A DNA stretch of 50,486 nt from the NCBI RefSeq assembly GCF_003336425.1, contig NZ_QEIO01000024.1, positions 1-50,486 of the forward strand, in the 5' to 3' direction. The DNA comes from Marinitenerispora sediminis. GTDB lineage: Bacteria; Actinomycetota; Actinomycetes; Streptosporangiales; Streptosporangiaceae. This document shows, piece by piece, positions 1 to 50,486 of this stretch. Both the position numbers and the translations under genes were made by a program. Each line of letters starts with the position of its first letter. Position 1 is the first letter of the stretch. The notes beneath the pieces were generated by a model. It was given only the letters and a program-made list of their open reading frames with translations, was not told where the DNA came from and searched no databases.

Positions 1-1
1 G

Positions 2-205
2 CCCACCATCCGCGCCTCGCATGAGGTGTGGGTGCTCGGCTCGGGCGGGGCCAAGGCCGACGCCGTCCGACTCGCCCTGGGCGAGGCCGGCCCGGTCCAG
101 GTCCCGGCAGCGGGGGCGCGCGGGCGGTCCCGCACCCTGTTCCTGCTGGACCGGCCAGCGGCGGCCCGGCTCCCGGCGGGGCTGGCCCCGGCCGGGGTGG
201 TCTGA
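2..205 (+). CDS. pgl: 6-phosphogluconolactonase, C-terminal fragment
   Basis: This is the last 67 codons of a gene that begins before the window; the reading frame starts at base 2 and stops with TGA at 203-205. The visible part contains [15 protein letters not shown], then [18 protein letters not shown] and a short Ala/Pro-rich tail. That is the usual end of the 6-phosphogluconolactonase / glucosamine-6-phosphate isomerase family, where an arginine-rich loop precedes the last beta strand. The family hydrolyses 6-phosphogluconolactone in the oxidative pentose phosphate pathway in the cytosol. The catalytic region lies outside the window, so activity cannot be judged. Its transcript meets the oppositely oriented ATPase gene across a strong hairpin. 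Confidence 0.8.
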
Positions 206-232
206 CCGGCCGCGCATCCCAGCACGCGAGAT

Positions 233-262
233 CGGCCCCGTCTCCTGGTGGAGGCGGGGCCG
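233..262. terminator. Bidirectional hairpin terminator between pgl and the RsbW-like gene
   Basis: A 13-bp inverted repeat (233-245 pairing with 250-262, including one G-T wobble) closes on a 4-base loop. There is no T-tract, which is normal for high-GC actinobacteria. It sits between two convergent genes, so it can serve both strands. Confidence 0.65.
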
Positions 263-312
263 ACGTGTGACCGGTGGGGTGAGGTCTGCGGGGTTTGCGG
301 GGTCTGTCAGGT

Positions 313-777
313 CTACCGCCGGATCTCATGACGGTCCTCCGTCTTGCGGCTCGTGCCGGTGGTGTCGAAAGTCAGGCAGAGGCAGCCGTGGTCGAGGCGG
401 GGGACGTACATCCAGTAGCGGGTCAGCTCATGGATGAGGTAGAGGCCGCGCCCGTGTTCGGCGGTGAGGTCGGCGGCGGCATCACTGACGGCGGGGCGGT
501 CGTCGGGCTTGAGGGGACCGTCGTCCTGAACGTCGACGTGCAGGACGGTGCGCGCGCCGAGGGCGTAGAAGCGCAGGGTGACGGTTCCGCCGGGGTCGCC
601 GGAGCGGGTGTGTTGCAGGGCGTTGGTGACGGATTCGGAGACGCAGAGTTCGACGGTGTCGACCAGGTCGGGGGTGTAGCGGTCGATCAGGACGTCGCGG
701 GCAAGCGCTCGGGCGGAGCACACTGCGGTGAGGGTGCCGGGGAGGACGTGCTCGGTGTTGAGCGCGAAGGGGGTCAT
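313..777 (-). CDS. RsbW-like ATP-binding (HATPase) regulatory protein
   Basis: A 154-residue single-domain protein of the GHKL ATPase superfamily, in the subgroup of anti-sigma-factor serine kinases (RsbW/SpoIIAB-like) that is very abundant in actinomycetes. The N box is seen as ELCVSESVTNALQH, the G1 box as DVQDDGP and the G2 box as GRGLYLIHEL. Such proteins typically phosphorylate an anti-anti-sigma factor or sequester a sigma factor, but no partner gene is adjacent, so the target is unknown. The ATG lies 4 nt after the stop of the upstream minus-strand gene, which indicates a two-gene operon with likely translational coupling. Confidence 0.8.
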   Translation of the reverse strand: MTPFALNTEHVLPGTLTAVCSARALARDVLIDRYTPDLVDTVELCVSESVTNALQHTRSGDPGGTVTLRFYALGARTVLHVDVQDDGPLKPDDRPAVSDAAADLTAEHGRGLYLIHELTRYWMYVPRLDHGCLCLTFDTTGTSRKTEDRHEIRR

Positions 778-781
778 GGCG

Positions 782-1132
782 TCACACCACCGCCCTCAAC
801 TGCGCGACCACCGGAAATGGACGACGAAGTGGCGGACCGCTGGGACCGAAGGGCGGCAGGGTGGTAGCTACCTGCCGTGCGGCGGTTGCGGGGTCGTCGG
901 CGGTGACTTCAAGGCCGCAGGTGAGGAAGACCCAGCCACGTGGAGACTGCGCAGCGACAACCGTGATGCGGCGGCCATGCGGGGCGACGTAGAGAATCGG
1001 CACGGCTTCGTGTGGGCGGGCGAGTAGAGCCCGTAGGCCAAGACTGTGAAGTGCTTGAGCGAGAGCGACGAGGTAGTGACGCCTAGCCTCTTCCGGAGGA
1101 CGGGACTCAAAGCCGATCGCAGGTGGACGCAT
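782..1132 (-). CDS. Hypothetical protein preceding the RsbW-like ATPase
   Basis: A 116-residue protein with no motif I recognise. The ATG at 1132 is chosen because AAGGAGA lies 5 nt upstream of it; an in-frame GTG at 1153 has no comparable ribosome site. The sequence is mixed alpha/beta in character, with a hydrophobic stretch VPILYVAPHGRRITVVAAQ followed by GWVFLTCG, and no signal peptide or membrane segment. It is co-transcribed with the ATPase gene and diverges from the GntR gene across about 110 bp. Small unknown proteins of this kind are common beside RsbW-like ATPases in actinomycetes, but I infer no function. Confidence 0.6.
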   Translation of the reverse strand: MRPPAIGFESRPPEEARRHYLVALAQALHSLGLRALLARPHEAVPILYVAPHGRRITVVAAQSPRGWVFLTCGLEVTADDPATAARQVATTLPPFGPSGPPLRRPFPVVAQLRAVV

Positions 1133-1200
1133 GTACTTCTCCTTAGCCGACACACGGAGAGTAGAGGCTTAAGCCAGCCAAACACAGCCACACACACCTG

Positions 1201-1217
1201 TCAAGCAACTGGCTTGA
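1201..1217. promoter_or_regulatory. Inverted repeat upstream of GntR gene, candidate operator
   Basis: TCAAGC and GCTTGA form perfect 6-bp arms around a 5-base spacer, 24 bp before the GntR start codon. A TATGCT hexamer at 1231-1236 or slightly upstream could be a -10 box, which would put transcription start close to or at the ATG. The position fits autoregulation by the GntR protein. No -35 element of convincing quality was seen. Confidence 0.45.
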
Positions 1218-1240
1218 ACCACTTCTTGTATGCTGGCTGC

Positions 1241-2020
1241 ATGGGTGCAACCAGCGAGAGCCATCAACTCCCGAGCCGCAGGATCGCGGAAGACCTGCGA
1301 CGTGCGATCGAGTCGAAGACCCTCCCAGAGGGGGCCAAGCTTCCCTCCGAACGAGTCCTCGCCCAGGAGTACGGCACTGCCCGCAACACCGCCCGAGAGG
1401 CCATACGCCTGCTCGTGGAGCAAGGGCTCGTCGATGTCCAGCATGGTCGGGGCGTCTTCGTGCGCAGAAAGCACCGGCGGTTCCACTTCGGCAGCGAGCG
1501 TTATTCGCGTCGGCTGCGTGAGGAGACAGGGCTGTCTCCCTACCGCGCGGAACTCGCGAAGCAGGGGCGTACAGCACATGTTGACTGCACCTCGATTACC
1601 CACGTCAAACCACCACCGGAGGTTGCAGAGCGACTCGCCGTTGACCATGAGGCAGATTCCGTTGTCCGACGCGAGAACTGGTATTACGCGGATGGCGAAC
1701 CCGTCCAGATCGGCGTAACCTTCATCCCACTCGCGATCGCGGAAGGCTCCGTTCTCGCTACCTCCGCAAACATGGGCAGGGGAAGCCTTTACGCCCGGTT
1801 CGAGGAACTGGGATACCCCATCGCCCGGATCCGCGAGGAAATCGCGGCGCGGATGCCGACCCCAGCGGAGAGCCGGAATCTGTCTATCCCTGACGGAGTT
1901 CCCGTACTCGAAGTGCTACACACCGGAATCACCGGGGATGGAACTCCATTCGAAGTCACCCGTTTTGTCATGCGGGCAGATCTCAATGGCCTGGACTACA
2001 ACATGCCTGTCGAGGACTGA
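1241..2020 (+). CDS. GntR-family transcriptional regulator with UTRA ligand domain
   Basis: A 259-residue HutC-subfamily GntR regulator. Residues about 8-75 form the winged helix-turn-helix DNA-binding domain; LPSERVLAQEYGTARNTAREAI is the typical recognition region and HGRGVFV is the wing. Residues about 90-250 resemble a UTRA small-molecule-binding domain, ending in the typical strand FEVTRFVMRADL. ATG 1241 is chosen because it begins just before the HTH; the open frame extends upstream to 1046 but only through non-domain sequence. The gene is followed 2 nt later by a GNAT gene and then a DUF397 gene, which probably form one transcript. An inverted repeat just upstream suggests autoregulation. 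Ligand unknown. Confidence 0.85.
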   Translation: MGATSESHQLPSRRIAEDLRRAIESKTLPEGAKLPSERVLAQEYGTARNTAREAIRLLVEQGLVDVQHGRGVFVRRKHRRFHFGSERYSRRLREETGLSPYRAELAKQGRTAHVDCTSITHVKPPPEVAERLAVDHEADSVVRRENWYYADGEPVQIGVTFIPLAIAEGSVLATSANMGRGSLYARFEELGYPIARIREEIAARMPTPAESRNLSIPDGVPVLEVLHTGITGDGTPFEVTRFVMRADLNGLDYNMPVED

Positions 2021-2022
2021 AC

Positions 2023-2580
2023 ATGGACAACTCCACCTATCCCACACCACCATCTGCTTCTACAATCATCCGCCCACGTGAGATGGCGGATATTGAGGCG
2101 ACCACAGCCCTCCTCATCGAGGTACATCGCCGCGACGGCTACCCGGTCGAAGGCGTCGCCGACCCCCGCGCCTGGCTACAGCCTCCCGGTCTCATGCGCT
2201 CCTGGATCGCCGAGTTGAACGGCGCGATCGTCGGACACGTCAGTCTCACCGCCCCCCCAGGGGACGATCAAGCCGTCGCCCTCTGGCGAACACGTACCAC
2301 CGCCCCGGCTAGCCGGGTGGCAGTCCTCGCCCGACTCTTCGTCCACCCGGAGACCCGCAGGCAGTCCGTCGGCAAGGCGCTGGTCCAAGCGGCGACCGGC
2401 TACGCTCAGAGCCGACAGACCGACCTCTTACTCGACGTCCTGGAAAAGGACACCGCAGCCATCCGCCTGTACGAGAGCCTGGGCTGGACATTCCTCGCAA
2501 CCGCAACGCATTCCTTTGGCCGTGACAGCACCTTCCCTGCCCGGTACTACGCGGCGCCCCTGCAAGAGAATTCGAAGTGA
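2023..2580 (+). CDS. GNAT-family N-acetyltransferase
   Basis: A 185-residue single-domain GNAT enzyme. The acetyl-CoA motif A region is VLARLFVHPETRRQSVGKALVQAA; the usual Q/RxxGxG/A loop appears as RRQSVGKAL. Motif B is seen as LDVLEKDTAAIRLYESLGWTF, with the common N/D-x-x-A-x-x-x-Y-E-x-x-G-W/F pattern. The family transfers an acetyl group from acetyl-CoA to an amine; the substrate cannot be told from sequence. It starts 2 nt after the GntR stop and its own stop overlaps the GTG start of the DUF397 gene (GTGA), so the three genes look like one operon. Confidence 0.85.
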   Translation: MDNSTYPTPPSASTIIRPREMADIEATTALLIEVHRRDGYPVEGVADPRAWLQPPGLMRSWIAELNGAIVGHVSLTAPPGDDQAVALWRTRTTAPASRVAVLARLFVHPETRRQSVGKALVQAATGYAQSRQTDLLLDVLEKDTAAIRLYESLGWTFLATATHSFGRDSTFPARYYAAPLQENSK

Positions 2581-2768
2581 CCCCCCTCCATGGCCGGTGG
2601 CGCAGATCCAGCTACAGCGGGGATCTAGGAGGAAACTGCGTCGAGTGCGCCCATCTCCCCTCCACCATCGCCCTGCGCGACTCCAAGCACCCAGACAAGG
2701 GCCATTTCACCTTCCCTAGCCCGGAGTGGACCGCCTTCCTCGCGGCCATCAGACACGGCCAGCTATAG
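2577..2768 (+). CDS. DUF397 family small protein
   Basis: A 63-residue protein with the DUF397 signature: WRRSSYSGDLGGNCVECAH near the N terminus, ALRDSKHPD in the middle and FPSPEWTAFLAAIRHG at the end. DUF397 proteins are an actinomycete-specific family usually encoded next to an XRE-type helix-turn-helix regulator and often an RsbW-like ATPase; several have been linked to developmental control or toxin-antitoxin-like pairs. Here the partner is a GNAT and a GntR regulator, an unusual but not unique setting. The GTG start overlaps the upstream stop by 4 nt. Confidence 0.85.
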   Translation: MTPLHGRWRRSSYSGDLGGNCVECAHLPSTIALRDSKHPDKGHFTFPSPEWTAFLAAIRHGQL

Positions 2769-2784
2769 AGCTCAACACCCCGGT

Positions 2785-2797
2785 GGCCCGGCGGGCC
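2785..2797. terminator. Weak hairpin between convergent DUF397 and CRISPR-locus genes
   Basis: GGCCC and GGGCC pair across a 3-base loop in the 121-bp gap between two convergent genes. It is short, and more GC-rich repeats follow directly, so this is only a candidate terminator for the plus-strand cassette and the minus-strand CRISPR operon. Confidence 0.3.
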
Positions 2798-2889
2798 TGG
2801 CGGGCCTGGTCCGCTGGGCCTTGACGGCCGCACCGTCGCGGCGCGCTGCTACGCCGCACCCTGCCGGTGAGAAGCCGATGGATCGGCGG

Positions 2890-4374
2890 TCACAGGTGCC
2901 GCAGCGGTGCCGTGATGGGCCGGTCGTCCCAGAGGATCTGGGAGAACACCCCGATGGCCAGACACCACGCGCTGGACAGCAGCAGCACCGCCCACGGGTC
3001 GCCGGTGGCACCGGCCCACAGAGCGCTCAGCGGGCGGGCCGCGTCCTCTTCCGCGAAGGCCGGGGCGACCGCCACCAACCCGATCAGGCTGACCAGGAGC
3101 CCGTGCGCCAACCCCATCGCGGCCACCCCGGTGGAGCGGCGCAGGCAGGCCGACGCGGACAGCCCGTGGTTGCGCCCCTCGATGACCAGGTATCCCCACG
3201 CCACCCCGGCCAGCGCCGCGAAGGCCCACCAGTGCTGCGGGGAGTCGAGCCGGGCCCGCTGCCACCAGTCCGGCAGCGCCACCAGCGCGACCAGGCCGAC
3301 GGCCGCCGCAGCGGGCAGCCGGAGCAGCCACTGGGCGGCCCACAGCGCGCCCAGGCCGATGGCGCCCGCCGCGATCAGCGCATAGCACGCGGCGGCGGCC
3401 AGCGCCGCCATACCGAAGTGGCCGCCGCCCGCTGCAAGGGCCACCGCCCCCAGGCCACCCGCGACGGCGGCGTACAACGGCAGGTACCCCACCCACTGGG
3501 TGGGCTCGCAGAGCGCCGCGACCGCGAGCACCCGGAAGCGGGGTAGCAGATGGCGTTCGGCCACCGCAAGGTTGATCGCACGGTCATCGGAGGTAGGCGC
3601 CTCGTAGTTCTGCAGGTCTGTCAGAGTCAGCTTCAGTTGCCCACTACGGTAACCACGTGCGGCGACAAGGGTGTCGATCTCGGCCTCGACCTCCTCGGGA
3701 TCCGCTCCGGCCAAAAACGGGTGTGAGTGCCGGGCATCGAGACAGGCAGCCCAATCCGCCCTCGCCTCACGGGCGCGGCGGAGCAGCAAGTGTTCCGTGT
3801 CGCCTCCGAAGACTTGGCCCATGCGTATCTCCGTTGGCTCATCCGTCATCTCGTCTTCGGAGAGCCATACCGTCCCGGCCGCTCGCCGGTAGCGGAACGG
3901 CTCGCTCAGGGTCAGGAACCGGAATCGAGCAGCCAGGGGACGCAGACGGCGAGCCACCACCGGATCCATCTCCGGGGCGGACAGGCTGCGCCAGGCCGCT
4001 TCGGCCAGTAGGCAGAGCCGCGCCCAGTGATCCCGCTCGTCGTCAGCCCCAGGGACATTCGCAGACCTCGTCATCTGCTCGTGCGGATGGTGGAGGATGG
4101 CACGCAGCATGTCCTCGTGAGTTGCCAACCATGCAGCGGCGTCGCCGATGGCAGCTTCCACTTCCGTCTCCGACTCCACCCTGGTGGTATGGAGGGACCA
4201 CAATTTCTGCAGCTCCGACGACAGCGGCTCCCTGAGCTTTCGGGCGTCGTCGTGGCCGGCTCCTGGATCGCGAGACCGTTCAGCCGCATCCAACACACCG
4301 CCCGCGAGGCGCACGTACAGCTCCGGGGGTGGCGACGCGCCTGTGTCACTCCCAGCGTCCGGCCCCGCTGGCAC
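2890..4374 (-). CDS. Six-helix membrane protein, last gene of the type III CRISPR operon (candidate effector)
   Basis: A 494-residue protein I cannot assign to a named family. Residues 1-290 are hydrophilic and predicted cytosolic, with helical, charged sequence. Residues about 295-316, 319-348, 353-370, 382-399, 416-440 and 459-481 are six hydrophobic segments, with a short charged C-terminal tail. The GTG start lies 2 nt after the stop of the CARF-domain gene and is preceded by GGGAG, so the two are tightly coupled. Membrane proteins linked to CARF domains are known type III ancillary effectors activated by cyclic oligoadenylates. Here the sensor and membrane parts seem to be separate proteins. 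A role as membrane-acting abortive-infection effector is inferred from context and topology only. It could instead be an unrelated membrane protein captured at the operon end. Confidence 0.75.
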   Translation of the reverse strand: MPAGPDAGSDTGASPPPELYVRLAGGVLDAAERSRDPGAGHDDARKLREPLSSELQKLWSLHTTRVESETEVEAAIGDAAAWLATHEDMLRAILHHPHEQMTRSANVPGADDERDHWARLCLLAEAAWRSLSAPEMDPVVARRLRPLAARFRFLTLSEPFRYRRAAGTVWLSEDEMTDEPTEIRMGQVFGGDTEHLLLRRAREARADWAACLDARHSHPFLAGADPEEVEAEIDTLVAARGYRSGQLKLTLTDLQNYEAPTSDDRAINLAVAERHLLPRFRVLAVAALCEPTQWVGYLPLYAAVAGGLGAVALAAGGGHFGMAALAAAACYALIAAGAIGLGALWAAQWLLRLPAAAAVGLVALVALPDWWQRARLDSPQHWWAFAALAGVAWGYLVIEGRNHGLSASACLRRSTGVAAMGLAHGLLVSLIGLVAVAPAFAEEDAARPLSALWAGATGDPWAVLLLSSAWCLAIGVFSQILWDDRPITAPLRHL

Positions 4375-4376
4375 CG

Positions 4377-5336
4377 TCAGGACTCCCGGCTCGGCAAGAG
4401 GGTACGGAGTCCCTCACCGAACGGCGTGGTCCGCCAGTGTCCTTCGGGCTCCTCGACGTAGGCATACCCCTCCAACAGCCGAGATCGGTGCGGTGGGAGG
4501 CGGAATACACCGTCCTTGTCAGTCGGACGCAGCTCCACGGCCACCATCCGGGGACTGAGCGGCCGCACTGGGATGTCGATGAAGTCGTGGGACAACTCGT
4601 GGATTACCACGGCCCGCACCGACCTGACCTCACGCTTCTTCCCGCCATCGGCACGCGCCAGGCCGAGCATGCCCTCGGCGATCCCAAGCCAGTAGAAGCC
4701 AGCCGCCTTATAGCCCCCAGTCAAGTGGAAGACATAGTCCTGCTCCGGGCCGGCGAGCCGTTCGATGAGGTGACGGGCGAGCGTCCCGAGTTGGCGCATC
4801 GCGAGGCGGAAGCCCTCGCCGCTGCCCACGTCCATGCCTGGCACCCGCACGATGAGGACCTGCCCCCGGGCCTCCTCGGACCCCTGGTCGGGCTCGTGCA
4901 GGTAGCGGATGCGGGACAGGTCGCCGTCGGTGAGAGCGACCGCGTCCCACAGTGCCGCCCGCAGCGCCCCGGGGGTGTCGCTGGCGATAAGGACCACGAT
5001 GTCGTCCGCGCCGGCGCGCACCTTTTCAGGCGGTTCGGCGGCGTTCTCGTCGGCGTGGCGGGCGAGCGTGGTGAGCTCGGCGCTGAGGTTGCTCGGCCAA
5101 TCGTGCACTCGGAATTCGGCGGCGGCCGCGCGCAGCAGTTCCGATTCTGGGCTTCCCGGAGTGAGCGCGGCTCGCAGGAAGTCCTGCACGCCCGTGTCGC
5201 CGAGGGGGACGAGTTTCAGATCGGGGGCGCTCGGCACTGCCGGGCTGTTGTGCTCACGCTTCGCCGCCTCCTTCTCCAGCCAAGCGTGGAGCTTGTTCCG
5301 GAGGCTGAGCCCCACCGTCACCAGGTGAACGGTCAT
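4377..5336 (-). CDS. CARF-domain protein (Cas_APE2256/TIGR02619-like), probable cyclic-oligoadenylate sensor
   Basis: A 319-residue protein. The N terminus HLVTVGLSLRNKL (4-16) matches the first strand and loop of CARF domains of the APE2256 family, whose hallmark is VGTSLxxN. VFHLTGGYKAAGF (202-214) matches the second ligand-contacting motif, N/H-x-TGGYK. Between them is a Rossmann-like core with ADDIVVLIASD and VLIVRVPG strands. The C-terminal 60 residues (RLPPHRSRLLEGYAYVEE, TTPFGEGLRTLL) look like a small winged-helix domain. No HEPN RxxxxH motif or PD-D/ExK nuclease motif is visible. In type III systems CARF proteins bind cyclic oligoadenylates made by Cas10. The ATG overlaps the stop of the upstream RAMP gene (ATGA), and the membrane gene follows within 2 nt. 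Confidence 0.8.
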   Translation of the reverse strand: MTVHLVTVGLSLRNKLHAWLEKEAAKREHNSPAVPSAPDLKLVPLGDTGVQDFLRAALTPGSPESELLRAAAAEFRVHDWPSNLSAELTTLARHADENAAEPPEKVRAGADDIVVLIASDTPGALRAALWDAVALTDGDLSRIRYLHEPDQGSEEARGQVLIVRVPGMDVGSGEGFRLAMRQLGTLARHLIERLAGPEQDYVFHLTGGYKAAGFYWLGIAEGMLGLARADGGKKREVRSVRAVVIHELSHDFIDIPVRPLSPRMVAVELRPTDKDGVFRLPPHRSRLLEGYAYVEEPEGHWRTTPFGEGLRTLLPSRES

Positions 5337-7693
5337 CGCCCTCTCGACGCCCCTTTCCTCGAAAACCGGTCCCGGATGCTAGGCAGCACCGGATAGTGCG
5401 CGAATTCTTCCAGAGTCATGGTCCTGGTCTTCGAGGCAGGGAGCCGGTCCCGCCACTGGGCGGAGAGCAGCAGCGCGTCCACCCGCTCGACGTGCCGGAG
5501 TTCGACCGGCTCAGGGCGCTTCGCGCGAGCGGCCTCCTCCCGTTCCCAAGCGAGCAGGGCACCGTCGAAGGCGTCCAGGTAGCGCTGTACCTCGTCCGAC
5601 CCCACGGCGCGGAAGCCCGCCGCCGCGTCCAGGCTGCGGGTCCGCTCGCGGGGGTCCGTGAGGCGCAGCCGCAGGGTGATGTGGATGCTGCCCAAACCCA
5701 GCGGCTTGCCGAGGCCGATCTTGTGGGCGTACGCGGGGCCGAGGTCCTTGGCGGCGGACTTGCTACCCGGCTCCGCGCCGACCGGGTTGCCGAGGTGCAG
5801 GACGCGCAGCAGCGCGCCCAGCTCGGCGTCGGTCAGGTTGCGGAAGGTGATCCGGGCGTGGAACGTCAGGCCCGCGCGGAGCGGCACGATGTCGCGTTCG
5901 GTGTCGCCGGGCGGTTGCGTCGCGGACCACCGCTCGCGGGCGTCCTTGAGTTCCGGGGGCACGTCCAGCTCCGGGGGCGCGTCGGAGCCGTCGGGCTTGG
6001 TGGCGTGGCGGTGGAGGTAGGTCTTGTAGCCGGTGAGGCGGATCCTGTCCTGGTTCTCCTGGGACCAGGTGTTCAGGCGGGGGTTCTCCTCCCAGCAGCT
6101 GGGGTGGTTCTGAACGAGGTACTGTCCGAACGCCGTGCGATGCGGTGAGAGGAGCTGGACCCGCAGGGGCGTTCTGTCATCCGGGTTCTCGTCGCTGCTC
6201 ACCGCCGAGCCGACCGATACCCGTCCACGCACGGCGAGCGGTCTGTCGTCGTCGCTCGTGCACAGGTCGATGTCGCCGAAAAGGGCACGGGGAACGTCGA
6301 TCGCACGGCCGGTTGTCTCCCCCATCAGCGGTTCGGGGACCGCCACGCGGATGGGATCGAAGTCGCCGACCGCGATCCGGTAGCCCCCAGCCCGGCCGAA
6401 GGAGAGCACTTCTCCTGATTCATCAGCCCGGAACCAGACCGGTTCGATCCCTTGAGCCGGGAGGCCGCCGCCACGGCCGTACGGAAGCAGTCGCCGCTTC
6501 GACTCCTCCTCGTTCAGCTCCGCATCGATGTCTCTGACCCGGAGATATCCGGGAAAGTTCTGCTGCTGATACTGAGTGACCTGTTCAGATGATTCGAATT
6601 CCGTGATGAGTCGCTCCGGAACGGAAAGGAGGTCACCTCGGAAGCCGTCCGGCATCGGGAAGAGGTACAGGTGCGTCCGCTGACCGGCCGCCACACCGGT
6701 CAGGACGATCACGCACCGCACGATCTCGTGGTTCTGGTAGCCCTGGCGGGTCCGCTGAAACTCGGACGCCCGCTCCCGACTCGGGAACACTCGCTCGACC
6801 TCCTGATACCCGCCATCGGGATCGGGCGGCGGATCCAGCGCATACACGATGCGGAACTGGAAGTGCCGATGATGCGGGTCCTCCATGGGGCCGTAGGTGT
6901 TGTCGTTCGGCGGGATCAGGAACGTGCGGTGGGGAAACTCGTGTTCCGCGATGCAGCGCTGGAAGTCCGTGAATGACATCTCCAGCGGCAGCTTGGAGGG
7001 GCTGCGTTTGATCCGCCACCCGTCGCCGCCGCGGAAGAGAAAACCGATCTTGGTCTCGACATTGCCTGAGTGCTTCGCCTTGTACTGGTCGTGGAGGCGC
7101 GACATGACCCATTGGGAGCGATTCAACGGTCTGTCCTTGCCCCCCTTGACCTTGATCGGCGCCCGGAAGAACAGCTGCGGGGTGTTGACCGGCCCCACCT
7201 CTCCCCCGGTCAGCATCCGAAGGTAGTCGCGGAGCATCCCACGCAACGACGATCCCGGAATGGCCGGACGCCCATTGACACGCAATGAACGCGTCGACTC
7301 GGGATTCTGCGGATCCGTGGCCCCGATGAAGAGCGGCGTCAGGTTCTGGATCCGCAGGTCGATCCATCCGGTGTGAGTGCCCGGAATCCGCCGGTCGTGG
7401 CTCCTCAGCAGCTCCTCCTGCCGCAGGGTCTCCCCGACGGACGTCTGGAGGCGCTCCGCCGGCATGGGGTGGTCGGGCAGCGGCACCAGGCCGTAGGGGG
7501 CCAGGGCCCGGTTGCGGGGCAACCTTCCCTCGTCGCCGATCGAGCCGCCTTTCGCCTGGCGGGAAGGCCGATCGCCACCGGAACGGGGTGGCCTGGGCTG
7601 TCGGCGTACCGCGTCGGTTTGCTTCGTCTTCCGCATGATGTTGGGGTTCGGTCGCACCCCGTCCGTCGGGGACGTCGGTTTCGGCTCGCTCAT
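5333..7693 (-). CDS. CRISPR-associated RAMP protein, TIGR03986-like
   Basis: A 786-residue RAMP-superfamily protein. After about 80 disordered, basic and proline-rich residues, the RAMP fold starts with GWIDLRIQNLTPLFIG and the typical loop RPAIPGSSLRGMLRDYLR. Near the C terminus HKIGLGKPLGLGSIHITL is the glycine-rich loop found in TIGR03986 proteins. The family is found in type III loci with Csx10, Csx19 and Cas7-like proteins, and probably contributes backbone or end subunits to the crRNA-guided complex. ATG 7693 overlaps the csx19 stop by 4 nt; upstream in-frame sequence only shadows csx19. It is larger than most RAMPs, with a long insertion between the two motifs. Confidence 0.85.
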   Translation of the reverse strand: MSEPKPTSPTDGVRPNPNIMRKTKQTDAVRRQPRPPRSGGDRPSRQAKGGSIGDEGRLPRNRALAPYGLVPLPDHPMPAERLQTSVGETLRQEELLRSHDRRIPGTHTGWIDLRIQNLTPLFIGATDPQNPESTRSLRVNGRPAIPGSSLRGMLRDYLRMLTGGEVGPVNTPQLFFRAPIKVKGGKDRPLNRSQWVMSRLHDQYKAKHSGNVETKIGFLFRGGDGWRIKRSPSKLPLEMSFTDFQRCIAEHEFPHRTFLIPPNDNTYGPMEDPHHRHFQFRIVYALDPPPDPDGGYQEVERVFPSRERASEFQRTRQGYQNHEIVRCVIVLTGVAAGQRTHLYLFPMPDGFRGDLLSVPERLITEFESSEQVTQYQQQNFPGYLRVRDIDAELNEEESKRRLLPYGRGGGLPAQGIEPVWFRADESGEVLSFGRAGGYRIAVGDFDPIRVAVPEPLMGETTGRAIDVPRALFGDIDLCTSDDDRPLAVRGRVSVGSAVSSDENPDDRTPLRVQLLSPHRTAFGQYLVQNHPSCWEENPRLNTWSQENQDRIRLTGYKTYLHRHATKPDGSDAPPELDVPPELKDARERWSATQPPGDTERDIVPLRAGLTFHARITFRNLTDAELGALLRVLHLGNPVGAEPGSKSAAKDLGPAYAHKIGLGKPLGLGSIHITLRLRLTDPRERTRSLDAAAGFRAVGSDEVQRYLDAFDGALLAWEREEAARAKRPEPVELRHVERVDALLLSAQWRDRLPASKTRTMTLEEFAHYPVLPSIRDRFSRKGASRGR

Positions 7694-8421
7694 GCTCCTC
7701 GGCCTCCCGCTGCCGGGTCGGGTCTGGTCGTCCGGAAACCTGTGAGCCGGTGGAACACCACCCCCACCGCCCCCGTAGCCGGGTCCTCCGCCCAGTACTC
7801 GCGGACGGTGAGCCAACTGCCGTAGCCCTTCTCGCCGTCCGGTTCCGGGGCCTGCCACTCGACCGGATGGACGGCCGTGGACCCGGACCGGTCCGTGGCG
7901 ATGCACAGGGGGCCGATGCCCGGCCTGCTCTCGGGAAGCTGGGTGACCGTGCCGCCGAGCAGCAGGAACCACCGGTCCCGCGGCTGGAGCCAGGACGGGA
8001 GCCGGCCGACGTCCTCCGCGTCCCGCGACAGCCACGCCCGTTCGGCGCCCTCCCCGATGCGCAGTTCGGCCGACGGAGAGAACACGATCGCCTCCAGCAG
8101 TTGCCAGGCGTCGGACCGGTCGGCGGCCGGGGTCGGGGCGGAGAGCTGCTGCGTGGCCTGGTCGGTGCTGGACAGCCGCCACGTCTCATCGGGGCAGCCA
8201 CCGGTGATCCGGCCGTGGCCGAACTCCGCGAGCAGCCACTGCGGCTCCCTCGGGGCCACCGCGTCGAGCACACGGCAGCGGCGTTGTTCGCCGAACACGT
8301 CAGCGAAGGCCGCCGCGATCTCGTCGTCACCGAGTTCGCGCACCAGCACGCCGTGCGGCGCGGAAAGCTCGCCATCCTCCGGGGCGACTCCCGGTGAGCC
8401 CGTCGTGTCGTTCGTGGTCAT
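7690..8421 (-). CDS. csx19: Csx19-like CRISPR-associated protein (type III-D)
   Basis: A 243-residue protein placed between two RAMP genes with ATGA overlaps on both sides. The section PQWLLAEFGHGRITGG, followed by AWQLLEAIVFSPSAELRIGEGAERAWLSRD, resembles the Csx19 (TIGR03984) pattern of a W-L-x-A strand, a glycine turn and a later E-x-R-x-F/I segment. Csx19 is a non-RAMP subunit specific to type III-D complexes. The C-terminal half (VHPVEWQAPE, GYGSWLTVREYWAED) is not something I recognise. The match is from memory of the family pattern and is moderate; position beside Csx10 and TIGR03986 genes raises it. ATG 8421 is the first start that does not run deep into the preceding gene. Confidence 0.6.
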   Translation of the reverse strand: MTTNDTTGSPGVAPEDGELSAPHGVLVRELGDDEIAAAFADVFGEQRRCRVLDAVAPREPQWLLAEFGHGRITGGCPDETWRLSSTDQATQQLSAPTPAADRSDAWQLLEAIVFSPSAELRIGEGAERAWLSRDAEDVGRLPSWLQPRDRWFLLLGGTVTQLPESRPGIGPLCIATDRSGSTAVHPVEWQAPEPDGEKGYGSWLTVREYWAEDPATGAVGVVFHRLTGFRTTRPDPAAGGRGA

Positions 8422-10364
8422 CCGTTCCCCTCTCCTCCGGACGACGCTGCTCCGGACGACGCTGCTCCGGACGGCTGCGCTCTGGGCGACCGCGCTCCGG
8501 ACGGTGTTCCGGCCGCCGACGGATCGGCTCCGCCTCCGGCCTCCTTGTGCAGCTCGGCCAGCCAGTCGGCGGCCCGTGCCCGGTCCGGGCTGGCCGGGTC
8601 GTCGATCGCCCGCAGCAGGTCGGTCCGCTCCGTCTCCTCGCCCGGCCGGCGGGACACCAGCACCGCGGACCGCACCGTGAGCCGGCCGTGGCCCACACCC
8701 GCGCCGCCGCCGATGGAGTGGAACGGGACGGTGTAGAGCTCGCGGACGACCAGCGTGAGCAGGCCCCGCAGGGCGTCGTCGGCGTCGGCGGCGTCGAGGA
8801 CGACGCGGGCGACCCCGCCGGCCTCGACGTCGTCGGTGAACAGCCGGCCGTCGACGGTGTCGCCGAACAGCGTGTCGATCGTCGTGCGGGTGGTGCGCAA
8901 CCTCGTGCTTTCGGAGAGGACTCCGGGCGAGCGCAGCCGGAGCCGCGCCGGGCGCGGACCTCCGTCCCCGCCGGGCCCGGTGTCGCTTCCCCACCAGTGG
9001 GCGAACCAGTTATGGGCCGGGTCGCCCGAGACGTCCCACTCCGCTCCCGGCTGCTCGGCGGTGCCGGCGATCTCGCGCACCAGACCGCGTGCGGTGCGTT
9101 TGAACAGCGCGAAGACCGCGGTCCCGCCCAGCTCGGGCCGCCACTGCACGCGGCCGTCGGAGTAGCGCGGCCGGGTGCGGTGCGCGCGGTCCACCTCGCC
9201 GAGGCGGTCCGGCGCCGGCGTGTCGCCCACCAGCAGCACGCCGGGCCACGGCCCGGTGGCGGGCGCGCCGTCGAGGTCGTCGAACGGTGCGGGGACGAAG
9301 GACCGGGTGCTGCGCTCGGCGACGGCCAGTGTGACGACGAAGGTGTCGCGGCACCGGACGTCGGCACGCCGGGCGTCGAGTTCGTGGTGGAAGGCGGTGT
9401 GCGTCCGTTCGAGGTCGCGAGCGGTCCACCCGGCCCGCTCGTCGTGACCGGCTTCGGCCAGTGCGGCGGTCCGCAGGGCGGCGAGGGTGCCGTCCACCGC
9501 GGATTCCAGCCGAGCGTGGCGGTCGGAGGTTTCCAGCCCGTTGCGGGCCTCTTTCCAGCGCTCCTCCCATCCGCGGGCGTAGTAGGCTCCCCAGCCCTCC
9601 GGCGTGTGCAGGTCGTGGCGCCGGACATGCCATGCCTCGGCCACCACCTCCCCGTACCCGCGCCCGGTCCGGGCTCCGATGCGGATGCCGGCGGGCCCGG
9701 GGAGGCCGTCGTCAGATGTTTCGCCTTCGCTGTCGGCGGCGAGCCCGGCGGCGGCCGTCGAGACGAGCGCCAGCAGCCGCCCCTCGTCGCCGTCCGGCAC
9801 TCGCAGCCGCATCGTGACGGTGAACGACGTTCCGGCCGGCAGCACCTCCATCCGCCAGAACGCGCCGGGCGCGGCGGTGCCCGAATCGGGGTCGATCCGG
9901 TTGCCGACCCGGACGGTGATGTTCGCGTCTTCGGGGAGGACGGCCACCGCGTCGTCGATGTCGAGCGCGCTCATGGTCGCCGGTTCGGTGTCGGTCGCGG
10001 CGAACTCCGGGACCGCGGGTGCCCCGAACAGCGTGTCGGCCCAGCCGCGTCGTCCGGCCCCCGCGGCGCCGGTGGCGTCGGCGTGGACCGGTGGGTCGCA
10101 TCGGTCGGCCAGGTGGTGCCGGAGCAGTCCCGCGAGCGTGCTGGCCCGCAGTCGGGGTTCTCTGGTCACCGGGTCGCGGTCCAGGAGCTGGTCGACCTCG
10201 CTCTCGGCGGCGTGCGGCGCGCTGGGGGCGGCCGAGCCGATGTGGGTGTCGCCGAGGAGCCGCAGCCGCGTGCTGATCTCCCAGATCACCCGCGGCCCGG
10301 CGGGCGCGCCGCCGGCGAACTCGTCCAGGCGCTTCTCGAACACCTGGGGGTCCGTTCCCGTCAT
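8418..10364 (-). CDS. Double RAMP (Cas7-Cas7 fusion) of the type III complex
   Basis: A 648-residue protein with two RAMP units. The first (about residues 20-260) has the strand LRLLGDTHIGS, an ASTLAGLLRHHLADR helix and the glycine-rich loop GIRIGARTGRGYGEV. The second (about 330-590) has TFVVTLAVAERS, RLRTTRTTIDTLFGD and the loop HSIGGGAGVGHGRLTV. Fused Cas7 modules are typical of III-D and III-E lineages, where they bind the crRNA and can carry target-RNA cleavage aspartates. The last 45 residues are a low-complexity Ser/Gly/Ala tail encoded by 15-bp repeats near 8435-8475. ATG 10364 is preceded by GGAGAGG at 7 nt, better than the GTG at 10385. The stop overlaps the csx19 start. Confidence 0.8.
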   Translation of the reverse strand: MTGTDPQVFEKRLDEFAGGAPAGPRVIWEISTRLRLLGDTHIGSAAPSAPHAAESEVDQLLDRDPVTREPRLRASTLAGLLRHHLADRCDPPVHADATGAAGAGRRGWADTLFGAPAVPEFAATDTEPATMSALDIDDAVAVLPEDANITVRVGNRIDPDSGTAAPGAFWRMEVLPAGTSFTVTMRLRVPDGDEGRLLALVSTAAAGLAADSEGETSDDGLPGPAGIRIGARTGRGYGEVVAEAWHVRRHDLHTPEGWGAYYARGWEERWKEARNGLETSDRHARLESAVDGTLAALRTAALAEAGHDERAGWTARDLERTHTAFHHELDARRADVRCRDTFVVTLAVAERSTRSFVPAPFDDLDGAPATGPWPGVLLVGDTPAPDRLGEVDRAHRTRPRYSDGRVQWRPELGGTAVFALFKRTARGLVREIAGTAEQPGAEWDVSGDPAHNWFAHWWGSDTGPGGDGGPRPARLRLRSPGVLSESTRLRTTRTTIDTLFGDTVDGRLFTDDVEAGGVARVVLDAADADDALRGLLTLVVRELYTVPFHSIGGGAGVGHGRLTVRSAVLVSRRPGEETERTDLLRAIDDPASPDRARAADWLAELHKEAGGGADPSAAGTPSGARSPRAQPSGAASSGAASSGGEGNG

Positions 10365-10612
10365 GTCAGTGCCTCTCCGCTCCACGCGCGCGGGACGTCT
10401 CCCGGACCTGGACCGGTCCGCCCCGCGGCCGCCGATCGGATACCCCGGTCCCCTCGCGGCGCCCGGAACACGTCACTCGCCCGCTCCGAACGGGAGGCAG
10501 CCACCGGCCGAGGCCGGACGGCGACGTCCCGCGCCGCCCGCGGCCCCTGGGAACTCCTCCCGGTGGTCCAGGCCGACCGGCGCACGGACGTCTCCGGCCG
10601 CACACCGACCAT
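10361..10612 (-). CDS. Small hypothetical ORF inside the CRISPR operon
   Basis: An 83-residue frame between csx10 and the double-RAMP gene. Its ATG is preceded by a strong GGGAGGA Shine-Dalgarno, and its TGA overlaps the next ATG as ATGA, the same coupling used at most junctions here. The frame also extends upstream in phase to a GTG at 10741 that overlaps the csx10 stop, giving a possible 126-residue version. Against it, the product is basic and rich in Arg, Gly, Pro and Ala with no predicted fold, and third-position GC is roughly 80 percent, lower than the neighbours. It does not look like a helical Cas11. It may be a real small protein, or a translated leader that couples csx10 to the RAMP gene. 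Confidence 0.4.
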   Translation of the reverse strand: MVGVRPETSVRRSAWTTGRSSQGPRAARDVAVRPRPVAASRSERASDVFRAPRGDRGIRSAAAGRTGPGPGDVPRAWSGEALT

Positions 10613-10740
10613 GGCTCCTCCCTGTTCCTGCTCCTCCCGGCACGGCGGCCGACCGTACCGGCGGCCGGTCGGGGCCGGTGCTCGCACGGGACCGCCGGCG
10701 GTGCCGGTGCCCGCGGGTTCCGTCGACGCGCATGCCGCCA

Positions 10741-12651
10741 CTACACGGTCCCCGCCCTGTTCTCGGCCCGCTCCTCGTCATGGGGCCGGGCGCGGGCGGC
10801 GGCCTCGGCGAGCCAGGTGGTGACGAGGAGCAGGGCGAGCCGGTCGGCGACCCGCGGGTCGCCGAGCCAGCTCGTGGCGGCCGGGCTGAGCACGCCCGAT
10901 GCCGGGTCGGGGGCCGTGAGGTCGACCGGGGCGATCGCGCGGGCCAACGCCGCGTCAGCGTCCTCGAACGCACCGGCCCGCCACTCCGCCGGTGCCGTCG
11001 CCGCCGCCGTCAGCCAGGCGGGAAACGTGACTCGTTTGCCCTGCCACTCGACCCTGGCGGACTCGACCGCCTTCGCCGCCTTGCCGGTGAACGGCTTGAA
11101 CGGGGCCGCCAAGTGCGCCATCTTCCCGCCCTCCCCGGCCGCGACGCCGGCCAGTCGCTTCAGGGTGACCCCGGGGCCGGGCGCCGATGCCGCGGCGACC
11201 TCGCGCAGGCGGCCGAGCAGGCTCCTGGTGGGCAGCGGTCCCGCCTCGGCGCTGGCGGCGGCGACCGCGCGGGCCCGGTCGCGGACGACGCGGGCGCAGG
11301 CGTTCCACAGCAGCTTGTCGTAGAGAGCGGCGAGCGGGGCATCCTTCCCGGCTTCGGACCTGACGGCCGCCGCGAGCCCGTCCGACGACACCTGGGCGCT
11401 CTCCCCATTGGCGAGCGTCACCGGGGTGCCGGGCCCGCCTCCGTTCCGCCGGTACGGCGGGCCCGCCTCCCCGGCGGCGGTCGGCACCCTGTCCTCCGGC
11501 AACCGGGACAGGTCGGGCTCGGGCAGCAGCACGAAGGCGCCGTTGCCGTCCACCGTCCGGGTACCGAGCGGCACCGACTCAAGGGCGCGCACCTCCTCTG
11601 CCGCGAGGTCGCGCATGGCGCGCAGCCGGACCACGGAGCCGGGGGCCGCCGCCCAGCGCTGCGCCATCTCGGACCGGTAGCCGACGTGGTACCCGACCAG
11701 CTCGCACGGCTCGATGTGGCTGGCCTCGACCGCCACCGCGTCCGGTCCCACGACGCGTTCCGCCAGCCTCCGCACGGCGGCCGGCAGCGCGCCCGGGTGC
11801 GGCTGGCCGCGATCGTCCACGATCAGCGCCGGAGCCAGCACCACCAGGTCGCGGTGCTCGCCGGCCGGCCACGCGCTGGCCGGGCAGGCGGTGCGGTCCA
11901 CGGCGAGCGGTGAGTCCCCACCGGGTGTCCCCGGCAGGGTGCCGACCAGCACCCGGCCACCGTGCGCCCGGGTGCGGTCGGCGCCGAGGGTGACGGGGTG
12001 GCCGCCGCCGACCAGGATCGTCCGGATCTCGGCCGCCAGCGCGCGCAGCCCCGCCTCGTCCGGCGCGCGCAACTGCCACCGGGCCTCGAAGACCTGGCCG
12101 TGGTCGACGCTCGTAGTGAGGAACGGCGTCCCGGATCCCGGGCCCCCGCCGTCGCCGCGACCGAGGTACTGCTCCGTGCTCATGGCGGGCACCGCCCGGT
12201 AGCGGAGATCGGGGGTGACCAGCCCGTCGTAGGAACGGGTCCGCCCGCCCTCCCCTGTCCGGCCCGTGTCGCCGCCCCGGGCAGCCAGCGTGTCGACCAG
12301 TCCGACGCCGACACCTTTCTCGACGTGCGCCCGGAGCCACCGCGGTGCCGGGATGGTGGGGGTCGGCCGCATCCCCTCCGGCTCCAGCAGCGGGAACGCC
12401 GTCGCGAACCGGACGACCGCTCCGCGCGCCACCCACTCCGGCACCAGGTCCCGCCGCCCGGCGCGGTGCAGCACGGAGGCGAGCATGCCCCGCTGGACCC
12501 GCCCCTCGATCACGGCCGCCGACCGGACGAACAGCGGGTTGAGGTCGGTGCGCAGCACCATGGACTGCGTGGTGTGGTAGCGCAACCGGAGATAGCCGGT
12601 CACGCCGCCCCCTCCCGGTACGGGGGTGAACGCGGACTCGGTCACAGTCAC
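10741..12651 (-). CDS. csx10: Csx10-family RAMP protein (type III-D)
   Basis: A 636-residue Cas5-like RAMP. The N-terminal strand GYLRLRYHTTQSMVLRTD, followed by IEGRVQRGMLASVLHRAG, is typical of Csx10, where the first ferredoxin-like strand is followed by an R-G-x-L/M loop. Csx10 takes the place of Csm4/Cmr3 and caps the 5' end of the crRNA next to Cas10. GTG 12651 is chosen because AAGGGA lies 6 nt upstream; another GTG follows two codons later. Upstream in-frame sequence to 12885 is low-complexity and would overlap the Cas7 gene. It is separated from that gene by 169 bp, the only real gap in the operon, and its TAG stop overlaps a possible GTG start. Confidence 0.8.
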   Translation of the reverse strand: MTVTESAFTPVPGGGGVTGYLRLRYHTTQSMVLRTDLNPLFVRSAAVIEGRVQRGMLASVLHRAGRRDLVPEWVARGAVVRFATAFPLLEPEGMRPTPTIPAPRWLRAHVEKGVGVGLVDTLAARGGDTGRTGEGGRTRSYDGLVTPDLRYRAVPAMSTEQYLGRGDGGGPGSGTPFLTTSVDHGQVFEARWQLRAPDEAGLRALAAEIRTILVGGGHPVTLGADRTRAHGGRVLVGTLPGTPGGDSPLAVDRTACPASAWPAGEHRDLVVLAPALIVDDRGQPHPGALPAAVRRLAERVVGPDAVAVEASHIEPCELVGYHVGYRSEMAQRWAAAPGSVVRLRAMRDLAAEEVRALESVPLGTRTVDGNGAFVLLPEPDLSRLPEDRVPTAAGEAGPPYRRNGGGPGTPVTLANGESAQVSSDGLAAAVRSEAGKDAPLAALYDKLLWNACARVVRDRARAVAAASAEAGPLPTRSLLGRLREVAAASAPGPGVTLKRLAGVAAGEGGKMAHLAAPFKPFTGKAAKAVESARVEWQGKRVTFPAWLTAAATAPAEWRAGAFEDADAALARAIAPVDLTAPDPASGVLSPAATSWLGDPRVADRLALLLVTTWLAEAAARARPHDEERAENRAGTV

Positions 12652-12820
12652 CCGGTTCCCTTCTCGCAGGCGGACGTCGGGGTGGGCCGGTGGCGGCGGC
12701 CGCCGGCGGCCGCCCCCGCCGGGGGACGCGGTGCGGCACTCGACCTGCCCGGGTGCACGCTGGAGCGGGTCCGCAGGGCGGACCGCCCACCGGGGCGGCA
12801 CCGGCCGGACCCGCACCCGC
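12652..12820. other. Gap inside the CRISPR operon with GC-rich palindromes
   Basis: The only sizeable non-coding gap of the operon. Around 12690-12720 it contains nested GGCGGCCGCC-type palindromes that can form a stable hairpin. On the minus strand this could attenuate or stabilise the message between the cas10-cas7 part and the csx10 part. No promoter motif is convincing. Confidence 0.35.
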
Positions 12821-13525
12821 TCACGCGCCCTCCGGGGACCGCTGCTCGCGCGGCGGCAGACCGGCCCACGCCAGGGTCGCCTCATGCTCGTCGGACGTGC
12901 TCGCCGAGCCGAGCCGGACGTCGATGCGTCCCCGCCCGCGGGTCTCGCGGTGACCGGCCTGGGTGGTGGCGAGCGCGGCGCGGGCGAGCAGCCGCAGGTG
13001 GTCGGCCCGGGGCTCGCCGTGCCACCGCAGGGGCGCCACCAGGTGGATCCCGGGGTTGAGCACCCGGTTGGTACGCAGCCGTCCTGGAATGGGAGCGCCG
13101 TCCGCGTCGACCTCCACGCCGCTCTCCAGGCTGGTGAACGCGTCGGTCACCGACCGGACCAGGACGGCGGCCAGTCCGTCCGGGGTCATGCCCGGGCGGT
13201 GGCCGCGCTGGTGCAGCGCGTAGGCGACGGCGGCGCGGATCGGCTCGGCGCACCGCGCGTCGTCGATCTGCACGAGCCGCTCCCGGTCGTGCCTTCGGGG
13301 AACCCCGAACACCTCCTCCGCCGCGTCCAGCAGGCCGGGCTCCGCCCGGACCACGCCGACGGCGGCGGCGCGCAGCCGGGCCGCGAGCCGGTGCCGGGGC
13401 AGGCGGGGCAGCCCGTGGTCGTCAGTGGCGATGTCGGTGTCGGCCGCGGTGCCGGCCACGCTGTTCCCCACGAACATCGCGGGAGATGTGATGTCGACGG
13501 TGACGAACTCCGGCCGGTCGCTCAT
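12821..13525 (-). CDS. Cas7-like RAMP protein
   Basis: A 234-residue single RAMP module. It opens with VTVDITSPAMFVGNSVAG, a RAMP first strand and loop, has LPRHRLAARLRAAAVGVV where the ASxLRG-type helix would be, and ends with the glycine/arginine-rich loop ETRGRGRIDVRLGSAS. A backbone role along the crRNA in the type III complex is expected. A conserved catalytic aspartate cannot be assigned without a structural alignment. ATG 13525 overlaps the cas10 stop by 4 nt. A 169-bp gap follows before csx10. Confidence 0.75.
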   Translation of the reverse strand: MSDRPEFVTVDITSPAMFVGNSVAGTAADTDIATDDHGLPRLPRHRLAARLRAAAVGVVRAEPGLLDAAEEVFGVPRRHDRERLVQIDDARCAEPIRAAVAYALHQRGHRPGMTPDGLAAVLVRSVTDAFTSLESGVEVDADGAPIPGRLRTNRVLNPGIHLVAPLRWHGEPRADHLRLLARAALATTQAGHRETRGRGRIDVRLGSASTSDEHEATLAWAGLPPREQRSPEGA

Positions 13526-15315
13526 GCGCCCTCCCCGCTCCGCACCGGCTCCTCCGCCAGCGCCACGTCGAGGTGGACGTCGAGCAGGTCGATGGCGTCG
13601 AGGAGTTCGCCCCGGGAGCACTCCGGCGGCAGCTCCGCGGCGACCCCCCGGGCCTTTCGCCGCTCCAGCTCGGGCTCAAGGGGCTCACCGTCGTACAGCA
13701 GCGTGCGCAGGTCCGACAGGACCCAGGACCGCTGCTCGGCCATGTCCGGGCTCCGCAGCACCCCGGGAGCACCGGAGCCGCCGTGCGCGTCGGCGAGGTA
13801 GCCGTCAAGGAAGGCCCGGAACCGGGTGCCGGTCATGGGCAGCGCGGTGCGCCCGTCAGTGCCGCTCTCACCACGCGCCGCCGCCAGGCTCCCGACCACC
13901 CGCTCCGGTGCGTCGAACCGCTGCGACCAGGCGACGACGTGGTCGTCGATAGCGCCGTCCGCCCGCTCGCCCTCCGCCTTCTTGAGCTGCTTCTTCCTGC
14001 GCTGCTCCGCCTTGAGCTGCTCCTTCGCGTGCTTGCACAGCGCCGCGCAGATGTCGTAGCCGACGGCGAGGGAGGACCCCACGGGCTGCACCGCGATCCC
14101 GACCCCCGCGGTGGGCACCCCGGTGGTCCGGGGCGGCAGGTCCGGGCCGTCCCACACCGGCCGGGCCCACGGTGCTCCCCGGTTCACCATGCGGTGGCGG
14201 GGGTCCTTCGGCCCTGTGGGCGCACCGTCCAGCCAGTCCAGCGCGAACCGGGTGACGCTCCACGCCAGCCGGGCGTCGCAGAGGATGGTGAGGTCGTCAC
14301 CGGCGACCACGAGCGGCCGGACCGGGACGAGCAGGGTGCGCCGTCGGCCGTGCTCCGGCGACCTGACGGCGGGACGCAGTGCGGAGCCGCCGTTCCCGCG
14401 CCCGGTGATGACCGGTTCACCGTCGTCCGTGAGCGTGATCGCGCGGGCGACGGCGCGGGTGATCGCCTCGGCGAGCCCGGCGGTGACCGCGTGGATGTCG
14501 GCCGACACGCGCCGCAGTTCCGCCGCGATCTCGCCGGGGGCGAGCTCCTGCGTGAATCTGGCGAGGAGGTCGCCGAGGCCGTTGAAGTCGAGGTGGATGA
14601 CGGCGAGGCGGCTGATGTCGCCGACGTCGCGGCCCAGTTCCTCCACGTCCGTGGGCAGGTCGAGGTCCTCGGTCCAGCCGTCGGGACGGGCGGCCGCGTC
14701 CAGCCACGCCTCTCGTTGTCTACGGTGCCACTGGCTGCCGACCCGGCGTGCCTCGACAATGTCATGTGCCACCCGCTCGGCAGGCCGGTCGGCGCCCCCG
14801 CGCCCCTTCGGCGGCTGGTCCACGACCTCGGCCGGCCGTCCGGTCACCTCGCAGAGCGCGGTGACGCCGAAGCCGCGTGCGGGCAGGTGCTCGACGGCCC
14901 GGCCCCGGGCCGTGGCGAGCTCGCCCGGTAGCGCGGCGAGCGCCTCGGCGAGCGTGCGCTGCGGCTCGTCCGGGCCGTAGGGGAGGTGCGCCACCACCGG
15001 CACCAGCCGGTCGGACCGCTTGCGCACCTCGCGGGTGTAGCGGCCGGTGAACTCGCGGGCCGCGGTGCGGTCCGCGAATCCGGCGACGAGGGTGCCGCCG
15101 TGCTCGCGTTCGAGGCTGTAGGTGGGAGGTTCCGCGCCGTGCCTCCGGTACAGCCTCTCGTCCAGCCACGCGCGCGTGGTGAGTTCGGCGACCATCTCGG
15201 CCCGGCCCACCGCGTCGAGCAGCCGCCGCGTCTCGAACACGAACGCCTGGATGCCGCGGAGGTCGACGCCGACGAGGACCCCCTCCGCCGCGGGTTCGTG
15301 TGGGCTGGTGGGCAC
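13522..15315 (-). CDS. cas10: Cas10 large subunit without HD domain, palm motif AGDD
   Basis: A 597-residue Cas10. The first palm domain begins at once with LVGVDLRGIQAFVF (14-27), the usual Cas10 opening, and no N-terminal HD nuclease is present. The second palm has HLDFNGLGDLL (241-251), with the metal-binding Asp, and VVAGDDLTILCD (336-347), the GGDD motif with the first Gly changed to Ala. Both catalytic aspartates remain, so cyclic oligoadenylate synthesis is plausible. Residues about 400-440 are Lys/Arg/Glu-rich and probably coiled coil (KAEQRRKKQLKKAEGE). GTG 15315 has AGGAGA 6 nt upstream; an ATG at 15399 lacks a ribosome site. It is the first gene of the operon and overlaps the next one by ATGA. 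The CARF gene downstream fits a signalling Cas10. Confidence 0.85.
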   Translation of the reverse strand: MPTSPHEPAAEGVLVGVDLRGIQAFVFETRRLLDAVGRAEMVAELTTRAWLDERLYRRHGAEPPTYSLEREHGGTLVAGFADRTAAREFTGRYTREVRKRSDRLVPVVAHLPYGPDEPQRTLAEALAALPGELATARGRAVEHLPARGFGVTALCEVTGRPAEVVDQPPKGRGGADRPAERVAHDIVEARRVGSQWHRRQREAWLDAAARPDGWTEDLDLPTDVEELGRDVGDISRLAVIHLDFNGLGDLLARFTQELAPGEIAAELRRVSADIHAVTAGLAEAITRAVARAITLTDDGEPVITGRGNGGSALRPAVRSPEHGRRRTLLVPVRPLVVAGDDLTILCDARLAWSVTRFALDWLDGAPTGPKDPRHRMVNRGAPWARPVWDGPDLPPRTTGVPTAGVGIAVQPVGSSLAVGYDICAALCKHAKEQLKAEQRRKKQLKKAEGERADGAIDDHVVAWSQRFDAPERVVGSLAAARGESGTDGRTALPMTGTRFRAFLDGYLADAHGGSGAPGVLRSPDMAEQRSWVLSDLRTLLYDGEPLEPELERRKARGVAAELPPECSRGELLDAIDLLDVHLDVALAEEPVRSGEGA

Positions 15316-15501
15316 GGAAGATCTCCTCGTCACTGCGGTGGCGGACCGGTCGCCGGCGGGGGCCCGGCGGCGCGGGGGCGCCCGGCCGGGGGCGTGCACG
15401 GGCCGGCCCGGGGGCGCAGGTGATCATCCTGGCGGACGGAGGGGCCGGTTCGCAGCCCGATGGCCGGGATCGGCCGCGCCGGCCCGGTGGACCCCCGGCG
15501 G

Positions 15502-16434
15502 TCAGTGCCCGGGGCCGCCCCGGCCGTCGACCTCGTCCACGAACCGCAGGACCCGGGCGTTGACCTCGGCCGCGCACTGGCCGGAGATCGCGTGGGTGGC
15601 GTCCGGCCACAGTTCGGCCTGGACGTCGGGTACGAGGGCGCGCGCCCGCTCGATCGCCCGCCGCGGGTCGTGCACGACGCTGCGACCGGCGATGAGGGCG
15701 AGCGCCCGGACGCTGATACCGCGCAACTGGTCGTCGGTGAAGAGCGCGGGGGCGGGCAGGGCGGTGCGGTAGCAGCGCAGGGCCGCCGCGATGACCTCGC
15801 CCGTCGGGTCGCCCTCGGGGGCCACGCCCTGGCCGTCGATCCAGCGCAGGAAGCGGGGCAGCGCCCACGACGCGGTCAGCGGCACGACCGTCGGGACGGT
15901 GCGCAGCACGAGGCCGAGGGACATGCGGGCGAATGTCTGGATCGGGTCGAGGAGGCTGATGGAGGCGACCCGCTCGGGGGCGTGCACGGCCTGGTTGACG
16001 GCGCTCCAGCCGCCGATGGACACCCCCACCAGGTGGGCACGCTCGATCTCCAGGCGCTCCAGTGCCTCCGCGAGCCACGCGGCGCGGTCGGCCGCCGATC
16101 GGATGGGCGCGGTCTGCTCGCTCCCCCCGGCCTCGCCGAGCAGGTCGACCGCGTACACCTGGCGCCGCGCGGCCAGCGCCGCGATGTTGGGACGCCACAT
16201 CGCGGAGGTTCCGCCGGTGCCGTGGAGGAGCACGAGCGGCGGCCCCTCGCCGGCGCCGAACCGGTAGACCCGCACCCGGCCGAACCGGGTCACGATGTTG
16301 TGGAGCCCCGCCCGTTCCGGGAGTCCGTCGAGTGCCTTCCCGTAGTGGTACTCGAACCGTGCGCGCGCGGCCGGCGAGGTGAAGCGCCCGATCCCGCCGG
16401 GCGACTCGACTCGGCCGCGGCCCCTGGACGTCAT
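15502..16434 (-). CDS. Alpha/beta hydrolase
   Basis: A 310-residue alpha/beta-hydrolase fold enzyme. The oxyanion-hole segment is LVLLHGTGGTSAMW, the nucleophile elbow is LVGVSIGGWSA (Ser in G-x-S-x-G) and the catalytic His is in WPDATHAISGQ near the C terminus; the acid is probably the Asp of RSVVHDP. The family includes esterases, lactonases and C-C hydrolases; the substrate is not predictable here. ATG 16434 is used because AAGGAGAG lies just upstream; the open frame extends 17 codons further into the intergenic operators. It diverges from a TetR-family gene, and two palindromes between them suggest control by that regulator. Confidence 0.85.
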   Translation of the reverse strand: MTSRGRGRVESPGGIGRFTSPAARARFEYHYGKALDGLPERAGLHNIVTRFGRVRVYRFGAGEGPPLVLLHGTGGTSAMWRPNIAALAARRQVYAVDLLGEAGGSEQTAPIRSAADRAAWLAEALERLEIERAHLVGVSIGGWSAVNQAVHAPERVASISLLDPIQTFARMSLGLVLRTVPTVVPLTASWALPRFLRWIDGQGVAPEGDPTGEVIAAALRCYRTALPAPALFTDDQLRGISVRALALIAGRSVVHDPRRAIERARALVPDVQAELWPDATHAISGQCAAEVNARVLRFVDEVDGRGGPGH

Positions 16435-16449
16435 GCGGACTCTCCTTTT

Positions 16450-16466
16450 ATACAATATGTTTGTAT
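16450..16466. promoter_or_regulatory. Palindrome 1 in the hydrolase-TetR divergent region
   Basis: ATACAA and TTGTAT form perfect 6-bp arms around TATGT. It overlaps TACAAT at 16451-16456, which could be a -10 box. This is the expected form and place of a TetR operator. Confidence 0.55.
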
Positions 16467-16481
16467 TGAATCCGCATTCAA
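16466..16481. promoter_or_regulatory. Palindrome 2 in the hydrolase-TetR divergent region
   Basis: TTGAAT and ATTCAA form perfect 6-bp arms around CCGC and share one base with palindrome 1. The AT-rich island in otherwise very GC-rich DNA supports a regulatory role. Two adjoining operators would allow cooperative binding or binding of two TetR dimers. Confidence 0.55.
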
Positions 16482-16505
16482 CCACATCCGAGAGCGAAGT
16501 GACGA

Positions 16506-17165
16506 ATGCCCAGACAGGTGGACCATGACGAGCGCCGACGCGAGATCGCGGAGGCGGTGTGGCGGATCGCCGCGGCGCGCGGCCTGGAGGCGGTGCGGAT
16601 GCGCGAGGTGGCGGCCGAGGCCGGGGTCTCCATCGGCCGGGTCCAGCACTACTTCGAGAGCAAGGACGACCTGGTCGCGTTCGCGGCCACGCGGCTCCGG
16701 AGCCGGATCGAGGAGCGGATCCGCCGGCACGCCGAGGACGTCCCCGAGCCCCGCTCCCCGCTGCTGGTCCTGCGTGCCCTGCTCACCGGGCTGCTCCCGC
16801 TCGACGCGGACGGACGCGAGACCGCGCTGGTCGGGTTGGCCGTCTTCCACCGGGCCCTGAGCGACCGCGAGCTGGCGAAGCTCTACCAGCGCGGCCGGGC
16901 CCGGCTCGTGGCGGAGGTCATGTCGCACCTGGCCGCCGCCGCGGCCGCCGGCGAGATCCCCGAGCGGATCGACCCCCGCCTGGAGACGTACGCGCTCCTC
17001 GCCGCCACCGACGGCATCGCGACCGACCTGCTGCACGCGCACTACGCGCCCGAGACGGCGCGCGCCCTGCTCGACCGCCAGATCGACGGGCTGCGCAACG
17101 CCCCGCCGCCGGTCCGCGGGGCCGGTGCGCCGGCGCCACCGGGGGTCGCGCCCATGGCACCGTGA
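16506..17165 (+). CDS. TetR-family transcriptional regulator
   Basis: A 219-residue TetR repressor. The N-terminal HTH (about residues 8-55) reads RREIAEAVWRIAAARG, then MREVAAEAGVSIGRVQHYFESKDDLVAFA, the standard TetR recognition pattern. The rest is an all-helical ligand domain (LVLRALLTGLLPLD, AVFHRALSDRELAKLY) with a Pro/Ala-rich tail. It is divergent from the alpha/beta hydrolase gene, and two palindromes lie in the shared 71-bp region, so it most likely represses both. The inducer is unknown. Confidence 0.88.
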   Translation: MPRQVDHDERRREIAEAVWRIAAARGLEAVRMREVAAEAGVSIGRVQHYFESKDDLVAFAATRLRSRIEERIRRHAEDVPEPRSPLLVLRALLTGLLPLDADGRETALVGLAVFHRALSDRELAKLYQRGRARLVAEVMSHLAAAAAAGEIPERIDPRLETYALLAATDGIATDLLHAHYAPETARALLDRQIDGLRNAPPPVRGAGAPAPPGVAPMAP

Positions 17166-17311
17166 CCGGCGTCCCGCCTGTTCACACCGCTGCCGCGGGG
17201 CGCCTCGCAGGAGTCCGGCGGCGAGGCGGTGACGCGCGGCACGTGCCCGGCCATCCGACCAGGGTTCTTATCGGCTTGCCGCTGGCCGGTCCGGCCGGAT
17301 AGAAAGCTCGG

Positions 17312-17854
17312 ATGCTGACAGGAACCAAGGTCGGGCTCAGGGCACGGCACGAGGACGACATCCCGATCCTGCGGGCCGAGCTCTACGACGACGTGGTCAC
17401 CTCCTCGCGGGCCGAAGGCGGGCCGTGGCGGCCGATCACGCCCGGCTCGAAGGACCCGCGCCTCGTGGTGGACGACGAGGAGGAGGGGCGCGTCCCGTTC
17501 TCCGTGGTGGAGCTGGAGGGCGGCACGCTGGTCGGGACCGCGGTGTTGTGGGGGATCGACAACCACAACCGGTCGGCGCACATCGGGGTGGGAGTGCGGC
17601 CGTCCTGCCGCGGCAGAGGCTACGGCACCGACGTGGTCGCGGTGCTGTGCCACTACGGGTTCGTCGTGCGCGGCCTGCGGCGGTTGCAGGTCGAGACGCT
17701 GGCGGACAACGCCGCGATGCTGCGCTCCGCCGAGCGCAACGGCTTCGTCCGTGAGGGCGTGCTGCGCTCCTCCGCCTGGGTGATGGGCGAGTTCATGGAC
17801 GAGGTGCTGCTCGGGCTCCTGGCCCAGGACTGGAAGCCGGATCCGCGGGGCTAG
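17312..17854 (+). CDS. GNAT-family acetyltransferase, RimJ/RimL type
   Basis: A 180-residue GNAT enzyme with a canonical acetyl-CoA loop, VGVRPSCRGRGYGTDVVAVL, followed by LRRLQVETLADNAAMLRSAERNGFVREGVLR, the asparagine-containing motif B of the RimJ/RimL subgroup. Substrates of that subgroup include ribosomal protein N termini and small amines; nothing here specifies one. Gene start at ATG 17312, with only a weak purine stretch upstream. It stands alone: 146 bp after the TetR gene and 182 bp before the SDR gene, with no regulator of its own. Confidence 0.85.
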   Translation: MLTGTKVGLRARHEDDIPILRAELYDDVVTSSRAEGGPWRPITPGSKDPRLVVDDEEEGRVPFSVVELEGGTLVGTAVLWGIDNHNRSAHIGVGVRPSCRGRGYGTDVVAVLCHYGFVVRGLRRLQVETLADNAAMLRSAERNGFVREGVLRSSAWVMGEFMDEVLLGLLAQDWKPDPRG

Positions 17855-18036
17855 GCCGCCGCCCGGCGGCCCAAGGCCGCCATGGCGAACGCCCCGGCAG
17901 CCGGGCCGCTCCCGCCGGTCCGAGAACCGGTCGTTCCCCTGACACCGCCCCCGGCCCCCCGCGGGCGGCCGGACCGGCCCCCGGGGCGCCGGAGAAACCG
18001 GTTGCCCGGGGCGGCGGGATACGGGATCCTGCCGCC

Positions 18037-18816
18037 GTGCTCGACACCCGACTCCACGACAAGGTCGTCCTCGTCACCGGCGCCGGCGGCGGGATCGGCG
18101 CGGCCATCGCGCGGGCCTTCCACGCCCAGGGGGCGCGGGTGGCCGTGCACCACCTGCCCGCCGACCCTCCGGCATCGGGAGGCGCCGTGTGGGAGCACCG
18201 CACGCCGGCCCCCGCGGCCGTCGAGGAGCTGGTGGCGGAACTGGCCGGCGCCGCGGCCGTGGCCGCCGACCTCTCCGCGCCGGACGCGGCGCCCCGGCTG
18301 TTCGACGACGTCGAACGCCTCCTCGGGCCGGTCGACGTGCTGGTGAACAACGCCGCGCACTGCGAGACCCCGGACGGCGTCGACGCGCTCACCGCCGAGA
18401 ACCTGGGGCGCCACTACCGGGTCAACGCGATCGCGCCCGCGCTGCTCACCAGCGAGCTCGCCTGCCGCGCGCGCGGCGGCGCGCCCCCGTGCGCCGTGAA
18501 CATCTCCACCGACGCCGCCCGCGCCTTCCCGGGCCAGATCGGCTACGGCACCTCCAAGGCCGCGCTGGAGGCGTTCACCCGGGCGGCGGCGCTGGACCTG
18601 GGCGCGTCGGGGATCCGGGTGAACGCCGTCGCGCCCGGCCCGGTGCAGACGGGGTGGATGGACGCCGACACGGCTGCGTACGCGCGCTCCGTCGTCCCGC
18701 TCGGCCGAGTGGGTGAGCCCGAGGACATCGCCGACGCCGTGGTCTTCCTGGCCTCGCACCAGGCGCGCTGGATCACCGGCCAGGTGCTGCAGGTGGCCGG
18801 CGGCCACGCACTGTGA
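18037..18816 (+). CDS. Short-chain dehydrogenase/reductase (SDR)
   Basis: A 259-residue classical SDR. The cofactor motif TGAGGGIG lies at about residues 15-22, NNAA near 105 marks the central strand, and the catalytic Ser and Tyr-x-x-x-Lys are in NISTDAARAFPGQIGYGTSK. The C terminus ends with the usual LASHQARWITGQVLQVAGGHAL. The family uses NAD(P)H to reduce carbonyls or oxidise alcohols. The start is a GTG without a clear Shine-Dalgarno. It converges with the LacI gene over 21 bp. Confidence 0.88.
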   Translation: MLDTRLHDKVVLVTGAGGGIGAAIARAFHAQGARVAVHHLPADPPASGGAVWEHRTPAPAAVEELVAELAGAAAVAADLSAPDAAPRLFDDVERLLGPVDVLVNNAAHCETPDGVDALTAENLGRHYRVNAIAPALLTSELACRARGGAPPCAVNISTDAARAFPGQIGYGTSKAALEAFTRAAALDLGASGIRVNAVAPGPVQTGWMDADTAAYARSVVPLGRVGEPEDIADAVVFLASHQARWITGQVLQVAGGHAL

Positions 18817-18831
18817 GGCGGCGCGACCGCC
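18817..18831. terminator. Short hairpin between convergent SDR and LacI genes
   Basis: GGCGG and CCGCC pair across a 5-base loop in the 21-bp gap. Arms of 5 bp are short, but the position between convergent genes fits a shared terminator. Confidence 0.4.
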
Positions 18832-18837
18832 GCGCGC

Positions 18838-19830
18838 TCAACCACGGGAGGGCGGAGCGGCCAGCGACCCGGTCAGGGTGACCTCCGTGGGCAGGATCCG
18901 GCTGGCCGGCCGCGGGCTGGACCCCCCGCCGTCGACCATGGCCCGCAGCGCGTCCGCCGCCCGCAGGCCCAGTTCGACGGCGGGGACCCGCAGGGCGCTG
19001 ATCGGCTGACCCGGCAGGTCGGCGAACGCCATGTCGTCGGCCGCGGCCACGCTGATATCCGCCGGCACCCGGACCCCCCTCCTGCCGAACTCGAACAGCA
19101 GGCCGAGCAGCAGCAGACTGTTGTACGCGAGCACCGCGCCGCACCCGGAGGCGAGGACCTCGCCGGCCGCAGCCGCGCCCTCGGCGAAGGCCGGCCGGAC
19201 CGGCCCGAACACGTGCAGCCGCAGGCCGCGCCGGGCAGCGCGGTCCCGCAACTCCGCCCGGCGGCGGCGGTCCATCCAGGAGCCGGGCGGTCCGGCGAGG
19301 TAGCCGACGTCGGTGTGCCCGAGCTCCTCAAGCCGGTCGAAGATGCGCGCCAGCCCGCCCGGAGTGTCGGCCGTGAACGAGGTGACTCCGGGGACGCGGC
19401 GGTTGACCACCACCACCGGGGCGCGGCGCCGGGCCGCCGCCAGCTCGGCCGCCGTGCTCACCGGCGAGAGCAGGGCGAAGCCGTCGACCTGGCCGGCGAG
19501 GTCGCGCAGCGCCGCCGCCTCCCGGTCCTGGCGGCCGTCGGTGACGGTGATCACCAGCCGCGCGTCGCGCCGCTCGGCCGCCTGCTGCGCGCCCGAGATG
19601 ACGCCGCCGTAGAAGGGATTGTGCAGGTCGGGGACGACCATGGCCAGGTAGCCGGTGCGGCCGGTGGTCAGGGCCCGCGCGGCCGGGTTGGCGCGGAAGC
19701 CGAGCTCCGCGGCGGCGGCGCGCACCCGCTCCAGTGTGCGGGGGGCCACCATGTCCGGCCGGCTCATCGCCCGGGACACCGTGGAGGCCGACACTCCGGC
19801 GGCCCGCGCCACATCCTCCAGACCGGCCAC
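18838..19830 (-). CDS. LacI-family transcriptional regulator
   Basis: A 330-residue LacI/GalR repressor. The HTH is at the start, GLEDVARAAGVSASTVSRAMSRP, with the hinge helix NPAARALTTGRTGYLAMVVPD near residues 47-67. The remainder is a periplasmic-binding-protein-like ligand domain with VGYLAGPPGSWMDRRRR and the dimer-interface segment ADISVAAADDMAFADL. The GTG start has AGGGAGG 5 nt upstream. It diverges from the PotB/PotC-type transporter operon. A perfect LacI-type palindrome lies in the intergenic region. By position it should sense a purine or nucleoside handled by that operon; this is inference. Confidence 0.88.
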   Translation of the reverse strand: MAGLEDVARAAGVSASTVSRAMSRPDMVAPRTLERVRAAAAELGFRANPAARALTTGRTGYLAMVVPDLHNPFYGGVISGAQQAAERRDARLVITVTDGRQDREAAALRDLAGQVDGFALLSPVSTAAELAAARRRAPVVVVNRRVPGVTSFTADTPGGLARIFDRLEELGHTDVGYLAGPPGSWMDRRRRAELRDRAARRGLRLHVFGPVRPAFAEGAAAAGEVLASGCGAVLAYNSLLLLGLLFEFGRRGVRVPADISVAAADDMAFADLPGQPISALRVPAVELGLRAADALRAMVDGGGSSPRPASRILPTEVTLTGSLAAPPSRG

Positions 19831-19866
19831 CGGGCCTCCCTCTTAACAACGTGTTTACGGTGCGGC

Positions 19867-19896
19867 TTGTCGTTATGTCCGATTCAAGGCTACGGT
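19867..19896 (+). promoter_or_regulatory. Candidate sigma-70-type promoter of the transporter operon
   Basis: TTGTCG (19867-19872) and TACGGT (19891-19896) are separated by 18 bp. The LacI-type palindrome begins two bases after the -10 box, so bound repressor would block the start site. Confidence 0.45.
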
Positions 19897-19898
19897 GT

Positions 19899-19912
19899 TG
19901 CAAGCGCTTGCA
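19899..19912. promoter_or_regulatory. Perfect LacI-type operator
   Basis: TGCAAGCGCTTGCA is a perfect 14-bp palindrome with the central CG typical of LacI/GalR operators. It lies between the divergent LacI gene and the ABC transporter operon. Confidence 0.8.
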
Positions 19913-19956
19913 GAACCGCCGCACTCGTTGCCGCTGTTCAGCCCGCGCGTTCGGCC

Positions 19957-20059
19957 TCCCGTGCGCACTACGGGGAGTGACGCGTCCCGTTGCACCACGG
20001 GAGGTCGTGCCTCCCGTTGCACCACGGGAGGTCCTACTTCCCGTTGCACCACGGGAGGT
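19957..20059. repeat. Tandem 27-bp hairpin repeats in the transporter leader
   Basis: Three identical copies of a 21-bp unit containing CCCGTTGCACCACGGG lie at 19985-20005, 20012-20032 and 20039-20059, spaced exactly 27 bp apart with different 6-bp spacers. A degenerate fourth copy starts at 19957. Each unit is itself an inverted repeat (CCCGT/ACGGG, up to 7 bp with flanks) with loop TGCACC. They lie downstream of the operator and about 50 bp before the first start codon. They are too short and too close to be a CRISPR array. Confidence 0.8.
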
Positions 20060-20110
20060 GTTCCCTGTCCCCGCGTCGGCCCCTCGGCTGCCGGCCCCTC
20101 GGAGGTGGCA

Positions 20111-20929
20111 TTGTTCCGGCGTAGCGCCATGGTCGCGCTGCTCGTCCCCGGTCTGGCGGTGCTCGCCTTCGGTTTCCTCTACCCGGTGGCAGCGACGCTC
20201 GCCGCTCCCCCGGACGGCGACCCCGCCACGGTCGCCCGGGAGACCGCGGCGCTGCTCAGCGACCCCTACCTGCTCCCCGTGATCGCCCGGACGATCCGGG
20301 TCGCGGTCGTGACCACCGCGGCCTGCCTGCTGCTCGGCTTCCCGGTGGCCTACCTCATCTCCCGCGCTCCCGCCCGCTGGGCGGGCCGGCTCCTCGCGCT
20401 GGCGATCTTCCCCCTGATGCTCAACACCGTGGTGCGGACCTACGGCTGGCTGGTGCTGCTCGGCAGCAACGGCCTCATCAGCGATGTGTCGGCCGCGCTC
20501 GGGCTGGGCCGCCCCCAGCTGCTCTACACCGAGACCGCGATCAACCTCGGCCTGGTCCAGCTCTTCCTGCCGATCATGATCCTGTCCTGCTACAGCAGCC
20601 TCTCCCAGCAGGACCCGCGCCTGGAGGAGGCCGCGCGCGGTCTCGGCGCCTCGCCCGGCCGGGCCTTCCGCCAGGTGGTGCTGCCGCTCGCCATGCCCGG
20701 CGCCCTGGTCGGCTGCACGCTGGTGTTCGCCGGCGCGGTGACGGCGTTCACCACGCCGCAGCTGCTGGGCGGCGCGCGGGAGCGGATCCTCTCCACCCTG
20801 CTGTACAGCCGGGTGAACGTCAGTCTGGACTGGCCGGCGGCCAGCGCGGTGGCGCTGGTCATGACGGTGCTGGTGCTCGCGGTGAGCGTGCTGTCCGGCC
20901 GGCTGACCCCGAAGGGAAGCGCCCAGTGA
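20111..20929 (+). CDS. ABC transporter permease, PotB type
   Basis: A 272-residue inner-membrane permease with about six membrane segments. The coupling EAA loop reads EEAARGLGASPGRAFRQVVLPLAMPG. TTG 20111 is chosen because GGAGG lies 5 nt upstream; an ATG at 20129 is the alternative. The open frame extends back to 19895 through the tandem repeats, but that part would be a soluble extension before the first membrane helix and is unlikely to be translated. It is the first gene of the transporter / nucleoside hydrolase / adenine deaminase operon, and its stop overlaps the GTG start of the second permease. It belongs to the spermidine/putrescine class of permeases by sequence style; the actual substrate is inferred below to be purine-related. 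Confidence 0.88.
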   Translation: MFRRSAMVALLVPGLAVLAFGFLYPVAATLAAPPDGDPATVARETAALLSDPYLLPVIARTIRVAVVTTAACLLLGFPVAYLISRAPARWAGRLLALAIFPLMLNTVVRTYGWLVLLGSNGLISDVSAALGLGRPQLLYTETAINLGLVQLFLPIMILSCYSSLSQQDPRLEEAARGLGASPGRAFRQVVLPLAMPGALVGCTLVFAGAVTAFTTPQLLGGARERILSTLLYSRVNVSLDWPAASAVALVMTVLVLAVSVLSGRLTPKGSAQ

Positions 20930-21711
20930 TCCGCCGCCCGTTCCTCACGCTGCTCGCCGCGGTCGCGTTCACGATCATGCTCGGCCCGGTGGTCATCCTC
21001 CTCGGGGTCGCCTTCACGGCCGGGAGCACGCTGACCTTCCCGCCGGAGGGCCTGTCGCTGCGCTGGTTCGGCGCGGCCCTCGCCTACCAGCCGTTCCTGG
21101 ACTCCTTCCGCACCAGCGTCGTCGTGGCGCTGACGTCGACACTGTTCGCGCTCGCGCTGGGCATCCCCGCGGCGGTCGCGCTGCACCGCGGCTCGCTCCC
21201 GGGCCGCCGGGTGCTGGAGAACCTGTTCCTCAGCCCGGTCATCGTGCCCGAGCTGGTCCTCGGCCTCGCGCTGTTCCAGCAGATCATGGTGGGACTGCAC
21301 AGCACCGCGACCGCCGCGCTGGTCCTGGGGCACACGGTGCTGCTGCTCCCCTACGCGGTGCGGGTCGCCGGCGCGTCGCTCGCGCTGGCCGACCCCCGGC
21401 TGGAGGAGGCCGCGCGCGGCCTCGGCGCCGGACCGGTGCGCACCTTCTTCTCGGTGACGCTGCCCGTGATGCGGCCGGGCATCCTGTCCGCCGCGATCCT
21501 GGCGTTCGTCACCTCGCTGAACAACGTGCCGCTGTCCCTGCTGCTCACCGGCCCCGGCGTGGCGACGCTGCCGGTCGAGATGCTCAACTACGTGCAGTCC
21601 TCGTTCGACCCCGTCGTCGCGGCGGTCAGCGTGCTGCTGCTGGCCGGCAGCGTCGCGGTCGCCCTGGTGACCGAGCGGCTCGTCGGTTTCACGAAGGTCT
21701 TCGGCCGGTGA
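20926..21711 (+). CDS. ABC transporter permease, PotC type
   Basis: A 261-residue permease with about six membrane helices, starting LTLLAAVAFTIMLGPVVILLG. Its EAA loop is EEAARGLGAGPVRTFFSVTLPVMRPG, almost the same as in the first permease, as expected for a heterodimeric channel. The GTG start overlaps the stop of the upstream permease (GTGA). The ATPase gene follows after 30 bp. Confidence 0.88.
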   Translation: MIRRPFLTLLAAVAFTIMLGPVVILLGVAFTAGSTLTFPPEGLSLRWFGAALAYQPFLDSFRTSVVVALTSTLFALALGIPAAVALHRGSLPGRRVLENLFLSPVIVPELVLGLALFQQIMVGLHSTATAALVLGHTVLLLPYAVRVAGASLALADPRLEEAARGLGAGPVRTFFSVTLPVMRPGILSAAILAFVTSLNNVPLSLLLTGPGVATLPVEMLNYVQSSFDPVVAAVSVLLLAGSVAVALVTERLVGFTKVFGR

Positions 21712-21741
21712 CGGCCTCGACAACCACTGTGGAGACGTGCA

Positions 21742-22799
<1,058 letters not shown>

Positions 22800-22800
<1 letters not shown>

Positions 22801-23849
22801 TGCGCGCCGCCCCCATTCCCGCGCTGGCCGCCGTCTGCACGCTGGTGGTCGCCGCCGGCGCGTGCGCGCCCGTCCGCGAGAACGACACCGACACCCTCGT
22901 GGTCAGCACGTTCTCCTTCGCCACCGAGGAGTTCGAGCGGGTCGTCGCCGAGCCGTTCGAGGAGCGGACCGGGATCCGCGTCGTCCTGGACACCGGCAAC
23001 AACGCCACCCGGCTGACCAAGCTGCGGATCAACCGCGAGCACCCCGACACCGACGTCGTGCTGATCTCGGACTACTTCGCCGCGATCGGCGAGGACATGG
23101 GGCTGTTCGAGCAGGTGGACCCGGCCGCCGTGCCGAACCTGGCCGAGATCCAGCCGTGGGCCGTGGACCCCGACGGCTACGGCCCGGCCTACACCTACCA
23201 GCTGCTCGGGCTGATGTACCGCACGGACCTGGTCGAGGAGCCGCCGACCTCGTGGGACGCGCTGTGGGACCCCGAGCACCCCGGCGGGTTCGCCCTCCCC
23301 GACATCTCGGTCTCGGCCGGCCCCCTGATGGTGCTGGCCGCCGGGGAGGCCTACGGCTCCGGCCCCACCGACGCCGAGACCGGCTTCGAGCGGCTGGCCG
23401 AGATCGGGCCGGACGCGCTGCAGTTCTACAGCCGCAGCACCGAGGTCTCCAGCCTGCTGGAGCGGGGCGAGATCGCCATGGCACCCAGCCTGGACAACTT
23501 CGCCACGGAGTCGGTCGCCGCAGGCCAGCCGATCGGCTTCGCCGTCCCCGAGCGCGGCCGGCTGATGACCGCCAACACCGCGCGGATCGTCGCCGGCGCG
23601 CCGAACCGGGCCGGCGCGGAGGCGTTCATCGACTTCCTGCTGGAGCCCGAGGTGCAGTCCCAGATGGCCGAGGCCTTCTTCGACAAGCCGGTGCATCCCG
23701 ACGCCGAGGTGCCCGACCTGATGACCCAGGTGTCCGGCGACGCCGCGGTCGACCCGGCCGGCAACGGCTACCGCCAGGGCGACCTCGACCTCATCGCCGG
23801 TGAGCGCTCCGCCTGGCTGGACCGCTACGTCGAGGAGGTCGAGCGATGA
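22800..23849 (+). CDS. ABC transporter substrate-binding lipoprotein, PotD type
   Basis: A 349-residue extracytoplasmic solute-binding protein. The N terminus has a lipoprotein signal ending LVVAAGAC, with the modified Cys at about 22. It continues with DTLVVSTFSFATEEFERVVAEPFEERTGI, typical of the PotD/SBP cluster that binds polyamines, thiamine, iron or similar ligands. EVQSQMAEAFFDKPVHPDA near the C terminus also fits this class. It follows the ATPase with 1-nt overlap and overlaps the nucleoside hydrolase start by ATGA, so uptake and hydrolysis are translated together. Context suggests a nucleoside or purine ligand, but the sequence does not show it. Confidence 0.85.
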
Positions 23850-24799
23850 GCCGCCCGCGGCGCCGGCCCGTCATCATCGACTGCGACCCCGGGGTGGACG
23901 ACGCGATCGCCCTGCTGCTCGCGTTCGCCTCCCCCGAACTGGACGTGCGCGGCGTGACCACGGTCGCGGGCAACGTCAGTCTGGAGCAGGCCACCCGCAA
24001 CGCCGGCCACGTGCTCGACCTGGTGGGCGCCCCGGCGGCTCTGCCCCTGGTCGCCGGCCTGGCCGGGCCGGTCAGCGGCGCGGTCCGGATCCCGGACGAG
24101 CCCATGCACGGGGTGGGCGGGCTCGGCGGGCTCCCGGTGCCGGACGGACCGCGCCGTCCGACGGCCGGGAACGCCGTCGACTGGCTGGCCGAGCGCGCCC
24201 TCGCCGAGCCGGGCGTGCTCACGCTGCTGGCGATCGGCCCGCTGTCCAACGTCGCGGCGCTGCTCGACCGCCACCCGCAGGCCGGCCCGGCGCTGCGCGA
24301 GATCGTCGTCATGGGCGGCGCCGCGCACGCCCAGGGCAACGTCACGCCGGCCGCCGAGTTCAACTTCCACGCCGATCCCGAGGCGGCGCACCGCGTCCTG
24401 ACCTCGGGAGCGGCCGTGCGGGTGGTCGGACTGGACGTCACCCGCGCCGCGCTCTTCCCCGGCGCGGCCGCCGAGCGGCTGGCCGCGCTGCCGGGCGCCG
24501 CCGGGGTCGCCGGAGCGCTGCTGTGCGGCTTCGTCGCCCGCTACCAGGAGCGCTACGGCGTCGCCGCGGTTCCCGTACACGACGCGCTGGCGGTCGCCGC
24601 GGTCACCCACCCCGGGCTGCTCGGCTGGGAGGCCGGAGAGGCCGGCGTCGAGTGCGCCGGCGAGCTCACCCGCGGCGCGCTGGTCGCCGACCTCCGCCGG
24701 CCGGAGCGGTCCCGCGACGTGGAGATCGCGCTGCGGGTGGACGCCGACGCCTTCACCGCCCTGCTCACCGAGCGGCTGGCCGGCTACGCCGGACGCTGA
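23846..24799 (+). CDS. Inosine-uridine-type nucleoside hydrolase
   Basis: A 317-residue nucleoside N-ribohydrolase. The calcium-binding motif DCDPGVDDA lies at residues 12-20. VTTVAGNVSLEQATRN, EIVVMGGAAHAQGNVTPAAEFNFHADPEAA and the late HDALAVAAV complete the family pattern, including the active-site asparagines and the last His/Asp pair. The enzyme cleaves the N-glycosidic bond of nucleosides to a free base and ribose in the cytosol. Its coupled position between the solute-binding protein and an adenine-deaminase-like gene suggests that imported purine nucleosides are split here and the base passed on. Start ATG overlaps the upstream stop. Confidence 0.9.
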   Translation: MSRPRRRPVIIDCDPGVDDAIALLLAFASPELDVRGVTTVAGNVSLEQATRNAGHVLDLVGAPAALPLVAGLAGPVSGAVRIPDEPMHGVGGLGGLPVPDGPRRPTAGNAVDWLAERALAEPGVLTLLAIGPLSNVAALLDRHPQAGPALREIVVMGGAAHAQGNVTPAAEFNFHADPEAAHRVLTSGAAVRVVGLDVTRAALFPGAAAERLAALPGAAGVAGALLCGFVARYQERYGVAAVPVHDALAVAAVTHPGLLGWEAGEAGVECAGELTRGALVADLRRPERSRDVEIALRVDADAFTALLTERLAGYAGR

Positions 24800-24863
24800 G
24801 ACCCGCCGAACCACCGCCCCGGCGCCCCGCGCCGGCCGACCCGTCTGCCGAGGAACGAACCTG

Positions 24864-26582
24864 ATGCCGCTACCGGAGACCGTGGACCTGCTGATCACGG
24901 GCGGCGACGTGCTGTCCGTCCAGACCGGCGAGGTCTGGCCGGCCGACGTCGCGGTCGTCGGCGACCGCGTCCGCGCGGTCCTGCCGCCGGGGACCCGCCT
25001 GCCCGCCGCCGAGGTGCTCGACGCCCGAGGGCTCGTCGTCGCCCCCGGCTACGTCGACGCGCACATGCACATCGAGAGCTCGCTGCTGGCGCCGCGCGAG
25101 TTCGCCCGCGTCACGCTGCCGCGCGGCACGACCACCGTGCTCGCCGACGCGCACGAGATCGTCAACGTCGCGGGACGCGAGGCCCAGGCGTGGATGATCC
25201 AGGAGGGCCGGGCCACCGCGCAGACCATGCGCTGGGCCGTCCCCTCGTGCGTGCCGGCCCTGGACGGCTTCGAGACCGCTGGGGCGCGGCTGGACGCCGA
25301 CGACATCGACGAGATGCTGGGCTGGGAGGACGTCACCACGCTCGGCGAGGTCATGGACTACCGCGCCGTGGTGGACGGCGACCCCCGGATGCACGCGATC
25401 GTCGCGGCGGCCCGCCGGCACGGCGTCCGCCTGGACGGGCACTGCCCCAACCTGTCCGGCGCCGACCTGGGCGAGTACCTGTGGGCCGGCATCGACTCCG
25501 ACCACTGCAAGAACACGCCCGAGGTCGCGGTGGAGAAGGCCCGGCTCGGGATGCTGCTCATGCTGCAGGAGAAGTGCCTGACACCCGAGGTGGTCGACGC
25601 GCTGCTCGGGCTGCCGCACCTGCCGGACCTGTGCCTGGTGACCGACGACGTCGCGGCCGACGCCATCCTGGAGCGCGGCCACCTCGACCACGTCGGCGGC
25701 GTGGCGCTGCGCCGGGGGCTGCCACCGGTCGCGGTGCTGCGCGCCCTCACCCTGCACCCCGCCCGCCGGCTGGGGCTGCACGACCGGGGCGTCGTCAGTC
25801 CGGGCAAGCGCGCCGACCTGGTGCTGCTGCGCTCGCTCACCGAGCTCACACCCGCGGTGGTCGTCGCCGGTGGCCGGATCGCGGGCCGCGACGGCCGGCC
25901 GCTGTCCGGCGCGTCGGTACCGGACGCGGCCGCGCCGCAGGAGGTGCCGTTCTCGGGAACGGTGCGGCTGGCCGAGCTGGGCGCCGGCTCGGCCGACTGG
26001 CGGGTGGACCTGCCCGACGGCGAGCACGTGTTCCGCGCGCTGCGGGTGAACGAGGTGGACACCTACACCGAGCCCGCCGAGGTGCGGCTGCCGGTGCGGG
26101 GCGGGCTGGTCGACTGGGAGGGCCGGACCGCGGTGGTCGCGGTGTTCGAGCGGCACACCGGCTCGGGCCGGATGAACGTCGCCCCGGTGGTCGGGCACGA
26201 GCTCGGCGCCGGCGCGTTCGCCACCACCTACGCCCATGACAGCCACAACCTGACGGTGATCGCGACCAGCGGCGCGGCGCTGCGCGCGGCGGCGAACTCC
26301 GTCATCGCGGCCGGGGGCGGGATGAGCGTGGTGCGCGACGGCGCCGACGCGGTCACGCTGCCGCTGCCGATCGGCGGGGTGATGTCGCCGGCACCGGCCG
26401 ACGAGGTCGCCGCGGTCTCCGGGCGGGTGCGCGACGCGCTGCTGGCGTGGGGCTGGCGCAACCGCAACGTGTTCATGAGCGTCTCGACGCTGACGCTTCC
26501 GGTCTCGCCGCAGGTCAAGATCACCGACCGGGGGCTGGTCCGGGTGGTCGACCGCGCGTGGGAGGCCCGGACGGTGCGCTGA
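24864..26582 (+). CDS. ade: Adenine deaminase-like amidohydrolase
   Basis: A 572-residue amidohydrolase-superfamily protein with the overall pattern of adenine deaminase, which converts adenine to hypoxanthine and ammonia. Metal ligands are seen in YVDAHMHIESS, followed by TTTVLADAHEIVNV, and the C-terminal domain has the family-typical THDSHN-like segment YAHDSHNLTVIAT. LCLVTDDVAAD supplies the late aspartate. Two motifs differ from the Ade sequences I know: the SDHE segment reads SDHCKNTPE, and the REGS segment reads QEKCLTPE. The substrate may therefore not be adenine. ATG 24864 has GAGGAA upstream. It closes the operon and is followed by a strong terminator. Confidence 0.82.
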   Translation: MPLPETVDLLITGGDVLSVQTGEVWPADVAVVGDRVRAVLPPGTRLPAAEVLDARGLVVAPGYVDAHMHIESSLLAPREFARVTLPRGTTTVLADAHEIVNVAGREAQAWMIQEGRATAQTMRWAVPSCVPALDGFETAGARLDADDIDEMLGWEDVTTLGEVMDYRAVVDGDPRMHAIVAAARRHGVRLDGHCPNLSGADLGEYLWAGIDSDHCKNTPEVAVEKARLGMLLMLQEKCLTPEVVDALLGLPHLPDLCLVTDDVAADAILERGHLDHVGGVALRRGLPPVAVLRALTLHPARRLGLHDRGVVSPGKRADLVLLRSLTELTPAVVVAGGRIAGRDGRPLSGASVPDAAAPQEVPFSGTVRLAELGAGSADWRVDLPDGEHVFRALRVNEVDTYTEPAEVRLPVRGGLVDWEGRTAVVAVFERHTGSGRMNVAPVVGHELGAGAFATTYAHDSHNLTVIATSGAALRAAANSVIAAGGGMSVVRDGADAVTLPLPIGGVMSPAPADEVAAVSGRVRDALLAWGWRNRNVFMSVSTLTLPVSPQVKITDRGLVRVVDRAWEARTVR

Positions 26583-26600
26583 CCGTCCGGGCCGCGCAGG

Positions 26601-26632
26601 CCCGCCGCCCCGGACCGGTACGGGGCGGCGGG
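26601..26632. terminator. Perfect bidirectional hairpin terminator
   Basis: 12-bp arms (26601-26612 and 26621-26632) pair perfectly around an 8-base loop. It lies between the convergent adenine-deaminase-like gene and the sugar-binding lipoprotein gene. Confidence 0.8.
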
Positions 26633-26639
26633 AGCGGGG

Positions 26640-27953
26640 TCAGCCGGTGGCGCTCTCCACGTCGGCCATGAACCGCTCGGCCGCCTCGTCGGGCGACAGC
26701 CGGCCGAACAGCACGTCCTCGTTGACCCGCTTGATCAGGTCGACCACCTCGCCGGCCCCGATCGGCGGCACCGGCAGCGCGTCGTCGATCTCCGCCGAGA
26801 TCTCGTCGATGAACTCGGCGCCCACCGCGTCGCCCTGCTCCAGGTCGCCGCGGATCTGCTCGCGCAGTTCGAGGTTGGCCGGCAGCCCCCGGTCGGCCAG
26901 GATGATCTCGGCCGCCTGCGGGTCGTTGAGCAGGAAGTCGACGAACATCGCCGCCTCGCGCGGGTGCTCCGAGCGTGCGGAGACGGAGTAGTACATCGCC
27001 GGCTTGAGGTACAGCCCGGTGGGGCCCTCCTCGTCGGCGCGCGGGTAGCGCAGCATCTGCAGCTCCCGCCCGGAGGTGTTGGTGAGGATACCGAGGTGGT
27101 TGCTCCACGAGTGGTACATGGCGCCGGCGTTGGTGGCGATCAGCGACCGGTCCACCCCGCCCGACTCGGTCTCGACGCTGCGGGCCGCGTCGGGCTCGGC
27201 GCCGCTCTCCTGGAGCTCCAGCGACAGCTCCCACCAGTCGGCCAGCGTCTCCTGGGAGAAGCCGAGGCCGCCGTCGGCGGTGTAGAGCGCCTCCCCGCGC
27301 TGGCGGGCGAAGATGTTGAAGCCGGCCTCGTTGAAGCCGTAGTTCTGCGCGCCGTAGACGCCGTCGGGGGTGTTCTCGGAGATCTCGGCCGCGATCTCCG
27401 CGTAGTCGTCCCAGGTCCACGTGGTGTCGTCCGGCATCTCCACGCCGGCCTGGTCGAAGATCTCCGGGTCGGCGATGATCCCGTAGGCGTTGACTCCGGT
27501 GGCCACCCCGTACAGCTCGCCGTCCACCTCGCCGCCGCCGAGCGCGAGCTCGTCGATGGTGGACAGGTCCAGCACGTCCTCGAACTCGTGCAGGTCGGCG
27601 AGCGCGCCGCGGTCGCCGTACTCCCGCAGGTAGCGCTCCTCGTGCTGGATGATGTCGGGTGCGTCGTTGGCCGCGACGTTGGTCGCCAGCCGGTCCCAGT
27701 ACGAGGACCAGTCGGCGTACTCGCCCTCGACGGTGATGCCGGGGTTCTCGGCCTCGAACCGCTCGATGACCTCCTGGGTCTCGGCGTGCCGCTCGTCGGC
27801 CCCCCACCAGGAGAAGCGCAGCGTCACCTCGCCGTCGTCGGCACCGCCGCCGCACCCGGTGGCGACCAGGGCGACGGCGCAGCAGCCGGCCAGTGCGGCC
27901 AGCGTGGTGCGGCGGCGCCGCGTCGGGCGTTGCGCCCGTCGGTCCTCGCGCAC
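26640..27953 (-). CDS. Carbohydrate ABC transporter substrate-binding lipoprotein
   Basis: A 437-residue family-1 extracellular solute-binding protein. A twin-arginine-rich N terminus (TRRRRTTLAALAG) leads to the lipobox VATGC, with the Cys at 34. The mature part begins VTLRFSWWGADERHAETQEVIERFE, a standard opening for sugar-binding proteins of the CUT1 class. The GTG start has GGGAG 6 nt upstream. It is the third gene after two permeases; no ATPase is encoded here, so the shared MsiK-type ATPase is probably used, as in many actinomycetes. The sugar is unknown, but the divergent Gfo/Idh/MocA gene suggests an inositol or a sugar derivative. Confidence 0.9.
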   Translation of the reverse strand: MREDRRAQRPTRRRRTTLAALAGCCAVALVATGCGGGADDGEVTLRFSWWGADERHAETQEVIERFEAENPGITVEGEYADWSSYWDRLATNVAANDAPDIIQHEERYLREYGDRGALADLHEFEDVLDLSTIDELALGGGEVDGELYGVATGVNAYGIIADPEIFDQAGVEMPDDTTWTWDDYAEIAAEISENTPDGVYGAQNYGFNEAGFNIFARQRGEALYTADGGLGFSQETLADWWELSLELQESGAEPDAARSVETESGGVDRSLIATNAGAMYHSWSNHLGILTNTSGRELQMLRYPRADEEGPTGLYLKPAMYYSVSARSEHPREAAMFVDFLLNDPQAAEIILADRGLPANLELREQIRGDLEQGDAVGAEFIDEISAEIDDALPVPPIGAGEVVDLIKRVNEDVLFGRLSPDEAAERFMADVESATG

Positions 27954-27969
27954 GGTGTGGCTCCCTTCG

Positions 27970-28881
27970 TCATTTGATGCCGGTGGTCGCGATGCCCCGC
28001 AGGAGGTAGCGCTGACCGGCGAGGAAGAATCCGAAGATCGGTCCCAGTGCCACGATCGACATGGCGAACAGCGGTCCCCACGAGGTCTGGCTGGTGGAGT
28101 CCACGAACGTCCGCAGTGCGACCGGGACGGTGTACATGTCGGGATCGGTCAGGAAGATCAACTGGCTGAAGAAGTCGTTCCAGGTCCAGATGAAGGTGAA
28201 GATCGCGGTGGTGGCCAGCGCCGGCATGGACAGCGGCATGATGATCCGCAGGAAGATGCCGGCGTGCCCGCACCCGTCGATGCGCGCCGCGTTGTCCAGG
28301 TCCCGGGGCAGGCCGCGGATGAACTGCACCATCAGGAAGATGAAGAACGCGTCGGTCGCGAGCAGCTTCGGCACGATCAACGGCAGGTAGGTGTTGATCC
28401 AGTCCAGCTGCGCGAACAGGATGTACTGCGGGACGATCACGACGTGGATGGGCAGCATGAGCGTCGCGAGGGTGATCGCGAAGAACAGCTTGCGGCCCCG
28501 GAACTCCAGGCGGGCGAACGCGTAGGCCGCCATGGAGCAGGAGACCAGGTTGCCGATGATGGACCCGGCCACGACGATCGCGGAGTTGAGCAGGTACCGG
28601 TGGAAGGGCTGGGCGAGCGAGGTCCAGCCCTCGGTGTAGTTCTCCGGCGCCCAGGTCGTGGGCCACAGCCCGGGGTCGCGGAAGATCTCGGAGGTCGGTT
28701 TGAAGGAGCTGGCCAGCATCCACAGCAGCGGATAGAGCATGACCAGGCCGAATGAGATGAGCGCCAGGTGGGTCAGCAGCCGCCGGGGGCCGCCGCGCAG
28801 CCCGCGCCTCCCCCGGGCCGTGCGCGGAGCCGGCGCCGGGCGGTCGGGCGCGGTCGGCGGCGCCGAAGTCTCAGTCGTCAT
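27970..28881 (-). CDS. Carbohydrate ABC transporter permease (MalG/CUT1 type)
   Basis: A 303-residue permease. After a proline-rich 40-residue cytosolic start come about six membrane segments and the EAA loop NAARIDGCGHAGIFLRIIMPLSMPA, which identifies a CUT1 second permease. ATG 28881 lies inside the end of the upstream permease gene (11-nt overlap). The solute-binding lipoprotein gene follows after 16 bp. Confidence 0.9.
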   Translation of the reverse strand: MTTETSAPPTAPDRPAPAPRTARGRRGLRGGPRRLLTHLALISFGLVMLYPLLWMLASSFKPTSEIFRDPGLWPTTWAPENYTEGWTSLAQPFHRYLLNSAIVVAGSIIGNLVSCSMAAYAFARLEFRGRKLFFAITLATLMLPIHVVIVPQYILFAQLDWINTYLPLIVPKLLATDAFFIFLMVQFIRGLPRDLDNAARIDGCGHAGIFLRIIMPLSMPALATTAIFTFIWTWNDFFSQLIFLTDPDMYTVPVALRTFVDSTSQTSWGPLFAMSIVALGPIFGFFLAGQRYLLRGIATTGIK

Positions 28882-29830
28882 AGAAAACCCAGTACTTGGA
28901 GGCGATGAAGTGGATGGCGGTGAACCCGGCGATGATGACGAGCAGCAGCCAGGCCATCGCCGAGGCGTAGCCCATGTCGAACGACCCGAAGCCCTGGTCG
29001 TACAGGTAGAGCGTGTAGAAGAGCGTGGAGTCCGAGGGGCCGCCGGTCCCGCCGCTGACGACGAACGCCTGCGTGAAGCTCTGGAAGGCGTTGATGATCT
29101 GCAGCACCAGGTTGAAGAAGACGATGGGGCTGAGCAGCGGCACGGTGATCCGGAAGAACCGGCGGATCGGGCCGGCGCCGTCGACGGCGGCCGCCTCGTA
29201 GTACATCGTCGGGATCTGGCGCAGGCCGGCGAGGAAGATGACCATGGGGGCGCCGAAGGTCCACACGTTGAGCACGACGAGGGTCCCGAGCGCGTAGTCG
29301 GGATGCGAGACCCATCCCTCACCGGTGATCCCGAAGAGGCCGAGCAGCGAGTTGACCAGGCCCTCCGCACCGAACACCTGGCGCCACAGGATCGCGATGG
29401 CCACGCTTCCGCCGAGCAGCGACGGCAGGTAGTAGACCGACCGGTAGAGCGCGAGTCCGCGCACCCCCCGGTCGAGCACGATCGCCAGGAGCAGGGCGAG
29501 CGCGAGCTGGAGCGGCACCGAGACGAACACGTAGAAGAACGTGACCCCCAGCGAGCTGCGCAGGCGCTCGTCCTCCAGCATGCGCCGGTAGTTGTCCAGA
29601 CCGACCCACTCCGGTTCGGAGAGGAGGCTGTAGTCGGTGAACGAGAAGTACAGCGAGGCGACCATCGGCCCGATCGTGATGACGACCAGGCCGAGGAACC
29701 AGGGCGCGAGGAAAAGGTAGGCGGCCCTCTCGTCCCCGCGGGCCGGCCGCCGGCGGCGCGGAGCGGGGGTGGGCCGGGGCGGCTCGCCGTCGGAGGCGGC
29801 GGTCGTGGGCGCCGAGTCGAGGCTGACCAT
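28871..29830 (-). CDS. Carbohydrate ABC transporter permease (MalF/CUT1 type)
   Basis: A 319-residue permease with a hydrophilic N terminus of about 35 residues, then six membrane segments starting AAYLFLAPWFLGLVVITIGP. The EAA loop reads YEAAAVDGAGPIRRFFRITVPLLSP. It is the first gene of the sugar-transport operon, reading away from the divergent oxidoreductase, and its end overlaps the next permease by 11 nt. Two LacI-like operator half-sites lie upstream, one near each divergent gene. Confidence 0.9.
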   Translation of the reverse strand: MVSLDSAPTTAASDGEPPRPTPAPRRRRPARGDERAAYLFLAPWFLGLVVITIGPMVASLYFSFTDYSLLSEPEWVGLDNYRRMLEDERLRSSLGVTFFYVFVSVPLQLALALLLAIVLDRGVRGLALYRSVYYLPSLLGGSVAIAILWRQVFGAEGLVNSLLGLFGITGEGWVSHPDYALGTLVVLNVWTFGAPMVIFLAGLRQIPTMYYEAAAVDGAGPIRRFFRITVPLLSPIVFFNLVLQIINAFQSFTQAFVVSGGTGGPSDSTLFYTLYLYDQGFGSFDMGYASAMAWLLLVIIAGFTAIHFIASKYWVFYDD

Positions 29831-29992
29831 CAGGCGGCGCCGGCGGGGACGGCGGGAGCCGCGTGGCCGACCCGCGCAGTCACGGTGATCTCGCGTTGCA
29901 GGAACATGATCGGGCCACCGTTCGTGGGATGTGGCGGAGCTGCGGAAACTGTCGGGAGTCGACCAGGGGCGTGGCGGAGGCGAGCACTCGGG

Positions 29993-30006
29993 GGTAAGCG
30001 CTATCC
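29993..30006 (+). promoter_or_regulatory. LacI-type operator-like site 1
   Basis: GGTAAGCGCTATCC is an imperfect palindrome centred on AGCGCT, with the central CG of LacI-family operators. It lies about 160 bp before the transporter start codon. A close relative occurs in the opposite orientation at 30187-30200. Confidence 0.5.
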
Positions 30007-30186
30007 AGAGCGGAATATCCGGTTTTTAACACTCCATTTACAGCCGAGTCAACAGTGGGTTCCTGATCTGGAACGGCCTCGGCCGAGATCGAACCCGGCC
30101 GCGGAACGGCCGCATCCAGCGGTTCCACCGCTCCCGACGGGCACGCAACGCGGCCGGAATCCGGGTTCGGGGCTGGTCACGGACCA

Positions 30187-30200
30187 GGAAAACGCTTACC
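30187..30200 (-). promoter_or_regulatory. LacI-type operator-like site 2
   Basis: On the minus strand this reads GGTAAGCGTTTTCC, matching site 1 at 12 of 14 positions. It lies 9 bp before the GTG of the oxidoreductase, so binding would block its transcription or start. Confidence 0.5.
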
Positions 30201-30209
30201 CTCTCCCCT

Positions 30210-31559
30210 GTGACACTCCCTGACAGCTCCGAACGGACCGCCGAACCGCTCGACCGCCCCTCCGACCTCCGCCGGTTCGCCATCGTGGGCCTCGGCTCCC
30301 GGGCGCGGATGTACACCAGGGCCCTGGCCACGACGCACCGAGACTGCGGGAGGCTCGTCGCCTTCTGCGACACCAACCAGACCCGGATGCGCGCGCACAA
30401 CGCGATCCTCTCCGACCTCGGCCACGACCCGGTGCCGGCGTACTCGGCCGACGCGTTCGCCGAGATGCTGCGCCGCGAGGACGTGCACGAGGTCGTGGTG
30501 AGCAGCGTCGACCACACGCACGCCCACTACATCAGCGCGGCCCTCGAGGCCGGCTGCGACGTCATCACCGAGAAGCCGATGACCGCCGACCTCGACGGCT
30601 GCCGGCAGATCCTGGACGCCCAGCGCCGCACCGGGCGCCGGGTCTCCGTGGCCTTCAACTACCGGTTCAACCCCGTGCACACCGCCCTGCGCGAGCAGCT
30701 GGCCTCCGGAGCGATCGGCGAGATCGGCTCGGTGCACTTCGAGTGGCTGCTCGACCTGCGGCACGGCGCCGACTACTTCCGGCGCTGGCACCGGGACAAG
30801 CGCAGCTCCGGTGGGCTGCTGGTGCACAAGTCCAGCCACCACTTCGACCTCGTCAACTGGTGGCTGGGGGCGGCGCCGACGAGCGTGTTCGCCTGGGGCG
30901 ACCTGTTCTTCTACGGCGAGGCCAACGGCCGGCGCCGCAAGCTGGCGGCCGACTACCAGCGGGCGCACGGCGAGGCGGGCGCGGAGCACGACCCCTTCGC
31001 GCTGCACCTCGCCGACAGCCCCGACCTCGTGTCCCTCTACCTCGACGCCGAGCACGAGGACGGCTACCAGCGGGACCGCAACGTGTTCGGGCCCGACATC
31101 ACGATCGAGGACGACATGTCGGTCCTCGTCCGCTACGACTCCGGCGCCAAACTCAGCTACCACCTCGCGGCGTACTCGCCCTGGGAGGGCTACCGGATCG
31201 CGTTCACCGGCAGCGAGGGCCGCCTGGAGCTCGACGTCGTGGAGAACCCGCACACCGAGCCGGGCCGCAGCGACCGCACGCCGGTGCGCGGGATGCCCGC
31301 GCCCAAGGAGAACACCACGGCGACCCTCACCCTGCGCCGGCACTGGGAGCCGCCCCGGGAGATCCCGGTCGCGGTGGGCGAGGGCTCGCACGGCGGCGGC
31401 GACGTGCGCATGCTCGACTCGCTGTTCGCCGGAGCGGCGGCCGGGGAGTCGCGGGCCGACCACGAGGACGGCGCGCACGCCCTGCTGACCGGCCTGGCGG
31501 CCAACGCCTCCATCGAGTCCGGTGCCCCGGTGGAGGTCGCCGGGCTGCTCGGCCGGTGA
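30210..31559 (+). CDS. Gfo/Idh/MocA-family oxidoreductase
   Basis: A 449-residue NAD(P)-dependent oxidoreductase. The Rossmann start is RRFAIVGLGSRARMYTRAL (about 21-39); VVVSSVDHTHAHYISAALEAGCDVITEKPMT contains the EKP motif, and the C-terminal sheet domain has SSGGLLVHKSSHHFDLVNWWLG, with the catalytic His region. Such enzymes oxidise or reduce sugars, inositols or their derivatives. The GTG start has no Shine-Dalgarno, so the true start could be slightly downstream or the message may be leaderless. It diverges from a sugar ABC transporter, and the matching sites between them suggest joint regulation and a shared substrate. Confidence 0.88.
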   Translation: MTLPDSSERTAEPLDRPSDLRRFAIVGLGSRARMYTRALATTHRDCGRLVAFCDTNQTRMRAHNAILSDLGHDPVPAYSADAFAEMLRREDVHEVVVSSVDHTHAHYISAALEAGCDVITEKPMTADLDGCRQILDAQRRTGRRVSVAFNYRFNPVHTALREQLASGAIGEIGSVHFEWLLDLRHGADYFRRWHRDKRSSGGLLVHKSSHHFDLVNWWLGAAPTSVFAWGDLFFYGEANGRRRKLAADYQRAHGEAGAEHDPFALHLADSPDLVSLYLDAEHEDGYQRDRNVFGPDITIEDDMSVLVRYDSGAKLSYHLAAYSPWEGYRIAFTGSEGRLELDVVENPHTEPGRSDRTPVRGMPAPKENTTATLTLRRHWEPPREIPVAVGEGSHGGGDVRMLDSLFAGAAAGESRADHEDGAHALLTGLAANASIESGAPVEVAGLLGR

Positions 31560-31606
31560 GCGGAGCGGACGGGAACCGCGGCGGGCCCGGCGCTGTCCAA
31601 GGGGGC

Positions 31607-31897
31607 ATGACGCAACTGAACTGCCCCAAGTGCCCCGGCGGCCTCTCCCGGCGCGTGCTCGTGGGGGTGACCGTGGACCAGTGCGCGAAGTGCCGCGGGA
31701 TCTTCCTGGACAGAGGCGAGCTGGAGCAGCTCCTGGAGGCCGAGCACCGGTGGACCCGGGGCCAGGACGGCGGCTACACCGGGGGCCGCCGCCGGCGGGA
31801 GGACGGCACGCAGTACGCCGAGGAGTCCGACCGCGACGCCTACCACGGCGAGCGGCGCCGGCGGCAGGCCGACTTCCTGGACGAGATCTTCGAGTAG
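31607..31897 (+). CDS. TFIIB-type zinc-ribbon small protein
   Basis: A 96-residue protein. The first 45 residues carry a zinc ribbon, LNCPKCPGG, followed by VTVDQCAKCRGIFLDRGELEQLL, which matches the zf-TFIIB domain (two CxxC pairs with a W/I-F-LDRGEL tail). The second half is basic and charged (GGRRRREDG, GERRRRQADFLDEIFE) and probably disordered. The family is widespread, with poorly known function. It follows the oxidoreductase gene by 47 bp and may be read through from it. A very strong terminator follows. Confidence 0.85.
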   Translation: MTQLNCPKCPGGLSRRVLVGVTVDQCAKCRGIFLDRGELEQLLEAEHRWTRGQDGGYTGGRRRREDGTQYAEESDRDAYHGERRRRQADFLDEIFE

Positions 31898-31904
31898 GCC
31901 GTGC

Positions 31905-31954
31905 CGACGCCGGGGCGGCCGGGAACCGCTGGGTTCCCGGCCGCCCCGGCGTCG
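31905..31954. terminator. 23-bp perfect hairpin terminator
   Basis: Positions 31905-31927 and 31932-31954 are perfect reverse complements around the loop GCTG. It lies between the convergent zinc-ribbon and DoxX genes and can act on both strands. It is the longest perfect stem I found in the window. Confidence 0.85.
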
Positions 31955-31965
31955 TCCGCGCGAGG

Positions 31966-32418
31966 TCAGGCCACCCGCACGGGGCGGGCGCCCTCCCGGT
32001 CGCGCCCCCAGGGCAGCAGGCGGTCGACGGCGAACCCGCCGCCGGTGAAGCCGAGCGCGAGGGAGGAGACGGCCAGCGCGAGCACGAGTTCGAACCCGCC
32101 CTCGCCGATCAGCGGCGTGCCGAAGTGCGCGAAGCCGTAGGCGGCGAGCATCTGCAGCGCGAGCACGGTCCCGGTGACCGGCAGCGCGAAGCCGACGAGC
32201 AGCAGGATCCCGCCACCGAACTCCACCACGATGGCGACGATCGCGGCCAGCTGGGGCAGCGGGATGCCCAGGGCGGCGAATCCGCCGGCCACCGCGTCGA
32301 CGCCGGACCCGATCTTCTGCCAGCCGTGCGCGATGAAGATGACGCCGATGGCGATGCGCGCGATCAGCGTGGCGGTGTCCGCCAGTCGGTACTTCGTCGT
32401 CAGAGTCTGTCCAGCCAT
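31966..32418 (-). CDS. DoxX family membrane protein
   Basis: A 150-residue membrane protein with four hydrophobic helices. LIARIAIGVIFIAHGWQKIG is the characteristic DoxX start, and EFGGGILLLVGFALPVTGTVLALQMLAAYGFAH covers the middle helices. DoxX proteins are quinone- or thiol-stress-related membrane proteins of uncertain activity. The ATG at 32418 has an AGAGAGA stretch just upstream. It stands alone, about 600 bp from the next gene, with an inverted repeat in that region that might be regulatory. Confidence 0.88.
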   Translation of the reverse strand: MAGQTLTTKYRLADTATLIARIAIGVIFIAHGWQKIGSGVDAVAGGFAALGIPLPQLAAIVAIVVEFGGGILLLVGFALPVTGTVLALQMLAAYGFAHFGTPLIGEGGFELVLALAVSSLALGFTGGGFAVDRLLPWGRDREGARPVRVA

Positions 32419-32519
32419 CTCTCTCTAGCCTTCTGCTCGTGTGCGCGGACCCGTGTCCTTCGGTTCGGTGCAGCGTCACCGGAGGCAGGCTCGGGCAGTT
32501 CGCGACCCGGACGGACCAC

Positions 32520-32545
32520 GGAAGATCATCCAGAAAAAATCTTCC
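32520..32545. promoter_or_regulatory. Inverted repeat upstream of the DoxX gene
   Basis: GGAAGAT and ATCTTCC form perfect 7-bp arms separated by 12 bases, in an AT-rich patch about 100 bp before the DoxX start. It could be an operator for a redox-responsive regulator, but no regulator gene is adjacent. Confidence 0.35.
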
Positions 32546-32991
32546 TCGGAAAGTGGATCGTATTACGTACCGAGCCGACACTGAACGTGACGATAGCCAC
32601 AGGCGTTCGACCCGCCCTCAAGGCGCGCCACGCGTTGGCGTCCCGTGACCGCCGGGTTTTCGGTAGGCTCACCGGTACACGCGGCCCGGGGCCCGCCCGA
32701 TGGGCGCTGGCCGCGGCTGGGCGACGCACTCACCCGGTCACCCGTGCCCGGTTCGCACGGCGTTCCGATACGGGCGGCGCCGACGGCGACCCGGGCGGCT
32801 CCTCCTACGCCGAGCGGAACCGCTGACACGCCCCGCCCCCGCCGCCCTCCCAGGGGCGCTCCGCCGCTCCTCACCCCGGACGCCGGTGGAGGCGCGGGAC
32901 ACGGCTCGCGACGCAGAGGTTCGGGTGTCCGGCAGAGGCGGACGACCGTTGTGAAGTCGGGCGATCCCTCGCCCGCTCTTTCGAACGCGTG

Positions 32992-32997
32992 TATGAT
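32992..32997 (+). promoter_or_regulatory. Candidate -10 box of the Lsr2-like small protein gene
   Basis: TATGAT in the context GTGTATGATTTT matches the -10 consensus well and lies 45 bp before the GTG start. No good -35 is seen at the normal distance. Confidence 0.4.
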
Positions 32998-33042
32998 TTT
33001 GGCGCCAGTACCCACACCGACTACCGAAGGGATGCCACTGCC

Positions 33043-33327
33043 GTGGTCACCGAGGTCTTCACGCGCAAGTATTGCGATCCGCACGCCGTCCGCGACGAGA
33101 GGGTCGAGGCGACCGAGGTCCTCCAGTTCGCCTGGGACGGCACCGTGCGCGAGGTGGACGCCTGCACCGAGTGCAAGAAGGAGTACGACGCGCAGTTCGA
33201 GCCGCTGGTCGACTACTCCCGCCCGGTGAAGAAGAAGCGCGCGACCAAGCCGAAGGCCGACGACAGCGCCGACAAGCCCGAGCCGGCCCCCGCCGCCGAG
33301 GGCGCGGAGCAGTCGGCCGACGCCTGA
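33043..33327 (+). CDS. Small cysteine-containing protein, Lsr2-like dimerisation region (tentative)
   Basis: A 94-residue protein. VTEVFTRKYCDPH, EATEVLQFAWDGTVREVDACTECKKEYDAQFEPLVDY resembles the N-terminal beta-hairpin domain of Lsr2, a nucleoid protein, with cysteines and a CTEC pair added. After residue 62 it turns into a Lys/Ala/Glu-rich tail (KKKRATKPKADD), probably disordered. The DNA-binding C terminus of Lsr2 is missing. Similar short proteins occur in actinomycetes and their phages; a metal site formed by the Cys and His residues is possible. GTG 33043 is preferred because the domain begins there; an upstream ATG at 32989 overlaps the likely -10 box. Confidence 0.6.
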   Translation: MVTEVFTRKYCDPHAVRDERVEATEVLQFAWDGTVREVDACTECKKEYDAQFEPLVDYSRPVKKKRATKPKADDSADKPEPAPAAEGAEQSADA

Positions 33328-33552
33328 CGCTCCCGCGGCGCCTGACCGGCGTCCGACCGTAGCGAACCGGCGTACGAGGGATCTCCGCCACGTGGCGACG
33401 GCGGACCGCGGGCGCCGGAACGACGAGGCGCCACACGCTGCCGCGGCACCTCTCAGAACTTCCGGAGCCCCGCCCTTCACACCCGGACGAACGGGCGTCG
33501 ACCTCCGGTTCCGCACGGACGCGACCGAGTCACGCGGGCGAGCGCACATCAC

Positions 33553-33588
33553 GGCCGGCGGCGGATCCTCCAGGATCCGCCGCCGGCC
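33553..33588. terminator. 17-bp perfect hairpin terminator
   Basis: Arms 33553-33569 and 33572-33588 pair perfectly; in practice the loop opens to 4 bases or more. It follows the small Lsr2-like gene by 225 bp and insulates the permease leader. Confidence 0.7.
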
Positions 33589-33890
33589 TTCGCCGTTCCC
33601 TCGCGCGACGTGGTTCCGGGTTCACCCGACCTAACGATGCCGCCGCGTGCCGGCGGCCGCGGCCGGAGCCGGTCGGACCGATTCCGGCCGCCGGCTCACC
33701 GCGTCGGCGCGGCGACCAGAAATACTCGCTGACCTGCACATACAGTGGGATTCTTCACATTACCTGGCCCTCGGCCGGCGACACGGCAGACGGCTCGGAA
33801 CCCCTTACCAGGTAGGCATTCCGGACTTCGATCGCGATTTTGCAGCATCTCTCCTTCAAAGCGGACTTTAGGAAACCTTTCGGATGAGAG

Positions 33891-33936
33891 TATGCTCACG
33901 CGGCAATCGATCTTGTTCTACGGCCCCACAAGGGCC
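33891..33936 (+). promoter_or_regulatory. Possible promoter and leader hairpin of the APC permease
   Basis: TATGCT (33891-33896) in the lower-GC stretch could be a -10 box. Downstream, GGCCC and GGGCC (33922-33926 and 33932-33936) form a 5-bp hairpin some 25 bp before the TTG start. No known riboswitch pattern was recognised. Confidence 0.3.
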
Positions 33937-33961
33937 TGATAACGGGGGCTGGAGTCCGTCC

Positions 33962-35452
33962 TTGAGCATCTGGCGTACGAAAAGCATCGAACAATCAATC
34001 CGGGACACCGACGAACCAGGTCACCAGCTCCGCAAGGACCTCAGCGGTTTCGATCTGATCGTCTTCGGCATCGGCGTCATCATCGGAACCGGCATCTTCG
34101 TGGTGACCGGCCGGCAGGCCGCGGTCAACGCCGGCCCGGCGATCGTCCTGTCGTTCCTCATCGCCGGCCTGGTGTGCGCCCTCGCCGCCATGTGCTACGC
34201 CGAGTTCGCCTCCACGGTGCCGGTCGCCGGCAGCGCCTACACCTTCGGCTACGCCAGCCTGGGTGAGTTCGTCGCGTGGATCATCGGATGGGACCTGGTC
34301 CTGGAGTTCACCCTCGCCGCGTCGGTCGTGGCCGTGGGATGGTCGGGCTACGCCGGCGACCTCCTCGGGATACCCACATCAGTCTCCATAGCGGGCTGGC
34401 CGGTGAACTTCGGCGCGATGTTCATCGTCGCCGTGCTCGGCGTGCTCGGCACGCTGGGGACCAAGCTGTCCGGGCGGGTCTCGGCGGTCATCGTCGCGAT
34501 CAAGGTCGGGATCGTCCTCTTCATCATCGTGGTCGGCGCCTTCTTCGTGAAGGCCGCCAACTGGGTGCCGTTCATCCCGCCGGCCGAGCCGCTGCCCAGT
34601 GAGAGCACCGCCATCGGGCACACCCCCCTCACCCAGGTGCTGCTCGGGCTGGAGCCGAGCGCCTTCGGCCTGTGGGGCGTGATCGCCGCCGCGTCGGTCG
34701 TGTTCTTCTCCTTCATCGGCTTCGACATCGTGGCCACGACGGCGGAGGAGACCCGCAACCCCAAGCGCGACATGCCCATCGGCATCTTCGGCTCGCTCAT
34801 CATCACCACGGTGCTCTACATGGCGGTCGCCGCCGTGGTCACCGGCATGCGCCCCTACAGCGAGCTCGACTCCCCCGCACCGCTGGCCGAGGCGTTCCGC
34901 CAGGTCGGCGCGGACTGGGCGGGAACGCTCATCTCGCTCGGCGGCGTCATCGGCATCACCACCGTGATCCTGGTGCTCATGATGGGCCAGTCGCGGGTCG
35001 CGTTCGCGATGTCCCGGGACGGGCTGCTGCCCCGCGGGCTCTCCAAGACGCACCCGAGATTCGGTACCCCCTACATCATGACCATCGTGACCACGGTGAC
35101 CGTCATGGTGCTCGCGGGCCTGGTGCCGATCGCCGCGCTGGAGGAGATGGTGAACATCGGGACGCTGTTCGCGTTCGTGGTGGTCTCCATCGGCGTCATC
35201 GTGCTGCGCAAGAAGCGCCCGGACCTGCCGCGCTCGTTCCGGGCGCCGCTCGTGCCGGTGCTGCCGATCATCGCGGCGGTCGCCTGCCTGTGGCTGATGC
35301 TCAACCTCACCGTGGACACCTGGATCCGGTTCGGCGTCTGGATGCTGCTCGGCGTGGTCATCTACTTCTGCTACGGGATGCGGCGCAGCCGGCTCGCCCG
35401 CGGCGAGCAGGAGGTGGCGCAGGCCGGCCCGTCGGCGCCCGGCACCGACTGA
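33962..35452 (+). CDS. APC-family amino acid permease
   Basis: A 496-residue transporter with about 12 membrane helices. After a short start (IWRTKSIEQSIRDTDEPGH), DLIVFGIGVIIGTGIFVVTGRQAA is the unwound first helix of APC carriers with its G-x-I-I-G-x-G-I-F motif. FFSFIGFDIVATTAEETRNPKRDMP is the typical helix-6/loop region of the cationic amino acid transporter (YfnA-like) subgroup. TTG 33962 is chosen because GGAG lies 7 nt upstream and the open frame further upstream has no APC sequence. A hut operon lies some 1.6 kb away on the other strand, but substrate specificity for histidine is not shown. Confidence 0.9.
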   Translation: MSIWRTKSIEQSIRDTDEPGHQLRKDLSGFDLIVFGIGVIIGTGIFVVTGRQAAVNAGPAIVLSFLIAGLVCALAAMCYAEFASTVPVAGSAYTFGYASLGEFVAWIIGWDLVLEFTLAASVVAVGWSGYAGDLLGIPTSVSIAGWPVNFGAMFIVAVLGVLGTLGTKLSGRVSAVIVAIKVGIVLFIIVVGAFFVKAANWVPFIPPAEPLPSESTAIGHTPLTQVLLGLEPSAFGLWGVIAAASVVFFSFIGFDIVATTAEETRNPKRDMPIGIFGSLIITTVLYMAVAAVVTGMRPYSELDSPAPLAEAFRQVGADWAGTLISLGGVIGITTVILVLMMGQSRVAFAMSRDGLLPRGLSKTHPRFGTPYIMTIVTTVTVMVLAGLVPIAALEEMVNIGTLFAFVVVSIGVIVLRKKRPDLPRSFRAPLVPVLPIIAAVACLWLMLNLTVDTWIRFGVWMLLGVVIYFCYGMRRSRLARGEQEVAQAGPSAPGTD

Positions 35453-35519
35453 GCGGCCACGCGCTCGCTCCGTCCTTCGCATATCCCGTTTCCGGGGGGT
35501 GCCCCCGGCGCGGTACCCC

Positions 35520-35550
35520 GCGGGGCCGGCCCTTCCCGGGCCGGCCCCGC
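35520..35550. terminator. 13-bp perfect hairpin terminator
   Basis: Arms 35520-35532 and 35538-35550 pair perfectly around TTCCC. It lies between the convergent permease and ACT-GNAT genes. Confidence 0.75.
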
Positions 35551-35582
35551 GCCGTCTGCCGGGCGCCGTCCCCGGGACGCCG

Positions 35583-36827
35583 TCACCGGGCCGCGGTCGG
35601 ATCCGCCCACCGTGCGGCGCCCGTCCCGCTCCCGGGGGCGCCGACCTGGCCCAGCAGCGTCATCAGCCGGCCCGGCCGCCGCGAGGGCACCGTCCCGGCG
35701 ACCGGGAGCCGGGCCTGCACGACGCCGCCGCGCGGCGGCCGGATCGTCGCCCCCACGCGGCGCATGACGTGCCGCATGGGGGCGTTCGCCGCCGCCATGT
35801 CGGCCCGCACCTCGGCGAGTCCCCAGTCGGCGGCGATGGCGGTCAGCACCCGCACCAAGGCGGTCCCGACTCCCACCCCCTGCCAGGAGTCCTCCACCAA
35901 GAGCGCGATCTCGCCGACCCCCGGATCCAGCGTGTACATCAGGTGGGCCAGCGCCACGGGCTCCCCGCCACGCGCCGGACGCGCGGCCAGGGTGAGCCCG
36001 CGTTCGGGGTCGCAGAACACGCCGAGCATGCGGGAGCTGAGCTCGGGCATGGCGGCGAAGTAGCGGCGGCGGGTCGTCTCGGGAGAGCAGCGGCGGTGCA
36101 GCCGCTGGATCGCGTCGGCGTCGGTGGTCCCCGCCCGCCAGACGAACAGCTCCGTGCCGCGGTGCGTGACCACCGCTCCTTCGGTGGGCGCCGGGCCGGT
36201 GGCCGGCAGCACCGAGCGGACCAGCGCGTCGGCCCGGGCGGACTCGGTCCAGGTGAAGGGCCGGTCGGCGCGCCGCAGCCGCACGGCACGCAGCGGTCCC
36301 ACCGGCACCAGGAGCGTGCTCTCCGGCTCCTCCGGAAACTCGGCCGCCGGACGGGTGAGGTTGGTCCAGCGCGCCTCGTCGGCGAGCAGCAGCTCCTGCA
36401 GGGCGGCGGGCAGCCGGTTGGGTTCGGCGCGCAGCCGCGCGGTCAGCAGCAGCGCGCGGGTCGCCTCGTCGCCGACCTCGCGGGGCTGCGCGGGGGTAGC
36501 GAGCACCTCCCGCTCCGCAGCCGCTCGGACCTCCACCCGCTCCGCAGCCGCTCGGGCTGGACCCCGCTCCGCAGCCGCTCGGACCTCCACCCGCTCCGCA
36601 GCCGCTCGGGCTGAGGCGCCTCCGGACCCGCTGCGCGCGGCGAGTTCGCGCAGCAGCGGGCGGTGGTCGCCCGGCACGTCCACGATGAACTCGTCGACCA
36701 CGCCGGCGACGTCGGCGTGGATGGACAGCCCGACGACATTGCCGCCGTGCCGGGCCACGGCGTCCACGATCCCGGCCAGCTGGCCCGGCCGGTCCTCGAC
36801 CACGGTGCGGATGCGCCACAGGCTCAT
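35583..36827 (-). CDS. ACT domain-GNAT acetyltransferase fusion with a 9-residue repeat linker
   Basis: A 414-residue protein. Residues 1-70 are an ACT domain (LWRIRTVVEDRPGQLAGIVDAVARHGGNVVGLSI), a module that binds amino acids. Residues about 74-107 are four 9-residue repeats of the type RAAAERVEV / RAAAERGPA. The GNAT domain is at about 230-375, with a motif A region VEDSWQGVGVGTALVRVL (Q-x-x-G-x-G) and the later MRHVMRRVGATIR. Amino-acid-regulated protein lysine acetyltransferases with ACT-GNAT architecture are known in actinomycetes, where for example Asn or Cys control the activity. Placed just downstream of the hut operon, it could respond to an amino acid, but the ligand is unknown. 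Start ATG 36827. Confidence 0.82.
   Translation of the reverse strand: MSLWRIRTVVEDRPGQLAGIVDAVARHGGNVVGLSIHADVAGVVDEFIVDVPGDHRPLLRELAARSGSGGASARAAAERVEVRAAAERGPARAAAERVEVRAAAEREVLATPAQPREVGDEATRALLLTARLRAEPNRLPAALQELLLADEARWTNLTRPAAEFPEEPESTLLVPVGPLRAVRLRRADRPFTWTESARADALVRSVLPATGPAPTEGAVVTHRGTELFVWRAGTTDADAIQRLHRRCSPETTRRRYFAAMPELSSRMLGVFCDPERGLTLAARPARGGEPVALAHLMYTLDPGVGEIALLVEDSWQGVGVGTALVRVLTAIAADWGLAEVRADMAAANAPMRHVMRRVGATIRPPRGGVVQARLPVAGTVPSRRPGRLMTLLGQVGAPGSGTGAARWADPTAAR
36511..36609. repeat. Four 27-bp tandem repeats coding for the ACT-GNAT linker
   Basis: The 18-bp core CGCTCCGCAGCCGCTCGG begins at 36511, 36538, 36565 and 36592, exactly 27 bp apart. The alternate 9-bp ends differ (ACCTCCACC or GCTGGACCC), so the array is really two copies of a 54-bp unit. 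It keeps the reading frame as 9-residue repeats. Confidence 0.9.
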
Positions 36828-37075
36828 GTCGTCCTCTCCGGCCGTGCACGTCGTGGGGGCGGCCGCGGCTCACCGGGACGGGCGATGGGACGCGGGGCAC
36901 GGCCCTCACCCGCCGCACGGCGTTCCGCGGTCCGCACGGCCTCGACCCCACAGTGCCGCCGGGACGTTTCCGGGAGGCTACAGCGGTGGGAATTCCGCCG
37001 CACTTCGCCGTTTCGGACCCGGCCGCCACCTCGAAAGGGGGCGGAGAGCGCTCCGGATCCGGCGTGGTGGGCCGC

Positions 37076-38296
37076 TCAGCGAGCCGGGTCGCCGCTGACG
37101 AGTTCGCCGTCCTGCCAGACGGCGGCGACCAGCGGGACACCGGGCCGGTAGGCGAGATAGACCGGGTCCGGCGCGTCGAGGAGCACGAGGTCGGCCCGGG
37201 CGCCGACACCGAGGTGGCCGACGTCGGTGCGCCGCAGCGCCCGCGCGCCGCCAGCGGTCGCCGCGTACAGCGCCTCGCGGGGGGTCATCCGCATCTCCCG
37301 GACCGCGAGCGCGATGCAGAACGCGACACTGGAGGTGAAGCACGAACCCGGGTTGCAGTCACTGGCCAGCGCCACGGGCACCGCGGCGTCCAGCAGCGCT
37401 CGGGCGTCCGGGTAGGGCTGGCGGGTGGCGAAGTCGACGCCGGGCAGCAGGGTCGCCACGGTGCCGGAGCCGTCCGACGCGGCGTCGGAGAGGGCGGCGA
37501 CGTCAGCGGCGGTCAGGTGTGTGCAGTGGTCCACCGACGCCGCACCCACCTCGACCGCCAGGCGGACCCCCGGCCCGGTGCCGAGCTGGTTGCCGTGCAC
37601 GCGCGCGGCCAGTCCCCGCTCGCGGCCCGCGAGCAGCACGCGACGGGATACCTCCTCGTCGAAGGCGCCGCGCTCGCAGAACACGTCGATCCAGCGGGCG
37701 TGCGGCGCGCAGGCGTCGAGCATCGGTCCGGTGACGAGGTCGACGTAGCCGGCCGGGTCGTCGGCGTACTCCGGCGGTACCACGTGCGCGCCCAGGAAGG
37801 TGACCTCCTCGGTGAGCCGGGCCGCGATCCGCAGCAGGCGCTCCTCGTCGGCGACAGTCAGCCCGTATCCCGACTTGATCTCGCACGTGGTGGTGCCTTG
37901 GGCGCGCGCCTCGCGGAGCAGCCGGACGGCGGTCGAGAGCAGGTCGGCGTCGGAGGCCGCCCGGGTGGCGGCGACCGTGCTGCGGATACCGCCGGCCTGG
38001 TAGGGGGCGCCGCTCATCCGCGCGGCGAACTCCGCGCCGCGGTCCCCGGCGAAGACGATATGGGTGTGGCTGTCCACGAACCCGGGGATGACGCACCGCC
38101 CGGCGGCGTCCACCCGGACGTCGGCAGCGGGCGCCGCCCCGGCCGGCCCGGCCCAGGCGACGCGGCCGTCGGCGACGACGATGGCGGCGTCGGTGATCTC
38201 TCCCAGCGGCCCGGCGCCGAGGTCGGGAGCGTTGGTGACCAGCACGCTGATCCCGTCGATGACGAGGGACCGCGGAGCGGTGGTCGTGGCGGTCAT
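37076..38296 (-). CDS. hutI: Imidazolonepropionase
   Basis: A 406-residue amidohydrolase that opens imidazolone-5-propionate to N-formimidoyl-L-glutamate, the third step of histidine breakdown. Metal and substrate motifs are [33 protein letters not shown] and [16 protein letters not shown], all typical of HutI. ATG 38296 has GGAGGAG just upstream. It is the last gene of the hut operon, 183 bp after hutF. Confidence 0.93.
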
Positions 38297-38479
38297 CGGA
38301 TCTCCTCCGTGGTCACCCCGCGCTGCGGCGGGTACGGACATGGTGGTCCAGCGGTACGGGGCGGCCGCGTTCCAGCCGTGGACGGACCGCGCTCGCCGGG
38401 CCCGTCCGAGGGCCGGCCGCCCGCCTCGGCCAGCAGCCGAGTCGCGGCCGCAGGTCCGCTCGCCCTGGCGCCAGCGTGC

Positions 38480-39868
38480 TCATCCCGAGGTCAGGGCTCG
38501 AATCTCGGCGTCGAGCCGGGCCCCGGCGTCGGGGATCGCCTGGTGTCGGCCGTCACGGACGATCCAGCGGCCGTCGGCCATGACGTGCCGGACGTCGGCG
38601 GCCGTGGCGGCGGCCACGACGCCGTCGGCGGCCCGGGCCGGGTCGAGTCCGGCCAGGCGGACGCTGTCGAGGTCGAGGACGACGAGGTCGGCGCGGGCGC
38701 CGGGGGCGATGGCGCCCGCGTCCGGCCAGCCCAGGGCGGCGTGGCCGGGGCGGTGCAGGGCGCCCAGCAGGCGCCCGGCCGGGACGTGGCCGCGCCGGCC
38801 GGTGCGGAGCCGCTCGTGGGCCTCCACGCCCCGGGCTTCGGCGAACATGTCGATGGTGGAGTGGCCGTCGCTGCCGAGCACCAGCTCGGTGCCGTCGAGG
38901 AGGTCGAGGGGCGGGCAGCCGTCGGCGAGGTCGGCCTCGGTGGTGGGGCACAGGCAGACGCGGGCGGCGGCACCGGTGATGAGGGCGGCGTCCTCCGCGG
39001 TGAGGTGGGTGGCGTGCACGAGCGTGGGCCTGGCGCGCTCCAGCAGGCCGGCGTCGGCGAGGAGCTGGGCGGGAGTGCGGCCGTAGGCGGCCCGGCAGGC
39101 GGCGTTCTCGGCCGGCTGCTCGGAGAGGTGGACGTGGACCGGGCGCTCGTCCGGGCTGCGCACGGTGTCGGCGAGCCGCCGGATCGCGTCGGCGGGTACG
39201 GCGCGCACGGAGTGCACCGCGGCGCCGGTCCGCGCGTGGCCGCCGTGTGGCCGGAAGTCGGCGACGCGCCGCGCCCACGCGTCGACGTCGCCGTCACCGA
39301 ACCTGAGCTGCGGTCCGGTGAGCGGCAGGTGGCGGCCGTCGGCCGCCAGCCCGCCGGAGAGGTAGCAGGTGTCCAGCAGGGTGATGCGGACGCCGGCGTC
39401 GGCCGCGGCCGCGACCAGGGCGGCGCCCATCGCGTTGCGGTCCTGGTAGGGCACGCCGCCGGGTCCGTGGTGCAGGTAGTGGAACTCCCCGACGCAGGTG
39501 ATCCCGGCGAGGGCCATCTCGGCGTAGACCCCGCGGGCGAGCCGGCGGTAGGAGTCGGGATCGAGCCGGTCGGCCACCTGGTACATGCGGTCGCGCCAGG
39601 TCCAGAAGCTGCCGCCGCGCTCCCCGGTCCGCCCGCGCAGGGCCCGGTGGAAGGCGTGCGAGTGGGCGTTCGCCAGGCCGGGGATCGCCAGGCCGGGCAG
39701 CCGCTCGGCGCCGGGTGGCGGCTCGGCCGCCGCGCCCACCGCGGTGATCCGGCCGCCCGCGACCTCGACCACGGTCCCGGGCACCGCCGACGCCCCGTCA
39801 CCCGTGAGCGCCCACGCGCACCAGTACCGCCGGGTTCCCGCCTCCACCCCGCCTGCCGGTTCCGTCAC
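38480..39868 (-). CDS. hutF: Formimidoylglutamate deiminase
   Basis: A 462-residue amidohydrolase. LANAHSHAFHRALRGRT carries the first metal-ligand pair, VHVHLSEQPAEN the next His, and ELVLGSDGHSTIDMFAEAR the late Asp, which is the HutF pattern. The enzyme turns N-formimidoyl-L-glutamate into N-formyl-L-glutamate and ammonia. GTG 39868 is chosen because GGAAGGGG lies 8 nt upstream; the frame continues upstream only as a shadow of the next gene. HutF implies the five-step pathway ending with N-formylglutamate deformylase (HutG), which is not present here. Confidence 0.9.
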   Translation of the reverse strand: MTEPAGGVEAGTRRYWCAWALTGDGASAVPGTVVEVAGGRITAVGAAAEPPPGAERLPGLAIPGLANAHSHAFHRALRGRTGERGGSFWTWRDRMYQVADRLDPDSYRRLARGVYAEMALAGITCVGEFHYLHHGPGGVPYQDRNAMGAALVAAAADAGVRITLLDTCYLSGGLAADGRHLPLTGPQLRFGDGDVDAWARRVADFRPHGGHARTGAAVHSVRAVPADAIRRLADTVRSPDERPVHVHLSEQPAENAACRAAYGRTPAQLLADAGLLERARPTLVHATHLTAEDAALITGAAARVCLCPTTEADLADGCPPLDLLDGTELVLGSDGHSTIDMFAEARGVEAHERLRTGRRGHVPAGRLLGALHRPGHAALGWPDAGAIAPGARADLVVLDLDSVRLAGLDPARAADGVVAAATAADVRHVMADGRWIVRDGRHQAIPDAGARLDAEIRALTSG

Positions 39869-40065
39869 CCGTCGAACCCCTTCCACGTCGTCGCCGAACT
39901 CCGCTCGGCCGGCCATGGGGCGAGCGCCCTTTCGCCGAGCCCGGGCGTGCGGTGCACGGCCGCGCGGTCCCGGACCAGCGGGACGGCGCGGGTCGTCCTG
40001 GACGTCGGTGCCCTCAGCCGGCTCACCGGCGGCCCGCCCGCGCGTGTGCCGTGCCCCGCACCCGG

Positions 40066-41286
40066 TCACTCCGCCGCGAGCAGGTCGGCCAGCACGTCGG
40101 CCAGGGCGCGCACGCCGGTGTGGCAGTCGGCGGGTTCGGCGTACTCGTCCGGGGCGTGGGAGACGCCGCTGGGATTGCGCACGAACAGCATCGCGGTGGG
40201 GACCGCCGCGGCGAGGGTCCCCGCGTCGTGGCCGGCGCCGGTGGGCAGGACCGGGGCCGGACCGGCGGGGCCGCCGACCGTGGTGGCGACGCGGTCGCGC
40301 AGGTCGTCGCGGAAGTGGACGACCGGGCTGAACGACTCCTGGAAGCTCGCCGGGGACACTCCGTGGCGGCCGGCGGCACGGCGGGCGGTGGCGGTGATCG
40401 CGTCGACCACGGCCCGCAGGGTGCCCTCGTCGGGGGCCCGGGCGTCCAACCAGGCGCGGACCCGGGACGGGATGGCGTTGGTGCCGTTGGGATGCACCGC
40501 CACCTTTCCGATGGTGGCCACCGCGTCGTGGGCCTCGGCGGCCTCGCGTGCGGCGAGGACCGTCTCGGCGAACGGCAGCATGGGATCGTTGCGGTCGGCG
40601 AGCCGGGTGGTGCCGGCGTGGTCGGCCTGGCCGGTGAAGTCCAGCCGCCAGCGGCCGTGCGGCCAGACGGCGCTGGCCACGCCGAGGGCGCTGCCCCGGT
40701 GTACGAGGTGGCGCCCCTGCTCGATGTGCAGCTCCACGAAGACGCCGATGCGCTCCAGCGCCAGCGGGTCGGCGCCGATCCGCTCGGGGTCCAGGCCGGC
40801 CTCGGCCATGGCGCGGGCCCAGGTGACGCCGTCGGCGTCGGTGAGGCCGCGGGCGCGCTCGGGGGTGATCGCCCCGGTGAGCAGCCGGCTGCCCAGGCAG
40901 GCCACGCCGAAGCGGGCCCCCTCCTCCTCGACGAACACGGTGACGGCCAGCGGCCGGGCCGGGCGCACGCCGCGGGCGCGCAGTTCGTCGACGGCCGCCA
41001 GCGCGCTGACCACGCCCAGTGGCCCGTCGTAGGCACCGCCGTCGGGGACCGAGTCCAGGTGCGAGCCCGTGACGACCGCGTCCGGTCCCGGGTCGCCCCA
41101 CCAGGCCCACATGTTGCCGTTGCGGTCGGTCTCGACGGTGAGACCGCGGTCCGCCGCGGCGGCCGCGAACCACGCACGCGCCTGCGTGTCGGCCGGGGTC
41201 CAGGAGAACCGGCGGTAGCCGCCTGTCGTCCGCTGCCGGCCCACCGGCGCGAGGGCGCCCCACAGCTCGTCGAAGGTGTCGCTCAT
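40066..41286 (-). CDS. M20 amidohydrolase (allantoate amidohydrolase / N-carbamoylase family)
   Basis: A 406-residue metal-dependent amidase. VVTGSHLDSVPDGGAYDGPLGVVSAL contains the first metal ligands, VTVFVEEEGARFGVACLGS the catalytic Glu pair and VFVELHIEQGRHLVHRG the later His and Glu, which is typical of the AllC/carbamoylase branch. By name the family acts on allantoate or N-carbamoyl amino acids. Between hutU and hutF a role on N-formyl-L-glutamate, in place of HutG, is more likely; this is inference from the operon. ATG 41286 is placed at the start of the conserved domain; upstream frame is non-conserved. Confidence 0.85.
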   Translation of the reverse strand: MSDTFDELWGALAPVGRQRTTGGYRRFSWTPADTQARAWFAAAAADRGLTVETDRNGNMWAWWGDPGPDAVVTGSHLDSVPDGGAYDGPLGVVSALAAVDELRARGVRPARPLAVTVFVEEEGARFGVACLGSRLLTGAITPERARGLTDADGVTWARAMAEAGLDPERIGADPLALERIGVFVELHIEQGRHLVHRGSALGVASAVWPHGRWRLDFTGQADHAGTTRLADRNDPMLPFAETVLAAREAAEAHDAVATIGKVAVHPNGTNAIPSRVRAWLDARAPDEGTLRAVVDAITATARRAAGRHGVSPASFQESFSPVVHFRDDLRDRVATTVGGPAGPAPVLPTGAGHDAGTLAAAVPTAMLFVRNPSGVSHAPDEYAEPADCHTGVRALADVLADLLAAE

Positions 41287-41541
41287 CGGGATCTCCGTAG
41301 GTCGTCGTGCGGCTCGGGAGGGACCTCGGGCGCCGGCGTGCGGGCCTCCCCCGAAGTCTCTCCCGCCGCGACGCGGGCTGGAAGGCCGCCCGGCGGGGTG
41401 TCGCCGATGTTCCGGGGTGCGCTGTCCACAGGCCGCGGAATCGGGCGGCGCCGAGCGAGGCCGGGCCGGCATCCTCGGACCATGACCCTCCATGTCACCG
41501 GTGGTTCCCCGTCCCGGGCGGGGGCGGGGCGCCCGCGCCCG

Positions 41542-43212
<1,671 letters not shown>

Positions 43213-43230
43213 GAGCGGGTCTCCCTCGGG

Positions 43231-44775
43231 TCAGCGGAGCGGGGTGACGGATTCGGCCGCGCCGCACACGGCGCCGTCGCCGATGAGCTCGGCGGCGGCC
43301 GCGATCTCGGGCGCGAGGTGGCGGTCGGGGCCGGGGCCCGGCACCCGCTGCCGCAGCGCGGCCACCACCGCGGCGGTCGCCGGCGCGGGCCGCAGCGGGG
43401 CGCGCAGGTCAAGGGCACGGGCGGCGGTGACCAGCTCGATCGCCAGGACGCGGGTCAGCCCGTCCAGGGCGCGCCGCAGTTTGCGGGCCGCCGACCAGCC
43501 CATGGACACGTGGTCCTCCTGCATCGCCGAACTCGGGATGGTGTCGACGCTGGCCGGGGCGGCCAGCCGCTTCAGCTCCGAGACGATGGCGGCCTGGGTG
43601 TACTGCGCGATCATGTGCCCGGAGTCCACACCCGGGTCGTCGGCGAGGAACGCGGGCAGGCCGTGCGAGCGGGCCACGTCGAGCATCCGGTCGGTGCGCC
43701 GTTCGGCCATGGCGGCCACGTCGGCCACCGCGATCGCCAGGAAGTCGAGCACGTAGCCCACCGGCGCGCCGTGGAAGTTGCCGTTGGACTCCACCCGGCC
43801 GTCGTCGAGCACCACGGGGTTGTCGATCGTCGCCGCCAGTTCGCGGTCGGCGACCGTCTCGGCGTGCGCGAGCGTGTCGCGGGCCGCGCCCGCCACCTGC
43901 GGCGCGCACCGCAGCGAGTAGGCGTCCTGCACCCGGGTGCAGTCCGGGCCGCGGTGCGAGGCGACGATCGCGGAGTCGGCGAGCAGTGCCCGCATGTTCG
44001 CGGCGGCGACCGCCTGACCGGGGTGCGGGCGCAGCCGCTGCAGGTCGGCGGCGAAGACCCGGTCGGTGCCGAGCAGCGCCTCCACGCTCATGGCCGCGGT
44101 GATGTCGGCGACCCGGAGCAGTCCGCGCAGGTCGCGGCAGGCCAGCAGCAGCATCCCGAGCATGCCGTCGGTGCCGTTGATGAGCGCCAGCCCCTCCTTG
44201 GCGGCGAGCCGTACCGGCCGCAGCCCGGCGCCGCGCAGCGCGTCGGCGGCGGCGCGCCGTTCGCCGTCGGCGGTGTCGACCTCTCCCTCGCCGGTCAGCG
44301 CGAGCGCGACGTGGGCGAGCGGAGCGAGGTCGCCGGAGCAGCCGAGGCTGCCGTACTCGTGCACCACCGGCGTGATCCCGGCGTTCAGCAGCCCCGCGAG
44401 CGCGTCCGCGGTCTCGGGCCGCACACCGGTGTGCCCGGTGGCGAGGGTGCGCAGCCGCAGCAGCATGAGCGCCCGCACCACCTCCCGCTCGACCTCGGGC
44501 CCGGTCCCGGCGGCGTGCGAGCGGATCAGCGAGCTCTGCAGCCGCTCGCGCAGCTCCGGGGCGATGTGCCGGGTGGCCAGCGCGCCGAATCCGGTGCTCA
44601 CCCCGTAGGCGGGGGTCTCCCCCGCCGCCAGCTCCTCCACCCGGGCCCGGCCGTCGATGAGCGCCTTGCGGGCGTCGTCGGTGATCCGGACGGCCGCCCC
44701 GTGGCGGGCGACGGCGATGACGTCATCGGCGGTCAGCGGCTGCGGGCCGACCTCGATCTCGACTGCGGTGGACAT
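43231..44775 (-). CDS. hutH: Histidine ammonia-lyase
   Basis: A 514-residue aromatic amino acid lyase that deaminates histidine to urocanate. YGVSTGFGALATR (57-69) has the catalytic Tyr; YGSLGCSGDLAPLAH (141-155) is the MIO cofactor site, where the classical Ala-Ser-Gly triad reads Cys-Ser-Gly; later come NGTDGMLGM, SSAMQEDHVSMGW and a loop with Phe/Arg typical of HAL. ATG 44775 is the first gene of the operon, with GGTGG close upstream. Cys in place of Ala is seen in other actinobacterial lyases as far as I recall, so activity is likely. Confidence 0.93.
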   Translation of the reverse strand: MSTAVEIEVGPQPLTADDVIAVARHGAAVRITDDARKALIDGRARVEELAAGETPAYGVSTGFGALATRHIAPELRERLQSSLIRSHAAGTGPEVEREVVRALMLLRLRTLATGHTGVRPETADALAGLLNAGITPVVHEYGSLGCSGDLAPLAHVALALTGEGEVDTADGERRAAADALRGAGLRPVRLAAKEGLALINGTDGMLGMLLLACRDLRGLLRVADITAAMSVEALLGTDRVFAADLQRLRPHPGQAVAAANMRALLADSAIVASHRGPDCTRVQDAYSLRCAPQVAGAARDTLAHAETVADRELAATIDNPVVLDDGRVESNGNFHGAPVGYVLDFLAIAVADVAAMAERRTDRMLDVARSHGLPAFLADDPGVDSGHMIAQYTQAAIVSELKRLAAPASVDTIPSSAMQEDHVSMGWSAARKLRRALDGLTRVLAIELVTAARALDLRAPLRPAPATAAVVAALRQRVPGPGPDRHLAPEIAAAAELIGDGAVCGAAESVTPLR

Positions 44776-44861
44776 ACCACCTATTGGACGCCTCAGCGCC
44801 CGTTTTCGGGAGCACCCACGCCCCATTCGTGTCCGAGATACCAGACGACGCACGGGTCACA

Positions 44862-45259
44862 TCATCGAACCAGCCGAATATCGCAGCGTACTCCAGGAGC
44901 CACCGCCAACCGAGCGTCCGACGTGACCAGCGGGCACTCCCGTGCCTCCGCGACGGCCACGTACGCGGCGTCGTAGGCGGTGAGATGGTGCCGCAGCTCC
45001 CAGACCCGGTCAGCGAGCGGACCGTCGATCGGGATATCAGCGACCACCTGGGCCGCGTCGATCTTGCGGACCCATTCCGCCTGCTCAACGGTTGCCTTGC
45101 CCGCCCTGACAAGTCCCCGCAACGCATGCATCACTTCGAGCGGCTGGTGGATGGGCGCGTACCACTCCGTATCCGCCCCAGAACGCGCCGCGCGGTCCGC
45201 GAGCTGTGTCCGCTGGACAGGTAGACGTCGATCAGAACGGACGTGTCAACGATGATCAC
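44862..45259 (-). pseudogene. vapC: Frameshifted VapC-like PIN-domain toxin
   Basis: The start reads VIIVDTSVLIDVYLSS from GTG 45259, the first strand of a PIN domain with its metal-binding Asp. That frame ends about 42 codons on at a TGA. The rest of the PIN domain is in another frame: LADRAARSGADTEWYAPIHQPLEVMHALRGLVRAGKA, then LRHHLTAYDAAYVAVAEARECPLVTSDARLA to the stop at 44862, with the usual late acidic residues. One base appears to be missing around 45195-45225. The result is a broken toxin, or a sequencing error. The antitoxin gene ends 6 nt upstream. Confidence 0.75.
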
Positions 45260-45265
45260 GCGACA

Positions 45266-45520
45266 TCATCCTTGCGATGGGAAGTCCGAATCCGACACCC
45301 CACGCGCCTCACGGACCGCAGCCAGAATGTCATCCAGACTGACGTTGGCGCCAGGGGCTGGTGTCTGGGCGAGGATTTCCAAGTTCCTGGCGAAGCGCGC
45401 CTCGCGCTCCAGCACCCCGAGCAGGTACGCCTGGAGTGAGTGCCCCGCCCGCTTGGCGGCGGCAGCCAGCTCGTCTCTGACCTCCTCGGGAACGTTCTTC
45501 ACCTGGATCGATGTCACCAT
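45266..45520 (-). CDS. FitA/VapB-type ribbon-helix-helix antitoxin
   Basis: An 84-residue protein. Residues 1-45 (MVTSIQVKNVPEEVRDELAAAAKRAGHSLQAYLLGVLEREA) look like a FitA-type ribbon-helix-helix DNA-binding domain. The C-terminal tail (SLDDILAAVREARG) would wrap onto the toxin. Antitoxins of this type bind a PIN-domain RNase and repress their own operon. The toxin gene begins 6 nt downstream but is frameshifted, so this antitoxin may now be an orphan. Confidence 0.82.
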   Translation of the reverse strand: MVTSIQVKNVPEEVRDELAAAAKRAGHSLQAYLLGVLEREARFARNLEILAQTPAPGANVSLDDILAAVREARGVSDSDFPSQG

Positions 45521-45560
45521 GACGCCAAACTAGCGCCAGAACGCCTCCAGCATGGGAGAC

Positions 45561-46196
45561 TCAACGATCCCGTCCGCTGCGAGGAGCCAACAATCCCCGC
45601 GCCAGCAGCCGCTGGTTGGCCGCGCTGCGGTCGTGCAGCACCTCCGGGGCGAAGACGGGCTGGTCGAGAGTGTGCCGCATGACGGGTTCCAGCAGCATCG
45701 GCCCCAGGATGAGGAAGAGCACCTGGTAGGGCGCCCAGAGGCGGTCGGACTCCGCCTCCGGGCCGGGCTCCGCCCCGGCACCGGGGCGGAGCTGGTCGAG
45801 CCGGACGCGGGCTCCGTCGAGCAGGCGCCGGAAGAGTTCGCCGCTGGCCGCACTCCCCTCCAGCAGGGCGCGGCGCAGGTAGTCGCGGCGCAGCTCGTCG
45901 GCGCCGAACAGCCGGGCCGTCACCGTGCCGAAGGCGGCCATGAGGCCGTCGCCGTCGGCCGGGGCGTCGAGGTCGGCGAGGATCCGGTCGAAAGTGTCGA
46001 GGACGTCCTCGTCCACGGCCCGCCGCAGGCCCTCCTTGGACCCGAAGTGGTGGCGGAGCAGGGCGTGGGAGACCCCGGCCTCCGCCGCGATGGCGCGGGT
46101 CGACGCGGCCTCGAACCCGCGCTCGGCGAACAGGCGGAGCGCCGCCATCCGCAGGCGGGCGCGCGCGGTGAGGTCCGGGGACGTCGTCTCGCTCAT
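45561..46196 (-). CDS. TetR-family transcriptional regulator
   Basis: A 211-residue TetR repressor. The N-terminal HTH reads ARARLRMAALRLFAERGFEAASTRAIAAEAGVSHALLRHHFGSKEGLRRAV, a full family match. The C-terminal part is helical, ending LAPRSGRDR. It follows the acyltransferase gene by 41 bp on the same strand, so both may be co-transcribed and the regulator may act on the acyltransferase promoter. Inducer unknown. Confidence 0.88.
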   Translation of the reverse strand: MSETTSPDLTARARLRMAALRLFAERGFEAASTRAIAAEAGVSHALLRHHFGSKEGLRRAVDEDVLDTFDRILADLDAPADGDGLMAAFGTVTARLFGADELRRDYLRRALLEGSAASGELFRRLLDGARVRLDQLRPGAGAEPGPEAESDRLWAPYQVLFLILGPMLLEPVMRHTLDQPVFAPEVLHDRSAANQRLLARGLLAPRSGRDR

Positions 46197-46237
46197 GGCC
46201 GTCAACCTACCGCGCCACCGCGCCGCGCTGCGGACGG

Positions 46238-47482
46238 CTACAGCAGGCGTCGGAGCACCGGGGTGCGCCGCACGCACCAGGCGAGCGCGAAGCTCAGCAG
46301 CACACCCGTCACCGACACGACGCCGAACGCGAGCAGCGGACCGGTGCCGGCGTCCGTCATCGCGTACTGCAGGGCCACCACCACCGGCACGTGCAGCACG
46401 TAGACCGTGAACGTGGCCGGCGCCAGGGCGCGGACCAGGCGGCTGGGCCGGTCGGCCCACTCCCGGAACACCACCAGCAGCCCGATGGACAGCGCGGTGC
46501 AGATGAGCGTCTCGACCGTGGACCAGAGCAGCGACCGCACGTCCCATCCGCCCATCGCGTAGACGTCGTCGAACCACCCGCCGCCCGCGAAGTGCGCTCC
46601 GGCCAGGACGATCCCCACGCCGAGCCAGGCGTAGCCGGCCCGGGTCGGCAGCGCCGCCAGCCAGCCGCGGCGGTAGGCGGCCAGGCCGACGACGAAGAAG
46701 GCCGCGTACTGGGCGAGGTCGGCCGGCTCCGTCTGGATGAACTCCAGCATCGGCACCCACTGGTCCACCGGGTACCAGACCCGCAGCAGGAACGTCGCAC
46801 CAGAGACGGCGAGGACGAACAGCACGATCGCGAGGGTCCCCGGGGCCGCTCCGTGCGGCCGCGCGGACGCGGGCGGCGTCGTGCGCCGTGCGGTGATCCA
46901 GCGCCAGGCCGCGTACAGCAGCGCGTAGCAGAGCAGGTGCTGGAGGAACCACAGGTGCCCGAACTGGCGGTCCGGCCAGATGGGACCGGACCAGCCGGCC
47001 GGCTCGTCGCCCATGCCGAGGTAGACGTCGAGGTAGTAGGCACCGAACCCGATGGGTCCGTGGTCCCGGAAGTTCAGGTAATAGGCGTACATCAGCACCG
47101 GGATGAGCACGAAGAACCCGATGAGGATGGGCGGCCCGAACCGCCGGAAGCGCTCGGCGAGGAACCGGGCGCCGCCCTTGCGGTCGTAGGCGTGCGGGAG
47201 CAGGTACGCCGACACGAGGAAGAACAGGCTCATCCGGAACGCGCCGCTGATGGCCGCGAAGGTCGAGATGAGCGCGGAGCGGTCCCCCCCCTCCACGTAC
47301 CACCAGTCGGCGGGCCCGTACGGCTGGCCGGCGTGGTGCGCCACGACGAGCACGATCAGCAGCAGGCGGAGGTTGTCGAGGTAGTACAGCCGGCGGCGGT
47401 CGTCGGCGCCCGGCCCGGTCGGCGGCACTTCCGGCTCGACCGTAGGCCGATGTTGTCCAGATGGATTGTTTCCTGTCCACAT
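46238..47482 (-). CDS. Acyltransferase-3 family membrane protein
   Basis: A 414-residue integral membrane acyltransferase of the OafA/NodX class. YYLDNLRLLLIVLVVAHHAGQPYG holds the conserved His of the family, and SGAFRMSLFFLVSAYLLPHAYDRKGGARFLAERFRRFGPP is the second conserved region. About ten membrane helices follow. These enzymes acylate sugars or glycolipids at the membrane. ATG 47482 is chosen as the start (WTGNNPSGQHRP, a soluble tail, then the conserved block); the longer frame to 48046 overlaps the hemoglobin gene on the other strand. Ribosome site weak. Confidence 0.83.
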   Translation of the reverse strand: MWTGNNPSGQHRPTVEPEVPPTGPGADDRRRLYYLDNLRLLLIVLVVAHHAGQPYGPADWWYVEGGDRSALISTFAAISGAFRMSLFFLVSAYLLPHAYDRKGGARFLAERFRRFGPPILIGFFVLIPVLMYAYYLNFRDHGPIGFGAYYLDVYLGMGDEPAGWSGPIWPDRQFGHLWFLQHLLCYALLYAAWRWITARRTTPPASARPHGAAPGTLAIVLFVLAVSGATFLLRVWYPVDQWVPMLEFIQTEPADLAQYAAFFVVGLAAYRRGWLAALPTRAGYAWLGVGIVLAGAHFAGGGWFDDVYAMGGWDVRSLLWSTVETLICTALSIGLLVVFREWADRPSRLVRALAPATFTVYVLHVPVVVALQYAMTDAGTGPLLAFGVVSVTGVLLSFALAWCVRRTPVLRRLL

Positions 47483-47607
47483 GGATAGCCATTCTAGGGC
47501 TGCGTTCCCGGCCCCGGAGCCAGCCGCCGCACAGCGGGGCGGCGGGCGGTGTGAGCGGAGCTTTCCGCGCCTGTTACCAGGCGTTGAAGACCAGGAAACC
47601 GCCGATG

Positions 47608-47624
47608 CGTCACTCTGGGTGACG
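47608..47624. promoter_or_regulatory. Inverted repeat upstream of truncated hemoglobin gene
   Basis: CGTCAC and GTGACG form perfect 6-bp arms around TCTGG, about 36 bp before the hemoglobin start. This is the size and form of an operator. The regulator is unknown. Confidence 0.45.
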
Positions 47625-47659
47625 ACCGAACGACCGATCCGCTCCGCGCGAGGTGCCCC

Positions 47660-48037
47660 ATGACCGAGACCACGACGATCTACGACCGCATCGGCGGCTA
47701 CGAGGCCATCGCCGCCGTGGTGGACGACTTCTACGTGCGGGTGCTCGCCGACCCGGAGCTGGCCGGGTTCTTCAGCGGGACGAGCATGCCCAGGCTGAAG
47801 GGGCGGCAGACGGAGTTCTTCTCCGCGGCGCTCGGCGGACCGGTGGCCTACACCGGCGCGACGATGAAGGACGTGCACGCCGGGCGGGGTATCGAGCAGC
47901 GGCACTTCGACCTGGTGGCCGGGCACCTGAGCGCGGCGCTGGCCGCCGCCGGCGTCCCCGAGGAGACGGTCGGCGAGATCATCGCGCTCATCGCCCCGCT
48001 CTCCGAGGACATCGTCTCGCGGTCGCTGTCGGCGTAG
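47660..48037 (+). CDS. glbN: Group 1 truncated hemoglobin
   Basis: A 125-residue heme protein with the 2-on-2 globin pattern. [32 protein letters not shown] covers helices A-B and their Phe-Tyr pair, [33 protein letters not shown] includes the E helix Gln/Lys region and the Gly-Gly loop, and the proximal His is in DVHAGRGI. Group I globins detoxify nitric oxide or handle oxygen in the cytosol. ATG 47660 has GAGGTG at 4-5 nt upstream. It stands alone, divergent from the acyltransferase, with an inverted repeat in its leader. Confidence 0.88.
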
Positions 48038-48094
48038 CGCGCCCACGGGCGCCGTCCGCGGCCCACCGCACCAGGACCGCCGGCGGACATGCGA

Positions 48095-48134
48095 AGGGGG
48101 CGCCCCACCTCCCCCAACGGGCGGGGCGCCCCCT
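48095..48134. terminator. Perfect 12-bp hairpin terminator
   Basis: Arms 48095-48106 and 48123-48134 pair perfectly around a 16-base loop. It lies between the convergent hemoglobin and carboxylesterase genes. Confidence 0.65.
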
Positions 48135-48157
48135 CGGCGCGTGGGACGGACACGCGC

Positions 48158-48811
48158 CTATCCAGAAAGGTCCTCGGTGCGGCCGGCGGCGACCCCGTTC
48201 AGCCACTCCTTCGCGCTATTCAACACTGCCGGCGCAAGCCCGTGCCCGCCGGGGTGCGTTTGCATCTGCACGTGCGCGCCGAATCCGGCCAGTTGGCGCG
48301 CGAGCAGCTCCGCCTGGTCCAGGGGCGTGACCAGGTCCCGCACCCCCGCACCGATGAACACGTCGGTCCCGGTCAGGTCGACCGGCTCCGGCTCCTCGTC
48401 CTGGAGCGGCGCCGCGGCCGCGAACAGCGCCGCCGCCCGCAGCAGCCCGGGACGGAGCAGCAGCAGCGCCGCGGCGATGTTCGCCCCGTTGGAGAATCCG
48501 ACGGCCACGACCCGGCCCGGATCGAAACCGCGCTCCGCCGCCGCGGACTCCACGAAGTCGGCGAGTTCGTGCGCCCGGCGGCGGACGTCAGCGACGTCGA
48601 AGACCCCCTCGCGCAGCCGGCGGAACCACCGGTTGGCGCCGTTCTCGTCCACCCGGCCGCGCGGGGAGAGCAGCGCCGCTCCGGGAGCGAGCGCCGCGCC
48701 GAGCCCGAGCAGGTCGTGCTCGTCGGCACCGGTACCGTGCAGCAGGAGCAGGGTCGGGGCCCCGGGGCGGGACGGCGGGGTGTAGACGTGCGCGAACCCT
48801 CCGCCGGTCAC
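48158..48811 (-). CDS. mhqD: MhqD-like phospholipase/carboxylesterase family hydrolase
   Basis: A 217-residue alpha/beta hydrolase of the phospholipase/carboxylesterase family. TLLLLHGTGADEHDLLGLG is the oxyanion region, VVAVGFSNGANIAAALLL the nucleophile elbow (G-F-S-N-G), and the late His lies in HPGGHGLAPAVL. The GTG start overlaps the stop of the dioxygenase gene by 4 nt (GTGA). In Bacillus, mhqD is co-regulated with the hydroquinone dioxygenases mhqO and mhqN in quinone resistance; the same pairing here supports the name. Substrate not shown. Confidence 0.8.
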   Translation of the reverse strand: MTGGGFAHVYTPPSRPGAPTLLLLHGTGADEHDLLGLGAALAPGAALLSPRGRVDENGANRWFRRLREGVFDVADVRRRAHELADFVESAAAERGFDPGRVVAVGFSNGANIAAALLLLRPGLLRAAALFAAAAPLQDEEPEPVDLTGTDVFIGAGVRDLVTPLDQAELLARQLAGFGAHVQMQTHPGGHGLAPAVLNSAKEWLNGVAAGRTEDLSG

Positions 48812-49770
48812 GCCGCGCCGCCCGGGCCGAAGCTGACGGCCGGCAGCGCCTTCTCGATCTGCTCCCGGTTCGGCTCCAGCCACGGGGGCAGCCGCAGCCG
48901 GCGTCCCAGCTCCAGCAGCGGCTCGTCGTAGTCGAATCCGGGGCCGTCGGTGGCGATCTCCAGCAGCACCCCGCCGGGCTCGCGGAAGTAGATCGAGGTG
49001 AAGTAGCTGCGGTCGCGCACCTCGGTGACCCCCACCCCCTGGTCGAGCAGCGCCTGCCGCCAGGCGAGCTGGGCCGCGGCGTCCGGTGCCCGGTAGGCGA
49101 CATGGTGCACGGTGCCCGCCGCCACGTGTCCCCGCGGCGCGTGCGGATCGGCCACGACGTCCACGACGGTGCCTACGCCGGCCGCCGCGTCGGCGGTGTG
49201 GAACCGCAGCCGGTCGCCGTCCTCGGCGGCCAGCCGGAAGCCCAGCTGCTCCGTGAGCATCTCCGCGGTGCGCTCGTGCCGGTGCTCGGTGAGCGTCACG
49301 GCCCGGATGCCGCGGATCGCGTGCTCGGCCGGCACCGCTGCGCCGTCCCAGGGATCGGTGTCGTGGAAGTCCGTGCTCGCGACGAGCTCGATGACCAGGC
49401 CGTCGGGGTCGCGCAGGGAGAGCACGTCCTCCTCGATCCGCTCGTCCGGCCGGCTCACCTCCACGCCGCGTGCGCTGAGGTGGTCGTGCCACCAGCCGAT
49501 GGACCCCTCGGGCACCGAGAAGGAGGTGGTGGTCGCCTGCCCGGAGCCGTGCCGCCCGCGCGGCGCGCCCGGCCACGGGAAGAACGTCATGATCGTGCCC
49601 GGGTTGCCGGCCCGGTCCCCGTAGTAGAGGTGGTAGGTGTCCGGGGCGTCGAAGTTGACCGTCTGCTTGACGAGCCGCATGCCGAGCGCGTTGAGGTAGA
49701 AGTCGGCGTTGGACTGCGGATCGCCGGCGATCGCCGTCACGTGGTGGATCCCCGCAGGTCGGACGCTCAT
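48808..49770 (-). CDS. mhqO: MhqO-like ring-cleaving dioxygenase (VOC superfamily)
   Basis: A 320-residue protein with two vicinal-oxygen-chelate modules. GIHHVTAIAGDPQSNADFYLNALGMRLVKQTVNFDAPDTYHLYYGD is the standard opening of the ring-cleaving dioxygenase group, and HHVAYRAPDAAAQLAWRQALLDQGVGVTEVRDRSYFTSIYFREPGGVLLEIATD the second module, with the metal-ligand His and Glu. The family opens hydroquinones and related rings. ATG 49770 has AAGGGA 7 nt upstream; a GTG at 49788 would bury the ribosome site. First gene of the operon, divergent from an IclR-type regulator. Confidence 0.85.
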   Translation of the reverse strand: MSVRPAGIHHVTAIAGDPQSNADFYLNALGMRLVKQTVNFDAPDTYHLYYGDRAGNPGTIMTFFPWPGAPRGRHGSGQATTTSFSVPEGSIGWWHDHLSARGVEVSRPDERIEEDVLSLRDPDGLVIELVASTDFHDTDPWDGAAVPAEHAIRGIRAVTLTEHRHERTAEMLTEQLGFRLAAEDGDRLRFHTADAAAGVGTVVDVVADPHAPRGHVAAGTVHHVAYRAPDAAAQLAWRQALLDQGVGVTEVRDRSYFTSIYFREPGGVLLEIATDGPGFDYDEPLLELGRRLRLPPWLEPNREQIEKALPAVSFGPGGAA

Positions 49771-49824
49771 CCGTTCATCCCTTCTCACCGGTGGGGTGTC
49801 GTGCCCACCCTACCCGGAGGTTGA

Positions 49825-49834
49825 AGTTTAAACT
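49825..49834. promoter_or_regulatory. Palindrome between mhqO-like gene and IclR gene
   Basis: AGTTTAAACT is a perfect 10-bp palindrome in an AT-rich island (TTGAAGTTTAAACTAATTTC) otherwise unusual here. It lies between divergent start codons, as expected for an operator for the adjacent regulator or a MarR-type one. Confidence 0.55.
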
Positions 49835-49874
49835 AATTTCGGTACCAGGGTGCGCAAGCGGGGAGAATCGACTC

Positions 49875-50486
49875 ATGAGTCACGTGCCCGCCGCCACCCG
49901 CGCCCTGCGGCTGCTGCGCCATCTCGCTGCCCAGCCCGGCCCGGTGTCGGCCACGGCGCTCGCCCGCGGCCTGGACATGCCGCGGTCCAGCGTCTACCAG
50001 CTGCTGGAGGCCATGGCCGAGGAGGGGTTCGTCACGCACGTCCCCGAGGAGGCGCGCTGGGGCCTCGGGGTGGCGGCCTTCGAGATCGGCTCCGCCTACC
50101 TGCGGCACGGCCCGCTGGAGCGGCTCGCCCGGCCGCTGCTCGTCCGGCTGGCCGAGCAGACCGGCGCGACGGCGCACCTGGGCGTGCTGCACGGATCCGA
50201 CACGCTCTACCTGCTGAAGGAGCAGCCAGCCGACTCGCCGACCCTCGTCACCGCCGTGGGCGTGCGGCTCCCGGCGCACCTGACCGCGTCCGGCCGGGCG
50301 ATGCTGGCCCGGCTGCCGCGGGCCCAGGTACGCGCCCTCTACCCGCACCCCGACAGCTTCGTGACGCGGACCGGCCGGGGACCGGCCGGTCCGCGGGAAC
50401 TGCGCGAGCTCCTCGACGTGGAGCGCCGCCAGGGCTGGGCGAGTGAGGAGCAGCAGGTGGCGGAGGGCTTCACCTCGGTCGCCGCG
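49875..50486 (+). CDS. IclR-family transcriptional regulator, 3' end outside the window
   Basis: The first 204 codons of an IclR-type regulator; no stop occurs before the window ends. The N-terminal winged helix reads ATRALRLLRHLAAQPGPVSATALARGLDMPRSSVYQLLEAM. The ligand domain follows with RLAEQTGATAHLGVLHGSDTLYLLKEQ and PAHLTASGRAMLARLP, the typical IclR core, and GWASEEQQVAEGFTSVAA just before the end. About 40 residues are probably missing. ATG 49875 has GGGAGA 8 nt upstream. It is divergent from the mhqO-like gene, with a palindrome between, so it may control that operon. The effector is unknown. Confidence 0.85.
   Translation, partial: MSHVPAATRALRLLRHLAAQPGPVSATALARGLDMPRSSVYQLLEAMAEEGFVTHVPEEARWGLGVAAFEIGSAYLRHGPLERLARPLLVRLAEQTGATAHLGVLHGSDTLYLLKEQPADSPTLVTAVGVRLPAHLTASGRAMLARLPRAQVRALYPHPDSFVTRTGRGPAGPRELRELLDVERRQGWASEEQQVAEGFTSVAA

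Follow-up and report, generated by a model that had tools for sequence, protein, structure and literature searches.

An AGDD-bearing Cas10 without an HD domain in a probable III-D-related operon with a CARF-RelE-type effector gene in Marinitenerispora sediminis

The window analysed here, a stretch of 50,486 nucleotides from Marinitenerispora sediminis (contig NZ_QEIO01000024.1), carries a type III CRISPR operon whose Cas10 lacks an HD domain and has AGDD in place of GGDD in its second palm domain. Judged from its sequence and surroundings, this Cas10 is most likely a working cyclase that would provide an ordinary messenger, probably cA4, to a Cami1-Cam3-type effector pair, the alanine being a neutral or tolerated change. 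Across the sequences compared, AGDD is a lineage-fixed motif variant, and one that has already been published.

Eight consecutive minus-strand genes make up the operon, in the order cas10, cas7, cas5, cas7, csx25/csx19, cas7 (TIGR03986), CARF gene and membrane-protein gene. None of the eight frames is interrupted, and neighbouring genes overlap by 4 nt at four of the seven junctions.

13522..15315, minus: cas10 (HD-less, palm1-palm2; PADLOC Cas10h), PADLOC PDLC02060 E=1.8e-141; best match of the AlphaFold model is the III-D Cas10 8s9t
12821..13525, minus: cas7-type RAMP gene, PADLOC Csm3 PDLC01585 E=2e-60, Cas7_IIIh 9.7e-46; first 4 nt shared with the end of cas10
10741..12651, minus: cas5-type gene, PADLOC Cas5_IIIh PDLC02156 E=5.3e-201; start uncertain (GTG at 12651, 12645 or 12603)
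8418..10364, minus: cas7-type RAMP gene, Pfam RAMPs 1.8e-21, PADLOC Cas7_IIId 5.3e-34
7690..8421, minus: csx25/csx19-like gene, PADLOC Csx25 E=1.3e-64; TIGR03984 (Csx19) 30.8 bits, missing its cut-off of 35
5333..7693, minus: cas7-type RAMP gene of the TIGR03986 family, NCBIfam TIGR03986 296.2 bits (cut-off 161.35)
4377..5336, minus: CARF effector of the CARF-RelE family (Cami1-type), RelE part predicted, PADLOC CARF7--CARF_RelE PDLC01938 E=6.2e-77 over residues 2-317 of 319
2890..4374, minus: membrane protein with a soluble N-terminal half (Mem_01, Cam3-like), PADLOC Mem_01 E=3.6e-118; hydrophobic stretches in residues 298-481

Type III-D systems are marked by Cas10d, a TIGR03986-type Cas7, Csx19 and a Csx10-type Cas5. 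In this operon, the profiles for Cas10d (PDLC02057, E=1.3e-38), Cas7_IIId (9.3e-65) and TIGR03986 (above its cut-off) were matched, Csx19 stayed below its cut-off and Cas5_IIId reached only 0.0045; by these profiles the operon is probably a III-D-related type III system. Some 375 bases without a called gene (10365-10740) lie between cas5 and the next cas7 in an otherwise tightly packed operon, and searches of the window for Rfam families and tRNAs returned none. The best PADLOC profiles for cas10 and cas5 carry the label 'III-H', but the Cas6_IIIh and the Can1 of family PDLC01901 are absent from the source genome by searches that were positive in the relative G488. In the 2025 classification, as set out in the passages of PMC12669027 used here, III-H combines an inactivated palm with an apparently active HD domain and lacks CARF or SAVED effector genes. 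We rejected this assignment for the window system, which has an intact palm, no HD domain and a CARF gene at 4377-5336. The PADLOC Cas10h/III-H models, which suit a clade of HD-less Cas10s with intact palms and CARF effectors, and the III-H of those passages are opposite systems under one name.

The cas10 frame (15315..13522) encodes 597 aa from a GTG start at 15315 with GAGGAG upstream; the PADLOC profiles were run on a longer, 625-aa reading of the frame. The match to PDLC02060 covers model positions 1-572 of 576 and, together with the Cas10d match, rules out chance resemblance. Pfam gave no HD domain match in the protein (E up to 0.1), and the palm 1 motif VGVDLRGIQAF lies close to the N-terminus. 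An AlphaFold model built from 25 sequences (mean pLDDT 75.5, pTM 0.71, residues 141-184 below 50) had 8s9t as its top Foldseek match (5.4e-13, TM-score 0.35), and VIA-align placed its residues 10-587 on chain residues -1 to 553 of that structure, with 410 residues aligned at Z 19.2 and rmsd 13.1. Given this rmsd and the low whole-chain TM-scores, the model does not reproduce the overall domain arrangement. Alignments to the best-fitting Csm1 chains covered ~235 residues at 3.0-3.5 A. In type III-A Csm1 chains, the part that aligns to the model begins only at residue ~230 or later, and what precedes it we take to be the HD domain.

The protein is a type III large subunit without an HD domain. 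Profile, fold and the invariant D340 and D341 give it the two palm domains and catalytic aspartate pair of a type III Cas10, and the HD nuclease, which belongs to only part of the family, is missing. The sequence-only reading had described a short, HD-less Cas10 with AGDD at this place, starting straight with the first palm, and this description holds: the frame is open, the profile matches, Pfam finds no HD, the palm 1 motif stands near the start and the model spans 8s9t from the first residue. Since a recognizable HD domain is reported for 3% of III-D systems (PMC11229360, in the passages used here), the HD-less state is usual for III-D. The nearest Cas10 of solved structure, the III-Dv Cas10 of Synechocystis (PDB 8s9t/u/v/x; PMC11026444), a sequence of 575 aa with a disrupted HD and two palms, is similar in layout but has GGDD, and is 18% identical to the window's Cas10 over aligned residues. 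According to the same source, it makes cOA that activates Csx1, the effector tested, and a palm mutation abolishes cOA.

Relatives of this Cas10 are concentrated in its own GTDB family. PDLC02060 had matches (E up to 0.001) in 70 of 341 genomes of that family, comprising 48 full-length clade Cas10s with the window's included, three broken or partial ones (G489, G494 and G499) and 19 weak matches; among 396 genomes sampled across the phylum, three were matched, the source genome and two weakly. The 48 clade members, chosen by a score >340 bits, leave out the broken Cas10 of locus L071 (G489), whose frame is split into several pieces (L071:2553-5243) and whose Cas6 and Can1 are also broken. AGDD is present in every one of the 48, all from one GTDB family, and we therefore rejected sequencing error or chance as its source. 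Outside the clade, 32 of 33 confident Cas10d proteins have GGDD, the one with AGDD coming from another family, and GGDD is universal (30/30) in those that share the clade's GTDB family. A wider reading of 44 Cas10d loci, 43 with a frame, gave 41 GGDD and two AGDD (L194 and L197); the loci read were the top-scoring part of longer lists, weaker ones included, and they take in some other type III Cas10s. L124 and L191 are two further, more distant AGDD Cas10s.

In a tree made by a quick method and containing some long branches, the 48 clade members lie on one side of the branch starred in it. The AGDD and GGDD labels need two changes on this tree, a number as low occurring in 0 of 500 shuffles, although near-copies favour such clustering. 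Named AGDD relatives are mostly Nocardiopsis and Streptomonospora, with one Glycomyces-titled record, MAGs and one distant Hydrogenedens MAG; being found by a pattern that contains AGDD, they (L191 included) are uninformative on its frequency. AGDD is listed first among the Cas10 variants of loci with known effectors by Hoikkala et al. (2024; PMC11229360), who thus name the variant found here, with neither count nor lineage in the passages used. Our literature search for Cas10 with AGDD gave no match beyond that paper, and one for Nocardiopsis Cas10 nothing relevant. The alanine had been called unusual in the sequence-only reading, a description that finds no support for a motif fixed in a clade, recurring outside it and named in print; the alignment with III-D Cas10 proteins proposed there returned AGDD as universal within the clade and rare elsewhere (1 of 33 confident non-clade Cas10d). 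Among GGDEF-family enzymes, cyclic di-GMP synthesis is reported for a diguanylate cyclase that has AGDEF (PMC3974145).

Two palm 2 motifs are listed below, the first of them flanked by VRPLVV before and LTILCD after.

14293..14304, minus: AGDD motif of palm 2, residues 338-341, from the translation; AGDD in 48/48 clade members
14572..14595, minus: palm 2 HLDFNGLG motif with D243 and N245; D and N invariant in 48/48 clade members and 33/33 other Cas10d

Eight residues (D243, N245, G248, G339, D340, D341, T343 and K431) are invariant in all 48 clade members and all 33 non-clade Cas10d proteins. Both palm 2 aspartates are kept, as had been claimed, and the otherwise degenerate palm core that had been put forward as a refuting outcome did not appear. 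A weak or dead cyclase, in a complex acting solely by crRNA-guided RNA cleavage through Cas7, has precedent in the inactivated palms described for some type III subtypes (PMC12669027); with the active-site residues invariant across the clade and CARF effector genes at 44 of 49 of its loci, we consider it very unlikely here.

The clade differs from other Cas10d proteins at residues 244, 338 and 410-413. Residue 411 is proline in 47 of the 48 members versus lysine in all 33 others; we dropped the notion that the clade had lost a universal lysine, as this position varies among other Cas10s. These differences at 410-413, and the fixation of AGDD against uniform GGDD in the other Cas10d proteins of the family, are what speaks for a shifted chemistry, in which the alanine and the other clade-specific palm 2 changes would lead to SAM-AMP-like products or to a different nucleotide or ring size. 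Against it, the Cas10 of L194 combines AGDD with the Cas10d lysine at 411, and the effector genes described below point the same way; we regard such a shift as very unlikely.

Effectors were counted at 49 loci, the 48 of the full-length clade members plus L071. A Can1-type gene (CARF-PDDEXK-CARF) lies within ~20 kb at 42 of them, confirmed by PADLOC at L073, L080 and L057 and otherwise called from phmmer matches to L073 and L057, with L085 and L086 included. The window and L072 have CARF-RelE plus Mem_01 in place of Can1, and L064 has both, so that CARF effector genes occur at 44 loci. Neither effector was found at five: L067, L095, L099 and L102, which are short stretches cut off by a contig end, and L066, where ~2.9 kb to the contig end held no Can1. 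Beside the distant AGDD Cas10 of L191 lies a CARF-HEPN gene (Csx1/Csm6 type). PADLOC families Unk_01 and Unk_06 recur near the operon in Nocardiopsis-type loci (L073:4554-4928, L073:5170-6435 and relatives).

Genes of the CARF-RelE and Mem_01 families also adjoin inside III-B operons at four loci from three genomes (L248, L249, L250 and L251). All four Cas10s at these loci have GGDD, and in PADLOC Cas10b ranks among their better matches, behind the general Cas10 models. L250 was confirmed to carry Cmr3, Cmr4 and Cmr1, and the CARF gene of L249 occupies two frames. The pair at L116 has Cmr1, Cmr6 and Cmr5 genes as neighbours, and we dropped its assignment to the GGDD III-D locus there, the Cas10 of this III-B set lying outside the stretch. 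The passages of PMC11229360 used here give cA4 as the activator of Cami1, Can1-2 and Csx1. The sharing of sensor families by GGDD and AGDD systems argues for a shared messenger. The same facts tell against the shifted chemistry considered above: the effector families at AGDD loci are ones said to respond to cA4, and CARF-RelE with Mem_01 also serves GGDD III-B loci. A variant of that idea, in which AGDD and the fixed palm 2 changes mark a different messenger (in ring size or by mixed nucleotides) to which Can1 and CARF-RelE have become co-adapted, seems to us scarcely probable. The earlier suggestion that the alanine could alter nucleotide choice or product size finds no support where AGDD loci keep effectors that PMC11229360 describes as cA4-activated. 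For the ordinary messenger that we favour, the cA4 specificity is most likely, carried over by analogy from the named effector families.

The window's own pair resembles Cami1-Cam3, with a membrane-protein gene immediately behind a CARF-RelE gene. Cam3 is described as always immediately downstream of Cami1, at 12 III-B loci (PMC11229360); the window's pair differs in trailing a III-D-related operon. The sequence-only reading had placed a CARF protein downstream of cas10, and its gene at 4377-5336 belongs to the same operon. Besides PDLC01938 (6.2e-77), its CARF domain is matched by PDLC01033 (5.1e-13 over residues 1-212). The RelE part is predicted from the whole-length match to the PADLOC family labelled CARF_RelE; the relative in L251 matches a second CARF_RelE profile, up to residue 326. 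In Pfam the protein had only a CARF-type match, below cut-off, and no RelE, and neither the protein nor its profile matched a RelE in the PDB. An AlphaFold model of it (two sequences, pLDDT 35.5) was discarded, and searches of viral contigs for CARF relatives and of plasmids for CARF plus Mem_01 were fruitless. Its identity is 48% to the protein of L064, 42% to that of L072 and 30-37% to those of the aligned III-B loci. The Mem_01 gene begins 2 nt after the CARF stop, directly downstream as for Cam3, and its product matches over its whole length a PADLOC profile described as 6TM with an N-terminal globular domain; simple hydropathy gave six windows, three of them overlapping. Mem_01 would correspond to Cam3.

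From the intact aspartates, the missing HD and the CARF gene in the operon, the prediction that this Cas10 should make cyclic oligoadenylate and should not cleave DNA appears sound, and we infer its catalysis, its product and the action of its effectors as follows. A crRNA-loaded complex would bind a foreign transcript, which would switch on palm 2. Palm 2, with AGDD and D243, would build a cyclic oligoadenylate from ATP, with cA4 the likeliest product; this messenger would bind the CARF domain of the CARF-RelE protein from the same operon and activate it. The predicted RelE part would then cleave mRNA and bring growth to a halt, the membrane protein perhaps taking part. The glycine-to-alanine change at the first motif position would date far back in one actinobacterial lineage, where it became fixed as a neutral or tolerated substitution.

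The crRNA for such a complex would be supplied in trans. A script seeking three exact 20-base words spaced as in an array found no CRISPR array in the window, nor was one among its largest repeat families, and with Cas6_IIIh missing from the genome this places the crRNA source elsewhere. Since 37 of 49 clade loci have Cas6_IIIh nearby, these absences could also be taken to mean that the locus is an orphan, without crRNA and silent in this strain whatever its motif, to which we assign a very low probability. All eight frames are open with their tight junctions, and the genome holds an apparent I-E operon (C1) and an apparent I-C operon with an array (C398), their gene names judged by eye from sequence starts plus a Cas1 profile. 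Several CRISPR arrays occur in the genome, and those on C34 and C258 have I-E-like repeats. Arrays with similar I-E-like repeats lie near two clade loci, and the source assembly, 99.32% complete in 441 contigs, may miss an array or a gene. One clade locus has an array with I-E-like repeats between its cas7 and cas10 genes (L056:11010-11647).

The exchange of effectors within the clade and the naming clash are side results of more use than AGDD itself. The CARF-RelE/membrane-protein pair, common to GGDD III-B operons and to this AGDD III-D-related operon, suggests that the two kinds of system share a messenger. A whole Cas10 lineage can have AGDD fixed and still retain its CARF effectors, so that this motif alone is no sign of a degenerate or altered cyclase.
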